From Betaproteobacteria bacterium HGW-Betaproteobacteria-7 (GTDB lineage Bacteria; Pseudomonadota; Gammaproteobacteria; Burkholderiales; Rhodocyclaceae), in contig PHCE01000014.1 in the NCBI GenBank assembly GCA_002840765.1, positions 62,001 to 126,000 on the forward strand: 64,000 bases of DNA, in the 5' to 3' direction. The position numbers and the translations under genes were made by a program. This document shows positions 1-64,000 of this stretch, piece after piece; positions within the stretch are counted from its first letter, which is position 1, and every line of letters starts with the position of its first letter. The notes beneath the pieces are model-generated. The model ran no database searches. It saw only the letters and a list, made by a program, of their open reading frames with translations, and was not told the origin of the DNA.

Positions 1-2352
1 CACCGGGCCGGCCGGTGTCTCGATCAGCAGCCGGTGCAGGCCCTCGAGTGCTCGGCCGCTCTCCGGCAGGCGGACCAGCAGGTCGAAGCGACGATTGCCA
101 TCGACGATTTGCGCCACTTTCTCGCCATCGACGAGCATCTGCAACGTGCTCGCCAGTTGCGCCGGCGACAGGCCGTAGCGGGCGGCTGCGGCATAGTCGA
201 GATGGACCTTGATCTGCGGCGCCAGCACCTGCTTCTCGACCTCCAGGTCGGCGACGCCGGGAATCTGCTGCAGCCGCTGCTGCAGCGCCGTCGCCTGGGC
301 GCGCAGGGTGTCGAGATCGTCACCAAAGACCTTGACCGCCACTTGCGCGCGCACGCCGGACAGCATGTGGTCGATGCGATGCGAGATCGGCTGGCCAAGA
401 TTGAGGCTGCCCGGCAAATCCTTCAGGCGCCGGCGAATGTCGGCATAAAGCGCCTCCTTCGGTCTCCCGGCCGGCTTCAGGCGAATTTCCAGCTCGGAAA
501 CATGGACGCCCTCGGCGTGCTCGTCGAGTTCGGCCCGGCCGGAGCGGCGGCCGATGTGCTCGACCTCCGGTACCGCCAGCAACAGCTTTTCCGCCTGGCT
601 GGCGACGCGCACCGACTCGACCAGCGTGATCCCCGGATTCAGGCGCAGGGTGACGGTCATCGAACCTTCGTTGAACGGCGGCAGGAAAGTGGTCGGGAAG
701 AACGGCACCGCCGCCCCGGCCAGCAGCACCGCCAGCGCCGTCACCGCCAGCGGCCCTTGCGGCGCCGCCAGCACCCGTTCCAGCAGCGCGCGGTAATGGC
801 GTTTCAGCCAGGCAACCAGCACCGTGTCGTCATGCCGACCGGCCGCCAGTTTGGGCAACAGGTAGTAGGAGAGCACCGGCGTCACCGTCACCGAGACCAG
901 CAGTGAAGCCAGGATGGAGACAATGTAGGCGATCCCGAGCGGTACAAACAGCCGCCCCTCGATGCCCGGCAGGGCGAACAGCGGGACGAAGACCAGGGCG
1001 ATGATCAGCGTCGCGTAGACGATGGCCGAGCGCACTTCCAGCGAGGCCTTGACGATCATCTCGCCGATGCCGAACGGCGTGCCGCGGGCGGCTGCCTGGC
1101 GCAGCCGGCGCAGGATGTTCTCGACATCGACGACGGCATCGTCGACCAGCTCGCCGATGGCAATCGCCAGGCCGCCCAGGGTCATCGTGTTGATCGACAG
1201 CCCGAGCCAGTTGAACACCAGCACGGCGATCAGGATCGACAGCGGAATCGCCGTCAGCGAGATCAGCATGGTGCGCAGGTTGCCGAGGAAGAAGAAGAGC
1301 ACGGCGGCGACCAGGCAGGCGGCAAGCAGCAGCTTGGCCTGCAGGTTGTCGATCGAGGACTGGATGAAATCGGCCTGGCGGAACACCACCTGCGGCGCCA
1401 GCACGCCAGCCGGCAAGCTCTTGTTCATCTCGCTCAGAGCCGCTTCGAGGCGCCCGGTCAGGTCAACGGTGTCGGCCGTCGGCTGCTTCTGGATGCTGAG
1501 GATCACCGCCGGGGCGCCGTTGAAGCCGGCGTCACCGCGCTTGATGGCCGGCGCGAAGGCGACGCCGGCGACCTGGCGGAGCAGGATCGCCTGACCGTCG
1601 CGGGCGGTCAGCGCCAGGTTCTGCAGGTCTTCCAGACGCGAACTGCGGCCGAGATGGCGGATCAGGTATTCTCGCCCGTTCATTTCCAGGAAGCCGCCCG
1701 AGGTATTGGCCGAGAAGCCGCGCAAGGCACTCTCCAGCTGCCCCAGCGAAATTCCCAGCTCGGCCAGGCGGCGGGTGTCCGGCTGCACCTGGAACTGGCG
1801 CACCTCACCGCCGATCGGGATGACCTGGGCGACGCCGGCGACCGCCATCAGCCGCGGCCGCAGCACCCAGTCGGCGTACTCGCGCGCCTGCATGGCATCG
1901 CCCTTTGCCGAATCGAGCGGGATGGCCAGCATCATGATCTCGCCCATGATCGACGAGACCGGCCCCATGTGCGGCACCACATCCGCCGGCAGCACGCCCT
2001 GCAACGCGGTCAGGCGCTCGGCGACCATCTGCCGGGCGCGGTAGAGATCGGTCTCCCAGTCAAAGGAGACATAGACGAAGGACAGCCCGGCGCTCGACAC
2101 CGAGCGCACGCCGGCGACACCGGGCAGGCCGTTGAGCGCCGTCTCGAGCGGGAAGGTGACGAGCTGTTCGACTTCTTCGGCAGCCATGCCGCCGGCCTCG
2201 GTCATCAGGCTGACGGTCGGCTTGTTGAGATCGGGAAAGACATCGACCGGCAGGCGCTGCGCCTCGAAGGCGCCGTAGCCCATCAGCACCAGCGCGATGG
2301 CCAGTACCAGCAGGCGACTGGCCAGGCTTTTCTGCAAGAGCCACTGGAACAT
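1..2352 (-). CDS. Heavy-metal efflux RND transporter, CzcA/CusA family (C-terminus beyond window start)
   Basis: Minus strand from ATG at 2352 reads MFQWLLQKSLASRLLVLAIALVLMGYGAFEAQRLPVDVFPDLNKPTVSLMTEAGGMAAEEVEQLVTFPLE..., typical HME-RND N-terminus; frame stays open to position 1. Not listed as one ORF because it is truncated by the window. Confidence 0.9.
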   Translation of the reverse strand, partial: MFQWLLQKSLASRLLVLAIALVLMGYGAFEAQRLPVDVFPDLNKPTVSLMTEAGGMAAEEVEQLVTFPLETALNGLPGVAGVRSVSSAGLSFVYVSFDWETDLYRARQMVAERLTALQGVLPADVVPHMGPVSSIMGEIMMLAIPLDSAKGDAMQAREYADWVLRPRLMAVAGVAQVIPIGGEVRQFQVQPDTRRLAELGISLGQLESALRGFSANTSGGFLEMNGREYLIRHLGRSSRLEDLQNLALTARDGQAILLRQVAGVAFAPAIKRGDAGFNGAPAVILSIQKQPTADTVDLTGRLEAALSEMNKSLPAGVLAPQVVFRQADFIQSSIDNLQAKLLLAACLVAAVLFFFLGNLRTMLISLTAIPLSILIAVLVFNWLGLSINTMTLGGLAIAIGELVDDAVVDVENILRRLRQAAARGTPFGIGEMIVKASLEVRSAIVYATLIIALVFVPLFALPGIEGRLFVPLGIAYIVSILASLLVSVTVTPVLSYYLLPKLAAGRHDDTVLVAWLKRHYRALLERVLAAPQGPLAVTALAVLLAGAAVPFFPTTFLPPFNEGSMTVTLRLNPGITLVESVRVASQAEKLLLAVPEVEHIGRRSGRAELDEHAEGVHVSELEIRLKPAGRPKEALYADIRRRLKDLPGSLNLGQPISHRIDHMLSGVRAQVAVKVFGDDLDTLRAQATALQQRLQQIPGVADLEVEKQVLAPQIKVHLDYAAAARYGLSPAQLASTLQMLVDGEKVAQIVDGNRRFDLLVRLPESGRALEGLHRLLIETPAGPV

Positions 2353-2360
2353 GACGGCTC

Positions 2361-3473
2361 CTAACGGATCTGGTTGAGCAGCGGGGCGCCGTCGACGACG
2401 ACGCGCTTGCCGGCCTGCAGGCCGCCGACGACGAGCACGCGGCTGCCGTCGAGCGGCTGGCTGCGCACCGGTTTCGGGGCGAAGCGCTCAGGTGCCGTCT
2501 TGACCCAGACCATGGTCTCGTTGGCCGGACTGCGCACCAGCGCCCGTTGCACCAGTGGCAGGCCGCTAGCGCTCTCGCGCAGCCGCACCTGCAAGGTCAC
2601 CGGCTGGCCGAGCGGCAGGCGCAGGCCGACGCCGGCCGCCCGACTGCCGAAGATCAGCGGCAGCGCCTGTTCGCGCAGGCGCCGGCTGGCGCCAACCAGC
2701 TGCAGTTCGATGCTCTGCTCGCCGATGGCCAGGCTGGCCGCCGCCACCGCGCCAAGATCAAGCGCCTCATAAGCCAGGGCTTCGACATGCAGGCTGTCGG
2801 GGGCGACGATCTCGAAGATCAGTTCGCGCGCCTCGACGACCTGGCCGACCACCGCATTGCTGGCGGCGATGACGCCAGAAACCGGGGCCACCAGCGCATC
2901 GCGCCCGGACAGGCCACCGCCGATGGCAGCGATGCGGCCATTGAGGCTGAGCACCTCGCTCGCCGCCGCTTCGATCTCGCGTTGCGGCACGGTGTCTGCC
3001 AGCTCCTGCAGACGTGCCCGGCGGCGTTCGGCCAGTTGCCGCGCCGCCTTCAGTTCGGCCAACTGGGCTGCCTGGTTGGAGCGTTCAATCTGCCCGGCGG
3101 ACGGCACCACCCAGGCCAGTACTTCGCCTTTGCGCACCCGCTGGCCGGCCACCGGCAGGCCCTGCGCGTTGGCGGCTTCGAGGCGGCCGGCGATCATCGC
3201 CTGGACCCGCCCACCGCGCTGCGGGTCCATGACCACCTTGCCCTGCAATTCGATGCTGCGTGCCACCTGTTCTTCGGCCGCCGGCAGCGTGCGCACGCCA
3301 ATCTGGCGCTGGGCAGTCTTCGGCAGGAAGACGGTACCGTCAGGCAGGCGTTGCGGCGTGTCGCCGAGATTGGGCAGCGCCTTCTTCTCGTCGCCGTGAT
3401 CGTGACCTTCGTGAGCCGCCAGCGGCGCCGCGAACAAGGCGGCCAGCAGCAGGGTAATTGTCAGCTTGTTCAT
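2361..3473 (-). CDS. Efflux RND periplasmic adaptor (HlyD/CzcB-like) with His-rich N-terminus
   Basis: 370 aa ORF, signal peptide, HEGHDHGDEK, adaptor-type sequence; directly upstream of the RND gene. Confidence 0.88.
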   Translation of the reverse strand: MNKLTITLLLAALFAAPLAAHEGHDHGDEKKALPNLGDTPQRLPDGTVFLPKTAQRQIGVRTLPAAEEQVARSIELQGKVVMDPQRGGRVQAMIAGRLEAANAQGLPVAGQRVRKGEVLAWVVPSAGQIERSNQAAQLAELKAARQLAERRRARLQELADTVPQREIEAAASEVLSLNGRIAAIGGGLSGRDALVAPVSGVIAASNAVVGQVVEARELIFEIVAPDSLHVEALAYEALDLGAVAAASLAIGEQSIELQLVGASRRLREQALPLIFGSRAAGVGLRLPLGQPVTLQVRLRESASGLPLVQRALVRSPANETMVWVKTAPERFAPKPVRSQPLDGSRVLVVGGLQAGKRVVVDGAPLLNQIR

Positions 3474-3982
3474 ACTCCCTCTCCGGGAAGGCGGCGCAGG
3501 CGCCGGCCGATGACGATGATGGCGACGAGCAGTAGTGTCGCCAGCAGCACCAGGCCGAGGCGCCCGCCACTGGCCTCGGCAGCAGCCGGTGCCTCGGCGA
3601 CGATCAGCTCACCACTCAACAAGTCGCTGTCTTCGCCGGCAATCAGGGTCAGCGCCAGCCCATGCTCGCCGGCCTGGCGCAATGGCTCCAGCCAGGCGGC
3701 GTCAGCAATCAGGTAGTCACCGCTGGCCTGGCGGAAGATGGCAGTCGCCGTGCGCCCGCCGGCCTCGATCTCGAGCGTCGCAGCGAGCACCGGCTCATTG
3801 CTCGGCGCCCGGTCGACATGCAGGATCAGGCCTTCAGCTTTGAGACGGCCGACGACTTCATAGGCTTCGCTCTCGGCCGTGACCACCGGCAGCGGTACCT
3901 CGGCAGCCAACGCCGGCAGGCTAGCGGTCGCCAGCATGGCGGCGAGCAGCAGCCGGTTGATGAATTTTCTCATTTTGAGCAT
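3470..3982 (-). CDS. Uncharacterised periplasmic/membrane-anchored protein within the czc-like operon
   Basis: Signal peptide (MLKMRKFINRLLLAAMLATASLPALA) and C-terminal TM (LGLVLLATLLLVAIIVIGRRLRR); overlaps adaptor gene by 4 bp. Confidence 0.65.
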   Translation of the reverse strand: MLKMRKFINRLLLAAMLATASLPALAAEVPLPVVTAESEAYEVVGRLKAEGLILHVDRAPSNEPVLAATLEIEAGGRTATAIFRQASGDYLIADAAWLEPLRQAGEHGLALTLIAGEDSDLLSGELIVAEAPAAAEASGGRLGLVLLATLLLVAIIVIGRRLRRLPGEGV

Positions 3983-3993
3983 CGGGTTTTCCT

Positions 3994-5211
3994 TCATTCG
4001 GGCAGCAGGCCAAGGGCCTGACGATAGGCGGACAGACTGGCCGCCAAATTGATGCGGGCGCGCGCCGCCTGGCTGGCAGCGGCAAAAGCCTCCTGCTCGA
4101 TGCGCAGGCGGGTCGGCAGGTCGCTTTCGCCAAGGCGGAAGGACTTGGCAAAGAATTCACGACTTTCGCCAGCCAACCGCGCACGTTCCTCGGCGGCACT
4201 CAATTGCAAGCGGGCAGCACCGAGTCGGCTGCGGGCGGCGGCAACCTCCTGGACCAGACGTTCGCCTTCGCGCTCGGCGCTCAGACGGCTTTCGATCAGC
4301 TCGGCATTGGCCTCGGCCAGACGGGCCTGCTGGCGCGCGCCAGAGGAGAACGGAATGCGCAGCGCCAGCGCCCAGGTCTGTTCCATCGCCTCGCCGGCCA
4401 GGCCGCGTTCGCGCCGGGTGGCAATGGTGATTTCCGGATTGGCGCGGCTGCGGCTGCGGGCCAGCGCCAGTTCCTGGCGTGACACGTCGCCGCGGCCGGC
4501 GAGCGCCAGCAGTTGCGGATGGACGGCCAGCAGGGTGGCCTCTTCACCGGCCGCAACCTCAGCTTCCGCTTTCGCCAGTGGTGCAGTTGGCGCCTGACCG
4601 GTCAGCGCCTGCAGCCGGTAACCGGCAGCGGCGAACTGCGCCCCGGCTTCGGCCTGGGCAGCAGTGGCCGCTGCCAGTTCGCCATCCGCCTGATGCTGGT
4701 CGGCCCGCGCCAGGTCGCCAGCAGCAACGCGCTTGGTGACGTCGTCGCGCAGGCGGCGGGCGGCAGCCAAGCGCTCGTCAGCCAGTTGCCGTTCGTTGTC
4801 GGCCAGTTGCCAATCCCACCAGGCCTGCCGCAAGGCACCGGCCAACTGCAGGCGCAGCGCCGCCGTGCGCGCCGTCAGCGCAGCGCCTTCGGCGGTAGCC
4901 AGTGCCAAGCTGCCGCGCCGCTCGCCGGGCAGCCACAAGGGCAGCACCAGACCAACTTCGTATTCCTCGGCGCCACGGTCACGATTGAAACGGTCGCTGC
5001 GCCCGCCCAACTCCAGGCTCGGCGGCTCGGCGGTCAGCGCCGAAGCTGCCTCCTGGCGTGCCTCGGCGGCGCGTTGGCGCTCGCCCAGCGCCTGCGCCAC
5101 GGGCTGACGTTCCCAGGCCGCGGCAAAGGCGCCGGCCAGGGTCTGCGGCGTTTCGCCATGCGCCGGCAAGGCGACGACGATTGATAAAGCGATCCAGAAA
5201 CAGGCTCGCAT
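3994..5211 (-). CDS. TolC-family outer membrane efflux protein (CzcC-like)
   Basis: 405 aa; signal peptide, repeated Ala/Gln/Glu-rich helices typical of TolC/CzcC; operon position. Confidence 0.85.
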   Translation of the reverse strand: MRACFWIALSIVVALPAHGETPQTLAGAFAAAWERQPVAQALGERQRAAEARQEAASALTAEPPSLELGGRSDRFNRDRGAEEYEVGLVLPLWLPGERRGSLALATAEGAALTARTAALRLQLAGALRQAWWDWQLADNERQLADERLAAARRLRDDVTKRVAAGDLARADQHQADGELAAATAAQAEAGAQFAAAGYRLQALTGQAPTAPLAKAEAEVAAGEEATLLAVHPQLLALAGRGDVSRQELALARSRSRANPEITIATRRERGLAGEAMEQTWALALRIPFSSGARQQARLAEANAELIESRLSAEREGERLVQEVAAARSRLGAARLQLSAAEERARLAGESREFFAKSFRLGESDLPTRLRIEQEAFAAASQAARARINLAASLSAYRQALGLLPE

Positions 5212-5308
5212 GGAACATCCTCCGGTTGATGAAGCACAACCGGCGGTACGCCAGATCAGCCCGTCAGGGCTGGTAAATCAGGAAAAAGGACTGGCCGACC
5301 GCCGCAGA

Positions 5309-5716
5309 TCAGGCGGCGGAAGTTCTGGGCGGACGTTCGAGCCCGTCGGGGACACGCGAGGAGAAATGCGCATCACGGCCGTTCAAGACGACCGAACTGC
5401 CGGTAGGGATGGCCGGCATGACGTTGTCGACGGTACCGCCGAGCAGGTGTCCGAGGATGAAACCGGGGCAGCAGTGATGACGAGTATCAGCACAGGGTTC
5501 CTGAGCATGCCCGGTGCAATCGCCGGCACAGGTGTCATGGCCTTGGTCAGCGTGGCTGTCATGGCCCGCATGCTCATCGTGGCTGGCGTGCATCGCTGCT
5601 CCCTCATCGTGCGTCGCCAAGCCTTGCGCCGCCTGCCAGCCGTAACTCGGCGAGAAGACGGTGGCCAGCATGACCAGCAACAGCAGGCGGGTAACGGAAT
5701 GGAACAGCGAGCGCAT
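5309..5716 (-). CDS. Small His/Cys-rich secreted protein, CzcI-like
   Basis: 135 aa; HDEGAAMHASHDEHAGHDSHADQGHDTCAGDC...HHCCPGF and C-terminal SSRVPDGLERPP, upstream of czcC-like gene. Confidence 0.6.
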   Translation of the reverse strand: MRSLFHSVTRLLLLVMLATVFSPSYGWQAAQGLATHDEGAAMHASHDEHAGHDSHADQGHDTCAGDCTGHAQEPCADTRHHCCPGFILGHLLGGTVDNVMPAIPTGSSVVLNGRDAHFSSRVPDGLERPPRTSAA

Positions 5717-5862
5717 GGGGGCGGACTATAGCTGAAGGACTCGTGCTAAGAAACCCAATCGGATCAAAAGTTCCGCACCGTGCGGATCAACAGCCAGTTG
5801 CCAGTTGCCAGTTGCTAGCAAGAAATGCTGGCAACTCAAGACTACTAGCAACTAGCAACTAC

Positions 5863-5930
5863 CTACACAGCAACCAGGGTCTGACGCCCGTACCAATCCT
5901 CACCGGCCGGCAGACTCACCGGCTGCCGGG
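5863..5930 (-). pseudogene. Orphan 3' end of the aldose-1-epimerase-like gene (68-bp direct repeat, left copy)
   Basis: 67/68 identical to 22071-22138, which is exactly the last 68 bp (from the TAG stop) of the intact gene; single mismatch 5884 a vs 22092 c. Confidence 0.9.
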
Positions 5931-8622
5931 AGCGCCGCGAGCGTGGGGGCGCCAATGACGCCGATGCAGGTGCGCGAATACGCCGACTGGGTGCTGCGGC
6001 CGCGACTGATGGCAATCGCCGGTGTGGCGCAGGTAATCCCTATCGGCGGCGAAGTGCGCCAGTTCCAGGTGCAGCCAAACACGACCCGTATGGCGGAACT
6101 GGGTATCACACACGAGCAGTTGACCGGAGCGCTCAAGGGTTACTCGGCCAACACCTCCGGCGGCTTCCTCGAACTCAACGGCCGCGAATACCTGATTCGC
6201 CACCTGGGCCGCACGTCGCGCCTCGATGACCTGAAGAACCTGGCGCTGGCTGCCCGCCACGGTCAACCCATTTTGTTGCGGCAAATCGCCGAGGTGACCT
6301 TCGCGCCTGCCATCAAGCGGGGTGACGCCGGTTTCGCCGGCAAACCGGCGGTGATTCTGGGCATTCAGAAGCAGCCGACGGCCGATACCATCCATCTGAC
6401 CCGGAACATCGAGGCCGCGCTGGAAGACTTGAAGAAATCGCTGCCGGCCGGCATGGCGGCGCCGCAGGTAACCTTCCGCCAGGCCAGTTTCATCGAGTCG
6501 TCGATCAACACGCTGCAAGGCAAGCTGATCGGGGCATCGATCTTCGTCGCGGTCGTCCTGTTTTTCTTCCTGGGTACCCTGCGCCCGACGGTGATCGCGC
6601 TGACCGCGATCCCGGTGTCGATTTTCATGACAGCGCTGGTTTTCGACTACTACGGTCTGTCGATCAACACCATGACGCTGGGTGGCCTGGCCATCGCCAT
6701 CGGCGGCCTGGTCGATGACGCCGTGGTCGGCGTCGAAAACGTGCTGCGGCGCCTGAAGGACGATCGGGCCAAGCACCACGATCATCGAATGCACCCGATT
6801 GAACTGATTGCCCAGGCAACAATGGAGGTGCGTTCGGCCATCCTCTACGCAACGATCATCATCGTGCTCGTCTTCCTGCCATTTTCGCCCTGCCCGGCAT
6901 GGAGGGACGGCTGTTCGTGCCGCTGGGTATCGCTTTCATCGTGTCGACGCTGGCCTCGCTGGTGGTCTCGGTGACGGTGACGCCGGTGCTCTCCTTCTAC
7001 CTGCTGCCCAGCATGAAGGCCCTCGATCATGGCGATACGAAACTGCTGGCCTGGCTGAAAGCCAGCTATGGCCGCAGTTTGCAGGCGGTGCTCAAGCGGC
7101 CTGAAGCGGCGTTGGCCGCCGGTGCTGTTGCCGTTCTGGCGGCAGCAGTTGCGGTGCCTTTCTTCCCCAAAACTTTTCTGCCGCCCTTCAATGAGGGAAC
7201 GCTGCTGATCGGCATGCGCCTCAACCCCGGCGTGACGCTGGCCGAGTCGTCGGCCTTGGCGCAACAGGCCGAGGTGCTGGTCAAAGCAGTGCCGGAAGTC
7301 GCGCACGTTGGCCGGCGCAGCGGCCGGGCGGAACTGGACGAGCATGCCGAAGGTGTGCACGTCAGCGAACTCGATGTCGGCCTGAAGCCAGCATCCGAAA
7401 TGACGCGCTCAATGGATGAAATTTCGGCGGATATTCGCGCTCGCCTGATCAATCTGCCGGCGGCGATTGCTATTGGCCAGCCCATCTCGCACCGTATCGA
7501 CCACATGCTGTCGGGCGTACGTTCGCAGATCGCCATCAAAATCTTTGGCGACGACCTCGATACGCTACGCGGTCAGGCTGATGCGCTGCGCAGCAGGCTC
7601 GCCGGCATCCCCGACATTGCCGATCTGGAAATCGAGAAACAGGTGCTGGCGCCACAGATCAAGGTGCGCGTCGACTACGCGGCTGCCGCCCAATACGGTG
7701 TCCCGACCCCACAGATTCTGGCGACACTGCAAAGCCTGGTCGAAGGCGAAAAGATCACCCAAGTGGTCGAAGGTGGCCGGCGCTTTGCCCTGGTCGTGCG
7801 CTTGCCGGAAACATCCCGCTCGTTGGCTGGCCTGGGGCAGAGATTGCTGGAGACACCCGGCGGCCCGATTCCCCTCTCCAGAATTGCCAGTATCGAGGAC
7901 GGCGACGGGCCGAACCAGGTCAGCCGCGACGACGGCAAGCGGCGCATCGTGCTTTCAGCCAACACGCAAGGACGGGCGCTGTCCGAGATCGTCGAGGACA
8001 TCCGCCAGGTCGTCGGCAACAGCAAACTGCCGGAAGGCTACTTCATCGCCCTGGGGGGCAATTCCAGGCACAGGAAGAGGCTTCGCGGCTGGTTGGGCTG
8101 CTCTCCATCGTCTCCCTGGTGCTGATGTTTGTCGTGCTCTTCAGTCGCTACAAGTCGGTTGTCTTATCGGCGATGATCATGGTCAACATTCCCCTGGCGC
8201 TGGTTGGCGCGGTACTCGGCTTGTGGATTTCCGGGCAACCGCTGTCGGTCGCCGCGCTGGTCGGCTTCATCACGCTGGCCGGTATTTCGGTGCGTAACGG
8301 TATCCTCAAGGTCAGCCACTACATCAACCTGATGCGCATGGAAGGCGAAAACTTCGATCACAAAATGATCCTGCGCGGCTCGCTGGAACGTCTCGCACCC
8401 GTCTTGATGACGGCACTGGTCACCGCCTTCGCGCTGGCGCCGTTGTTGTTCGAGGCCGAGCGGCCGGGCACGGAAATCCTGCATCCGGTGGCGGTGGTCA
8501 TTTTCGCGGGCCTGATCAGTTCAACCCTGCTCGACACCTTCCTGACACCTGCCATGTTCTGGCTGTTTGGCCGCAAGGACGTGGAGCGTCTGATGGCCGA
8601 CCGCGATGTCGGGGCGCTTTAA
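5931..8622 (+). pseudogene. 5'-truncated, frameshifted CzcA/CusA-family RND transporter gene
   Basis: ORFs 5943-6974, 6899-8125, 8119-8622 give consecutive parts of one HME-RND protein; lacks about the first 170 residues compared with the 1-2352 copy; breaks near 6885 (TTTT) and 8051 (GGGGGG). Confidence 0.88.
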
Positions 8623-8647
8623 CTATTACTCAACGAAAGGAAATTTC

Positions 8648-9031
8648 ATGAAACCGATTCAGCTTCTCGCCGCCTTTGCCTTCGCCATGACCGGCCTTGC
8701 CTTCGCCGCAGGTGGACACGACCACGGTCACGAACACAAGCCACTCCACGGTGGCGTCGTCAGCGCGGTCAAGAATGTGGACTACGAGCTGGTTGCCGGG
8801 CCAGAACAGATCCAGGTGTTTGTGCGCGACCACGGCAAGCCCGCGGACATCTCGAAGGGGTCGGCAAAACTCACCATCCTGTCCGGCAAGCAAAAGCAAG
8901 AGATCCCGTTGCTTCCCGACGGACAACGCTTTCTCGCCACAGGAACGTTTGCCATCACACCGGGTGCCAAGGCACTGGCGCAAGTGAGCCTGGGCGGGCC
9001 ACCGGCAACGGTCAGATTTGTTCTGAAGTAA
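8648..9031 (+). CDS. Small periplasmic His-rich protein (putative metal binding)
   Basis: Signal peptide then GGHDHGHEHKPLHGGVV; ATG 8648 preceded by aaaggaaa. Confidence 0.65.
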   Translation: MKPIQLLAAFAFAMTGLAFAAGGHDHGHEHKPLHGGVVSAVKNVDYELVAGPEQIQVFVRDHGKPADISKGSAKLTILSGKQKQEIPLLPDGQRFLATGTFAITPGAKALAQVSLGGPPATVRFVLK

Positions 9032-9100
9032 AGAAACCTTGACACCTCGGCCATCGGGATTTAATCCGGATGGCCGCAGCGTCAGCAAATTCAGCAGAGT

Positions 9101-10507
9101 TCACGGCGAAGAAGAAGTGGGTAGCAACAGCGTAAAGCGGGTCAATCCATTGGCCGAACAAACATGAACTTCGCCGCCGTGCGCCAGAATAATTGATCGT
9201 GTGATTGCCAGTCCGAGCCCCGAGCTCTCGGTCGTCCGCTGTCGCGAACTGTCGGCCCGATAAAAACGATCGAACAGGCGTGGCAGATGCTCGGCGGCTA
9301 TCTCCCGCCCGGTGTTCTCGACTGCAACATGCATCATGTTGTCTTCACTCTGATCGATCTGCACTGTGATCGTCCCACCATCAGGCGTGTGGCGCAGCGC
9401 ATTGGAGAGCAGATTGCTGACCGCTCGGCGCAGCATCAGTCGATCTCCAATGATTTGACCACGACCGGAGAGCGACAAGGCAATCGCTTTCTCTTCGGCA
9501 AGCACGTCGTAATACTCCAGCAAATTGCCAATTTCCCCAGCCAGATCGACCGACTCCTGGGTAGGCATGATCTGCTTGTTGTCGGCCTTGGCCAGGAACA
9601 GCATGTCGGAAATGGTGCGCGACAGCCGCTCGAATTCCTCGGCATTCGACGCCAGGATGTCGCGGTAGTCGTCTTCGGAACGCACCCTGGACAGCGTAAC
9701 CTGGGTCTGGGTGAGGAGATTGCTGACCGGCGTCCGCAGTTCGTGCGCGAGGTCTGACGAAAAATCGGATAGCCGCTGGAAGGACTCCTCCAGTCGCGCC
9801 AGCATGTCGTTCAAGGTGTCGGCCAGATCAGCCAGTTCCTGGGGAATCGCCTCGGCCGGCAAACGGGTGTGCAGGTGGTTGGCGGTAATTTCGGCGGCTT
9901 GTCGTTTGATCGTCTGCAGCGGCCCCAGCCCGCTCCGGACGACAACCCAGCCGAGGAGTCCCATGGCCAGCGTTGCCAGGGCGATAAAAGCCCACAAGGT
10001 TCCCCGGAACCCGCTCATGAAGTGTTCGTGATGGGATATTTCGATGGCAACGGCGATGGTAAAGCGGGTCTTGTCATCCGGCGCCGCCGTCACCACGGCA
10101 GAAATTCCGCGCCAGGGCAGCCCTTCGGGTGCTTGCCATTTGACGACGCGGCCGGGCGTGGTCTCCGTCGGCGTATCGAGCAGTGCGGGTGGAAAGTCCA
10201 GTGCCGAGTTGGCGTACAGGACTTGCCGGTCCGGCCCAAAAACGGAAACGGCCAGGCCATGATGGCCGGTCAGCGCGTCATCGAGTTGCCGTCCCAGCGC
10301 CTCGCCATTCTGCGTTGCCGAGTCCCGCTCCAGAATGTGCCGGGTCAGCGTCATCTTTCCGGACAGTGCTTCCATGTCCTGCTCTTCAAAATGCCGTTCC
10401 ACCAGATTGCCGATAAGCAAGCCCAACAGGAACAGCACGAAGGCCGCCGCCACGGCAAACAGCAGGGTCAGGCGCAGGGTCAGCGAGCGACTCCAGGTTA
10501 GCTTCAA
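9101..10507 (-). CDS. cusS: Heavy-metal sensor histidine kinase (CusS-like)
   Basis: 468 aa; two TMs, [34 protein letters not shown]. Confidence 0.87.
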
Positions 10508-11181
10508 TCAGTCACCTCAAGAACGTAACCCATGCCCCGCACCGTGCGGATCAGCTTCGGTTCGAAGGCCTCATCGATTTTGAGGCGCAGGCGCTTGATG
10601 GCGACCTCGATGACATTGGTGTCGCTGTCGAAATTCATGTCCCAGACCTGCGAAGCAATCAGTGAGCGCGGCAGGACTTCGCCCTGTCGGCGCAGCAGCA
10701 GTTCGAGCAGGGCAAATTCCTTGGCGGTCAGGTCGATGCGTTTGCCGGCCCGGCTGACCCGACGGCGCAGCAGGTCGAGTTCGAGATCGGCGGCACGCAG
10801 ATATTCCGACTCCTTCGCCTTGCCGCCCCGTCGCAGCAAGGTCCTGACCCGGGCCAGCAGTTCGGAAAAGGCGAAGGGCTTGACCAGATAGTCATCGGCG
10901 CCGAGTTCCAGCCCCTTGACCCGGTCTTCGACCCGGTCGCGGGCGGTCAGGAAGAGGACGGGCATCTCCTTGCCGGCCCGCCGAATCCCTTGAAGCACCT
11001 GCCAGCCATCGATGCCTGGCAGCATCACATCGAGAATGGCCAGGTCGTGGGATTCAGTCAGCGCCAGATGCAGACCGTCGAGGCCATTCGCCACCAGATC
11101 GACGACAAAACCGGCTTCGACGAGCCCCTGCTTCAAATAGGTCCCGATCTTCGGTTCGTCTTCGACGACGAGTATTTTCAT
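10504..11181 (-). CDS. cusR: Heavy-metal response regulator, OmpR/CusR/CopR type
   Basis: [20 protein letters not shown]..., C-terminal winged helix [12 protein letters not shown]; overlaps kinase gene by 4 bp. Confidence 0.9.
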
Positions 11182-11245
11182 GGCTCTGCATCAAGAAATG
11201 GGGATTGAAGTCGCATTTTCCGCCGTTTTACCGGTCAAACGAAGA

Positions 11246-11263
11246 GATTACGAAAATGTAATC
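11246..11263. promoter_or_regulatory. CusR/CopR-box-like palindrome GATTAC-GAAAAT-GTAATC
   Basis: Perfect 6+6 inverted repeat in the divergent cusR/cytochrome intergenic region; same architecture at 12002-12019. Confidence 0.75.
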
Positions 11264-11334
11264 CGCCAGTCATCCGGCTGTTGGTCTGGCGAAAATACCA
11301 TCGCCAGCCTCGGGCATTCCCACGGAGACATTCC

Positions 11335-11994
11335 ATGAACAAAGTATTGCTCGGCGTTTTGGCGACCCTCGCTCTCGGCGCGGCGAGCGTCGCCACCATT
11401 GCCGCCAGCGGCATCGTGGCGGTCGGCGCCGATACGCCGCATCATCCGGTTGTCCTTGGTGTGCTGGAATTTACCCGGGAGCGCGCCATCGCCGGCCACA
11501 GCGCCGGGATTCAGGCGCCAGCAGATCTCGACACCCCCGAACGCATCCGGCGCGGGGCAGGAAACTACGCGGCCATGTGCGTCGATTGCCATCTGGCCCC
11601 GGCATTGCCGGACTCGGAAATCCGCAAGGGTCTCTACCCGAAGCCGCCCAACCTTGCTGCCGGGGTTCAAGGCTCCGGCGCCAGGCGCGACGCAGCGCGC
11701 GATTTCTGGATCATCAAGCATGGCATCAAGGCCTCGGGCATGCCGGCCTGGTCGAAGGGCGGGATGGACGACGAAGCCATCTGGGATCTGGCGGCCTTTG
11801 TGCAAACCATGCCCGGCCTCTCAAAGACTGCCTACGCTCAGTTGGTGGCCACCAGCGACGGCCATGTCCACGGTGGCATGGACGGCCACGACGCGCGTCC
11901 GGCGGCAGGGGCAGCGGGCGCGCCAAAGCCCACCGTTTCGCCCACGGCCGGGCACGTTCATGATGGTCACGAGCACGGCGCCCACCCGCATTAA
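11335..11994 (+). CDS. c-type cytochrome with His-rich C-terminal tail
   Basis: Signal peptide; single CVDCH haem motif; tail GHVHDGHEHGAHPH. Confidence 0.8.
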   Translation: MNKVLLGVLATLALGAASVATIAASGIVAVGADTPHHPVVLGVLEFTRERAIAGHSAGIQAPADLDTPERIRRGAGNYAAMCVDCHLAPALPDSEIRKGLYPKPPNLAAGVQGSGARRDAARDFWIIKHGIKASGMPAWSKGGMDDEAIWDLAAFVQTMPGLSKTAYAQLVATSDGHVHGGMDGHDARPAAGAAGAPKPTVSPTAGHVHDGHEHGAHPH

Positions 11995-12001
11995 GCCCGA
12001 A

Positions 12002-12019
12002 GATTACAAAAATGTAATT
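12002..12019. promoter_or_regulatory. Second CusR/CopR-box-like palindrome GATTAC-AAAAAT-GTAATT
   Basis: Matches 11246-11263 in sequence and in distance to the downstream ATG (about 70 bp). Confidence 0.73.
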
Positions 12020-12088
12020 TGGCAGTCAGCTTCCTGTTGGTCGCCCCACGACATACTGCCCCCACTCGAACGCCCAAGGAGTCTGTCC

Positions 12089-12529
12089 ATGTCGAAGTCC
12101 GTCGCTGTTTCTCTGACTGTATTTGCCCTCGCTGCAGGCCTTGCCTTGCCCGCATCAGCTGGCGAAGTGATGGATGTATATAAGAGCCCCTACTGCGGTT
12201 GCTGCGGCAAGTGGATTGATCACGTCAAGGCGGCCGGGTTCGAAGTGCGCACCCACGAAGTCAACGACGTGCCGGCTGCCCGCCAGCGCCTCGGCATGCC
12301 CGAGCGCCTCGGGTCCTGCCATACGGCAAAAGTCGCTGGCTACCTCGTCGAAGGCCATGTCCCCGCCACCGATATTCAACGACTGCTCAAGGAAAAACCG
12401 CCGGCGCTCGGCCTGGCTGTGCCAGCCATGCCTCCGGGTTCGCCGGGCATGGAGAGCCCCAGGCCGGTGCCTTACGACACGCTGCTCGTGCAGACGGATG
12501 GCAAGACCAGCGTCTATGCCCGGCACTAG
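12089..12529 (+). CDS. DUF411 metal-binding protein
   Basis: MDVYKSPYCGCCGKWIDHVKAAGFEV...GSCHTAKVAGYLVEGHVPA motifs. Confidence 0.88.
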   Translation: MSKSVAVSLTVFALAAGLALPASAGEVMDVYKSPYCGCCGKWIDHVKAAGFEVRTHEVNDVPAARQRLGMPERLGSCHTAKVAGYLVEGHVPATDIQRLLKEKPPALGLAVPAMPPGSPGMESPRPVPYDTLLVQTDGKTSVYARH

Positions 12530-12568
12530 TTGTTTCGCCTAAGCCTATTCAATCACTCAGGAGTTCTC

Positions 12569-12922
12569 ATGAAAACTGCTATCACCGTCGCCGCCATCGC
12601 GCTTATCGCCGCCGTCAACACGCCGGCCATCGCTGAAACCGGGCACCATGGCATGAATCATGGTGCGGCCATGCAGCACGACGCCGGCCAGCCCATGGCC
12701 AAAATGTCGGAAGGCACGGTCAAGAAGGTGGATAAGGCCGGCCGCAAGATCACCATTGCCCATGGCCCGCTGGCCAATCTCAAAATGCCGCCGATGACCA
12801 TGACCTTCGACGTCCAGGACAAGGTTGTCATCGACCAGGTCAAGCCCGGGGACAAGATCCGCTTTATCGCCAACGACGTGGCTGGCGCGCTGACGGTGAC
12901 CCAGCTGGAAAACGCGAAGTAA
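12569..12922 (+). CDS. cusF: CusF-like periplasmic Cu/Ag-binding protein
   Basis: EGTVKKVDKAGRKITIAHGPLANLKMPPMTMTFDVQD, characteristic CusF fold motif. Confidence 0.88.
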   Translation: MKTAITVAAIALIAAVNTPAIAETGHHGMNHGAAMQHDAGQPMAKMSEGTVKKVDKAGRKITIAHGPLANLKMPPMTMTFDVQDKVVIDQVKPGDKIRFIANDVAGALTVTQLENAK

Positions 12923-12940
12923 GACGACAGAGAGGCCGCA

Positions 12941-14245
12941 GTGATGGATCCCCGCCGGACCGACTCAGGAAAAACCCCGTGGCGTCTTGCCGCCCTCGCC
13001 GCCTCGCTGGTGCTCTGGATGCAGCCCGGGCTGGCGGCTGAGGATGCTCCGGGACGGACGGTCGAAGAACTGTTGGCCTATGCCCGCGAGCACAATCCGG
13101 ATTTGCGGGTTCGCCGCCTCGACGCCCTGGCCTTGCATGAACGGGTTGGGCCGGCATCGGCTCTGCCCGATCCCCGTTTTCAGGTCGAGTTGATGGATTT
13201 CAACAATGCCATGACGCCGGGAAAATCCGCCTCGCTGCTGCCGGGATCGGTGGGAACCACGCGCTACCGGGCCATTCAGGCGCTGCCCTTCCCGGGCAAG
13301 CGCGGCCTGCGCGGCGAGGTCGCCGAGGCGCTGGCCGGCCAGGCCGACACCGCGCACGACACGGCCCGCCTCGAGCTGGAAGGAAAAATCAAGGTCGCCT
13401 TTGCCCGCCATTTTCAGGCAGTCGGCCAGATGCGTATCCTCAGCGAAACGCTGCAGCTGGTCGATGCGCTGGAGCGCCTGGTGGTGAACCGCTACAGCGT
13501 CGGCCTCGTGCCGCAGCAGGATGCGGTGCGGGCCCAGAGCGAGAGCACCAGCCTCAAGGTCGATCTGGTCGAAAGCCAACGGCGCCGGCGGGAGGCGGCG
13601 GCGACGCTCAATGCCTTGCTGCCCCGCGCTGCCGATGCGCCGCTGGCCGAGCCGGTGCGCCTGATGGTGCCGCCGAGCAGCCGAACCTTGGCGCAGCTCT
13701 ATGCGCAGGCCCGGGAAATCTCCCCCGACCTGAGCCGGGAACGTCTCGGTGTCAGCGCCGCCGAAAAGACCAAGGATCTGGTTTATTTGAATCGCTACCC
13801 CGACTTCGGCCTGGCGCTGACCAACAACCGTCCCCGCTCGGACATGATCGGTCCCGAAACATGGGACTTAATGGTCGAAGTCAATATTCCCCTGCAGCAG
13901 TCGTCGCGCCGGGCGCAGGAGCGGGAAGCCGGCTACCGGCTGGAGGCTGCCCGCGAGCGGGTCGCCGCCGCCGAGGCACGCCTCAACGGGCGGCTTGGCG
14001 AGACGCTGGCCGGCTTCAATGCCAGCGTGGACAAGGCGCGACTGTTGCGCGACACCCTTTTGCCGCAAGCCCGGGCGACGCTCGACTCGGCACAGGCCGG
14101 CTATGAAAGCGGCCGGGTCAATTTCAATACCCTGATCGAGGCCGAACGGCAGATTCTGCGCACCCGGCTGGCCCTGCTCGACGCCGAGGTCGAAGCCAGC
14201 GTCCGTCAGGCCGAACTGGAACAACTGGCAGGAGCCCCTTTGTGA
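12941..14245 (+). CDS. cusC: TolC-family outer membrane protein (CusC-like)
   Basis: 434 aa; TolC-type repeats; lies between cusF and cusB. Confidence 0.85.
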   Translation: MMDPRRTDSGKTPWRLAALAASLVLWMQPGLAAEDAPGRTVEELLAYAREHNPDLRVRRLDALALHERVGPASALPDPRFQVELMDFNNAMTPGKSASLLPGSVGTTRYRAIQALPFPGKRGLRGEVAEALAGQADTAHDTARLELEGKIKVAFARHFQAVGQMRILSETLQLVDALERLVVNRYSVGLVPQQDAVRAQSESTSLKVDLVESQRRRREAAATLNALLPRAADAPLAEPVRLMVPPSSRTLAQLYAQAREISPDLSRERLGVSAAEKTKDLVYLNRYPDFGLALTNNRPRSDMIGPETWDLMVEVNIPLQQSSRRAQEREAGYRLEAARERVAAAEARLNGRLGETLAGFNASVDKARLLRDTLLPQARATLDSAQAGYESGRVNFNTLIEAERQILRTRLALLDAEVEASVRQAELEQLAGAPL

Positions 14246-15765
14246 ACAAGTCGTCCCTCGCTTTATCCCTGCTTGGCGTTGCGCTGCTCGCCGCCTTCGG
14301 CGGTTATCTGGCCGGCCAGCGCCACGACCAGGGCGATGCCGCGTTACCCGCCGCCAGCGGCAGCCCGGTCGCCGAGACCGGCAAGGCGGAACGCAAGCTG
14401 CTCTATTACCGCAACCCCATGGGCTTGCCCGATACCTCGCCGACACCGAAAAAAGACTCGATGGGCATGGATTACATCGCCGTCTATGAGGGTGACGAAC
14501 CGGATGGCGAAGGCGCCGTCAAGGTCAGCCCGGCCCGTTTGCAGACGCTGGGCGTCAAGACGGCCAGGGCCGAAATGGCGGTACTCGACGCCGCCGTGCG
14601 GGCAGTCGGCCGGGTGGAAATCAACGAACGGCTGATCCATGACGTGGCGCCGCGCTTCGAGGGCTGGATCGAGCGCCTCTACGTCAATGCCAGCGGCGAC
14701 CCGGTCAAGCGTGGGCAGCCACTATTCTCCGTCTATAGCCCGGAACTGGTCTCGGCCCAGAAGGAACTGGCCATCGCCCAGTCACTCAAGCTCGATGCGC
14801 CGGGCGCCGACCCGGCCGCCCGCCAGGCCGCGCAACGTCTGGCCGAAGCAGCGCGCGAACGCCTGGCCAACTGGCAGATGGCAGCCCCCGCCGGCCAAGC
14901 GAACAGCCGCGTGACCTTCACCTCGCCGGCCGCCGGCATCGTCCTCGACAAGAAGGCCGTCGAAGGCATGCGCTTCGCGCCGGGCACGGCGATCTACCGC
15001 ATCGCCGACCTGTCGACGGTATGGGTCATTGCCGACGTTTATGAACAGGATCTGCAGCGGGTCAAGGTCGGCGAGACGGCGATGGTCGACATCGACGCCT
15101 TTCCCGGCCGCCACTTCGAAGCCAAGGTGAGTTACCTCTATCCGACCCTCAACGCGGCGACGCGGACAACGCCGGTACGCCTCGAATTGCCGAACAAGGA
15201 CGGCTTGCTGCGGCCGGGCATGTTCGCCCACGTCGAGTTGGCGACCGCCGGCCAGACGCCACGGCTGACCGTCCCCAAGTCGGCACTGATCGATACCGGT
15301 GAGCGCCAGGTCGTCCTGCGCGTGGCCGGCGAAGGCAAGTTCCAGCCGCAAGCGGTCAAGGTCGGCCGGCGTGGACAGGATGCCGTGGAAATTCTCGAAG
15401 GCCTGGAAGACGGCGCCGAGGTGGTGGTCGCCGCCAATTTCCTGATCGATGCCGAGAGCAACCTCAAGGCGGCGCTGTCGACCTTCACCGATCCTCAAAC
15501 GCCGCCTGCTGCGAAAAGTTATTCGGCGATGGGGTCGATTGTTACGGTCGACGCCGCAAATAGCTCAATTTCGCTGAAACACGAGCCGATTCCTGCCTTG
15601 CAATGGCCGGCGATGACCATGGATTTCGGCCTCGCCGAGCCGGCCATGGCCAAGGGCCTGCTACCCGGCCAGCCGGTGCATTTCAGTTTCGAGGATCGGG
15701 GCAATGGCGAATTCGTCATCACCGGCTTCGAGAAAATGCCGGCCGCCGGCCACGAAGGGCATTGA
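14242..15765 (+). CDS. cusB: CusB-like RND adaptor with N-terminal heavy-metal-binding motif and C-terminal CusF-like domain
   Basis: YYRNPMGLPDTSPTPKKDSMGMDYIAVYEGD; C-terminal SYSAMGSIVTVDAANSSISLKHEPIPALQWPAMTMDFGL. Confidence 0.9.
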   Translation: MNKSSLALSLLGVALLAAFGGYLAGQRHDQGDAALPAASGSPVAETGKAERKLLYYRNPMGLPDTSPTPKKDSMGMDYIAVYEGDEPDGEGAVKVSPARLQTLGVKTARAEMAVLDAAVRAVGRVEINERLIHDVAPRFEGWIERLYVNASGDPVKRGQPLFSVYSPELVSAQKELAIAQSLKLDAPGADPAARQAAQRLAEAARERLANWQMAAPAGQANSRVTFTSPAAGIVLDKKAVEGMRFAPGTAIYRIADLSTVWVIADVYEQDLQRVKVGETAMVDIDAFPGRHFEAKVSYLYPTLNAATRTTPVRLELPNKDGLLRPGMFAHVELATAGQTPRLTVPKSALIDTGERQVVLRVAGEGKFQPQAVKVGRRGQDAVEILEGLEDGAEVVVAANFLIDAESNLKAALSTFTDPQTPPAAKSYSAMGSIVTVDAANSSISLKHEPIPALQWPAMTMDFGLAEPAMAKGLLPGQPVHFSFEDRGNGEFVITGFEKMPAAGHEGH

Positions 15766-15766
15766 A

Positions 15767-18700
15767 ATGCTCGGCAAACTGATTGAATGGTCGGCCCGCA
15801 ATGCATTCATCGTCTTGCTCGTCACCCTCGGCCTGGTCGGTGGCGGCATCTACGCGGTCAAGCACACGCCGCTCGATGCGCTGCCCGATCTGTCCGACGT
15901 CCAGGTCATCGTCTACACGCCCTATGCCGGCCAGGCCCCACAGGTGGTCGAGGATCAGGTCACCTACCCGCTGACCACGGCCATGCTCGCCGTGCCCAAG
16001 GCCAAGGTTGTGCGCGGCTTTTCGATGTTCGGCGCCTCCTACGTCTATGTGATTTTCGAGGACGGCACCGACATCTACTGGGCGCGTTCGCGCGTCCTGG
16101 AATATCTCAGTTCGGCCCAGGGCAATCTGCCGGCCGGGGTCAGTCCGCAACTCGGCCCGGATGCCACCGGCGTCGGCTGGGTCTTCCAGTACGCCCTGAC
16201 CGGCAAGGACCAGTCGCTGGCCGATTTGCGCAGCGTCCAGGACTGGTACGTCCGTTACCAACTGACCAAGGCCGGCGGTGTTGCCGAAGTGGCCAGCGTC
16301 GGCGGCTTCGTCAAGGAATACCAGGTGACGGTCGATCCGCACCGCCTGGCGACCTATGGCATCCCGTTGAATCGCCTGACCCAGGTCATCCGCGAATCGA
16401 ACCGCGATGTCGGCGGCCGGGTCGTCGAATTGGCCGAGAAGGAATTCATGGTCCGCGGCCTCGGTTACCTGAAGGGCATCGAGGATATCGAAACGCTCGT
16501 CCTCAAAAGCGACGGCGGCACGCCGGTACTGGTTCGCGATGTCGGCAGGGTCGAGCTGGTGCCGGCCAGTCGACGCGGCATCACCGAGCTGAACGGCGAA
16601 GGCGAAGTGGTTTCCGGCATTGTCATGGCCCGCTTTGGCCAGAATGCGCTGGATGTCATCGCCAACGTCAAGGCCAAGATCGAGGAACTGAAAAGCGGCC
16701 TGCCCAGCGGTACGGAAATCGTCGCCGTCTATGACCGTTCGACCCTGATCGAGCGCGCCATCGCCAATCTGCAATGGACGCTGTTCGAGGAAAGCCTGAT
16801 TGTCGCGGCCGTCTGCATCATCTTCCTGATGCACGTGCGCAGCGCGCTGGTCGCCATCCTGACCCTGCCGATCGGCATTCTGATCGCCTTCATCGCCATG
16901 CGCTCGCTGGACATGGGCAGCAACATCATGAGCCTGGGCGGCATTGCCATCGCCATCGGGGCGATGGTCGACGCCGCCATCGTGATGATCGAGAACGCCC
17001 ACAAACGGCTCGAACACCTGCCGCCCGACGCCACCCAGGCCGAGCGCGGCGCGACCATGATCAAGGCCTGCAAGGAAGTCGGTCCGGCCCTGTTCTTTTC
17101 GCTGCTCATCATCACCGTCTCCTTCCTGCCGGTATTCACGCTGGAAGGGCAGGAAGGCCGCCTGTTCAGCCCGCTTGCTTTCACCAAGACCTTCGCCATG
17201 GCCGGCGCAGCGCTACTCTCGGTAACGTTGGTGCCGGTGCTGATGATGTTCTTCATTCGCGGGCGCATCATGCCGGAGCAGAAAAATCCGGTGAATCGCT
17301 TCCTGATCTGGGCTTACCGGCCGATCATCCAGTGGGTGATGCGCCACAAGCCGCTGACCCTGATCCTGGCGCTGGTTTCAATGTTGGTCACCATCATTCC
17401 GGCCCGCCAGATCGGCTCGGAGTTCATGCCGACCCTGAACGAAGGCGCGCTGTTCTACATGCCGGCGTCGTTGCCCGGCATGTCGGTGACCGAAGCGGGG
17501 CGGCTGTTGCAGACCACCGACCGCATCATCAAGACCTTCCCCGAGGTCGAGTCGGTCTATGGCAAAGCGGGTCGCGCCGCGACGGCGACCGACCCGGCGC
17601 CGATGGAAATGTTCGAGACGGTGATCAACCTCAAGCCGGAAAAGGAATGGCGACCGGGCATGACCGTCGACAAACTGGTCGCCGAGATGGATGCAGCGCT
17701 CAAATTCCCCGGTGTCGCCAACTCGTGGACGATGCCGATCAAGGCGCGCATCGACATGCTGTCGACTGGCATCCGCACGCCAGTCGGCGTCAAGGTCTTT
17801 GGCAAGGACCTGGGTGAGATCGAGAAACTGGCCCGCCAGATCGAGCAGGCCGTGAAAACCGTGCCGGGCACGTCGAGCGCCTACGCCGAACGGGTGACCG
17901 GCGGCTATTACCTCGACATCACCCCACGGCGCGAGCAACTGGCCCGCTACGGCATTACCGTCGGCGATTTTCAGCAGGTGGTGGCAACAGCACTCGGCGG
18001 CGCCCCGGTGACCACGGCCGTCGAAGGGCTGGAGCGCTACAACATCACCGTGCGCTACCCACGCGCCCTGCGTGAAGACCCGCAAAGCATCGCCAACGAA
18101 GTATTCATTCCGAGCAGCCTGGGCATGATCCCCCTCGGCCAATTGGCCAAGGTCGAGTTGCGTAATGGCCCGCCCGGCATCAAGACCGAAAATTCGCTGC
18201 TCGCCGCCTATGTTTTCGTGGACATCCGCGACCGCGACGTCGGCTCCTACGTCAAGGACGCGCAGAAGGCCGTCAGCGAAAAGGTCATTTTCCCGTCAGG
18301 CTACTATGCCACCTGGTCCGGCCAGTTCGAGTACATGGAGCGCGCCAAGGCCAAGCTGGCGGTGGTCGTACCGCTGACACTGCTGATCATTTTTGTCCTG
18401 CTCTATCTCAATTTCCGGCGCCTTACCGAAACCCTGATCGTCATGCTCTCGGTGCCCTTCGCGCTGGTCGGCGGCATCTGGCTGATGTGGTGGCTGGGCT
18501 ACAACATGAGCGTCGCCGTCGCCGTTGGTTTCATCGCGCTGGCCGGCGTCGCGGCAGAGACCGGGGTGGTCATGCTGATTTATCTCGACCAGGCCTGGCG
18601 CGAGCTGTGCGCTACCAGACAGAGCGAAAACAAAATCCCGACTACGCTAGATCTTTACCACGCAATCATGGAAGGCGCCGTCGAGCGGGTGCGCCCGAAG

Positions 18701-18943
18701 ATGATGACCGTGGTAGCTATCATGGCCGGCCTGCTGCCCATCATGTGGAGCAGCGGTACCGGTTCCGAGGTAATGAGCCGTATTGCTGCGCCGATGGTCG
18801 GCGGCATGATTTCTTCGACCATCCTGACCCTCGGCGTAATTCCCGCACTCTATGCGCTAGTCAAGGAGTGGCGCCTCAAGCGCGGACTGGAAACGCTACC
18901 ACCCATCAGCGTTTCGGCCGCCGTTGTGAAGGGAGAAAGCTGA
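15767..18943 (+). CDS. cusA: Cu/Ag efflux RND transporter CusA
   Basis: 1059 codons from ATG 15767 (MLGKLIEWSARNAFIVLLVTL...); RND motifs, complete. Confidence 0.92.
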   Translation: MLGKLIEWSARNAFIVLLVTLGLVGGGIYAVKHTPLDALPDLSDVQVIVYTPYAGQAPQVVEDQVTYPLTTAMLAVPKAKVVRGFSMFGASYVYVIFEDGTDIYWARSRVLEYLSSAQGNLPAGVSPQLGPDATGVGWVFQYALTGKDQSLADLRSVQDWYVRYQLTKAGGVAEVASVGGFVKEYQVTVDPHRLATYGIPLNRLTQVIRESNRDVGGRVVELAEKEFMVRGLGYLKGIEDIETLVLKSDGGTPVLVRDVGRVELVPASRRGITELNGEGEVVSGIVMARFGQNALDVIANVKAKIEELKSGLPSGTEIVAVYDRSTLIERAIANLQWTLFEESLIVAAVCIIFLMHVRSALVAILTLPIGILIAFIAMRSLDMGSNIMSLGGIAIAIGAMVDAAIVMIENAHKRLEHLPPDATQAERGATMIKACKEVGPALFFSLLIITVSFLPVFTLEGQEGRLFSPLAFTKTFAMAGAALLSVTLVPVLMMFFIRGRIMPEQKNPVNRFLIWAYRPIIQWVMRHKPLTLILALVSMLVTIIPARQIGSEFMPTLNEGALFYMPASLPGMSVTEAGRLLQTTDRIIKTFPEVESVYGKAGRAATATDPAPMEMFETVINLKPEKEWRPGMTVDKLVAEMDAALKFPGVANSWTMPIKARIDMLSTGIRTPVGVKVFGKDLGEIEKLARQIEQAVKTVPGTSSAYAERVTGGYYLDITPRREQLARYGITVGDFQQVVATALGGAPVTTAVEGLERYNITVRYPRALREDPQSIANEVFIPSSLGMIPLGQLAKVELRNGPPGIKTENSLLAAYVFVDIRDRDVGSYVKDAQKAVSEKVIFPSGYYATWSGQFEYMERAKAKLAVVVPLTLLIIFVLLYLNFRRLTETLIVMLSVPFALVGGIWLMWWLGYNMSVAVAVGFIALAGVAAETGVVMLIYLDQAWRELCATRQSENKIPTTLDLYHAIMEGAVERVRPKMMTVVAIMAGLLPIMWSSGTGSEVMSRIAAPMVGGMISSTILTLGVIPALYALVKEWRLKRGLETLPPISVSAAVVKGES

Positions 18944-19076
18944 CCAATCGGTAATGTTCCGCTCATGTTCTGGTAAGCCCGGGAAGCGCATCGTGAGGGC
19001 AATGAGTACGATCGTTGGACCTGCTCCGACAGCCTACCGTCGGCTGGATGACTCACTTTAATCAAGGAGACATATC

Positions 19077-19553
19077 ATGAAACTGAACAACCTGATGCTG
19101 GTCAGCTTTATCGCCTCAATGTCGTTGGCGACTGCCTTGCCGGCGGTGGCCGAAGATGCGCATCATCCGGAACAGGCTGCGGCAAGCCAATCTGTAACGC
19201 CCAATGCCAAGTCGTCGGCGCAAACCATCAAGGGCATGCAGGCAAACGTCAAGAAAATGCAGATGCAGCTTGAGCGCATCGCCAGGTCCAAGACCGACGA
19301 GGAGCGCCAGAAAGCCATGGCCGAGCATATGCAGACGATGCAGGAGAACATGCAGATGGCCCGCGGCATGCAGACCGGCATGATGGGCTGCCCGATGATG
19401 GGCATGAAGGGCCCAGGAGGCATGATGATGGGTGCCGGCGGCCCGGCGGGTGGTGCCGACGAGCGCATGCAGCAGATGGAAAAGCGCATGGACATGATGG
19501 AAATGATGATGAAGGCCAGCGGCCAGGGTATGCCTGGCATGGGCAAGCCCTGA
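19077..19553 (+). CDS. Met-rich periplasmic protein
   Basis: Signal peptide; C-terminal [20 protein letters not shown]...[25 protein letters not shown]; within copper block. Confidence 0.75.
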
Positions 19554-19626
19554 GCGCTTCAGGCTGCGCGGGGAAAGCGCCGAAAAGCTGCTCGCCGTTT
19601 GCGGCGTCCTTGGAAAGGAAAACACG

Positions 19627-21900
19627 ATGAGCCAGGATCCCGTCTGCGGCATGACCGTCAAGCCCGAGTCACCGCATGAGAGCATGTTCGAGGGTGTCTC
19701 CTACCGCTTCTGCAGCGCCAGATGCAAAACCAAGTTCGATGCCGAACCGGCGCGCTATCTGGCGCCGGCTGAAACCTCGGCCGAGCCGCCGGCGGCCGAT
19801 CCGGGCGCCGAATACACCTGCCCGATGCACCCGGAAGTACGTCAGATCGGACCGGGCAGCTGCCCGAAATGCGGCATGGCCCTCGAACCCCTGTTGCCCG
19901 AACTTGAACAGGAAGAGGACGACAGTGAATATCGGGATTTTCGTCGTCGTTTCTGGGGCACCCTGCCGCTGACGGTCATCGTCGTCGTTCTGGCCATGCT
20001 CGGTCACCTCATTCCCGGCCTGAGCCCATCGGTACGAACCTGGAGCGAAATGCTGCTCAGTGTTCCCATCGTACTCTGGGCCGGTGCCCCATTCTTGGTG
20101 CGCGGCTGGCAGTCGGTCGTGCACCGCGCCCCGAACATGTGGACGCTGATCGGCCTCGGTACCGGTGCAGCCTTCGTTTATAGCGTCGTCGCGACGCTGG
20201 CTCCGGGCCTGTTCCCGACCTCCTTCGTCGCCCACGGCCGGGTCGGCGTCTATTTCGAAGCCGCTGCGGTCATCATCTCGCTGACCCTGCTCGGCCAGAT
20301 GCTGGAATTGCGCGCCCGTTCGCAAACCTCGGCCGCCATCAAGTCGCTGCTCGGGCTGGCACCGAAAACCGCCCGGCGCATTGCCCCCGATGGTACGGAA
20401 GAGGATGTGCCGCTCAGCCAGGTGCACGTTGGCGATCTGCTGCGCGTTCGTCCCGGCGAAAAGGTGCCGGTTGACGGCGTCGTCGTCGAAGGCGTCAGCG
20501 CCATCGACGAATCGATGCTGACCGGCGAACCGCTGCCGGTGACCAAGCGCGAGGGAGACCAGGCGATCGGGGCGACGATGAACACCTCGGGCAGCCTGGT
20601 CATCCGCTCGGAAAAAGTCGGCGCCCAGACCGTCCTCGCCCAGATCGTCCAGATGGTCGCCCAGGCCCAGCGCTCCAAGGCGCCGATGCAGCGCATGGCG
20701 GATGTCGTCGCCGGCTATTTCGTGGTCGTCGTCATCGCCATTGCGCTGCTCAGCTTCTTCGCCTGGGGCGTGTTCGGCGGCGAGCGCGGCTGGCTGCTCG
20801 GCCTGATCAACGGCGTCTCCGTACTCATCATCGCCTGCCCCTGCGCCCTCGGGCTGGCTACCCCGATGTCGATCATGGTCGCCACCGGGCGCGGCGCCAC
20901 GCAGGGCATCCTGTTCCGCGATGCGGCGGCGATCGAACGGATGGGCAAAGTCGACACCCTGATTGTCGACAAGACCGGCACCCTGACCGAAGGCCGCCCC
21001 GCCTTCGAACGGGCGATTGCTGTTGAAGGGGGGAGCGAAGCCGAAGTGCTGCGCCTGGCGGCCAGTCTCGACCAGGGCAGCGAGCACCCCCTGGCCGACG
21101 CCATCGTCCGCGCCGCGCGCGAGCAGGGCCTGGCGCTCGACAAGGTCGAAGAGTTCGAATCAGCGAGCGGCATCGGCGTGCACGGCACGGTTGGCGGGCG
21201 CCGGCTGGTGCTCGGCAATGGCGCGCTGATGGCGCAGGATAACGTCGCGATCACCGCCCTCGCCGAAGACGCCGAAAAGCTCCGCAAAGAAGGCGCCAGC
21301 GTCATGCATCTGGCCGCCGACGGCCAACTGCTTGGCCTGCTTGCCGTCTCCGATCCGGTCAAGGCGAGCACGCCGGAAGCGCTGACCAGCCTGCGCGCGG
21401 TCGGCCTGCGGGTGATCATGGCAACCGGCGACGGGCTGACCACGGCCCAGGCCGTCGGTGCCCGACTGGGAATTGACGAGATACATGGCGAAGTCAAGCC
21501 GGCTGAAAAACTGGCCCTGGTCGAACGCCTGCAGAGCGAAGGCCGGGTCGTTGCCATGGCCGGCGACGGCATCAATGATGCGCCTGCCCTGGCCCGTGCC
21601 GATGTCGGGGTGGCCATGGGCACCGGTACCGACGTGGCGATGAACAGCGCCCAGGTGACGCTGGTCAAGGGCGATCTGCGCGGTATCGCCCGGGCTCGCC
21701 TGTTGTCCGTCGCGACGGTCGGCAACATGCGGCAAAACCTGGTTTTCGCATTCCTCTACAACGCTTTGGGCATTCCGATCGCCGCCGGTGTGCTGTATCC
21801 GATTTTCGGGCTGGTCCTCTCGCCGATGATCGCCGCCGCCGCAATGAGCCTCTCGTCAGTCAGCGTGGTTGGCAACGCCTTGCGTCTGCGCGCTGCCTGA
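19627..21900 (+). CDS. copA: Heavy-metal (copper) translocating P-type ATPase with YHS and HMBD N-terminal domains
   Basis: [85 protein letters not shown]. Confidence 0.92.
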
Positions 21901-21967
21901 GAGGTATGTGCTCTGGTGGCACGACGGGCATTGCCGGCGCAATCGATGCCGTCAAAACTGGTGTAGC

Positions 21968-22039
21968 TTGGTTGAGCAGCGCGGAGACCGTCTGCCGGGT
22001 GCAGCCGAGCAGACTGGCGATGTCTTGGGTGCCAAGGAA
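21968..22039 (-). pseudogene. Relic of a Crp/Fnr-type helix-turn-helix
   Basis: Minus translation FLGTQDIASLLGCTRQTVSALLNQ resembles HTH_Crp recognition helices; no flanking domain. Confidence 0.5.
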
Positions 22040-22070
22040 CTGGCACCTCAAGACCACTGGCGACAAACAA

Positions 22071-22138
22071 CTACACAGCAACCAGGGTCTGCCGCCCGTA
22101 CCAATCCTCACCGGCCGGCAGACTCACCGGCTGCCGGG
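22071..22138 (+). repeat. 68-bp direct repeat, right copy (3' end of epimerase-like gene)
   Basis: ctacacagcaaccagggtctgccgcccgtaccaatcctcaccggccggcagactcaccggctgccggg; 67/68 vs 5863-5930. Confidence 0.9.
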
Positions 22139-22919
22139 CGATGGCGGCCTCGACGCAGAGCATCTGCCGCCAGCCATCGGCCGGCATGTCGGTCATGGCA
22201 GCGCAGCTCTCAACCCAGGGATTCCAGACGACGACGTCAGGAAAACCCTGGTTCTGGATGCCCAGACTGTGGTTGCCGGCCTTCAGCAATAGCGGGCGTT
22301 TGACGTCGTGATAAATGCGGTCAAGCGGCCCGTCAACAATCACCTCGGTACCACTGTCGCGGACGATGCGATTGGCGTTGGCGGCATCACGATACTCGTA
22401 GCCGTGAAGACCTTCGAGCGCCGCATCCTCGACCTGGACCAGGCGCAGGTAGGAATGCAGGGCGCCGGTAAAACTGACGGGCGCACCGCCAGTATTGGTC
22501 ACGCAGAGTTCGATGTCGATGCGGTCGGCTTCGACCATCAGCGTCAGTTCGGCGTGGAAAGCATGCGGCCAGTGGGCGCGCGTCACCTCGTCATCGGCAA
22601 TTTCGAGGGTGATCAGCGCGTAATCGTCGCCACAGCGCTCGGCAGCCGGCGACCAAGGTCGGGTGCGCACGAGACCGTGCTTCGGCAGGTCGCCAAGCGT
22701 GGAAAACTGTGGAAAACAGACGGGAATGCCGCCGCGGATGGAGACGCTGCCGTCGAATACCGCCTTATCGGAGAGGAAAAGGCGCTCGCGGCCGTCTGGC
22801 GTCTGCCACGACAGCACCTGGGCGCCCAGCTGGCTGATCACGGCTTTGGCTCCGCGCGGGCCATTCAGGCGCCAAGCGGGTATACCGTGGAATTCGATGC
22901 TTTCAATGGATGGTTTCAT
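22071..22919 (-). CDS. D-hexose-6-phosphate mutarotase / aldose-1-epimerase-like
   Basis: MKPSIESIEFHGIPAWRLNGPRGAKAVISQLGAQVLSWQTPDGRERLFLS...GGIPVCFPQFS; ATG 22919 preferred over the longer ORF start. Confidence 0.85.
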   Translation of the reverse strand: MKPSIESIEFHGIPAWRLNGPRGAKAVISQLGAQVLSWQTPDGRERLFLSDKAVFDGSVSIRGGIPVCFPQFSTLGDLPKHGLVRTRPWSPAAERCGDDYALITLEIADDEVTRAHWPHAFHAELTLMVEADRIDIELCVTNTGGAPVSFTGALHSYLRLVQVEDAALEGLHGYEYRDAANANRIVRDSGTEVIVDGPLDRIYHDVKRPLLLKAGNHSLGIQNQGFPDVVVWNPWVESCAAMTDMPADGWRQMLCVEAAIARQPVSLPAGEDWYGRQTLVAV

Positions 22920-23253
22920 GTTGTTCCGGTGCCTTGGGCACCACGTAAAGTTGCGGACGGATGTGGAGGAATTCAACGTCGCCACCGAGCAGCGTGACGC
23001 TGCCGGAACAGCGGTTGTTGCCGGTATCGCTGAACTCGAATGTGTAGACACGGCGCAGGCGGAAATGCCCGGCATCGTTGCGGGCCGGACGCAGTGAGCT
23101 GCCGACCACAGTTTCGTCGAGAAACTGCAGCCCCTCCTCGGCGCAGGCATGACGGGCGGCACGCACGCCAGCCTCGCGCGCTTTCAGTGAGTCGAGCCAG
23201 AACCAGATGGCGGCGCCAATGGCAGCAATAACGAGTAATTCGGTGAATTCCAT
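22903..23253 (-). CDS. DUF3301-like small membrane protein
   Basis: MEFTELLVIAAIGAAIWFWLDSLKAREAGVRAARHACAEEGLQFLDETV. Confidence 0.75.
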   Translation of the reverse strand: MEFTELLVIAAIGAAIWFWLDSLKAREAGVRAARHACAEEGLQFLDETVVGSSLRPARNDAGHFRLRRVYTFEFSDTGNNRCSGSVTLLGGDVEFLHIRPQLYVVPKAPEQHETIH

Positions 23254-23291
23254 GGCGCAAGTATACGGAAAGGAGGAAATACTCCACAGAA

Positions 23292-24863
23292 ATGGAATCA
23301 CTTATCACGGATAATGCGATTGTCAAAAATTCCCTTCGAGCCATGGGTATTCCCCTGCAGCGCCTTCGTGAGCTACTGTTCAGCCAGCCCCAGCCTCAGG
23401 ATCTGTCCGCAACGGCCTCTGCCAGTCACAGCAATATCCCCGCCGGGCATTACCCGCTGGCCGCGATCGCCCGACTGAGCAACGAGGTTCTGCCGCCGAT
23501 CGTCCGCCTGGACAATCTGCACATGCGCTTCAAGTTACTGGAGGAGGCCCGCCAGGAAATCGAAAAGCTGCTGCCATCCCTGGAAACCGGAGTCGCTGGT
23601 GCGAGCCTGCCCTTGCCCACCGCGGCGACGGCGGCCGCCTTGCAGGCGGACAATCTGCTCAAGCGGCTGGCCCAGGGTTACGCCGACATCGCCCGCAAGA
23701 TCTTCCGCGAACACCACGCGAGCTTCGCCAACCTGCTGCACCGGGCCACCGAGCGCGCGATGAGCCTGATCGCCCGGCGCCAGTTACTGGCTTACCGGGC
23801 GTATGCCCTGCCCTCGGCGAACTCCTGGTTGCACCTGCATGAGCTTTACCGGATGACCTGCGATCCGCGCAGCAAACCGCTCAACGGCGAAACAGCACCG
23901 ATCGAACATGAATATCTCGGCGCCCTGCTGTTCGCCTTCCTCGAACCGAACAAGTTGCCGCGCAACGAACTCGACGTCGTCCATCGCTGTACCCGGCAAC
24001 TCGCCGCCTATGCCGTCGTCGCCGAAGCCACCTCCGAACTGCTGACCAGCAAGAACGCCGACGCCTGCTTCCTGGTCCGTTCCGAAGAGGGCAATCCCGG
24101 TTTTCCGCTGAGCCGGCTGCCCCCCGGCAGCCAGTTTTCCGGCGGGCTGGTCGTCGATTGCGCCCAGGTTCTCGCCGCCCTCGACCGCAATCTTGCCCGC
24201 CAGCCGGGCAAGCCGGTACAACCCGCGCTATCGGCACCACCGCTGCTACTGCAAAGCCTGCGCATCGCCATCGGTGGCCGTAGCGCCCGCCGTTTCAGCC
24301 GCAGCAAGTTCCGGCCGCGTGCCGATCTGGTTGGCGGGCTCGACCAGGTGATCGAGTTCCTCGACGGCCATGCCTTCTCTCGGCGTGCCCACGACAGCTT
24401 CAACCGGCACGAATCGCCAGCTTTTCTGACCAGCGAATGGTCGCTGATTGACGAAAGTCCGGACGGCTTCCTGATCCGCTTCATCAAGGGCGAGAAATGC
24501 CAGTTCGGGGCCGGCGACCTTGTCGCGCTGCAGCCACGCGAATCGAGCCGTATCCATGTCTGCCTGGTGCGGCGCATTGCCTCGGTGCGCAATCGTCTGG
24601 AGCTGGGCATGCAACTGTTGTCGCCGCAGGTCAGCGTGGTCACGCTGGCCAGTAATGGCTCAGCGGCCAGGCGGGCCGTCTTCCTGCACAGCCTGCCGGC
24701 CTACGGTCCGCATTCCGGACTGATCGTCGCCCCCGGCCACGTCAGAGTCGGCCAGACGCTCAGCTTCACAACGCTGGGACGGCATATCGAAAGACGGGTC
24801 GGCAGGACACTGGAGGCCAACGAGGGGCTAGAATTCGTTAGTCTCGAACCGCTTCCCCACTGA
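23292..24863 (+). CDS. Uncharacterised protein (possible PilZ-like C-terminal domain)
   Basis: 523 aa continuous ORF; C-terminal beta-rich segment FLIRFIKGEKCQFGAGDLVALQ...VCLVRRI. Confidence 0.6.
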   Translation: MESLITDNAIVKNSLRAMGIPLQRLRELLFSQPQPQDLSATASASHSNIPAGHYPLAAIARLSNEVLPPIVRLDNLHMRFKLLEEARQEIEKLLPSLETGVAGASLPLPTAATAAALQADNLLKRLAQGYADIARKIFREHHASFANLLHRATERAMSLIARRQLLAYRAYALPSANSWLHLHELYRMTCDPRSKPLNGETAPIEHEYLGALLFAFLEPNKLPRNELDVVHRCTRQLAAYAVVAEATSELLTSKNADACFLVRSEEGNPGFPLSRLPPGSQFSGGLVVDCAQVLAALDRNLARQPGKPVQPALSAPPLLLQSLRIAIGGRSARRFSRSKFRPRADLVGGLDQVIEFLDGHAFSRRAHDSFNRHESPAFLTSEWSLIDESPDGFLIRFIKGEKCQFGAGDLVALQPRESSRIHVCLVRRIASVRNRLELGMQLLSPQVSVVTLASNGSAARRAVFLHSLPAYGPHSGLIVAPGHVRVGQTLSFTTLGRHIERRVGRTLEANEGLEFVSLEPLPH

Positions 24864-24870
24864 AACCCTG

Positions 24871-25716
24871 ATGCTCAGCTACCGCCATGCCTTCCACGCC
24901 GGCAACCACGCCGATGTGCTGAAACACCTGATCCTGATCCAGATCGCTCAATATATGGGCGAAAAGCCGACGCCCTTCTGGATCATCGACACGCACGCCG
25001 GGGCCGGCCATTACGCCCTCGACTCGGCGCACGCCAGCAAGCTGGCCGAATACCGCGACGGCATCGGCCGCCTGTGGGAGGCCAAAGGGCTACCACCGGC
25101 CGCCGCCGACTACGTCGATTTCATCCGCCTGCAGAACCCGGATGGCCAGCTGCGCCACTACCCCGGCTCGCCCTGGCTGGCCAGTCAGCTGCTACGCGAC
25201 GGCGACCGCCTGCGTCTCTACGAACTGCACAGCAGCGACGTCAAGTTGCTGCAGGAATGCTTCAGGAACGGCGGCCGCCAGATCATGATCACCGCCGGCG
25301 ATGGTTTCGCCGGCCTGAAGGCTGTCCTGCCGCCACCGCCGCGCCGCGCCCTGGTCCTCATCGATCCCTCCTACGAAACGCGCGACGACTACAGCAACGT
25401 CGTCAAGGGTCTGCAGGACGCCCTGAAGCGTTTCCCGACCGGCACCTACGCGCTGTGGTACCCGATGTTATCGAAGCCGGAGGCGGTCAAGCTGCCGAAC
25501 CGCCTGAAGGCGCTCGGCGCCGACAACTGGCTGCACGCCACGCTGCAGACCAAAGCGCCATCACGCGACGGTTTCGGCATGCACGGCAGCGGCATGTTCA
25601 TTATCAACCCGCCGTGGACGCTGGAGAAGAAGCTGCACGAGACGCTGCCGGTCCTTGCCTCCCTGCTCTCCCAAGGGCAGGGAAGCGGCTTCAGCATCGA
25701 CTCGGAAAGCACCTGA
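24871..25716 (+). CDS. rlmJ: 23S rRNA (adenine2030-N6)-methyltransferase RlmJ
   Basis: MLSYRHAFHAGNHADVLKHLILI...IIDTHAGAGHYAL...LVLIDPSYE. Confidence 0.93.
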   Translation: MLSYRHAFHAGNHADVLKHLILIQIAQYMGEKPTPFWIIDTHAGAGHYALDSAHASKLAEYRDGIGRLWEAKGLPPAAADYVDFIRLQNPDGQLRHYPGSPWLASQLLRDGDRLRLYELHSSDVKLLQECFRNGGRQIMITAGDGFAGLKAVLPPPPRRALVLIDPSYETRDDYSNVVKGLQDALKRFPTGTYALWYPMLSKPEAVKLPNRLKALGADNWLHATLQTKAPSRDGFGMHGSGMFIINPPWTLEKKLHETLPVLASLLSQGQGSGFSIDSEST

Positions 25717-25734
25717 ACCCATTCAGGTGAACGA

Positions 25735-25764
25735 AAAAACGGCCGGGGAAACCGGCCGTTTTTC
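25735..25764. terminator. Bidirectional intrinsic terminator between convergent rlmJ and PEP-CTERM gene
   Basis: aaaaaacggccgg-ggaaa-ccggccgttttt. Confidence 0.85.
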
Positions 25765-25780
25765 ATGCGACTCGTGCTGA

Positions 25781-26899
25781 TCAGTTCTGGCGGAAGCGAC
25801 GGTAGGCAAGACCGAGCAGACCGGCGGCGAGGAGAACCAGGGTACCCGGTTCCGGCACACGGGACTGCGGATCACCAGCCAGCAGGAAGATGTCGCCAAA
25901 GCCACCGTTGTCGCACGGGCCAATCGCACCACCATCCAGCAGATCCGGACCGGAGCGATCCGGACCGTTGCGCGGCGGGGTATTGAAGCAGCCCATCCAG
26001 ACCTGGACAGAGAGCGTGTCATAACCTTGGGAGAACAGATCTTGCAGATCAAGTCCCGGCAGGTAGTTGATGAACTCGAGCTCGTTGGACCCGCGGTTGG
26101 TATTGACCAACGTGCCACCACTTGGGCAGGTGCTACCGTCCGGCGACGGATATGAAACCGTTGCATTGACGACGCAGATGCTACCTACCGTCATCGCGAA
26201 ATCGTCAGCGCCCGGCGAGGTGACGCCGCTCCCGTCGAAAGTCTTGTCCGACAAATAAGCCAGCGGATCGGCAAACGGATTCAACGGATCGACGTTCTGC
26301 GTTTCGAAATAGACGTTCTGCTGGTTGCCATTGACATCACGCACCGTGATCAGTGACCAGATCGGCAGCGAAGCAATCGAGTTCTGCGGCTGGTTCATGT
26401 CGAAGCCGATCAGCATCTCGTGGAAAGCACCGCCAAAGGTCAGCTTGTTGATCAGCGAACTGAGGCTGATGTCCCAGCTGAAAGGCGTGTCGCCAAGCAG
26501 AGGAACGTTGTTGTTCGGATCATTGCCATCGCCCGTGTAGAAGTAATCTTTGTTGGCATTGATGGTCGAGAAGGCATCTTCGGATCCGGACGGAACCATG
26601 TCGCCGTTGTCCAGGATGTTGCCGTTATTGGTCGCCAGCACCACGGTATCGATCAGGTTGCCCTGTGCCGTGCTGAAGGTATAGGGCGCCGTGTAACCCG
26701 GGTAATTCTGGGCAGCCAGGTATTCGAGCACTGCGGTCGAACAGGAAACCAGGTTACCGAAAGTTGCGCAGGCAGATGACGGATTCGGGTAGTTGGTATT
26801 GAAAATCGGGAGGTCATCGGCCTGGGCCGGGGCGCTGCCGAATACAAGAACAGAGGCAACGCAGACACTGCCAAAGGTCTTTTTGAGCATGTTATTCAT
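25781..26899 (-). CDS. PEP-CTERM sorting-domain exported protein
   Basis: Signal peptide; C-terminus VPEPGTLVLLAAGLLGLAYRRFRQN. Confidence 0.9.
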   Translation of the reverse strand: MNNMLKKTFGSVCVASVLVFGSAPAQADDLPIFNTNYPNPSSACATFGNLVSCSTAVLEYLAAQNYPGYTAPYTFSTAQGNLIDTVVLATNNGNILDNGDMVPSGSEDAFSTINANKDYFYTGDGNDPNNNVPLLGDTPFSWDISLSSLINKLTFGGAFHEMLIGFDMNQPQNSIASLPIWSLITVRDVNGNQQNVYFETQNVDPLNPFADPLAYLSDKTFDGSGVTSPGADDFAMTVGSICVVNATVSYPSPDGSTCPSGGTLVNTNRGSNELEFINYLPGLDLQDLFSQGYDTLSVQVWMGCFNTPPRNGPDRSGPDLLDGGAIGPCDNGGFGDIFLLAGDPQSRVPEPGTLVLLAAGLLGLAYRRFRQN

Positions 26900-27046
26900 G
26901 TTTGGCTCCGTCGAGAGTAAATCCGTTAGGACGAAAACCAAACAGCAACAGCCATGCCATGGCGCATAACACACTGTTTTTAAATTACTATACTAGACGC
27001 ATATGACTTTTGGCCTAGTGCGTGTAAAGAATGCCGACACGCCGAC

Positions 27047-27439
27047 TCAGTCTTTCGTCAAGCCCTCTTCTGGCGACGGTTTCAATGCCGTGTATTTGGC
27101 CCGCGAGCCACGCGCCAGCTCAATTGGATATTTCTCGCCATTTTTCGATATTTTGCTGCGCGCTGCAGCCAGCAGGTCAATGCCTGCCGTCTCGGCAATC
27201 AACAGCAAGTAGAGCAGGATGTCGGCACACTCGTCACCCAAGGCCTCCGCCGTGGCCGGTTCATCGGCCAGCGCCGCGATCTCTGGGTCACTCTTCCATT
27301 GCGTCAGTTCAAGCAGTTCGCCGGCTTCCAGGTTGAGCGAGACAATCAGGTTGCGCAGCGAATGAAATTGTCGCCAGTCGCGTGCATCGCGGAAGGCCAG
27401 CAGTTCGGCGGTGAGGGCTTGCAGGTCGCTCATCTTCAT
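27047..27439 (-). CDS. MazG-like nucleotide pyrophosphohydrolase
   Basis: RNLIVSLNLEAGELLELTQW...LGDECADILLYLLLIAE. Confidence 0.85.
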   Translation of the reverse strand: MKMSDLQALTAELLAFRDARDWRQFHSLRNLIVSLNLEAGELLELTQWKSDPEIAALADEPATAEALGDECADILLYLLLIAETAGIDLLAAARSKISKNGEKYPIELARGSRAKYTALKPSPEEGLTKD

Positions 27440-27516
27440 TTCCTTATCGACAATGAATCGATGATGCCACAGCGTGTCGCCGCTAGAATGGCTGCTCCAT
27501 CGACTGCCCGCACGTC

Positions 27517-28758
27517 ATGAAAACACCATCCCTGAATCTGCAGATTTTTGCCGGCTGCGCCGTCGGCATAGCCGGCGGCCTCTGGCTGGCCGCTGAGGGT
27601 CCCACACCGGCGGCGCAGAACACGCTGTACGGCGCCAAACTGGTCGGCAACCTGTTTCTCGATCTGCTGCGCATGGTGCTGGTGCCTCTGGTCTTTTCAT
27701 CCATCGTCGTCGGCGTTGCCAACCTGCGCGCCCACGACCAGATGCACCGGGTGTGGACGACGACACTGGCCTTTTTCTTCGCCACCATGGGCCTGGCCAT
27801 CGTCATCGGCTTTGGCGCCGCCCATCTGTTCCGGCCGGGCGATGGGCTGCAACTGGCAATGTTCGCCGAGGCGACGCAGAACTTCCAGGCACGGCAGATG
27901 CCGCTGCCCGACTACATCGCCCAGTTCCTCCGCGGCCTGTTCCAGAATCCGTTCAAGGCGCTGGCGGGCGGCGAGATCCTGGCTATCGTCATCGTCGCGC
28001 TGTTTCTCGGCATCGCGCTGGTCGTCGGCGGCGAGCGCTACCGCAATATCCGCAACCTGATCGGCGAACTGCAGGAACTCTGCCTGCGCATCGTCGGCTG
28101 GATCATGTACCTGGCGCCCTTCGGTATCGCCGCCCTGCTGCTGCAACTGGTCGCCGGACAAAAGAGTGAGTTGCTGCTCAGCCTCGGTCATTTCATCGCC
28201 GTCGTCACCGGCACCACGCTGTTCCACGGCCTGATCGTGCTGCCGGCGATCCTCTGGCTGGTCACCCGGATGTCGCCGCGGCGCTTCTTCAAGGGCAGCC
28301 GCGAGGCGCTGGTCACTGCCTTCGCAACCAGTTCGAGCGCCGCCACACTGCCGATCACGCTACGCTGCGCCGAGCAGCACCTGCATGTAAAGAAGGATGT
28401 CGCCAGTTTTGTCGTGCCGCTCGGGGCGACCATGAACATGGACGGCACGGCGCTCTACGAAGCGGCAGCAGCGCTGTTCGTCGCCCGCCTGGCCGGTATC
28501 GAACTCGATATTGCCAGCCAGATGATCATTTTCTTCGTCGCCATGCTCGGCGCCATCGGCGCCCCCGGTATTCCCAGCACCGGCATGCTGTCGATGGTGC
28601 TGGTGCTCGAATCGGTCGGCCTTCCGACCGAGGCCATCGCCATCCTGTTGCCGATCGACCGCATCCTTGACACCGTACGCACGGCGGTCAATGTCGAAGG
28701 CGATCTGGTCGGTGCCGTGGTCGTGCAGAAACTGGCCGGCGGTGACCCGGCAGGCTGA
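27517..28758 (+). CDS. Dicarboxylate/amino acid:cation (Na+/H+) symporter
   Basis: 413 aa; SSSAATLPITLRCAEQ, GATMNMDGTALYEAAAALFVA, GAPGIPSTGML. Confidence 0.9.
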   Translation: MKTPSLNLQIFAGCAVGIAGGLWLAAEGPTPAAQNTLYGAKLVGNLFLDLLRMVLVPLVFSSIVVGVANLRAHDQMHRVWTTTLAFFFATMGLAIVIGFGAAHLFRPGDGLQLAMFAEATQNFQARQMPLPDYIAQFLRGLFQNPFKALAGGEILAIVIVALFLGIALVVGGERYRNIRNLIGELQELCLRIVGWIMYLAPFGIAALLLQLVAGQKSELLLSLGHFIAVVTGTTLFHGLIVLPAILWLVTRMSPRRFFKGSREALVTAFATSSSAATLPITLRCAEQHLHVKKDVASFVVPLGATMNMDGTALYEAAAALFVARLAGIELDIASQMIIFFVAMLGAIGAPGIPSTGMLSMVLVLESVGLPTEAIAILLPIDRILDTVRTAVNVEGDLVGAVVVQKLAGGDPAG

Positions 28759-28761
28759 CGC

Positions 28762-29196
28762 CTACTTGTCGGGAACCTCGATACCCTGGCGGCGCAGCCA
28801 GTTGCGGTCGAGTTCCCAGCGGATGCCCTTGATCCCGGGCTGGGCCAGGACGAGATCCTTGGCCTCATCCTGCACCTGGCCGAGCAGGCGCTCGACGGCG
28901 ATGAACTCGGGATTATTGTGGTCTTTGACGTTGATCTTCGGATATAGAACGCCGAGCATGCGGAAAGCCGGCGAGTCGAAATTGCGCGGCGTCGCCATCA
29001 CCGCCGTCTCGCCTTCAACGCGCAGCACATGGAATTTGTAGGGATAGTTGCGCAGGCGCTCGCTGGCCTGCGTGGCGATGATGTCGTTGAGCTCGCGGGT
29101 ACGCCCATCCGGGCGGCGGATGGCCCAGTCGAGGGCGACCAGCAGGGCGATGACCAGCAAGGCCCACTGCCAGAACTTGATTTGCCGAAAATTCAT
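28762..29196 (-). CDS. Uncharacterised single-TM protein
   Basis: [31 protein letters not shown]...; ATG 29196. Confidence 0.65.
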
Positions 29197-29313
29197 GGTC
29201 TCTCCATCGTTGAAACTTGGTTCTGCCCCGCCAGCAGCCCGCGCAGCGTAACATTGTCGGCCCGGCCGCGGGCAGGCGATCATGCGCCCGCGCCCCAAGA
29301 CCACGGAGACCAC

Positions 29314-29835
29314 ATGCCCCTGTTCAAACTCGGCGACAAGCAGCCGCAACTCGGCGCCAACACCTGGGTTGCCCCCAACGCCACGGTAATCGGCGACATC
29401 CGCCTGGGCGCCAACGCCTCGATCTGGTGGAACGCCACCCTGCGCGGCGACAACGACCCGATCCATATCGGCGACAACACCAACATCCAGGACGGCTCGG
29501 TACTGCATACCGACGAAGGCGTGCCCATGCATATCGGCGCCAACGTCACCGTCGGCCACCTGGTCATGCTGCACGGCTGCACCGTCGGCGACGGCAGCCT
29601 GATCGGCATCGGCTCGGTGATTCTCAACCGGGCGGTGATCGGCAAGGGCTGCATCGTCGGCGCCAACACCCTGATCCCGGAAGGCAAGGTATTTCCCGAC
29701 CACTCGCTGATCATCGGTTCCCCGGGCAAGGTGGTACGTCAACTCTCCGCCGAGGAAGTAGCCAAATTACAGGCCTCGGCTGCCCACTACGTGGCCAATG
29801 CCGCCCGCTACCGCGATACGCTGATGCCGCTGTAA
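29314..29835 (+). CDS. Gamma-class carbonic anhydrase family hexapeptide protein
   Basis: [43 protein letters not shown]...[10 protein letters not shown]. Confidence 0.92.
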
Positions 29836-29842
29836 ACGACAA

Positions 29843-29862
29843 CGCGGGGCCGCAGCCCCGCG
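29843..29862. terminator. Hairpin between convergent gamma-CA and fliW genes
   Basis: cgcggggc-cgca-gccccgcg; no clear U-tract. Confidence 0.5.
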
Positions 29863-29884
29863 CTTCATTCCACTTCCGGAAAGC

Positions 29885-30322
29885 TCAGACGGCGCTGACC
29901 AGGTTTGACAGCGTCACGTTCGGGCGGCAGGTTTCCATGACCTTCTGCAGACCAAGCTTCGCCTGCAGATTGATCAACAGGGGCGCCCGCAGGTTCGGTG
30001 CGATGGAGACCTTGCCCTCGCCTTCCTTCCTGAACAACACCTGCATCACGGCCACATCTTCGGCGGCCGGCGACTGCAGCGAGGCGCTCTCCTCATCGGT
30101 CAGCGCCAGTTCGTAATTGAATCCGAGCGTCGTCGGATCCACGATCTGGAAAGCCAGCGCCGGATCGTCAAGCGACTGCAGCGTGAAGCTGGTGCCTGGC
30201 TCCCCTTCCTGGACCAGCGTATAGCGCTTGCAACTCTCGAAGCCGACCAGACCATTCGGGAAGGTGATAATTTTTTCCGGATCGATATCGACCGATCCGA
30301 ACAGATAGGTTTCCACTTTCAT
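29885..30322 (-). CDS. fliW: Flagellar assembly factor FliW
   Basis: [29 protein letters not shown]... Confidence 0.9.
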
Positions 30323-30439
30323 GCTTCTCCTCCGTTTTTTAGCAACTTGACGGACCATCCTACACCATCGTCCGGGCGGTTGTAATTTGCGCCAGGATTA
30401 CGCATCATTCACCCCCCTTTTTGCTGCACTGCCGCACCC

Positions 30440-32806
30440 ATGCTCGCACCCATCGAACACCGCATCGCCGTCGAACTCAACGTCCGTCCCGCCCAGGTCA
30501 GGGCTGCTGTCCAGCTCCTCGACGAAGGCGCCACCGTGCCCTTCATCGCCCGCTACCGCAAGGAAGTCACCGGCGAACTCGACGACACGCAACTGCGCAA
30601 CCTGGAAGAACGCCTCGGCTACCTGCGCGAACTCGAAGACCGTCGCGGCGCCGTGTTGGCCAGCATCGAGGAACAAGGCAAGCTGACCCCGGAACTGCGG
30701 GCGGTGATTGAGGACGCCGAAACGAAACAGCGCCTCGAAGACCTCTATCTCCCCTACAAGCAGAAACGCCGCACCAAGGCGCAGATTGCCCGCGAAGCCG
30801 GCATCGAACCGCTGGCGCTGGCGCTGCTGGACAACCCTGACCTGACGCCGGAAGACGAAGCGGAAAAGTACCTCAACGCTGACGCCGGTTTTGCCGACAG
30901 CAAGGCCGTGCTCGACGGCGCCCGCCAGATCCTGATGGAGAAGTTCGCCGAAGACGCGCAACTGCTGCAGACGCTGCGCGACTACCTGAAGGAACATGGC
31001 CTGCTCAAATCGACCGTGATCGAAGGCAAGGAAAGCGAAGGCGCCAAATTCCGCGACTGGTTCGATTTCGCCGAATCCATCGTCGACATGCCATCGCACC
31101 GCGCGCTGGCCTTGCTGCGCGGGCGCAACGAAGGCTTCCTCAACGTCACGCTGGTGCTCGATTCGGAACTCAACGAAGACGCCGTCAAGAAACCGGAGAA
31201 ACCGGGGACAGACCACGGTTTCGGTGGAAACCGTGGTCTGTCCCCGGTTTCTCCCTGCGAACAACGCATCGCCGCCCGCTTCGGCATCAAGGCGCAGAAC
31301 CGCCCGGCCGACAAATGGCTGCAAGACACCGTGCGCTGGACCTGGAAGGTCAAGGTCTACACCCACCTCGAACTCGAACTGGTCAATGAGCTGCGCGAGC
31401 GCGCCGAGGAAGAGGCCATCCGCATCTTCGGCAAGAACCTCAAGGACCTGCTGCTCGCCGCCCCGGCCGGCCAGCACGTGACCATGGGCATAGACCCAGG
31501 CATCCGTACCGGCTGCAAGATCGCCGTCGTCGACGCCACCGGCAAGCTCCTGGACACCGCCACCATCTACCCGCACGAACCGCGCAACGACTGGGGCGGC
31601 TCGATTTCGACCATCGCCCGCCTGGCCTCGACGCACGGCGTGACGCTGGTCGCCATCGGCAACGGCACCGCCAGCCGCGAAACCGACAAGCTGGTGCAGG
31701 ACGTCATGAAGAAATACCCGGAAGCGCGGCTGCAGAAGATCGTCGTCTCGGAAGCCGGCGCCTCGGTGTACTCGGCTTCGGAACTGGCCGCCAAGGAATT
31801 CCCCGACCTCGATGTTTCCATTCGCGGCGCCGTCTCGATTGCCCGCCGACTGCAGGACCCGCTCGCAGAACTGGTCAAGATCGAGCCGAAATCCATCGGC
31901 GTCGGCCAGTACCAGCACGACGTGTCGCAAACCAAGCTGGCGCGCAATCTCGACGCCGTTGTCGAGGATTGCGTCAATGCCGTCGGCGTCGATGTGAACA
32001 CCGCCTCGGTGCCGCTGCTGACCCGCATCTCCGGCCTCAACGGCAACCTGGCCGCGAACATCGTCAGCTACCGCGACGCCCACGGCGCCTTCAAGTCGCG
32101 CGACGACCTGAAGAAGGTGCCGCGCCTCGGCGACAAGACCTACGAACAGGCCGCCGGCTTCCTGCGCGTGCCCAACGGCGACAACCCGCTCGACGCTTCC
32201 TCTGTGCACCCGGAAGCCTATCCGGTGGTGGAAAAGATCATCGTCGATCTGAAGAAATCGATGAAGGACATCCTCGGCAACAGCCAGGCGCTCAAGGGTT
32301 TGAATCCGGCCAAGTACACCGACGAACGCTTCGGCCTGCCGACCGTGCAGGACATCTTCAAGGAACTGGAAAAACCCGGCCGCGACCCGCGCCCCGAGTT
32401 CAAGACCGCCACCTTCGCCGACGGCATCGAGGAAGTGAAGGACCTGCGTCCGGGCATGATCCTCGAAGGCGTCGTCACCAACGTCGCCGCCTTCGGCGCC
32501 TTCGTCGACATCGGCGTGCATCAGGACGGCCTCGTTCACGTCTCGGCCTTGTCCAATACCTTCGTCAAGGACCCGCACACCATCGTCAAGGCCGGCCAGG
32601 TGGTCAAGGTCAAGGTGCTGGAAGTCGACCTCGCCCGCCAGCGCATCGCACTGACCATGCGCATGTCAGACGAGCCCGGCAAAGGCCGTGGCGCCGACGC
32701 TGGCAGCCAGCGCGGCGCACCGCTGTCGAGAAACCAGGCACGGCAAAATACCGCACCACCGGCCGGCAACGCCATGGCCAGCGCCTTCGCCAAACTGCGC
32801 AAGTAA
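30440..32806 (+). CDS. tex: RNA-binding transcription accessory protein Tex (S1 domain)
   Basis: 788 aa; [34 protein letters not shown]-terminal S1; contains in-frame palindromic insertion. Confidence 0.95.
31195..31254. repeat. Perfect 28-bp inverted repeat with 4-nt loop inside tex (60 bp)
   Basis: ggagaaaccggggacagaccacggtttc-ggtg-gaaaccgtggtctgtccccggtttctcc. Confidence 0.97.
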
Positions 32807-32931
32807 GCCCGCGCCAGTCGCCGCCGGCGTCTTCCCCAGACGCCGGCAGGGGCAAAAAAACAAATTCGCCCCCCCGTTTGGAAAGCTGTAGGATGTAGCG
32901 AATCTATTACTTTTGGCGTAAGTTCAACACC

Positions 32932-35196
<2,265 letters not shown>

Positions 35197-35343
35197 CAGC
35201 GAACCGGACGGCGAATGCGACGCGGGTATCGCCGAACCTTTTGGCATATCCGCTGTCTACTGCGTAGTCGCTGGGCAGTTTGCTCCGGATCGGCGTCACT
35301 GCCCGACACACCTGCAAGAACCCCCACACAAGGTCAAACAACT

Positions 35344-36000
35344 ATGAACAAGCTCATCATTTCGCTTTCCACCATCGCCATCGGCGTCGCCACCCTGTCC
35401 GGATGCGCCAATATGTCTGAAACCCAACGCACCACGGCCACTGGCGGCGCCATCGGCGCGTTGGCAGGCGCCGCCATCGGCGCGGCAACCGGAGGTGGCA
35501 AGGGGGCGGCCGCTGGTGCAGCGGTCGGCGGTGCGCTTGGTGCCGGCGGCGGCTATCTTTGGTCGCAGCGCATGCAGGAGCAGAAGGCGACGATGGAGCA
35601 AGCGACAGCAGGCACCGGCGTCGGCGTCAGCCAGACGGCGGATAACCGGCTCAAGCTCGACATTCCCAGCGACGTCGGCTTCGATACCGGACGCTACGAC
35701 ATCAAGCCCAACCTGAGCCCGATCCTCGAGCGTTTTGCGACGACGCTGAACCAGAACCCGGTAACGACGGTGAATATCATCGGCCACACTGACAGTTCCG
35801 GCTCGGATGCGATCAATCAACCGCTGTCGGTCAATCGCGCCAGTGCCACCCGCGACTATCTGGTGGCGCGCGGCGTAGCGGCCAACCGGATCGGCATCGA
35901 CGGCCGCGGCGCGCGTGAGCCGGTGGGCGACAACAGCACCGCCGCCGGGCGGGCGATGAATCGGCGCATCGAGATCTACGTCGCCGAAGCGCCCCGCTAA
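35344..36000 (+). CDS. OmpA-family lipoprotein with glycine-zipper region
   Basis: LSGCAN lipobox; GGAIGALAGAAIGAATGGGKGAAAGAAVGGALGAGGGYLW; TVNIIGHTDSSG...NRIGIDGRGAREPVGDN. Confidence 0.9.
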   Translation: MNKLIISLSTIAIGVATLSGCANMSETQRTTATGGAIGALAGAAIGAATGGGKGAAAGAAVGGALGAGGGYLWSQRMQEQKATMEQATAGTGVGVSQTADNRLKLDIPSDVGFDTGRYDIKPNLSPILERFATTLNQNPVTTVNIIGHTDSSGSDAINQPLSVNRASATRDYLVARGVAANRIGIDGRGAREPVGDNSTAAGRAMNRRIEIYVAEAPR

Positions 36001-36025
36001 GCCTTAGCGGGGCCGCTCAGCGGCC
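35991..36025. terminator. Two overlapping hairpins between convergent genes
   Basis: gccccgctaa-gcc-ttagcggggc and ggccgc-tca-gcggcc. Confidence 0.6.
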
Positions 36026-36247
36026 CTTGCGCGCCGGTTTGTACTGTTTGAAGACGGCGCGCGCATCAAGTTCGGCGCGCGCCTGAGTGCAGATGGATGG
36101 ATCGTCGTCGTGGCCGCTGAAGTAATCAGCGGCCTGGGCGCACATGACGATGGCGATGGCCGCCTCGTCGCTCAGCGTGTAGATCTCGGTCAGCAGCGTG
36201 GCCACTTCGTCGAGGTGCTGCTCGTAGGTCATCGTTTTCTGGTTCAT
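36017..36247 (-). CDS. Small uncharacterised protein
   Basis: MNQKTMTYEQHLDEVATLLTEIYTLSDEAAIAIVMCAQAADYFSGHDDDPSICTQARAELDARAVFKQYKPARKGR. Confidence 0.55.
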   Translation of the reverse strand: MNQKTMTYEQHLDEVATLLTEIYTLSDEAAIAIVMCAQAADYFSGHDDDPSICTQARAELDARAVFKQYKPARKGR

Positions 36248-36350
36248 GGCGTTCAAGTTGTGCCGGCAGGATCGCCGGGCGGATTTTAGCAAGCCGCGGC
36301 CGGGTATCATGCAGGCCAACCGGGCATTCGCCGAGGACCGCCAGCGCACT

Positions 36351-37022
36351 ATGAGCACAACAGCCGATTCCGCCATCGACATTTACTGCGAACGCACCTC
36401 TGCCGCCTTCTGGGCGGAGCCGGTCAATGCCCTGAGCAATCTGTCGTTCGTCGTCGCCGCCCTGTTGTTGCTCGTGCTGTTGCGGCGCAGGCAAATGCGG
36501 GCCGGTTGGCCGGCCGTCTTCCTGATCGTCAATCTGGCCATTATCGGCCTCGGCAGCTTCCTCTTTCACACTTTCGCCGACCGGGCGACGATGCTCGCCG
36601 ATCTACTGCCGATTTTCATCTACCAGCTGGCCTTCCTCGCCTTTTACGGGCGCTTCGTCGCCGGCTGGCGGCTACCGACGGTCGCCGCCTTGCTGCTCGG
36701 CTTCCTGCTGGTTAACGCCGCCTTCGCCCAGTTGCCGGCGCACTGGCTGAACGGCTCATTGCTCTACGGCGGCGCCCTGCTCTTCATTGGCGCCCTCGCC
36801 GCCCTGCACCAACGCAGCGGGCGGCGAGAACCCGGCATCCTGTGGCTGGCCTTTGCCTTCTTCGTTGTCGCCCTCGCCTGCCGGTCGCTGGATGACTGGA
36901 TTTGCCCGAGCTGGCCGCTCGGCACGCATTTCCTCTGGCATCTGCTGAACGGCGTCGTCCTCTACCTGACGACACGCGCCTACCTGCTCAATCAGCCCCC
37001 GTCTCCCCCCGGTCGTCCGTAG
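36351..37022 (+). CDS. Ceramidase-family (CREST) integral membrane protein
   Basis: IDIYCERTSAAFWAEPVNALSNLSFVVAA...GSFLFHTFADRAT...HFLWHLLNG. Confidence 0.8.
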   Translation: MSTTADSAIDIYCERTSAAFWAEPVNALSNLSFVVAALLLLVLLRRRQMRAGWPAVFLIVNLAIIGLGSFLFHTFADRATMLADLLPIFIYQLAFLAFYGRFVAGWRLPTVAALLLGFLLVNAAFAQLPAHWLNGSLLYGGALLFIGALAALHQRSGRREPGILWLAFAFFVVALACRSLDDWICPSWPLGTHFLWHLLNGVVLYLTTRAYLLNQPPSPPGRP

Positions 37023-37113
37023 AAGGCCGCCGCTGCACCGGTGAGACGAGAAATACGCACAGCAATCGCGTATCCTGTGAGCCATTCGAAGGCCTCTTCA
37101 ACGCGAGTCGAAT

Positions 37114-37971
37114 ATGCAGGCACATCAATGGCAGTGGGGTATCAATCAGTGGGTCGAATTCCTTCGCGACAAGGACACCCCGGTGCTGCCCCGAACCCGC
37201 GCCATCATCGCTGCTCTTGAGGCCGGCGGTGATGAGCAGCAGGAATGCCTGTCGGCGCGCGATCTGGTCAATATCGTCTATGCCGATCCCTACCTGGCGC
37301 TGAAACTGCTGCGTCGCGCCGAGCAGCGCCGTTCGCGCCAGCTCGGCCACGACACGACGACGCCGCTGGCCGCCGTGTTGCAGACCGGGTACGACGAACT
37401 GAAGTCCATCGTCAGCAGCAGCCCTGAACTGGCAGAGGTACCGGACGGGTGCCATACCTGCGAATTCCGCTCCGTGCTCGCCTGCTCGATCGCCCGCGCC
37501 TGGGCCAACCGGCGGGCCGACGTGTCGCCAGACGAGGTGTCAATGGCGGCCCTGCTGGTCGAGACCGGCGAATTGCTGCTCTGGCATTTCGCGCCGGAAT
37601 TGACCGACACGGAAACGCGCACACGCGACTGGAATGAGCGCTTCTGGGCGTTGATGAAACGCGAGTCGGCGATCGAGTTCACCTTCCGCCAGCTGACCAC
37701 GGCACTGGCCCTGGCCTGGGAACTGCCCTCGCTGGTCGTCTTGCTGATCAAGGGCACCGACACGCCGCGCGCCAATATCGCCCGCCTGGCCGCCGACGCC
37801 GCCAAGCTGATCACCACCGATCTCTCGGTGCCGGGCATGCTGACCATCCTGCGCGATGCGCACAAAGCCGTGCCGGCGGCGACCCTGGCCGAACTGACCG
37901 AGCCACTGCCGCTACCCGATGACATTCGCGCCGACCTGCTCGCCGCCATCGCCGCCGAAACGCCGGCCTAG
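37114..37971 (+). CDS. HDOD domain protein
   Basis: ARDLVNIVYADPYLALKLLRRAEQ...ALLVETGELLLW. Confidence 0.75.
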   Translation: MQAHQWQWGINQWVEFLRDKDTPVLPRTRAIIAALEAGGDEQQECLSARDLVNIVYADPYLALKLLRRAEQRRSRQLGHDTTTPLAAVLQTGYDELKSIVSSSPELAEVPDGCHTCEFRSVLACSIARAWANRRADVSPDEVSMAALLVETGELLLWHFAPELTDTETRTRDWNERFWALMKRESAIEFTFRQLTTALALAWELPSLVVLLIKGTDTPRANIARLAADAAKLITTDLSVPGMLTILRDAHKAVPAATLAELTEPLPLPDDIRADLLAAIAAETPA

Positions 37972-37990
37972 GCCGCCAGGCCGGGAATTT

Positions 37991-38005
37991 TTGATCCAGG
38001 TTCAA
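37991..38005. promoter_or_regulatory. FNR/DNR-like site (imperfect) upstream of nosF-like gene
   Basis: TTGATCCAGGTTCAA; a TATAAT hexamer follows at 38027-38032. Confidence 0.4.
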
Positions 38006-38038
38006 GGTCGCTCGGGGGCCGCTTCCTATAATCGGCCC

Positions 38039-38896
38039 ATGATTCAGTTCTCCCAACTTGCCAAGACTTTCCGCCGCGTCCGGGTGCTCGATGGCATCGA
38101 TCTCGACATCGGCCTCGGCGAGCGCGTCGCCCTGATCGGTTCCAACGGCGCCGGCAAGACGACGCTGATCCGCTGCCTGCTCGGCGAATACACGCATGAC
38201 GGCACAGTCCTGATTGGCGGACTCGACCCGCGCTCCAACCGCACCGCCGTGCTCGGCAACATCGGCTTCGTGCCGCAACTGCCGCCGCCGCTGAAAATGC
38301 CGGTCGGCCAGCTGATCGATTTCTCGGCCTCGCTATGCGGCACCGATCCGGCGCGCATTCACGGCATTGCCCGGCGCCTCGGGCTGGATGTCGATGCCAT
38401 CCTGACCCGCCAGTTCGTCCGCCTCTCCGGCGGCATGAAGCAGAAGCTGCTGATCGCCATCGCCCTCGGTCGCGAGGCCAAGCTGCTGATCATGGACGAG
38501 CCGGCCGCCAACCTCGACCCGGAAGCGCGCAAGATTTTCTTCGACCTACTTGCCGAGCGCCTGGAAGACGCGACGATGATCATCTCCAGCCACCGCCTCG
38601 ACGAAGTCTCGGCGCTGGTCAATCGGGTGATTGAAATGGACATGGGCAAGATCGTCCTCGACGACAAGGTGGCCGACGACGTCGCGCTGACCGCCCGTCT
38701 GGCCTGCCGCATTTTTCTCAAGCGCTTCGAACCGGCCTTCGCCAAGGCCCTGGACGGCTGGAACTTCACCAGCCGCGACGCCGACCGGGTGTGGGAAGGG
38801 GAGATCGCCGGGCCGGACCGCCTGCGTTTCCTCGGCATCGTTTCGCGCTACACGGCGCTGGTCGGCGACCTGTCGCTGAGCGAGCGGGCGGCCTGA
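38039..38896 (+). CDS. nosF: ABC transporter ATPase, NosF-like
   Basis: ALIGSNGAGKTTLIRCLLGEY, LSGGMKQKLLIAIALG, LLIMDEPAANLDPEA. Confidence 0.78.
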   Translation: MIQFSQLAKTFRRVRVLDGIDLDIGLGERVALIGSNGAGKTTLIRCLLGEYTHDGTVLIGGLDPRSNRTAVLGNIGFVPQLPPPLKMPVGQLIDFSASLCGTDPARIHGIARRLGLDVDAILTRQFVRLSGGMKQKLLIAIALGREAKLLIMDEPAANLDPEARKIFFDLLAERLEDATMIISSHRLDEVSALVNRVIEMDMGKIVLDDKVADDVALTARLACRIFLKRFEPAFAKALDGWNFTSRDADRVWEGEIAGPDRLRFLGIVSRYTALVGDLSLSERAA

Positions 38897-38898
38897 GC

Positions 38899-39384
38899 AT
38901 GTGCCACACCGAACGCCGCCAATTCCTCGGCCACCTCGCTATCGGCGGCTTTCTGCTGACGCCGCTGGCCGCCGCCCTCTCCGGCTGCAAGGCGGATGGC
39001 TGGCCGGAGGGCATGGCCGAAATCAAGTGGGACCGCGATACCTGCGTCCGCTGCAGCATGGTCATCTCCGACCGGCGCTTCGCCACCCAGGTGCGCGGCG
39101 GCCCGAAAGACACCGTCTACAAGTTCGACGACATCGGCTGCCTGATCTTCTGGCTGCGCGACAAGGTCGCCGATCAACCCTGGCTGACCGAGGCGGCAAC
39201 GAAAATGTGGGTAGCCGACATGAACAGCAAGGGCCAGGACGTCAAATGGCTGGACCCGCGCCAGGCCCACTACCTTGGCCGCCATTCGCCGATGGGCTAC
39301 AACTTTGCCGCCACCACCCAGCCACAGGCCGGCAGCCAGGATTTCGCCAGCATGCGCGAACATGTGCTGGCCCGGGGCAAGTAA
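38899..39384 (+). CDS. nosL: NosL-family copper-binding lipoprotein
   Basis: ALSGCKADGWPEGMAEIKWDRDTCVRCSMVISDRRFATQV...KFDDIGCLIFWLRD. Confidence 0.85.
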   Translation: MCHTERRQFLGHLAIGGFLLTPLAAALSGCKADGWPEGMAEIKWDRDTCVRCSMVISDRRFATQVRGGPKDTVYKFDDIGCLIFWLRDKVADQPWLTEAATKMWVADMNSKGQDVKWLDPRQAHYLGRHSPMGYNFAATTQPQAGSQDFASMREHVLARGK

Positions 39385-39430
39385 TGCCCCGCCCTGCCCT
39401 CGATTCAACCACCAAGGCTGAACACAAAAA

Positions 39431-40258
39431 ATGAAGCAACTCTGGCTGACCGCCAAACTGGACATCGTCGAATCGCTGCGCGCCCGTTGGTTCCAGATCT
39501 ACACCCTGGTCTTCGGCGGCATCGTCGCCCTGCTCTTCGTCTTCGGCCTGACTGAATCGCGGGTGCTCGGCTTCATCGGCCTGTCGCGCCTGCTGGTCAC
39601 CTACATCCAGCTGACCATGGCCATCCTGCCGATTTTCGTGCTGATCACCACGGTGCGCTCGGTGGCGGGCGACCGCGAGGCCGGCGTCTTCGAATACCTG
39701 CTGTCGCTGCCGGTGTCGTTGGCGGCGTGGTTCTGGGGCAAGATCGTCGGCCGCTACATCGTCATCTTCACACCGGTTTTCCTGGCCATGCTCGGCGCCA
39801 CCCTCTGGGCAACGATCCAGGACATCGAAGTGCCGTGGGGCATGTTTGGTTACTACACCGCGCTGCTCGCCGTGATGGCCATGTGCTTCCTCGGCATCGG
39901 CATGCTGATCTCGGCCATCGCCCGTAGCACCGACATGGCCCAGGGCGCCGCCTTCATGGTCTGGCTGGCGCTGCTGCTGTTCCTCGACCTGATCCTGCTC
40001 GGCGTCATGATCCAGGGCAAGGTGGCGCCGGAAGTTGCCATCACGCTGGCCCTGGCCAACCCGCTGCAGGTCTTCCGCACCGCCGCACTGGCCCTCTTCG
40101 ACCCGCAACTGATCGTCCTCGGCCCCTCCGCCTTCGTCATCCTCGACCTGTTCGGCGCCACCGGCTACAAGGTCTTCGCCCTGGTCTATCCGGCCGTGCT
40201 CGGCGTCGTCAGTGCTACCATCGGCTACGTTCTGTTCCGCCGTGGTGACCTGCCTTGA
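39431..40258 (+). CDS. nosY: ABC-2 type permease, NosY-like
   Basis: 275 aa, six TMs, SVAGDREAGVFEYLLSLPVSL. Confidence 0.8.
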   Translation: MKQLWLTAKLDIVESLRARWFQIYTLVFGGIVALLFVFGLTESRVLGFIGLSRLLVTYIQLTMAILPIFVLITTVRSVAGDREAGVFEYLLSLPVSLAAWFWGKIVGRYIVIFTPVFLAMLGATLWATIQDIEVPWGMFGYYTALLAVMAMCFLGIGMLISAIARSTDMAQGAAFMVWLALLLFLDLILLGVMIQGKVAPEVAITLALANPLQVFRTAALALFDPQLIVLGPSAFVILDLFGATGYKVFALVYPAVLGVVSATIGYVLFRRGDLP

Positions 40259-40755
40259 AACAACTGTTCGCTGCCCTGACGCTGACTCTGTTCTCCCAGC
40301 TGGGCCTGGCCAATGAGCAAGCTTCGTCGGCCCCCCTGTTCGCCGCCACGTTGAGCGATGTCGACGACAAGCCGGTGGCCCTCTCCCGCTACAAGGGCAA
40401 GCCGCTGGTTGTCAATTTCTGGGCCCGTTGGTGCGGCCCGTGCAAGGTCGAGATTCCCGAACTGATCAAGTTCCGCAACGCCCACAAGGGCAAGATCGAA
40501 GTGCTGGGCATTGGCATCGAGGACCGGGCCGAACCGGTCAAGGACTTTGCCAAGGCCTACGAGATGGACTACCCGGTCTTCGTCGCCAAGGACCAGGGCA
40601 TTCCGTTGATGAAGGCGCTCGGCAACACGCGCGGCGGCCTGCCGTACACGCTGTTCATCGACCGCCAGGGCAAGGTCATCGCCACCAAGATGGGTTTGAT
40701 CAAGGCCGCCGACCTCGACGCCCTGGCCCTGGCCCCGGCCCTGCTCGCCAAATAA
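40255..40755 (+). CDS. TlpA/ResA-like thioredoxin (TTG start)
   Basis: LVVNFWARWCGPCKVEIPELIKF; overlaps nosY-like stop. Confidence 0.9.
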   Translation: MKQLFAALTLTLFSQLGLANEQASSAPLFAATLSDVDDKPVALSRYKGKPLVVNFWARWCGPCKVEIPELIKFRNAHKGKIEVLGIGIEDRAEPVKDFAKAYEMDYPVFVAKDQGIPLMKALGNTRGGLPYTLFIDRQGKVIATKMGLIKAADLDALALAPALLAK

Positions 40756-40758
40756 GCC

Positions 40759-41589
40759 TCAGCGGGCAGCGTTCGGAAAGAACAGCTGCTGGCCGCCAAT
40801 CCGGTAATCGGCGATGGATTTCTGGCCGGCCGGCGAAACCAGCCAGTCGATGAAGCGCTGGCCGTCTTCCTTCTTCACATGCGGATGTCTGGCCGGATCG
40901 ACCAGAATCACGCCGTATTGGTTGAACAACCGGCTGTCACCCTCTACCAGCACCGCCAGTTCACCGCGATTCTTGAACGCCAGCCACGTGCCACGGTCGG
41001 CCAGGATGTAGGCATTCATCGAGGCTGCGGTGTTCAGCGCTGGCCCCATCCCCGAACCCGTATCGCGGTACCACTCGCCCTTGATCGACGGCAAGTCGAT
41101 GCCGGCCGCCTTCCAGTAGCGCAGTTCGGCAGCGTGCGTGCCGCTCTTGTCGCCGCGCGAGACGAAAGGCGGCCGCGGGTTGGCCTCGGCAATGCGGCGC
41201 AAGCCAACGTGGATGTCCTGGCCGGCGGTCTTGGCTGGATCAGCCTTTGGCCCAATCAGCACGAAGTCGTTGTACATCACTTCCTGGCGCGCGACGCCCC
41301 AGCCTTCGGCAACGAATTTCTCCTCGGCCGCCTTGTCATGCACAAAAACCACGTCGGCATCGCCGCGCCGCGCCGTATCGAGCGCCTGACCGGTCCCCAG
41401 GGCGACGACGCGGACCTTGATGCCGCTCGCCTGCTCGAACACCGGCAGGATATGGCCGAACAGGCCGGATTGCTCCGTTGAGGTGGTCGAGGCGACGATG
41501 ATCACGCGCTCGGCGGCATAGCTGCCGGCGGCGGCCAGCAGCCCCCCCAATGCCAGGGCGGCGAGCAGAAAGCGGCGAGCCTTATTCAT
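40759..41589 (-). CDS. Tungstate/molybdate-type substrate-binding protein (TupA-like)
   Basis: VIIVASTTSTEQSGLFGHILPVFEQASGIKVRVVALGTGQALDTARRGDADVVFVHD. Confidence 0.85.
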   Translation of the reverse strand: MNKARRFLLAALALGGLLAAAGSYAAERVIIVASTTSTEQSGLFGHILPVFEQASGIKVRVVALGTGQALDTARRGDADVVFVHDKAAEEKFVAEGWGVARQEVMYNDFVLIGPKADPAKTAGQDIHVGLRRIAEANPRPPFVSRGDKSGTHAAELRYWKAAGIDLPSIKGEWYRDTGSGMGPALNTAASMNAYILADRGTWLAFKNRGELAVLVEGDSRLFNQYGVILVDPARHPHVKKEDGQRFIDWLVSPAGQKSIADYRIGGQQLFFPNAAR

Positions 41590-41646
41590 CCTTGCCGCCT
41601 CGGAAACAGCCGCGGTCGGCCACTGCGGCGCCGTTGCAGCGATCGC

Positions 41647-41976
41647 TCATGTTTCGGAAGTCAGGCTCAATGCCGTCAAGAAGCGTTGGCGGGCCAACTC
41701 CAGCTCGCGGCGATCATGTTCCCCGACCAGCCCGGCGCAACTGGCATAGAAGGTGGCAAAAGCCGCCGCCACCTGCTGGCGTTCGAGGCTGCTGTTGGCC
41801 ACTGCCGGTGCGGCGTCGACGGCGCCGACCGGACGCAAGACGGCCGAGCGCGGAATCACCCGTTGCCCGCCCTTCTCCGAGGCGGCCGTCAGCGGGCCGG
41901 TTTTGACATAGACCTCGCCGTTGTATTCAAAGCGGTCGCCGATGGCGAGATGCTGCAGTTTCATGAATTGTTCCAT
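41647..41976 (-). CDS. Uncharacterised protein
   Basis: 109 aa ORF, MKLQHLAIGDRFEYNGEVYVKTGPLTA... Confidence 0.55.
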   Translation of the reverse strand: MEQFMKLQHLAIGDRFEYNGEVYVKTGPLTAASEKGGQRVIPRSAVLRPVGAVDAAPAVANSSLERQQVAAAFATFYASCAGLVGEHDRRELELARQRFLTALSLTSET

Positions 41977-42047
41977 CAGTTTTGATAAGGCAGACCGTAG
42001 CGCGGTGCGAGATGTGGCGCAACCCGAGTCTCTTGCTTCCTCGCGCC

Positions 42048-42413
42048 TCAGCGCAGCCAGGCAGCCAGCGCCACCAGCAGCACGACGGCGTTGCCAGCGG
42101 CCAGCCAGAGCAGGCGCCGGCGGTGGGTTTCGATGCGGACGATCAGTTGGGCGTTTTGTTCGGCCAGGGCCTGGATCACTTCGGACGAAGCCAGCATCTG
42201 CTCTTGCAGCGATTCCACCTGGGACCGCAGGGCCGCCAGTTGGGCGGCCGGCGCCTGATTGGCGTCAAGGCTCGGATTCATCGCCTCAGCCGCATCGCCC
42301 TTGCCTCCGACATTGTTCCAAAGTTTCTTGGCACCTTCGGCAACCTTCGGGGCATTGCGGATCACGTCCGTCCACGGAACGCTCTTCAATATCGTCATCC
42401 AGCCGATGGCCAT
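42048..42413 (-). CDS. Uncharacterised protein with coiled coil and C-terminal TM
   Basis: LAALRSQVESLQEQMLASSEVIQALAEQNAQLIVRIETHRRRLLWLAAGNAVVLLVALAAWL. Confidence 0.6.
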   Translation of the reverse strand: MAIGWMTILKSVPWTDVIRNAPKVAEGAKKLWNNVGGKGDAAEAMNPSLDANQAPAAQLAALRSQVESLQEQMLASSEVIQALAEQNAQLIVRIETHRRRLLWLAAGNAVVLLVALAAWLR

Positions 42414-42529
42414 CTCAACTCCCGTTCGTCTCGCCGCAGCGGCAAAGGCACACGGTACCGGAAAAGCCCGGCTGGCGGCAATCGGCCGCTGCCGGCGCCA
42501 GGCACCGGCAGCGAATCAAATGGGCCGTA

Positions 42530-44323
42530 TCAGGTCAGCAAATCCTCAATACCGGCCAGCGCGCGGTCTCCGGCCTGCACTGTTTCACTGTAGGCCCGTG
42601 CCTGCGGCAGCAGTTGGTCGGCATAGAAGCAGGCGGTGGCGATCTTGCGGCGGTAGAAATCGCTGTCGCCCGCGCCGGCATCGAGATGGCCGGCGGCGGC
42701 TAGCGCGGCCTTGCCCATGAACCAGCCGCCGGTGACGGTGACGGCCAGATGCAGGTAGGGCACGGCAGCGGTGAGTACCGCCGAATAGCTGTTTTGGGCG
42801 TTGGCAGCCAGCCATTCGGTGGCGGCCACCCAGGCTTTCAGGGCGCTCCCCAGGCTGCGGGCGAAGCTCTGCAGTTCCGGCCGCGGCGAAGCGGCTAGCG
42901 CCTCGGCGGTTGCCTGAATCTCGGCGAAGACGATGCGCGCCGTGGCGCCGCCGTCGCGCATCAACTTGCGGAATAGCAGGTCGTTGGCCTGGATGCCGGT
43001 GGTGCCTTCGTAGATGGTGGTGATGCGCGAGTCGCGCCAGTGCTGGGCGGCGCCGGTTTCCTCGATGAAGCCCATGCCACCGTGGATCTGGATGCCGAGG
43101 GAAGTAACCTCGATGCCCATCTCGGTGCCGCCACCCTTGACGATGGGAATCATGAATTCGGCGAGATAGAGCTGGCGTTTCTTCTCGGCCGGATCGGTCG
43201 CCGCATGCACCCGGTCGAGCAGGCCGGACGTGTAGTAGGTCATCGCCCGGCAGGCTTCAACGCGCGCCTTCATCAGCATCAGCATGCGGCGGATGTCGGG
43301 ATGGCGGTCGATGCTGACCAGCGCTTCACCGGTGATCGCATCGCGCCCCTGCTTGCGTTCGCGGGCGAAGGCCAGCGCCTGCTGGTAGGCGCGCTCGCCG
43401 AGCGCAATGCCCTGCAGGCCGACGCCGAGGCGGGCCTCGTTCATCATGATGAACATGTATTCGAGGCCGCGGTTCGGCTCGCCGAGCAGATAGCCGACCG
43501 CCCCGCCGTTGTCGCCGTAGGCCATGACGCAGGTCGGGCTGGCGTGGATGCCGAGCTTGTGCTCGATGGAAACACAGTGGGCGTCGTTGCGGGCGCCGAG
43601 CGAACCGTCGGCATTGACCAGGAACTTGGGCACCAGGAACATCGAAATGCCTTTGACCCCGGCCGGCGCATCGGGCAACCGAGCGAGCACGAGGTGCACG
43701 ATGTTCTCGGTCATGTCGTGGTCGCCGTAGGTGATGAAAATCTTCTGGCCGAAGACGCGGTAGCTGCCATCAGCCTGTGGCTCGCCGCGCGAGCGGATCA
43801 GTGCCAGGTCGGAGCCGGCCTGCGGCTCGGTCAGGTTCATCGTGCCGCTCCATTCGCCAGAGATCATCTTCTCCAGGTAGATGGCCTTGAGTTCATCGCT
43901 GGCGCAGGTCAGCAGCGCTTCGACGGCGCCGGTGGTAAGCAAGGGGCCGAGGCTGAAGGCCATGTTGGACGAACAGAGCATTTCCTTGACCGCTACGCCG
44001 AGCACGTCGGGCAGGCCCTGACCGCCGAATTCGGCGGGTGAGGTGATGCCGTTCCAGCCGGCTTCGCAGAACTGTCGATAGGCTTCTTTCCAGCCCTCCG
44101 GCGTGACCACGCCCTGTGCCGTCAGCTTGCAGCCCTGCTTGTCGCCAATGCGGTTCAGCGGCGCCAGCACCTCGCCGGTGAACTTGGCCGCCTCTTCGAG
44201 AATGGCATCCGCCAAGTCCGGCGTTGCTTCTTCGTAGCCCGGTAGCTGGGCAATCTCCGACAGATTGGCAAGCTCGTCCATGACGAAGCGCATGTCTTGA
44301 ACGGGCGCGCGATAGTCGCTCAT
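42530..44323 (-). CDS. Acyl-CoA dehydrogenase
   Basis: 597 aa; SGEWSGTMNLTEPQAGSDLALIRSRG, QIHGGMGFIEETGAAQHWRDSRITTIYEGTTGIQANDL. Confidence 0.93.
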   Translation of the reverse strand: MSDYRAPVQDMRFVMDELANLSEIAQLPGYEEATPDLADAILEEAAKFTGEVLAPLNRIGDKQGCKLTAQGVVTPEGWKEAYRQFCEAGWNGITSPAEFGGQGLPDVLGVAVKEMLCSSNMAFSLGPLLTTGAVEALLTCASDELKAIYLEKMISGEWSGTMNLTEPQAGSDLALIRSRGEPQADGSYRVFGQKIFITYGDHDMTENIVHLVLARLPDAPAGVKGISMFLVPKFLVNADGSLGARNDAHCVSIEHKLGIHASPTCVMAYGDNGGAVGYLLGEPNRGLEYMFIMMNEARLGVGLQGIALGERAYQQALAFARERKQGRDAITGEALVSIDRHPDIRRMLMLMKARVEACRAMTYYTSGLLDRVHAATDPAEKKRQLYLAEFMIPIVKGGGTEMGIEVTSLGIQIHGGMGFIEETGAAQHWRDSRITTIYEGTTGIQANDLLFRKLMRDGGATARIVFAEIQATAEALAASPRPELQSFARSLGSALKAWVAATEWLAANAQNSYSAVLTAAVPYLHLAVTVTGGWFMGKAALAAAGHLDAGAGDSDFYRRKIATACFYADQLLPQARAYSETVQAGDRALAGIEDLLT

Positions 44324-44412
44324 GTGTGTTTCTCCTTTAGTGCTAGTTGTTAGTTGTTTGTGTTGTTAGCGGGTGCTCGGATGCGGGAAGGTGGTCGCTT
44401 TTGCTGGCAACT

Positions 44413-45360
44413 CTAATAACCGGCAGCCAGCAACTGTTCTCTCGCAGTACTGTATTCCCGCTTCAGCTGCGCAATCAGCTCGGCGGTCGGCAGTACTGCA
44501 TCGATATTGCCAACGCCCTGGCCGGCACCCCAGATGTCTTTCCAGGCCTTGGCATCGCGGTGGCTACCGAAGCTCATCGAGGTCTTGTCCTTGACCGGCA
44601 GGTCGTCCGGATCGAGGCCGGCGGCGACGATGCTTTTCTTCAGGTAGTTGCCGTGCACGCCGGTGAAGTAAGGCGTATAGACGACGTCGGCGGCAGCAGA
44701 ATCGATGATGGCCTGCTTGTAACCGTCGATGGCGTTGGCTTCCCGGGTGGCGATGAAGCGCGTGCCGATATAGGCGAAATCGGCGCCCATGGCCTGGGCG
44801 GCTAGGATGGCGCTGCCGTTGGCGATGGCGCCGGAGAGGGCGATTGGCCCCTTGTAGAACTTGCGGATTTCACCGACCAGCGCGAACGGGCTGAGCGTGC
44901 CGGCATGGCCGCCAGCGCCGGCGCAGACCAGGATCAAACCATCGACGCCGGCTTCCAGCGCCTTCTCGGCATGGCGCACGCTGATCACGTCGTGGAAGAC
45001 CTGGCCGCCGTAGTCATGGACCCGCGGCACGATCTCGTTCGGGGCGCGCAGGCTGGTGATGATCAGCGGCACCCGGTGCTTCACGCACAAGTCCATGTCG
45101 TGGTCGAGACGCTCGTTCGACTGGTGGATGATCTGGTTCACCGCGAACGGCGCGGCCTCCGGATCGGCCGCCAGTTCGCTCTTGATACGCGTCAGCCACT
45201 CGTCAAGCAATTCCTTCGGCCGGGCGTTCAGCGCCGGGAAGGAGCCGATTAGCCCGCCCTTGCACTGGGCGATGACCAGGTCCGGGTTGGAGACGATGAA
45301 CATCGGGGCGCAGATGACCGGCAGTTTGAGGTTGCTGTTCAGCGAAGCGGGAATCGGCAT
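44413..45360 (-). CDS. NAD(P)H-dependent flavin oxidoreductase / nitronate monooxygenase family
   Basis: LPVICAPMFIVSNPDLVIAQCKGGLIGSFPALNARP...CAGAGGHAG. Confidence 0.9.
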   Translation of the reverse strand: MPIPASLNSNLKLPVICAPMFIVSNPDLVIAQCKGGLIGSFPALNARPKELLDEWLTRIKSELAADPEAAPFAVNQIIHQSNERLDHDMDLCVKHRVPLIITSLRAPNEIVPRVHDYGGQVFHDVISVRHAEKALEAGVDGLILVCAGAGGHAGTLSPFALVGEIRKFYKGPIALSGAIANGSAILAAQAMGADFAYIGTRFIATREANAIDGYKQAIIDSAAADVVYTPYFTGVHGNYLKKSIVAAGLDPDDLPVKDKTSMSFGSHRDAKAWKDIWGAGQGVGNIDAVLPTAELIAQLKREYSTAREQLLAAGY

Positions 45361-47021
45361 CAGCCTTGCTCCTTCAGGGCGCGACGCAGGATCTTGCCGA
45401 CGTTGGTACGCGGCAGGTCGTCACGGAATTCGACATGTTTGGGAATCTTGTAGCCGGTGAGCAGACCGCGGCAGTGCTCGATCAGCGCCTTCTCGGTGAC
45501 CGTCGGATCCTTGCGCACGACGAAGATCTTCACTGCCTCGCCGGAATGCTCGTCGACCACACCGATGGCGGCCACATCGCTGACACCTGGGTGCATGGCG
45601 ACCGCCTCCTCGACTTCGTTCGGATAAACGTTGAAGCCGGAGACCAGGATCATGTCCTTCTTGCGGTCGACCAGGAAAACGTAGCCCTGCGGGTCGACAT
45701 AGCCCATGTCGCCGGTGCGCAGAAAGCCGTCCGGGTAGAAGGCCAGTTCAGTTTCTTCAGGACGCTGCCAGTAGCCCTTCATGACCTGCGGACCACGGAT
45801 GCAGATTTCACCAACCTGTGGCGTTGGTACTTCATGCCCGTAATCGTCACGGATCGAAACCTCGGTCGAGGAAATCGGCAGGCCGATGGCGCCGTTGAAC
45901 TGCTTCATGTCGAGCGGATTGATCGTCGCCGCCGGCGAGGTTTCGGTCAGCCCGTAGGCCTGCAGCAGCGCGTTGCCGGTGACCTTCTGCCAGCGATCGG
46001 CAACTGGTCCCTGCACGGCCATGCCGCCGCCGAGGGTGACATTCATCGTCGAGAAGTTCAGCTTGGCGAAATCCGGGTTGTTGAGCAGCGCGTTGAATAG
46101 CGTGTTCACGCCAGTCACCACGGTCACCGGATATTTTGCCCACTCCTTGACGAAGCCCGGAATGTCGCGCGGATTGGCGATCAGCAGGTTGCGCGCGCCG
46201 ATCATCAGGAAGGTCAGGCAGTTCGCCGTCAGCGCGAAGATGTGATACAGCGGCAGCGCCGTGATGATGAACTCTTCGCCCTCGCGTACCACCGGTCGGA
46301 TCCAGGCATGCGCCTGCATGACGTTGGCGGCAATGTTGCCGTGCGTCAGCATGGCGCCCTTGGAGACGCCAGTGGTGCCGCCGGTATATTGCAGGAAAGC
46401 GATGTCGTCGTGGTCGAGCGGCACTTCCTTCCAACCGTGGCTTCTGCCGGCGGCCAGCGCGGTCTTGAAGCCGATGGCGCCCGGCAGGTTCCACGCCGGC
46501 ACCAGTTTCTTGACGTGGCGGACCACCAGATTGACGATCGCCCCCTTCAGCGCCCCGAGCATCTCGCCCATCGGCGTCACCACGACATGCTTGACCGCCG
46601 TATGGGCGATGATCTGATCCAGCGTGTGGGCGAAGTTCTCGACGATGACGATGGCCACGGCGCCGGAGTCCTTCAACTGGTGCTCCAGTTCGCGCGGCGT
46701 GTACAACGGGTTGCAGTTGACCACGACGCAGCCGGCGCGCAGCGTGCCGAACAGGGCCACCGGATACTGCAGCAGGTTGGGCATCATCAAGGCCACGCGG
46801 TCGCCCTTCTTCAGCCCGAGCGACTGCAGCCAGCCGGCAAAGGCATGGCTTTCCTCGTCGAGCTGCCGGTAGGTCATCTCCTTGTCCATGCTGATGTAGG
46901 CCCCCTTGTCGGCGAACGTGGCGCAGGCCTTCTCGAACAACGCCACCAGCGACGGCACATGGTCGATGCTGATTTCCGGCGGTACGCCCGGTGGGTAACT
47001 CTTCAACCAGATCTTGTCCAT
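45360..47021 (-). CDS. fadD: Long-chain fatty-acid--CoA ligase
   Basis: [29 protein letters not shown]-type motif, [21 protein letters not shown]. Confidence 0.93.
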
Positions 47022-47034
47022 TTTTCTCTCCTCC

Positions 47035-47613
47035 TTAGTCACGGTTACCGAGCAGTGTCTTCTTCAGCGAGGCATCCGCCGGCTTGTCGCCCAGCCACAC
47101 CCGCAGCAGCGCCCGGGCGAATTCCGCCCCAGCCACTGTCCCGCGATTCTGATTGTTCAGGATGACGGCCAGTCCTTCGGCCGTGAAATCGATGGCCACG
47201 GCGTCGCCCTCGCGGACCTTGCCGATGCCTTTCATCAAGGCGCCCAGTTGCTCAGCCTGCCCCTGCATCGCCGCCAGTTCGGCCGGCGTCAGGTTGTTGC
47301 GCAAGCCATCGTCGAGCGCGCCGTACAAAGTCTCGGCATCCATGTCGCGCAGCATGCGCATCACCATCCGGCGTGGCGCCGGGCTGGCGTAGATGGCCGC
47401 CGGCGTGTTCGCCTTCTGACCGACATAGAGCGCGCCGACATAGACCTTGATGAACAGCTTGCTACGCAGGCCGGCACCGTTAAGCACCAGGTCACTGCCG
47501 CCAACCTTCACCGTATCGTCGATCTTGACGCCGGCTACCTCGGCCGCCTGAAGCGCACCTGTCGCCAGGCACAGGGTCAGCAGCAGGGCCCGCGTGATCG
47601 TTGTGCATTTCAT
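47035..47613 (-). CDS. Chalcone isomerase-like periplasmic protein
   Basis: Signal peptide; [28 protein letters not shown]. Confidence 0.85.
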
Positions 47614-48125
47614 GGTTTGTCTCCTCCACCGATTTTTCGGCTGTAGTGATTTTTTTCCGCAATATAAACGGTGCGTTCGACCACGGCATGCACGATGCCC
47701 TGATCGTCCTTCAGTTCGACCTGAAAAGTCCGCTCAAGCTCCGGCGATTCCCGCAGGGCGGCCTTGATCGCCTCGACCTCCTCGCCGGGCAGCAGGAAAT
47801 CGGCGTACAGCGTCGACCGTCCCGGCTTGCGGTAGCGGATGCTCGCCGCCTTGTCCCAGACGATGAAGCCGTCGCCCAGCGCCGCCATCAGCATCATCGG
47901 GTGGGCGCCGTCGGTGATGGCGAAAAGCGAACCGCCGTACAACGAGCCGACGATGTTCTTCGTCTTCCAGTTCAGCGGCAGGCAGATGCGCATGTGGCGC
48001 AAGTCGCGCGCCACATGCACCACCCGCCCACCGGTACCGCGAAAGGCCGGATGCAGATTGAAGCCCAGGCGCACCATGCGCGCCCGCCAGGCCGGTGAGA
48101 GTTTCTTCAGCCAGGCGGGTTTCAT
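47610..48125 (-). CDS. DUF4442 / hotdog-fold thioesterase-like protein
   Basis: LPLNWKTKNIVGSLYGGSLFAITDGAHPMMLMAALG. Confidence 0.8.
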   Translation of the reverse strand: MKPAWLKKLSPAWRARMVRLGFNLHPAFRGTGGRVVHVARDLRHMRICLPLNWKTKNIVGSLYGGSLFAITDGAHPMMLMAALGDGFIVWDKAASIRYRKPGRSTLYADFLLPGEEVEAIKAALRESPELERTFQVELKDDQGIVHAVVERTVYIAEKNHYSRKIGGGDKP

Positions 48126-48128
48126 GGC

Positions 48129-49328
48129 TTACAGGGCCTCGATGATGCCGGCGGCACCCATGCCGGTGCCGATGCACATGGTCACCATGCCGTACTTGCC
48201 GCCGGTGCGCTTCAGGCCATGCACGACGGTGGCGATGCGGATGGCTCCCGTGGCGCCGAGCGGGTGGCCGAGGGCGATGGCGCCGCCAAGCGGATTGACC
48301 TTGTCCGGATTGATGCCGAGTTCCTGCATGACGGCCAGCGATTGGGCGGCGAAGGCTTCGTTGAGTTCGATCCAGTCGAGGTCGTCCTGGGATATACCGA
48401 CTTGTGCCAGCACCTTGGGAATCGCCGCGACCGGGCCGATGCCCATGATCTCTGGTGCAACGCCGCCGACGGCATAGCCGGCGAAACGGGCGAGCGGTGT
48501 CAGGTTGTGTTCCTTGAGTACCTTTTCCGAAACCAGCATCACCGCGCCGGCGCCGTCCGACATCTGCGACGAGTTGCCGGCGGTCACCGAACCACGCGCA
48601 TGGAACACCGGTTTCAGCTTGCCGAGACGCTCCAGCGAAGCATCGGCGCGCGGGCCTTCATCAATGTCGGCGAGACGTTCGCGGATGCGGATGTCGCCGG
48701 TTTTCAGCTCGGGCAGGCTTTCGCGGATCGCATACGGTGTCGTTTCGGCCTTGAAGTGACCGGCGGCAATCGCTGCGCAGGCCTTCTGGTTGGAAGCCAG
48801 GGCGAAGGCATCCTGCGCCTCGCGGCTGATCTTCCACTGGGTCGCCACCTTCTCGGCGGTCAGGCCCATGCCGAAGGCGATGCCGATGTTTTCCTCATTC
48901 GCGAAGATGGCCGGGTTCATCGACATCTTGTTGCCCATGATCTGCGGCATCACCGACATCGACTCGGTACCGGCAGCGATCATCACATCGGCCAGGCCGA
49001 GGCGGATCTGGTTGGCGGCGTCAGCCACCGCCTGCACTCCGGAGGAGCAGAAACGGTTGATGGTGATGCCCGGCACGGTGATCGGCAGGCCGGCCAGCAG
49101 CGCGCCGATACGGGCGACGTTCATGCCCTGCTCGGCTTCCGGCATGGCGCAGCCGACAATCACGTCGCCGATGCGTGCCGGGTCGATACCCGGCACCTGC
49201 GCGACCACCGCCCGGATCACCGTGGCCAGCATGTCGTCCGGCCGCACGTTTTTGAACATGCCGTTCTTCTTGGCCACCGGCAGGCGCGTGGCGGCGACGA
49301 TGTAGGCGTCTTGAATCTGTTTGCTCAT
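48129..49328 (-). CDS. fadA: Acetyl-CoA acyltransferase (thiolase)
   Basis: NRFCSSGVQAVADAANQI, NEAFAAQSLAVMQELG, GGAIALGHPLGATGAI, CIGTGMGAAGI. Confidence 0.95.
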   Translation of the reverse strand: MSKQIQDAYIVAATRLPVAKKNGMFKNVRPDDMLATVIRAVVAQVPGIDPARIGDVIVGCAMPEAEQGMNVARIGALLAGLPITVPGITINRFCSSGVQAVADAANQIRLGLADVMIAAGTESMSVMPQIMGNKMSMNPAIFANEENIGIAFGMGLTAEKVATQWKISREAQDAFALASNQKACAAIAAGHFKAETTPYAIRESLPELKTGDIRIRERLADIDEGPRADASLERLGKLKPVFHARGSVTAGNSSQMSDGAGAVMLVSEKVLKEHNLTPLARFAGYAVGGVAPEIMGIGPVAAIPKVLAQVGISQDDLDWIELNEAFAAQSLAVMQELGINPDKVNPLGGAIALGHPLGATGAIRIATVVHGLKRTGGKYGMVTMCIGTGMGAAGIIEAL

Positions 49329-49346
49329 GTTTTTTCCTTAGCCCGA

Positions 49347-51743
49347 TTAGTTACGGAGCGGCTTGCCGGTTTCAAGCGTGTGCTTGATCCGGGCCTGGGT
49401 TTCGGGGGTTTTCAGCAGCTCAACGAACAACCGGCGCTCGACGGTGATCAGCCATTCCTCGTCGACCAGGCTACCGGTCTCGACCTCGCCGCCGCACAGG
49501 GCGATGGCGGCATATTTCGCCACTTTGTAGTCGTGGGCGGAGATCATGCCGCCCTCCTTCATATTGACCAGCATCATCTCGAAGGTGGCGATGCCGTTCT
49601 TGCCGGCCACCGGGATGGCCCGTGCCTGCGTCGGTGGTGCATACCCAGCCTCGGCCATCGCCCGCGCCTCGCGGATCGCCACGTAGAGCAGCTCGTGGGC
49701 ATTGAACAGAATGGTGTCGGTCGGCTTGGCGAAGCCGAATTCGACCGCCTCGACAGCGCTCTTGGCCACCTTGGCCATGGCGATGGTCTGAAACACCGGC
49801 TGCAGGTAGTTGAACACTTCGCCCGGCGTCGCCGACTGCGCCGCCCATTCGGCAGCGCGCACGGCGAATTCCTTGCAGCCGCCGCCCGCTGGAATCAGGC
49901 CGACACCGGCTTCGACCAGGCCGACATAGCTTTCCAACGCCATGACGCGCTTGCCGGCATGCATCAAGAACTCGCAGCCGCCACCGAGAGCCATGCCCTG
50001 CACCGCAGTGACGACCGGAACCTGGGCGTATTTCAGCGTCTGCGAGGCGCGCTGGAATTTCTCGACGGTCTGCTCGAGCAGGTCAAACTGTCCGGCAGCG
50101 ATGGCATCCGTCACCTGCTGCAGGTTGGCGCCAACAGCAAATGGCGCTTCGTGCCAGACGACGACGCCATCAAGCTGCGTCTCGGCCGTGCGCACGGCGG
50201 CAATAACGCCGTCCAGCACCTCGTTGCCGATGGTGTGCATCTTTGACTTGATCGACAGGATGCCGATGCGCGCATCGACATCGGGCAGCGTCCACAGGCG
50301 AACGCCATCGTTCTCATAGACGGTCTCGCCGGATTTATCGGGTGCCGAGGCACCTTCGCCAAGCACCGTCTCGGGGAATACCTGCCGCTGGTAAACCGGC
50401 AATTGCGAACGGTCGACATAGCGCTGCTGACGCGCCGACCAGGAGCCGAACGGCGTATGCACGCTGTCGCGACCATCACTGACCCAGGCCGGCAGGGGAG
50501 CGTTGCTCATCGCCTTGCCCGCTTCGATGTCGGCGGCGATGGCACTGGCGATGGCCTGCCAGCCAGCGGCCTGCCAGGTCTCGAACGGCCCCTGCGCCCA
50601 GCCGAAGCCCCAGCGCATGGCGAGATCGAGATCACGGGCATTGTCGGCAACGTTTTCCAGCTGCACCGCCGCGTAATGGAAGATGTCGCGGAAGATGGCC
50701 CAGAGGAACTGCGCTTGCGGATGGTTCGAGGCGCGTAACGCGGAAAACTTCTCGCCCGGATGGCGCAACTTGAGGATGGCGGCAACCTCCTCGGCGACAT
50801 CGCCGGCCGACGGCCGGTAATCCTGCTTGCCGAGGTCGAGCACCTGGATTTCCCGACCCTGCTTGCGGAAGATGCCGCAACGCGTCTTCTGGCCGAGCGC
50901 CCCCTGGGCGATCAGCGCCTGCAGCCAGGCCGGCGTGACGAAGTGGCTATGCCAGGGATCGTCCGGCAGCGTGTCCTGCATGGTCTTGACCACGTGCGCC
51001 AGCGTATCCAGGCCGACAACGTCGGCAGTGCGGTAGGTGGCGCTCTTCGGCCGGCCGATCTTCGGGCCGGTCAGCGCATCGACTTCATCGAAGCCGAGGC
51101 CGAAAGCCTGCGTGTGATGCATCACGGCGAGGATCGAGAAGACACCGATGCGGTTGGCGACGAAGTTCGGCGTATCGAGCGCGCGGATGACGCCCTTGCC
51201 CAGGCGCGAGGTCAGCCAGGTTTCCAGCGCGTCGAGGGTGGACGCATCGGTACTCTGCGTACCGATGATCTCGACCAGATGCATGTAGCGCGGCGGGTTG
51301 AAGAAGTGGATGCCGCAGAAGCGTGGGCGTACCGATTCTGGCAGTCCCTGAGCTAGCGCATTCATCGACAGGCCGGAGGTATTGGAAGCGATGATGGCGT
51401 TGGCGCCGATGTGCGGCGCGATCTTCGCGTACAGGTCATTCTTCCAGTCCATGCGCTCGGCGATGGCCTCGATCACCAGATCGCACTCGGCGAGCAGCGG
51501 CAGGTGCTCGGCGTAATTGGCGGCGTCGATGAACTTCAACTTGCCCTTGCTGGCCAGCGGTGCCGGGTCAAGCTTCTTCAGGCCATCCAGGGCTTTGGTG
51601 ACGACGCCGTTCTTGTCGCCCTCCTTCGCCGGCAGGTCGAACAGCACCACCGGCACATTGGCATTGGCCAGGTGTGCCGCAATCTGCGCCCCCATGACGC
51701 CGGCTCCGAGCACGGCAGCCTTTCTAACGATTAGCTTGTTCAA
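49347..51743 (-). CDS. 3-hydroxyacyl-CoA dehydrogenase/enoyl-CoA hydratase (dehydrogenase domain first)
   Basis: 798 aa; KAAVLGAGVMGAQIAAHLANANV...; C-terminal hydratase region VQGMALGGGCEFLMHA. Confidence 0.93.
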   Translation of the reverse strand: MNKLIVRKAAVLGAGVMGAQIAAHLANANVPVVLFDLPAKEGDKNGVVTKALDGLKKLDPAPLASKGKLKFIDAANYAEHLPLLAECDLVIEAIAERMDWKNDLYAKIAPHIGANAIIASNTSGLSMNALAQGLPESVRPRFCGIHFFNPPRYMHLVEIIGTQSTDASTLDALETWLTSRLGKGVIRALDTPNFVANRIGVFSILAVMHHTQAFGLGFDEVDALTGPKIGRPKSATYRTADVVGLDTLAHVVKTMQDTLPDDPWHSHFVTPAWLQALIAQGALGQKTRCGIFRKQGREIQVLDLGKQDYRPSAGDVAEEVAAILKLRHPGEKFSALRASNHPQAQFLWAIFRDIFHYAAVQLENVADNARDLDLAMRWGFGWAQGPFETWQAAGWQAIASAIAADIEAGKAMSNAPLPAWVSDGRDSVHTPFGSWSARQQRYVDRSQLPVYQRQVFPETVLGEGASAPDKSGETVYENDGVRLWTLPDVDARIGILSIKSKMHTIGNEVLDGVIAAVRTAETQLDGVVVWHEAPFAVGANLQQVTDAIAAGQFDLLEQTVEKFQRASQTLKYAQVPVVTAVQGMALGGGCEFLMHAGKRVMALESYVGLVEAGVGLIPAGGGCKEFAVRAAEWAAQSATPGEVFNYLQPVFQTIAMAKVAKSAVEAVEFGFAKPTDTILFNAHELLYVAIREARAMAEAGYAPPTQARAIPVAGKNGIATFEMMLVNMKEGGMISAHDYKVAKYAAIALCGGEVETGSLVDEEWLITVERRLFVELLKTPETQARIKHTLETGKPLRN

Positions 51744-51785
51744 GCCAGTCTCCTTTCATGATCTTATTTGGGTTTCTTTGAAATA

Positions 51786-51797
51786 AAACGAACGTTT
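51786..51797. promoter_or_regulatory. PsrA-like operator AAACG-AA-CGTTT upstream of beta-oxidation operon
   Basis: Perfect AAACG/CGTTT inverted repeat within taaaacgaacgtttgtat; matches sites at 53259 and 59616. Confidence 0.7.
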
Positions 51798-51849
51798 GTA
51801 TTATAGACTTGCATCACGCCCGGTCAACCTGTTTCATCGCCCGATCGGC

Positions 51850-51876
51850 AAAAAAAACCCCGGACGAAACCGGGGT
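51850..51876 (-). terminator. Intrinsic terminator downstream of fadL
   Basis: Minus strand caccccgg-tttcgt-ccggggtttttttt. Confidence 0.85.
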
Positions 51877-51900
51877 GCAAAGTTCGCAAGGAATGCGGGA

Positions 51901-53193
51901 TCAGAAGCTGTAGTTGAGCTGGGCCGAGACAATGTCCACGCTGTTGTCCCAATCGCCACGAATGACCTGACGCGTCGTGCCGGCCGGGAAATCGACTGCC
52001 CTTTCGGTCTTGCCCTTGGCAAAGAAGATGTGCGTGTAGCCAACATCGACCGAGGCCTTCGGCGAGAGCTTGTATTTGACGCCAAACGACAGCCAGGTGC
52101 GGTCGGTATCCGGCAGTGTCATCGTGCGGTCGGCTGCCGACTTCACCGGCGCTTTGTCGTGGGCGATGCCGAAGCGCAGCTTCAGGTCATTGGTGTATTG
52201 ATAGTTGGCACCAATACCCACCCGCCACGAATCTTTGAAGTTGTAGCTGAGGGCGCTCAAGTTGGCTCCCGTCTGCTTGCTCTTCAACTGGATCGTGTCG
52301 ACGACGCTCCAGTCAGTCCACGTGTAATCGGCCAGCAGTTCCAGCCGGTCATTGACCATGTGCGAGACCGCGAGCGAGGCGCTGGCTGGTGTCTTCAGCT
52401 TGGCGTCGATATCCTGGTTAACCAGAACCCCGGGAACTTGAGTTCCGAATTTTTGCTTACCCTCCAGATCGAACTCTAGCTCCGAACGATAAGTCAGGCC
52501 GATACGGGTCGCCTTCGTCACCTGGAACATTGCTCCTAGGTTGTAACCGATAGCCCAATCGTCGCCTTTGACGTCAAGGAAATTGTTTGCTGGAAAGCCA
52601 AGGCCCGTTGATGCCGGAACCCCTTGTTTGAACTGAGTCTCGTTGTGGGCGAAATTGATGCCGCCACCGATTGACACCTGGTCGCTGATCTTCCAGGACA
52701 GCGACGGATTGATGTTGATTTGTGCAATTTCGGCAAAGTAGCCGGCATTGCGCCCGACGAAATCGAAGTCATATTCCGTCTTGTTACCGAAGGTTGGTCC
52801 GATGCCCAAGCCGACGCTCAACTGCTGCGAGATGCCCCAGACCCAGTAGCCATGAGGCAGGAACGATGTCCCACCGCCATCGCCGCCATTGGTCGTCCCC
52901 AGCGGGAAAGCTGCCTGACTTACCGTGGTTGATCCTTTGTTGGAAAAGTCGATCACCCGATGCAGCACGGTGCCGGAAAGGGAAATGTTATGGCCGCGCG
53001 GCAGGTAGCTCATGCCGGCTGGGTTGAAGAATACCGTACCGGCATCTTCGGCGGCGGCGGCGGCGCCGGCAAAGGCGGTACCATTGCCCGAACCGGTCTG
53101 GTTCTGCAATTGAAAACCGGATGCGGCGGCGCTGCCGGAAAAGGCGATAGCGAGCAACGCCGGGATCAGGCGAGGCGTAATAATTTTCTGCAT
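51901..53193 (-). CDS. fadL: FadL/TodX (OmpP1) family outer membrane fatty-acid transporter
   Basis: SGFQLQNQTGSGNGTAFAGAAAAAEDAGTVFFNPAGMSYLPRG... Confidence 0.92.
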   Translation of the reverse strand: MQKIITPRLIPALLAIAFSGSAAASGFQLQNQTGSGNGTAFAGAAAAAEDAGTVFFNPAGMSYLPRGHNISLSGTVLHRVIDFSNKGSTTVSQAAFPLGTTNGGDGGGTSFLPHGYWVWGISQQLSVGLGIGPTFGNKTEYDFDFVGRNAGYFAEIAQININPSLSWKISDQVSIGGGINFAHNETQFKQGVPASTGLGFPANNFLDVKGDDWAIGYNLGAMFQVTKATRIGLTYRSELEFDLEGKQKFGTQVPGVLVNQDIDAKLKTPASASLAVSHMVNDRLELLADYTWTDWSVVDTIQLKSKQTGANLSALSYNFKDSWRVGIGANYQYTNDLKLRFGIAHDKAPVKSAADRTMTLPDTDRTWLSFGVKYKLSPKASVDVGYTHIFFAKGKTERAVDFPAGTTRQVIRGDWDNSVDIVSAQLNYSF

Positions 53194-53258
53194 TGTCTTG
53201 TCTCCAGTTATGTTTATGAGCGGGATTTGAATCCCTTGCTGCGGTTTACGATTAGATC

Positions 53259-53274
53259 TCAAACAGCCGTTTGA
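53259..53274. promoter_or_regulatory. PsrA-like operator TCAAACAGCCGTTTGA upstream of fadL
   Basis: Perfect TCAAAC/GTTTGA inverted repeat with 4-nt spacer. Confidence 0.65.
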
Positions 53275-53329
53275 AATGCCGTATGAATTAACAAAATAAT
53301 TCTCTTTGTTGGGAATCTGCAACACGGCT

Positions 53330-55228
53330 TTACTGCATTTTTCGTGAGTTGAGCGGCCCTCCCGTAAAGGGTGCAAAACCCGTTCCGAATATTACGCCAG
53401 CATCTGCCAGATCAGCATCGGCGACCACGCCACTGGCTACCAGGTGCGCGGCCCGCTCAATCAGCGGCTGCACCAGACGTTCAGCCAAACCGGCCGGAAC
53501 GCTTCCCGCCATCGGTTTCGCCGCCCGTCCCGACGACCAGTCATAGAAGCCCTGGCCGCTCTTCTTGCCCAGTTGCCCGCGCTCGATGCGTTCCTGCAGG
53601 CAGCGCGGCGACTCGGCGCCATCGGCCAGTTGCCGGCCGGCGGCCATGGCGATGTCGAGGCCGACGGTATCGGCCAGTTCGATCGGTCCCATCGGCATGC
53701 CGAAGGCGAGCATCGCCTCGTCGACAGTGGCCGGCGCGATACCTTCGTCGACCGCCCGCATCGCGGCCAGCATGTAGGGCGCCAGCACGGCATTGACCAG
53801 GAAGCCCGGCGCGCTCTTCACCGGCAGCGGCAGCTTGTCGATCTGCCGGACGAAGGCGCAGGCGGCACGCACAGCTTCGTGATCAGCACCGTCGGCTTCG
53901 ACCACCTCAACCAGCGGCATCAGCGCCACCGGGTTGAAGAAATGGATGCCGACCAGGCGCTGCGGTTGTTCGAGCACCGTGCGCAGGTCTTCCAGTTTCA
54001 GGCTGGAGGTGTTGCTGGCCAGCACCGTTGTCGGCTTCAGCTGCGGTTCGATGGTGCGGAACAACGCATGCTTGGCTTCGACGTTCTCGAAGATCGCCTC
54101 GATAACCACGTCGGCACGGGCGACACCGGCGCCGGTCGGATCGGGTATCAGCCGGTCGAAGGCAGCACGGACTTTCAGGGGCTCGCGCAGCTTTTTCTTG
54201 AACAGCGCATGGGCCCGCTTCAAGGCCGGCGCGATGCGTTCCAGCGATTGATCCTGCAAAGTCACGGTCAGCCCGCGCAGGGCGCACCAGGCGGCGATGT
54301 CGCCGCCCATGACGCCGGCGCCGACGACATGCACGTGCACGGCCGTGAAGTCGCTGTCCTTGCCGAAGCCCTTCAGGCGCTCCTGCAGGTGGTAGACGCG
54401 CAGCAGATTCTTCGCCGTCGGCGACGAAATGATGCGATCGACCATTTCCGGCGCCGCCAGCGCATTACCGTCGTGTTTCTGCCACAGGTCGATGATCGCG
54501 TAGGGCGCCGGGTAGTGTTCAGGCCGCGCCTTCTTCGCCACTTGCTTCCTGGCGCCGCTGGCGACCACGCCTTTCAGCGGGCCGTTGAGTAGACGTTGCA
54601 GCAGCGGCAGCGGCCGGCGCGGCGTGTCCGACAACAGCAGTTGCCGGGCGGCCATCTCCATGACCCGCGGCGGCACGCAATCGTCGGCCAGTCCCTGGTT
54701 GCGGGCGCGCTTGGCGTCGAGCGTCTTGCCGGTCAGCATCATGTCCAGCGCCGCGGCCGGGCCGACGCGCTGCGGCAGACGCAGCATGCCGCCCCAGCCG
54801 GGGAAGATGCCGAGCATAACTTCCGGCAGGCCCATTTTGGTACCCGGCTCATCGACCGCCAGCAGGTAGCGGCAGGCCAGCGCCAGTTCGAGGCCGCCGC
54901 CCAGGCAGTGACCGCGAACCAAGGCCAGCGTCGCATACGGCACGGCGGCCAGCCGGTTGAACAGCTCCCAACCACGGGCCACCAGCGCCCGGCCCTGCTC
55001 CCGCGTATCGAGTTGCGAGAACTCGCCGATGTCGGCGCCGGCGATGAAACCGGCCGCCTTGCCGGAACGGATGATCAGGCCTTTGGGCGGATAGACGTCG
55101 AGCTGGTCGAGGATCTGCGCGAACTCGGCCATCACCTCGGCCGACAGCGAATTGGCCGACTCGCCGGCCTTGTCCAGCACGGCGACGACAATGCCGCTGT
55201 CTTCCCTGTTCAGTTGCCAGTGCTTCAT
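53330..55228 (-). CDS. Second fused enoyl-CoA hydratase/3-hydroxyacyl-CoA dehydrogenase (FadJ/FadB order)
   Basis: GFIAGADIGEFSQL, LGGGLELALACRY, VHVVGAGVMGGDIAAWCALRG. Confidence 0.92.
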   Translation of the reverse strand: MKHWQLNREDSGIVVAVLDKAGESANSLSAEVMAEFAQILDQLDVYPPKGLIIRSGKAAGFIAGADIGEFSQLDTREQGRALVARGWELFNRLAAVPYATLALVRGHCLGGGLELALACRYLLAVDEPGTKMGLPEVMLGIFPGWGGMLRLPQRVGPAAALDMMLTGKTLDAKRARNQGLADDCVPPRVMEMAARQLLLSDTPRRPLPLLQRLLNGPLKGVVASGARKQVAKKARPEHYPAPYAIIDLWQKHDGNALAAPEMVDRIISSPTAKNLLRVYHLQERLKGFGKDSDFTAVHVHVVGAGVMGGDIAAWCALRGLTVTLQDQSLERIAPALKRAHALFKKKLREPLKVRAAFDRLIPDPTGAGVARADVVIEAIFENVEAKHALFRTIEPQLKPTTVLASNTSSLKLEDLRTVLEQPQRLVGIHFFNPVALMPLVEVVEADGADHEAVRAACAFVRQIDKLPLPVKSAPGFLVNAVLAPYMLAAMRAVDEGIAPATVDEAMLAFGMPMGPIELADTVGLDIAMAAGRQLADGAESPRCLQERIERGQLGKKSGQGFYDWSSGRAAKPMAGSVPAGLAERLVQPLIERAAHLVASGVVADADLADAGVIFGTGFAPFTGGPLNSRKMQ

Positions 55229-56511
55229 TGGCAAGCCTCCACCAGCATTGCACCGCCCAGGCCGCCGCCGATGCAGATGGTCGCCACACCGCGCTTGGCA
55301 CGATTGCGGCGCAGCACATGCAGCAGGTGCAGCACGATGCGCGCCCCCGAGGCGCCGACCGGATGACCGATGGCGACGGCGCCGCCATCGACGTTGAGGC
55401 GTTCTTCATCAATCTGGCCGAGGGCGCCAGGCAGACCCAGTTGTTCACGGCAGTAGTTGTCGTCCTGCCAGGCGGCCTGGCAGCCGAGCACCTGCGCGGC
55501 AAAGGCTTCGTTGAGTTCCCAATAGTCGATGTCGGCCAGACTCAGGCCGTGGCGCTGCAGCAGGGGCGTGGACGCATGCACCGGGCCGAGGCCCATCTGC
55601 TCCGGCTCCAGCCCGGACCACTGACTGTCGATGATCTTGCCGAGCGGCGTCAGGCCATATTTCTGCACCGCCTCTTCCGAGGCCACCAGCACCCAGGCAG
55701 CGCCGTCGGTGATCTGCGAACTGTTGGCGGCAGTAATGTTGCCGTACTTCTTGTCAAAGAACGGTTTCGGTTTGCCCATGCCCTCCAGCGTGGCATCAGC
55801 GCGCACGCCGTCGTCCTCGGCGTAGATCGTCCCTTCGCTATCGACCAGCGGGACGATTTCGCCGAAAAGGCCGGCTTTCCGGCCGGCCAACGACCGCTGA
55901 TGGCTGCGCACGGCATATTCGTCCATCTGCCGGCGGTCGATGCCGAACTTCCAGGCCAGGTTCTCGGCGGTCTGTCCCATCAGCAAACCAACCACCGGAT
56001 CGGTCAGCCCCTTCATCAAGCCGATCACCGGCGTCAGCAGCGCCGCCGGGCGCAGTTTGAGAAAATGCCGCGCCTTTTCGCCGACCGTGCGCAGGCTCAT
56101 CATGCCGGCGAACCAGCGCACCATCACCTCGTTGTACAGCAGCGGCGCCCGGGACAACGCGTCGACGCCGCCGGCCAGCACCAGATCCGAGCGGCCGAGC
56201 TGGATATTGGCGATGGCCGAGTCGATGGCCTGCATGCCGGACGCGCAGTTGCGCATCACCGTCCAGCCCGGCACTTTCTTTCCACAACCGAGGCGTAACG
56301 CCACCATGCGGCCGATGTTGGTCTCGTCCGGCGACGGCGCCGCGCAGCCGAGGATGACCTCGTCGAGATCGCTGGGCAGGAAAGGCTGGCGCAGCAGCAG
56401 CGCCCGCCCGGCCTGGGTCGCCAGGTCAGAGGCGGCGAACGGCCCCGGCCCCTTCTGCGCCTTCAGGAACGGCGTGCGAGCGCCATCCACCACGTAGATC
56501 GTGCGGCTCAT
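55225..56511 (-). CDS. Acetyl-CoA C-acetyltransferase (FadI-like thiolase)
   Basis: MRNCASGMQAIDSAIANIQLG, NEAFAAQVLGCQAAW, GGAVAIGHPVGASGARI. Confidence 0.93.
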   Translation of the reverse strand: MSRTIYVVDGARTPFLKAQKGPGPFAASDLATQAGRALLLRQPFLPSDLDEVILGCAAPSPDETNIGRMVALRLGCGKKVPGWTVMRNCASGMQAIDSAIANIQLGRSDLVLAGGVDALSRAPLLYNEVMVRWFAGMMSLRTVGEKARHFLKLRPAALLTPVIGLMKGLTDPVVGLLMGQTAENLAWKFGIDRRQMDEYAVRSHQRSLAGRKAGLFGEIVPLVDSEGTIYAEDDGVRADATLEGMGKPKPFFDKKYGNITAANSSQITDGAAWVLVASEEAVQKYGLTPLGKIIDSQWSGLEPEQMGLGPVHASTPLLQRHGLSLADIDYWELNEAFAAQVLGCQAAWQDDNYCREQLGLPGALGQIDEERLNVDGGAVAIGHPVGASGARIVLHLLHVLRRNRAKRGVATICIGGGLGGAMLVEACQ

Positions 56512-56514
56512 GGC

Positions 56515-58884
56515 TCAGGCAGCCATCCGGCATTCGGCCGGCTTGTTAGCGGTCGCCACGCCATAATCGAAGGGGAAGTCATCAACGCGCACGACGATGT
56601 CGCGCAGATGATTGCGCCGCTTCATGATCTCGTAGTCAGCGGCATTGATGACGCCGCACTCGAAGGCGACGCTGGCGATGTCGCGCACGTTAGCCTTCGG
56701 GTTGTCGTCGAAACGTCCGGCCTTCTCGGCCTCGCGGATCTTCGCCTCGATCGGTTCAGCCTGGAGCGTCGCCTGCAACGCCAGTTCGATGGCGCCGACC
56801 GGCTCGTTTTCGTCGAGCGGCAGGTAGCACTCGGCAGTCAGCCGGTCGCGGGTAGCGGAGGGCGAAATCAGTGCCTTGGCCACCTGATGGCCGACCTCGT
56901 CCGAGGGCACGACATACGGGTGGCCCCAGGGGAAGATCGAGCGGTGCAGGAAGGCGGCGATAAAGCGCACCGGGAAATTGGCGATAACACCGTCGAAAGC
57001 TTGCTGTGCCTTGTACATGGCATCCCAGATCGCCCAATGGGCGAGCGGGGCATCCTCGGCCTTGCGGCCTTCGGCCTCGTAGCGCTTCAGCGTGCAGGAA
57101 ATCAGGTACATCTGGGCGAGGATGTCGCCGAGCCGGGCCGACAGTTTTTCGCGACGCTTGACGCTGCCGCCGAGCACCAGCAGCGAGATGTCCGCCATGA
57201 AGGCAAAGGCGGCCGAAAAACGGGTCAGTTGCTGGTAATAGCGGCGCATTTCCGGCGCCGTATCGACATTGACGCCGGCGAAATGTGAGCCGGTCATGCC
57301 CAGCCACAGCGCGCGAAAACCGTTCTTGACGGTGAAGCCGATGTGGCCGAACAGCGCCTTGTCGAAATCGACCAGGCCCTGCTTCTGGTCCGGGTTCTGC
57401 GCCGCCTGCATTTCCGGCAGCAGATACGGATGGCAGCGGATGGCGCCCTGGCCGAAGATGATCAGCGAGCGGGTCAGAATGTTGGCCCCCTCGACGGTGA
57501 TGCCGATCGGCACCTGCTGGTAGGCGCGGCCGAGGAAGTTCGACGGGCCGAGGCAGATGCCCTTGCCGCCGATGACGTCCATGCCGTCATTGACCACCTG
57601 GCGGGCACGCTCGGTGACGTGGTATTTGGCGATGGCCGAAACCACCGACGGCTTTTCGCCGAGATCGACGGCGCCGGCCGTCATCTTGCGCACGGCATCC
57701 ATCAGGTAGGTGTAGGCGCCGATCCGGGTCAGCGCTTCCTCGACCCCTTCGAAACGACCGACGGCCATCTTGAACTGCGAACGCACGCGGGCATAGCCGC
57801 CGACGGCACGCGCCGTCATCTGCGCCATACCGGTGTTTGACGAGGGCAGCGAGATCGAGCGGCCGGCCGCCAGGCACTCCATCAGCATGCGCCAGCCCTG
57901 CCCGGCCATCGCCGGGCCGCCGATGATGAAGTCAAGCGGCATGAAAACGTCCGTGCCACGGGTCGGGCCGTTCATGAACATGGCGTTCAACGGGAAATGG
58001 CGGCGGCCCGTGTCGACGCCCGGATGGTCGTAAGGGACCAGCGCGCAGGTGATGCCGATGTGCTTCTGGTCGCCGAGCAGGCCGTCCGGGTCGTAGAGAT
58101 GGAAGGCCAGGCCGAACACGGTGCACACCGGGGCCAGCGTGATGTAGCGCTTGTCCCAGGAAACGCGCATGCCGAGCACTTCCTTGCCCTGGTAGATGCC
58201 CTTGCAGACGACGCCGCTATCCGGGATCGACGCCGCATCGGAACCGGCCCACGGACTGGTCAGCGCGAACGCCGGCACTTCGATGCCCTTGGCCAGGCGG
58301 GGCAGATAGTGGTTTTTCTGCGCTTCGGTGCCGTAGTGCAGCAGCAGCTCGGCCGGGCCGAGCGAGTTCGGCACCATCACCGACACTGACAGGGCGGAGG
58401 AGCGCGTCGACAGCTTGGTCACCACCTGCGAATGGGCATAAGCCGAGAACTCCAGGCCGCCATACTTCTTCGGGATGATCATGCCGAGGAAGCCCTTGTC
58501 CTTGATGTAGCGCCAAGCCTCCTGCGGCAGATCGTAGAGTTCCTGCGTTACCTTCCAGTCGTCGACCAGGCGGCAGGCTTCGGCGCATTCGTTATCGAGG
58601 AAGGACTGCTCCTCAGGCGTCAGCTTCGGCACCGGGTAGGCGTGCAGTTTCTGCCAATCCGGCTTGCCGCGGAACAGTTCGCCTTCCCACCAGACGCTGC
58701 CCGCTTCCAGGGCATCGCGCTCGGTAGCCGACATTTGCGGCAAGACCTTGCGGTAGGTGGAAAAAATGGGCCGGGTGATCACCGCCCGGCGCAACGGCCG
58801 AACGAAGAGCAGCGCGGCCAAAGCCGCCAGAGCGGCTACCCCGAGCAGAGTGATGAGGCTGTTGAACATGCTGTTTGTCTCCAT
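56515..58884 (-). CDS. fadE: Long-chain acyl-CoA dehydrogenase FadE
   Basis: 789 aa; LPQMSATERDALEAGSVWWEGELFRGKPDW, ALTSPWAGSDAASIPDSG. Confidence 0.93.
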   Translation of the reverse strand: METNSMFNSLITLLGVAALAALAALLFVRPLRRAVITRPIFSTYRKVLPQMSATERDALEAGSVWWEGELFRGKPDWQKLHAYPVPKLTPEEQSFLDNECAEACRLVDDWKVTQELYDLPQEAWRYIKDKGFLGMIIPKKYGGLEFSAYAHSQVVTKLSTRSSALSVSVMVPNSLGPAELLLHYGTEAQKNHYLPRLAKGIEVPAFALTSPWAGSDAASIPDSGVVCKGIYQGKEVLGMRVSWDKRYITLAPVCTVFGLAFHLYDPDGLLGDQKHIGITCALVPYDHPGVDTGRRHFPLNAMFMNGPTRGTDVFMPLDFIIGGPAMAGQGWRMLMECLAAGRSISLPSSNTGMAQMTARAVGGYARVRSQFKMAVGRFEGVEEALTRIGAYTYLMDAVRKMTAGAVDLGEKPSVVSAIAKYHVTERARQVVNDGMDVIGGKGICLGPSNFLGRAYQQVPIGITVEGANILTRSLIIFGQGAIRCHPYLLPEMQAAQNPDQKQGLVDFDKALFGHIGFTVKNGFRALWLGMTGSHFAGVNVDTAPEMRRYYQQLTRFSAAFAFMADISLLVLGGSVKRREKLSARLGDILAQMYLISCTLKRYEAEGRKAEDAPLAHWAIWDAMYKAQQAFDGVIANFPVRFIAAFLHRSIFPWGHPYVVPSDEVGHQVAKALISPSATRDRLTAECYLPLDENEPVGAIELALQATLQAEPIEAKIREAEKAGRFDDNPKANVRDIASVAFECGVINAADYEIMKRRNHLRDIVVRVDDFPFDYGVATANKPAECRMAA

Positions 58885-58920
58885 TTATGGTTTTATGTTT
58901 TCTGCAGTGTGCTAGCGCCG

Positions 58921-59604
58921 TCAGCCAGCGCCCGCTGCATCGGCGAACTGCGGCAGCGGCGCACGCAGACCGCCGAGCAGGAAGGACATCAGACGCGGTA
59001 CCAGGCGATCCAGGCGATCCGTCGAATCCTCATCCTCGATCTGCCAGTCGGTAACCAGGCGCAACGCGTCCGTACCGGCAATGGCGTAGGACGTGGCGCC
59101 GAGCATGAAGTGAAAGCGCCAGACGATCTCGGCCTTGGGCACTTCCGGCAATGCACGGAACAGCGCCTCCTTGTAGCGATCCATGACCGCCTTGTATTCA
59201 TGGGCGAGGAAGGCGCGGATGAACTCGGAGGGTTCGGTCAGCGTGCGCCCGAGCAGGCGCAGGAAGGTCATGCCGCCCCGGGTTTCGTCGTCCGCCATGC
59301 GCAAAAGGGTGCCGAAGAAGGCATCGACAATGGCGGACGGCTTGACCGCCTGATCACCCGCCTCCGCCTCGAGGGCATCGAGAACGCGCATGCGCTCGTC
59401 GTTGAGCCAGTCGAGCCGGCGGCGGAACACCTCCTGCATCAGCGACTCCTTGGAGCCGAAGTGATAATTCACCGCCGCCAGATTGACACCGGCCTCGCCG
59501 GTAATGTGGCGCATCGAAGTGCCGTCATAGCCGTGCGCCATGAATAGGCGCTCGGCAGCATCGAGAATGCGCTCGCGGGTATCAACAGATCTAACTTCAG
59601 CCAT
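58921..59604 (-). CDS. TetR-family regulator, PsrA-like
   Basis: TRERILDAAERLFMAHGYDGTSMRHITGEAGVNLAAVNYHFGSKESLMQEVF...WRFHFMLGATSYAI. Confidence 0.9.
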   Translation of the reverse strand: MAEVRSVDTRERILDAAERLFMAHGYDGTSMRHITGEAGVNLAAVNYHFGSKESLMQEVFRRRLDWLNDERMRVLDALEAEAGDQAVKPSAIVDAFFGTLLRMADDETRGGMTFLRLLGRTLTEPSEFIRAFLAHEYKAVMDRYKEALFRALPEVPKAEIVWRFHFMLGATSYAIAGTDALRLVTDWQIEDEDSTDRLDRLVPRLMSFLLGGLRAPLPQFADAAGAG

Positions 59605-59615
59605 GGGGCTCCCAA

Positions 59616-59641
59616 ATGATTCATACGTTCGTTTGAATCAT
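59616..59641. promoter_or_regulatory. Putative autoregulatory operator of the PsrA-like regulator
   Basis: ATGATTCATACG-TT-CGTTTGAATCAT, 11/12 inverted repeat just upstream of the ATG at 59604. Confidence 0.75.
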
Positions 59642-59673
59642 AGGAAAAAGGCCGGAACAAGGCAAGCATTTTC

Positions 59674-60231
59674 TCAGGCGCCAGCAGAAACTTTCTTTGC
59701 CATCGGCAAGGGACGCGGCTGACGTTGCTCGTATTGCCGAAAACGGCAAACCACCTCCCGCCCACTCTTGCGTTCGCGATAGCGCTTGGCCACGTCACTG
59801 ACCAGATCCCACGAAGCCAGCGGTATTTCCGCGGGAAACAGCGTATCGCCAGCAAAGGGCATCTCAATACGGGTGAGGTAGAAACGCCGGCAATAGGGCC
59901 AGGCGGCGGCATAGATCGAGGCGCCGCCAATGACGAATACCGGTTTGCCGGTGGCCAGCGCTGCCCGCAAGCCCTGCTCGACCGATTCGACCCGCCGGCA
60001 ACCGGGGCGCAGTCGCAAGTCGGACCGGCGACTGACAATAAAGGAATCCTCCGGCACCACGTCCATCGACTCGTAGGTCAATCGCCCGATGACCAGCGCC
60101 GCACCGGCGACGGTCGCTTCAAAATAAGCCAGCTCCTCCGGGATGTCCCAAGGCAGCCAGCCGTCCAGCCCGAGCATGCCGTTGCTGCCTACGGCGCCGA
60201 TGGCGGAGATCAGTGGCTCAGCGTCTGCCAT
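59674..60231 (-). CDS. folA: Dihydrofolate reductase
   Basis: ISAIGAVGSNGMLGLDGWLPWDIPEELAYFEATV...VFVIGGASIYAAAWPY. Confidence 0.9.
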   Translation of the reverse strand: MADAEPLISAIGAVGSNGMLGLDGWLPWDIPEELAYFEATVAGAALVIGRLTYESMDVVPEDSFIVSRRSDLRLRPGCRRVESVEQGLRAALATGKPVFVIGGASIYAAAWPYCRRFYLTRIEMPFAGDTLFPAEIPLASWDLVSDVAKRYRERKSGREVVCRFRQYEQRQPRPLPMAKKVSAGA

Positions 60232-60593
60232 TGCTGACGCGTCAGCTTCAGGGAAATGGCCGGCGTTCCCTGACCATTGTAGACATGCGGCTTATGCATC
60301 GAGACAAAGGCCTCGGAGACGATGGCAATCGAGAAGATCGCATCCATCACCTCAAGAATGCTCGACTCCAGGCAGATACAGTGTTCGTTCTGTTCCAACT
60401 TGCGGATGGCCAGGAAGATCACTTCATAATCCACCACTTGGCGAATGTCGTGTGGGTCAGCAATGGCGGACACCGGCGCCCAGGCATCGGCATGAACGAT
60501 CACGGCCTGCGGCCCGTGTTGCTCCAGCGGATTGCAGCCGGTACGCAACTGGATGGTGGCATCAACTGAAGCACACCAATGGTCGGCTAGCAC
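60210..60593 (-). CDS. Dihydroneopterin aldolase-like (FolB fold) protein
   Basis: VVDYEVIFLAIRKLEQNEHCICLESSILEVMDAIF...FVSMHKPHVYNGQGTPAISLKL; GTG 60593 with AAGGAG 6 nt upstream; overlaps folA by 22 bp. Confidence 0.6.
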   Translation of the reverse strand: MLADHWCASVDATIQLRTGCNPLEQHGPQAVIVHADAWAPVSAIADPHDIRQVVDYEVIFLAIRKLEQNEHCICLESSILEVMDAIFSIAIVSEAFVSMHKPHVYNGQGTPAISLKLTRQQWQTLSH

Positions 60594-60648
60594 AGAGAAC
60601 TCCTTTGCTTGTTGGCTATGGCGCAACGATACCAGACGAACAGCCACG

Positions 60649-60671
60649 AAAAAGGGCGCCGCAGCGCCCTC
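60649..60671 (-). terminator. Intrinsic terminator downstream of 60695-61102 gene
   Basis: Minus strand agggcgc-tgcg-gcgccctttttc. Confidence 0.75.
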
Positions 60672-60694
60672 CATGCCTGATCACACCAAATCGC

Positions 60695-61102
60695 TCAGGC
60701 AGTCACATTCACCAGGGTACCCGTCGTCTGTCCGAAGGCATTGGTAACCGGCTGTGGTGCAGCCACTTCAACTTGAACCGCAGGGGCCTGTGTTGCCACC
60801 GCTTCAACAACCTGACCAACCTGCTGGTTGAGCTGCACCAGCATGTCATCTTGGGATTTCATCGCCACCAGACCGCGCCGCGCATTTTCCGCCGTGCCTT
60901 GCGCCTGACTCGACTGGACCTTAAGGGAGCTGGCATTCTCCTGCGCCCGGTCAGCCGCCACCTGCGCCTGGCGTGCTCTGGCCTGCAGGGAACGCGCCTG
61001 CTGCTCGGCCTGATCGGCATTCCGCTGCGCCTGTTGCTGCTGAATCTGCCCCCAGATTCCGCTACCGGGCGACTGCAATCCGGAACTTGCGGAAACTGCC
61101 AT
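60695..61102 (-). CDS. Small Gln/Ala-rich coiled-coil protein with C-terminal signature PQPVTNAFGQTTGTLVNVTA
   Basis: 135 aa; C-terminus paralogous to 61139-61375. Confidence 0.75.
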   Translation of the reverse strand: MAVSASSGLQSPGSGIWGQIQQQQAQRNADQAEQQARSLQARARQAQVAADRAQENASSLKVQSSQAQGTAENARRGLVAMKSQDDMLVQLNQQVGQVVEAVATQAPAVQVEVAAPQPVTNAFGQTTGTLVNVTA

Positions 61103-61138
61103 GATCCGCCTCCAGCGATTCCGTTACCGTCCGCCCGT

Positions 61139-61375
61139 TCAGGCGATGACGTTGATCAACGTGCCGGTGCGCTGCCCTTGCGTATTGGTCACTGGCTTCG
61201 GCGCCTCTTCCGCACGTTCGACACGCTGCTCGGGACGCGGCTGCTCCTGCTGCGCGGTCTGCTGGGCCTGGCGAGCTTGCTGTGATTGTTGCGCCTGTTG
61301 CGATTGCTGCGTCTGACTGGCGTTGGCCGGCGAAGTAAAGGCGTTGGCCGCTGAACTAACTGATTGGATATCCAT
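61139..61375 (-). CDS. Small Gln-rich protein with C-terminal signature PKPVTNTQGQRTGTLINVIA
   Basis: MDIQSVSSAANAFTSPANASQTQQSQQAQQSQQARQAQQTAQQEQ...; paralogous C-terminus. Confidence 0.75.
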   Translation of the reverse strand: MDIQSVSSAANAFTSPANASQTQQSQQAQQSQQARQAQQTAQQEQPRPEQRVERAEEAPKPVTNTQGQRTGTLINVIA

Positions 61376-61659
61376 GATCGACTCCTGATAAATCAACATC
61401 CCGCTTTGACTCTACACCATTCGGCGAAATATTCCAGCAGGACGAAACCGCTCCACCAGCCGGCAGGCATGCAATATGCATCACAAGAGCATCCGACCAT
61501 CACCAAACCCGAGGTGCCCATCATGCTTTCCGAAGAAATGCTGGCCTGGCTCGGCACTGGCGCCGTCTTTCCCTATGCCGCAGAAGCGCTGTGGAGCTGG
61601 GCAAGGACAAAGCGCAAGCACCGGAACGGTGCCCGCACGCACTGCCGCTAGGCATCCAC

Positions 61660-61863
61660 TCAGATGCCGAGCACTGTCGCATTTGCCACACCGCCGCCTA
61701 AACAGGCGTAGCGTGAAGGCAATGCACCAGGAAACCTCCAGCCGAACAACAACTCCTCTGCATCGGCCAGCGGCGCCCCGGAAGCCAGAACATGCTCGGA
61801 CAGACTGGCAAAAGGCGCCAGACGCATCCAGAACAGCGCTTCTTCATTGAGTCGGACAGACAT
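61660..61863 (-). CDS. Small uncharacterised ORF
   Basis: MSVRLNEEALFWMRLAPFASLSEHVLASGAPLADAEELLFGWRFPG... Confidence 0.4.
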   Translation of the reverse strand: MSVRLNEEALFWMRLAPFASLSEHVLASGAPLADAEELLFGWRFPGALPSRYACLGGGVANATVLGI

Positions 61864-62075
61864 CGCGGACCTCCCCGTTCAAGCCTGCGGAAAACAGCCG
61901 CACATCAGGGAGAACGCAATAATCGCCCCAGCCGGACACCACAGGGAGGCGCAATGAACAACTCGCAGCAAGACAATGGAACCTACCGCCCCGTCGGCGT
62001 TACCGACGGTTACGCAGCCATACAGTCTGTCATTTCATTGTGCGCAACAATGCCCACTTCCGACGGGAGACTTCA

Positions 62076-62291
62076 ATGAATTCGCAGAATCAGACCAACA
62101 TTGCCTGCAATCACTGGGTGGCCCAAGTACGTTCACGCTCAGGCAGTAACGTGCTGATCCACATCCACCGCGGAGCGCCGATCGTAGCCAAGGATGCCAT
62201 GTCGATCGCACGGCGGACGGCGAACTTCGGGAAGGTTGCCGGCTTGTCGCCGGTCGGCCCTTGCTCCACCTCCACGGACGAGGACTTTTAA
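62076..62291 (+). CDS. Small uncharacterised ORF
   Basis: MNSQNQTNIACNHWVAQVRSRSGSNVLIHIHRGAPIVAKDAMSIARRTANFGK...; preceded by gggaga. Confidence 0.4.
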   Translation: MNSQNQTNIACNHWVAQVRSRSGSNVLIHIHRGAPIVAKDAMSIARRTANFGKVAGLSPVGPCSTSTDEDF

Positions 62292-62486
62292 TGAGTCGCA
62301 GCCCAGCCCACCAACAAAAAACCCGCTTTGCCTTCCAATGAGCACGACGGGGGCATCAATGTCCCCGTATCTGCAAAGCCCTACCAAAACACCACACCGT
62401 TCCTGACCTGAAGGAGGACCTTAACCGAACAGCATTACGGCGGCTGAGCCGGCTTTTTTTACCTTGTGATGCGCGGGCGTCACTGC

Positions 62487-64000
62487 TCAGACCTGATAAG
62501 CGACCAGGCGGTTGATGTCCGGGATCTGGATATGGCGGGATCGTGCCTGGATCAGGCCAGCCTCGCTGAAGTCGCGGAATATGCGCGACAGGGTTTCCGG
62601 CGTGATGTTGAGCAGCGAGGCGATCAGCTGCTTGGTAGCCGGCAGTTCGACGATCAGCCGCCCGCTGGCCTGGATGCGGGCGTGCTGGAGCAGGTAACCG
62701 ATGACCCGCTCGGCGCCGGTGCGCAGCGTGTAGGATTCGACGCTGTACACTAGGTCGTGCTGGCGCGCAGCCAAGCTGACCATCAACCGGCGGGCAAATT
62801 TCTTGTCCTTGTCGAGCAGAGCCAGCAAAGCAGCGCAACTGACCTGCAGCACCTCTGCATCGTCGACCGCTTCGGCGAAATAGGGATAGGTGCTGTCCAT
62901 GACGACCTCCGCCTCGCCGATGCTCTGCCCGCAGCCTAAGATGCCGAGCACCTTCCTGACGCCCTGCGGCGAGGAAATGGCGAGCAGGATGTAGCCGTCG
63001 GCGACCAGAAAGACACCGGCCGAGGGGTCGCCCTTGGCGAAGAGGATCTTGCCCTTCTGCAGGCGCCGGGCTCGCGTGGCGGCAACCAATTGGGCCCGGT
63101 CCTTAGCGGCGACTTCCTTGAACAGCGTGTGTTCGGCCAGGAAGGCGGCAATCGCCGCCGGCCCCATCGGCTTGGCACTGGCAGCGGGCAATTTCCCGGC
63201 GACGCCGTCGCGTCGCTGGCCGGTTTGCTGGCTGATGCCCGAAAGAAAGCTACTGCGGATCTCGGCGAGGCGCCGGGCCTGCTGCTGGATGTCGACCTGG
63301 GCAAGTTCGGCGGCCCGGTTGGTCGAAACATCTTGAATGATCGACATGGCGACCGGTTCGCCATGAATAACGAACTGCGCCATGCTCATTTGCGTCGTTA
63401 GCTGCTGGCCGGCCTTGGTGACGAGGGTCATTTCGCACTCGAACTTGCCGGTAACCAGCAGTTCGCTGATCAGCAGGGGGAAACGGGCCACCTCGTCGGG
63501 CGCCACCAAGTCGAGGAGCGAACGGCTGAGCATTTCCGCCGGGTCGTAGCCCAGCAGACTGCAGGCCGCAGGATTCGCATCGACGACGCGGCCAGGGGTC
63601 AGGTTGGCATCCAGGCGGGTGATGATGACGGGCAGCGTCCCGTTATGGAACAGCGCGCGGAAGCGCTCTTCGCTGGCCGCCAGTTCTGCGGTCTGCTCGG
63701 CGACCAGCTCGGTCATCTGGTTGCTGCGGTTTCGCTGGGCCTGTTCCGTCGCCTGCAGGTGCTGGTTGCGTTCGGCCATGAAGGCGTAGAGCCGGGCCAG
63801 CGAGCTGTTGGCTGCCTCGTGCACAGGCAGTTCCGTGAGGCCGGCGACGGCCGGCTTTTCGCCCCCGGCCTCCGCCGGCTCCTTGCGCAGCAGGCGCGCC
63901 AGCCGTTGATCCTCGCCCAGCATGTGATAGATCAGCCAGTTACTGAGAAAATCCATCAACTGGTGACCGGTTAAGACGCCCGCCGACAGTTCATCGACCA
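62487..64000 (-). CDS. Hemerythrin(partial)-PAS-cyclic nucleotide-binding-HTH_Crp regulator, N-terminus beyond window end
   Basis: Frame open to 64000 (VDELSAGVLTGHQLMDFLSNWLIYHMLGED); PAS SEERFRALFHNGTLPVIITRLD; cNMP region KGKILFAKGDPSAGVFLVADGYILLAI; HTH LPATKQLIASLLNITPETLSRIFRDF. Confidence 0.82.
   Translation of the reverse strand, partial: VDELSAGVLTGHQLMDFLSNWLIYHMLGEDQRLARLLRKEPAEAGGEKPAVAGLTELPVHEAANSSLARLYAFMAERNQHLQATEQAQRNRSNQMTELVAEQTAELAASEERFRALFHNGTLPVIITRLDANLTPGRVVDANPAACSLLGYDPAEMLSRSLLDLVAPDEVARFPLLISELLVTGKFECEMTLVTKAGQQLTTQMSMAQFVIHGEPVAMSIIQDVSTNRAAELAQVDIQQQARRLAEIRSSFLSGISQQTGQRRDGVAGKLPAASAKPMGPAAIAAFLAEHTLFKEVAAKDRAQLVAATRARRLQKGKILFAKGDPSAGVFLVADGYILLAISSPQGVRKVLGILGCGQSIGEAEVVMDSTYPYFAEAVDDAEVLQVSCAALLALLDKDKKFARRLMVSLAARQHDLVYSVESYTLRTGAERVIGYLLQHARIQASGRLIVELPATKQLIASLLNITPETLSRIFRDFSEAGLIQARSRHIQIPDINRLVAYQV

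Follow-up and report, generated by a model that had tools for sequence, protein, structure and literature searches.

The flagellar export switch requires the five C-terminal residues of FliK, which have been proposed to engage the cytoplasmic domain of FlhB (PMC13344023, PMC8545394). The FliK of Caulobacter ends in LDIRI, five residues that are functional and also serve as a Lon degron (PMC8545394). Further, the small protein LarA binds and activates Lon through its last five residues, which are transferable (PMC10665427). In a literature search that covered few subscription papers, no paper was found that connects the FliK tail with YjfB or with other small proteins. YjfB itself is a 'putative motility protein', for which we know of no function or mechanism. 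Here, we describe a pair of small proteins, A and B, whose common C-terminal tail resembles the ends of FliK and YjfB.

The A/B gene pair and its common tail

In the window, i.e., the whole 64,000-nucleotide stretch of DNA analyzed, genes A and B adjoin folB/DHFR (Table 1). A is located upstream of B, with 36 nt between them and a good ribosome-binding site on each, and the two are read as one transcription unit, for which the terminator-like hairpin after B would be the end. This hairpin was not flagged by a strict terminator scan. The candidate -10 element of the pair was not picked up by a consensus promoter scan, and TAnnnT sites were clustered about 25–44 nt upstream of A orthologues.

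Table 1. Positions of genes A and B and of their associated elements in the window.
Feature	Position	Strand	Description
Gene A	61139-61375	minus	78 aa; start MDIQSVSS (Ser-rich), disordered Gln/Ala/Glu-rich body, C-terminal tail; stop codon 61139-61141
Tail of A	61142-61204	minus	APKPVTNTQGQRTGTLINVIA; alignment and profile comparison
Ribosome-binding site of A	61382-61386	minus	AGGAG, 6 nt upstream of A; read from sequence
Possible sigma-70-type -10 of the pair	61409-61414	minus	TAGAGT; weak, putative
Gene B	60695-61102	minus	135 aa; start MAVSASSG, long predicted helix and C-terminal tail; stop codon 60695-60697
Tail of B	60698-60760	minus	APQPVTNAFGQTTGTLVNVTA; alignment and profile comparison
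Ribosome-binding site of B	61109-61113	minus	GGAGG; read from sequence
Terminator-like hairpin 3' of B	60649-60671	minus	AGGGCGC-TGC-GGCGCCCT, then a T run; read from sequence

Two further reading frames were noted upstream of the pair. A 67-aa ORF (61660-61863, minus strand) gave no Pfam match, and its counterpart adjoins the pair at another locus (L033). The second frame (62487-63998, minus strand) runs past the window (L102 8488-10296) and encodes a regulator in which PAS and cyclic-nucleotide-binding domains are combined with a Crp-type DNA-binding domain; its N-terminus lies beyond the window and has a haemerythrin-like appearance (DQQHRGLVDLVNE).

The first-pass annotation had described A and B as adjacent small proteins with only the C-terminus in common, and this held: both open reading frames are present, they share only their C-terminal 20–23 residues, and a comparison of the A-family and B-family profiles aligned nothing but the last 23 columns (E 5.5e-16). 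The window and a 400-kb slice of a congener together gave 4869 stop-to-stop frames of at least 50 aa, of which only A, B and one YjfB ended in the tail motif, and the likeness of the two tails is more than chance. The tail consensus is P-V-x-N-x-x-G-[QE]-x-[TV]-G-x-x-[IVL]-[ND]-[VT]-x-A-stop, with almost invariant positions at N-15, G-12, G-8 and A-1, and some A tails end in VNTFA. Across orthologues the tail is nearly invariant, whereas the bodies drift. All synonymous codons were found in use at the conserved residues of 143 tails, which indicates that selection acts on the protein.

Neither A nor B contains cysteine or a hydrophobic N-terminal stretch, in agreement with the earlier remark that both lack a classical signal peptide. 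A sortase- or PEP-CTERM-type sorting tag was rejected, as the tail consensus has neither a hydrophobic segment nor a basic C-terminus.

Distribution and bodies of the family

The genome containing the window (36 contigs, 100% complete) encodes the tail three times, namely in A, in B and in a third, unlinked 68-aa protein (C6:310848-310907), with 12 of the 21 tail columns invariant in an alignment of the last residues of all three. A stop-anchored DNA pattern run over the whole genome returned these three copies and two other matches, one lying out of frame within a longer coding stretch and the other ending in TGG, without a stop codon. The genome-wide count of carriers suggested in the first-pass annotation is therefore three proteins rather than only these two, and the third copy refutes the view of the pair as a tandem duplication with decay.

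Beyond this genome, about 140 distinct tails were found. At a cut-off of E<=1e-3, a tail profile built from 51 sequences detected the tail in 60 of 200 genomes from the taxonomic family and in 33 of 399 genomes from across the order, with several other families represented; among the named carriers are Azonexus, Dechloromonas, Rhodoferax, Curvibacter and Sterolibacterium. Two tail genes stand in tandem at 42 of 102 distinct loci, where the automatic A/B labels are rough. The order is A before B in the genus of the window and in Comamonadaceae, and B before A in several other genera. With this spread over families and both gene orders, the tail is not a local duplicate, and it is not decaying.

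With regard to the bodies, A orthologues (60–95 aa) start with M[ADE][IV]xSVSSS, followed by a drifting Gln/Ala/Glu-rich stretch, and B orthologues (90–145 aa) have a conserved helical core. The predicted structure of B (mean pLDDT 76.6) is a single helix spanning residues 14–104, with a weak beta-hairpin in the tail (117–120 and 126–130) at a pLDDT of about 50–66. Searches of A, B and their orthologues against Pfam and NCBIfam gave only generic coiled-coil or low-complexity matches below cut-off. A PDB sequence search with the B profile gave chance coiled-coil matches (best E 0.023), a fold search with the B model returned nothing below E 7, and plasmids contained no homologue of B and none of consensus A. 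The alanine-zipper lipoprotein model (PF11839/NF040598) was rejected, since only 10.4 of the 23.1 bits required were reached and there is no cysteine in either protein. The tail was also seen in more distant families of the order, where the bodies that bear it are short and often Asp/Gly-rich (GFDGDGDGSAGGG and similar; GFDGDGDGS) rather than Gln/Ala-rich (L173, L178-L182).

A and B represent an undescribed betaproteobacterial family (Burkholderiales in GTDB) of small proteins, often two per operon. The family plan is one disordered protein (A) and one helical rod (B), each joined to a common C-terminal peptide. Of the original proposal of a variable body plus a constant tag, the idea of a small family recognised by one partner fits well with the third copy and with the tails on varying bodies elsewhere, and the part that saw in the tag a sorting, export or polymerisation signal stays a suggestion.

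Terminal motif of FliK and YjfB and co-occurrence with flagella

In fetched flagellar clusters, where FliK was identified as the gene between fliJ and fliL, 16 of 17 FliK proteins end in G-x(0-3)-[IVL]-[DN]-x-x-A (G[LMK]V[DN][TLIV]FA or similar), and among the 1195 predicted genes of these clusters the motif was found in no gene except fliK. FliK ends in VDIFA or VDTFA in E. coli, Salmonella, Klebsiella and Cupriavidus and in VDYYA in P. aeruginosa; one P. silesiensis FliK ends in ISTYA, outside the motif. Most YjfB proteins (PF14070) of the genomes with the family end in LGxx[IV][DN][VTI]xA. The tails of A and B conform to both the FliK-type C-terminal G-x(0-3)-[IV]-[DN]-x-x-A and the YjfB-type Gxx[IV][DN]xxA, and motif matches among 2012 control proteins were confined to family members and YjfB.

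This likeness is one of motif level, not demonstrable homology, as judged from sequence comparison. hhalign of A or B against YjfB and FliK gave no significant homology beyond the motif (probability of 2.3% for A vs. YjfB), and FliK tails gave no scoring match to the 21-residue tail profile. YjfB ends belong to the FliK pentapeptide class (e.g., VDTFA), and in several genomes yjfB is near flagellin genes (L065-L094, L100, L255, L256). The E. coli FliK (L204 6387-7514) ends in LQGRVTGNSGVDIFA, a longer match to the family tail (LQGRVTG...) than in other FliKs; this is probably chance, given that the FliKs of Salmonella, Klebsiella and betaproteobacteria do not have it.

Carriers of the tail are nearly all flagellated. 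Order-wide, the flagellar export gate protein FlhA was found in 32 of 33 carriers (E<=1e-3) vs. 279 of 399 genomes overall (Fisher p 1e-4), and at the genus level in all 17 carrier genera vs. 122 of 158 (p 0.013). Within the taxonomic family, flagellin and FlhA were both missing in 1 of 60 carriers vs. 18 of 140 non-carriers (p 0.015). For this count, four of the FlhA-negative genomes were taken to be identical with the four remaining flagellin-negative ones. Single genomes of two genera (g47 and g60) have neither flagella nor tail, and the other sampled members of these genera have both. These p-values are indicative, because kinship was handled only through genus counts and a few within-genus contrasts.

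The exceptions comprise G126 (99% complete; L251, L141), with an A-type tail protein and YjfB and no match for flagellin or FlhA, and G478, an 82%-complete assembly that carries the tail without an FlhA match. A contaminated assembly (G348) contains a true but weakly scoring member beyond the E cut-off and gave no FlhA match. Within the taxonomic family, YjfB, used as a positive control, co-occurred with flagella at p 1e-8, again with G126 as the exception, and carriage of the tail was not associated with YjfB (p 0.87). Most flagellated genomes do not have the A/B pair, which is consequently dispensable.

The neighbours of the pair across lineages are not flagellar and differ by lineage, with nothing conserved apart from local synteny; no protease or secretion gene, which the first-pass annotation had proposed to look for, is next to the pair. 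Flagellar neighbours were found in two exceptions, an FlgB-like gene by the third copy and yjfB beside A/B in one genome (G038). The former encodes an orphan second FlgB-like rod protein of 221 aa (L101 8484-9149; G000:C6, about 311.5 kb), which is encoded 0.6 kb downstream of the third copy and is 49% identical to the FlgB of a congener over 120 aa. Upstream of A/B no sigma-28 sites were detected (mean score 7.68 vs. 7.59 in shuffles), and sigma-28-type sites are present upstream of YjfB (8.52 vs. 7.55).

Possible roles of the tail and comparison with known systems

The resemblance of A and B to FliK and YjfB, together with the co-occurrence, points to a role in flagellum building without proving it. 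We tentatively favor, while giving it somewhat less than even chances, that A and B assist flagellar type III export as small accessory proteins and that their tail is read by the partner of the FliK tail. The short Ser-rich N-terminus would render them export-competent or keep them soluble, and the free C-terminal G-x-x-[IV]-[ND]-[VT]-x-A would be read by the partner of the last five FliK residues, which we infer to be most likely the FlhB cytoplasmic domain. In this way, A and B may tune the hook-to-filament switch or act as competitors of FliK at the FlhB site. Given the precedents of FliK, the Lon degron and LarA, we prefer that A and B present a FliK-type terminal peptide to one of these readers, FlhB or Lon. 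A bolder extension, which we consider rather doubtful, is that small proteins with a FliK-type switch peptide on bodies unrelated to one another work in trans, either on the export gate (FlhB) or on the turnover of FliK, that this forms a new layer of hook-to-filament control, and that YjfB belongs to the same functional class.

Several other explanations were weighed. The tail may be a C-terminal Lon recognition tag, either a degron or a Lon-activating peptide, with A and B as short-lived regulators or LarA-like activators and the flagellar link arising through FliK and other motility proteins as Lon substrates. Such a role would suit the Caulobacter FliK and LarA precedents, since the A/B tail occupies the same chain position and has a free hydrophobic end. 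We regard it as unlikely, however: the conserved stretch, in which Asn and Gly are invariant, spans about 20 residues and so exceeds known Lon degrons in both length and precision. Further, Lon is, to our knowledge, present in nearly all relatives, which leaves the confinement of the tail to flagellated genomes unexplained. It is this restriction that ranks FlhB before Lon as the reader of the tail. Equally unlikely in our estimation is that A and B are substrates exported via the flagellum or another secretion route, with a beta-hairpin-like tail driving self-assembly, capping or surface attachment. Disordered Ser-rich N-termini without a Sec signal, as in FlaG and YjfB of the same genomes, the weak hairpin in the B model and the confinement to genomes with FlhA are consistent with export, but the confidence of the hairpin is low and without a fold match, flagellar-type signals have no testable consensus, and adhesin or polymer repeats are absent.

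An unrelated housekeeping function appears improbable, though less so than either Lon recognition or export as substrates. Here, the likeness to FliK and YjfB ends would be convergence on a short hydrophobic C-terminus and the co-occurrence would stem from shared genome size or phylogeny; the shortness of the motif, the vegetative-looking promoters and the lack of flagellar neighbours agree with this. However, no other protein of the three control sets had the motif, and the association persisted at the genus level and in the within-genus contrasts. Finally, the adjacency of the genes and their common tail might suggest a simple tandem duplication after which one body decayed. To this reading, the conservation of both body types across taxonomic families, the two gene orders and the unlinked third copy leave a negligible probability.

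If separate small proteins do bear the same terminal peptide as FliK, this peptide and its reader could be studied apart from the FliK ruler, which bears on how the last residues of FliK flip the switch, and the natural set of about 140 tails would show which positions matter. Should the flagellar link fail, what remains is a clear protein family that had not been catalogued and that is marked by its constant C-terminal tag.

Among known systems, FliJ (TIGR02473, PF02050) is a coiled-coil export component against which some Comamonadaceae B orthologues score weakly; B was rejected as a FliJ relative, since the best score (23 bits vs. a cut-off of 50.45) was no better than those of other coiled-coil models. 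LarA, the alphaproteobacterial Lon activator (PMC10665427), was compared by description; it is likewise a small protein acting via its last five residues and differs in ending in histidine and being heat-shock induced. FliK (Flg_hook, PF02120) shares with A and B the free C-terminal G-x(0-3)-[IV]-[DN]-x-x-A after a disordered stretch and a tie, almost complete, to flagellar export. It differs in its size (330–470 aa), its Flg_hook switch domain, for which Pfam gave no match in the A or B families, and its gene position between fliJ and fliL, which A and B do not occupy; the real FliK of the relatives sits in the fli cluster. YjfB differs from A and B, which gave no match to PF14070, in its conserved central helix (LKKAxD) and its sigma-28-type sites. 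It is similar to them in being small, in starting with M[DE][VI]xSIAS, in its terminal LGxx[IV][DN][VTI]xA and in its occurrence with flagella.
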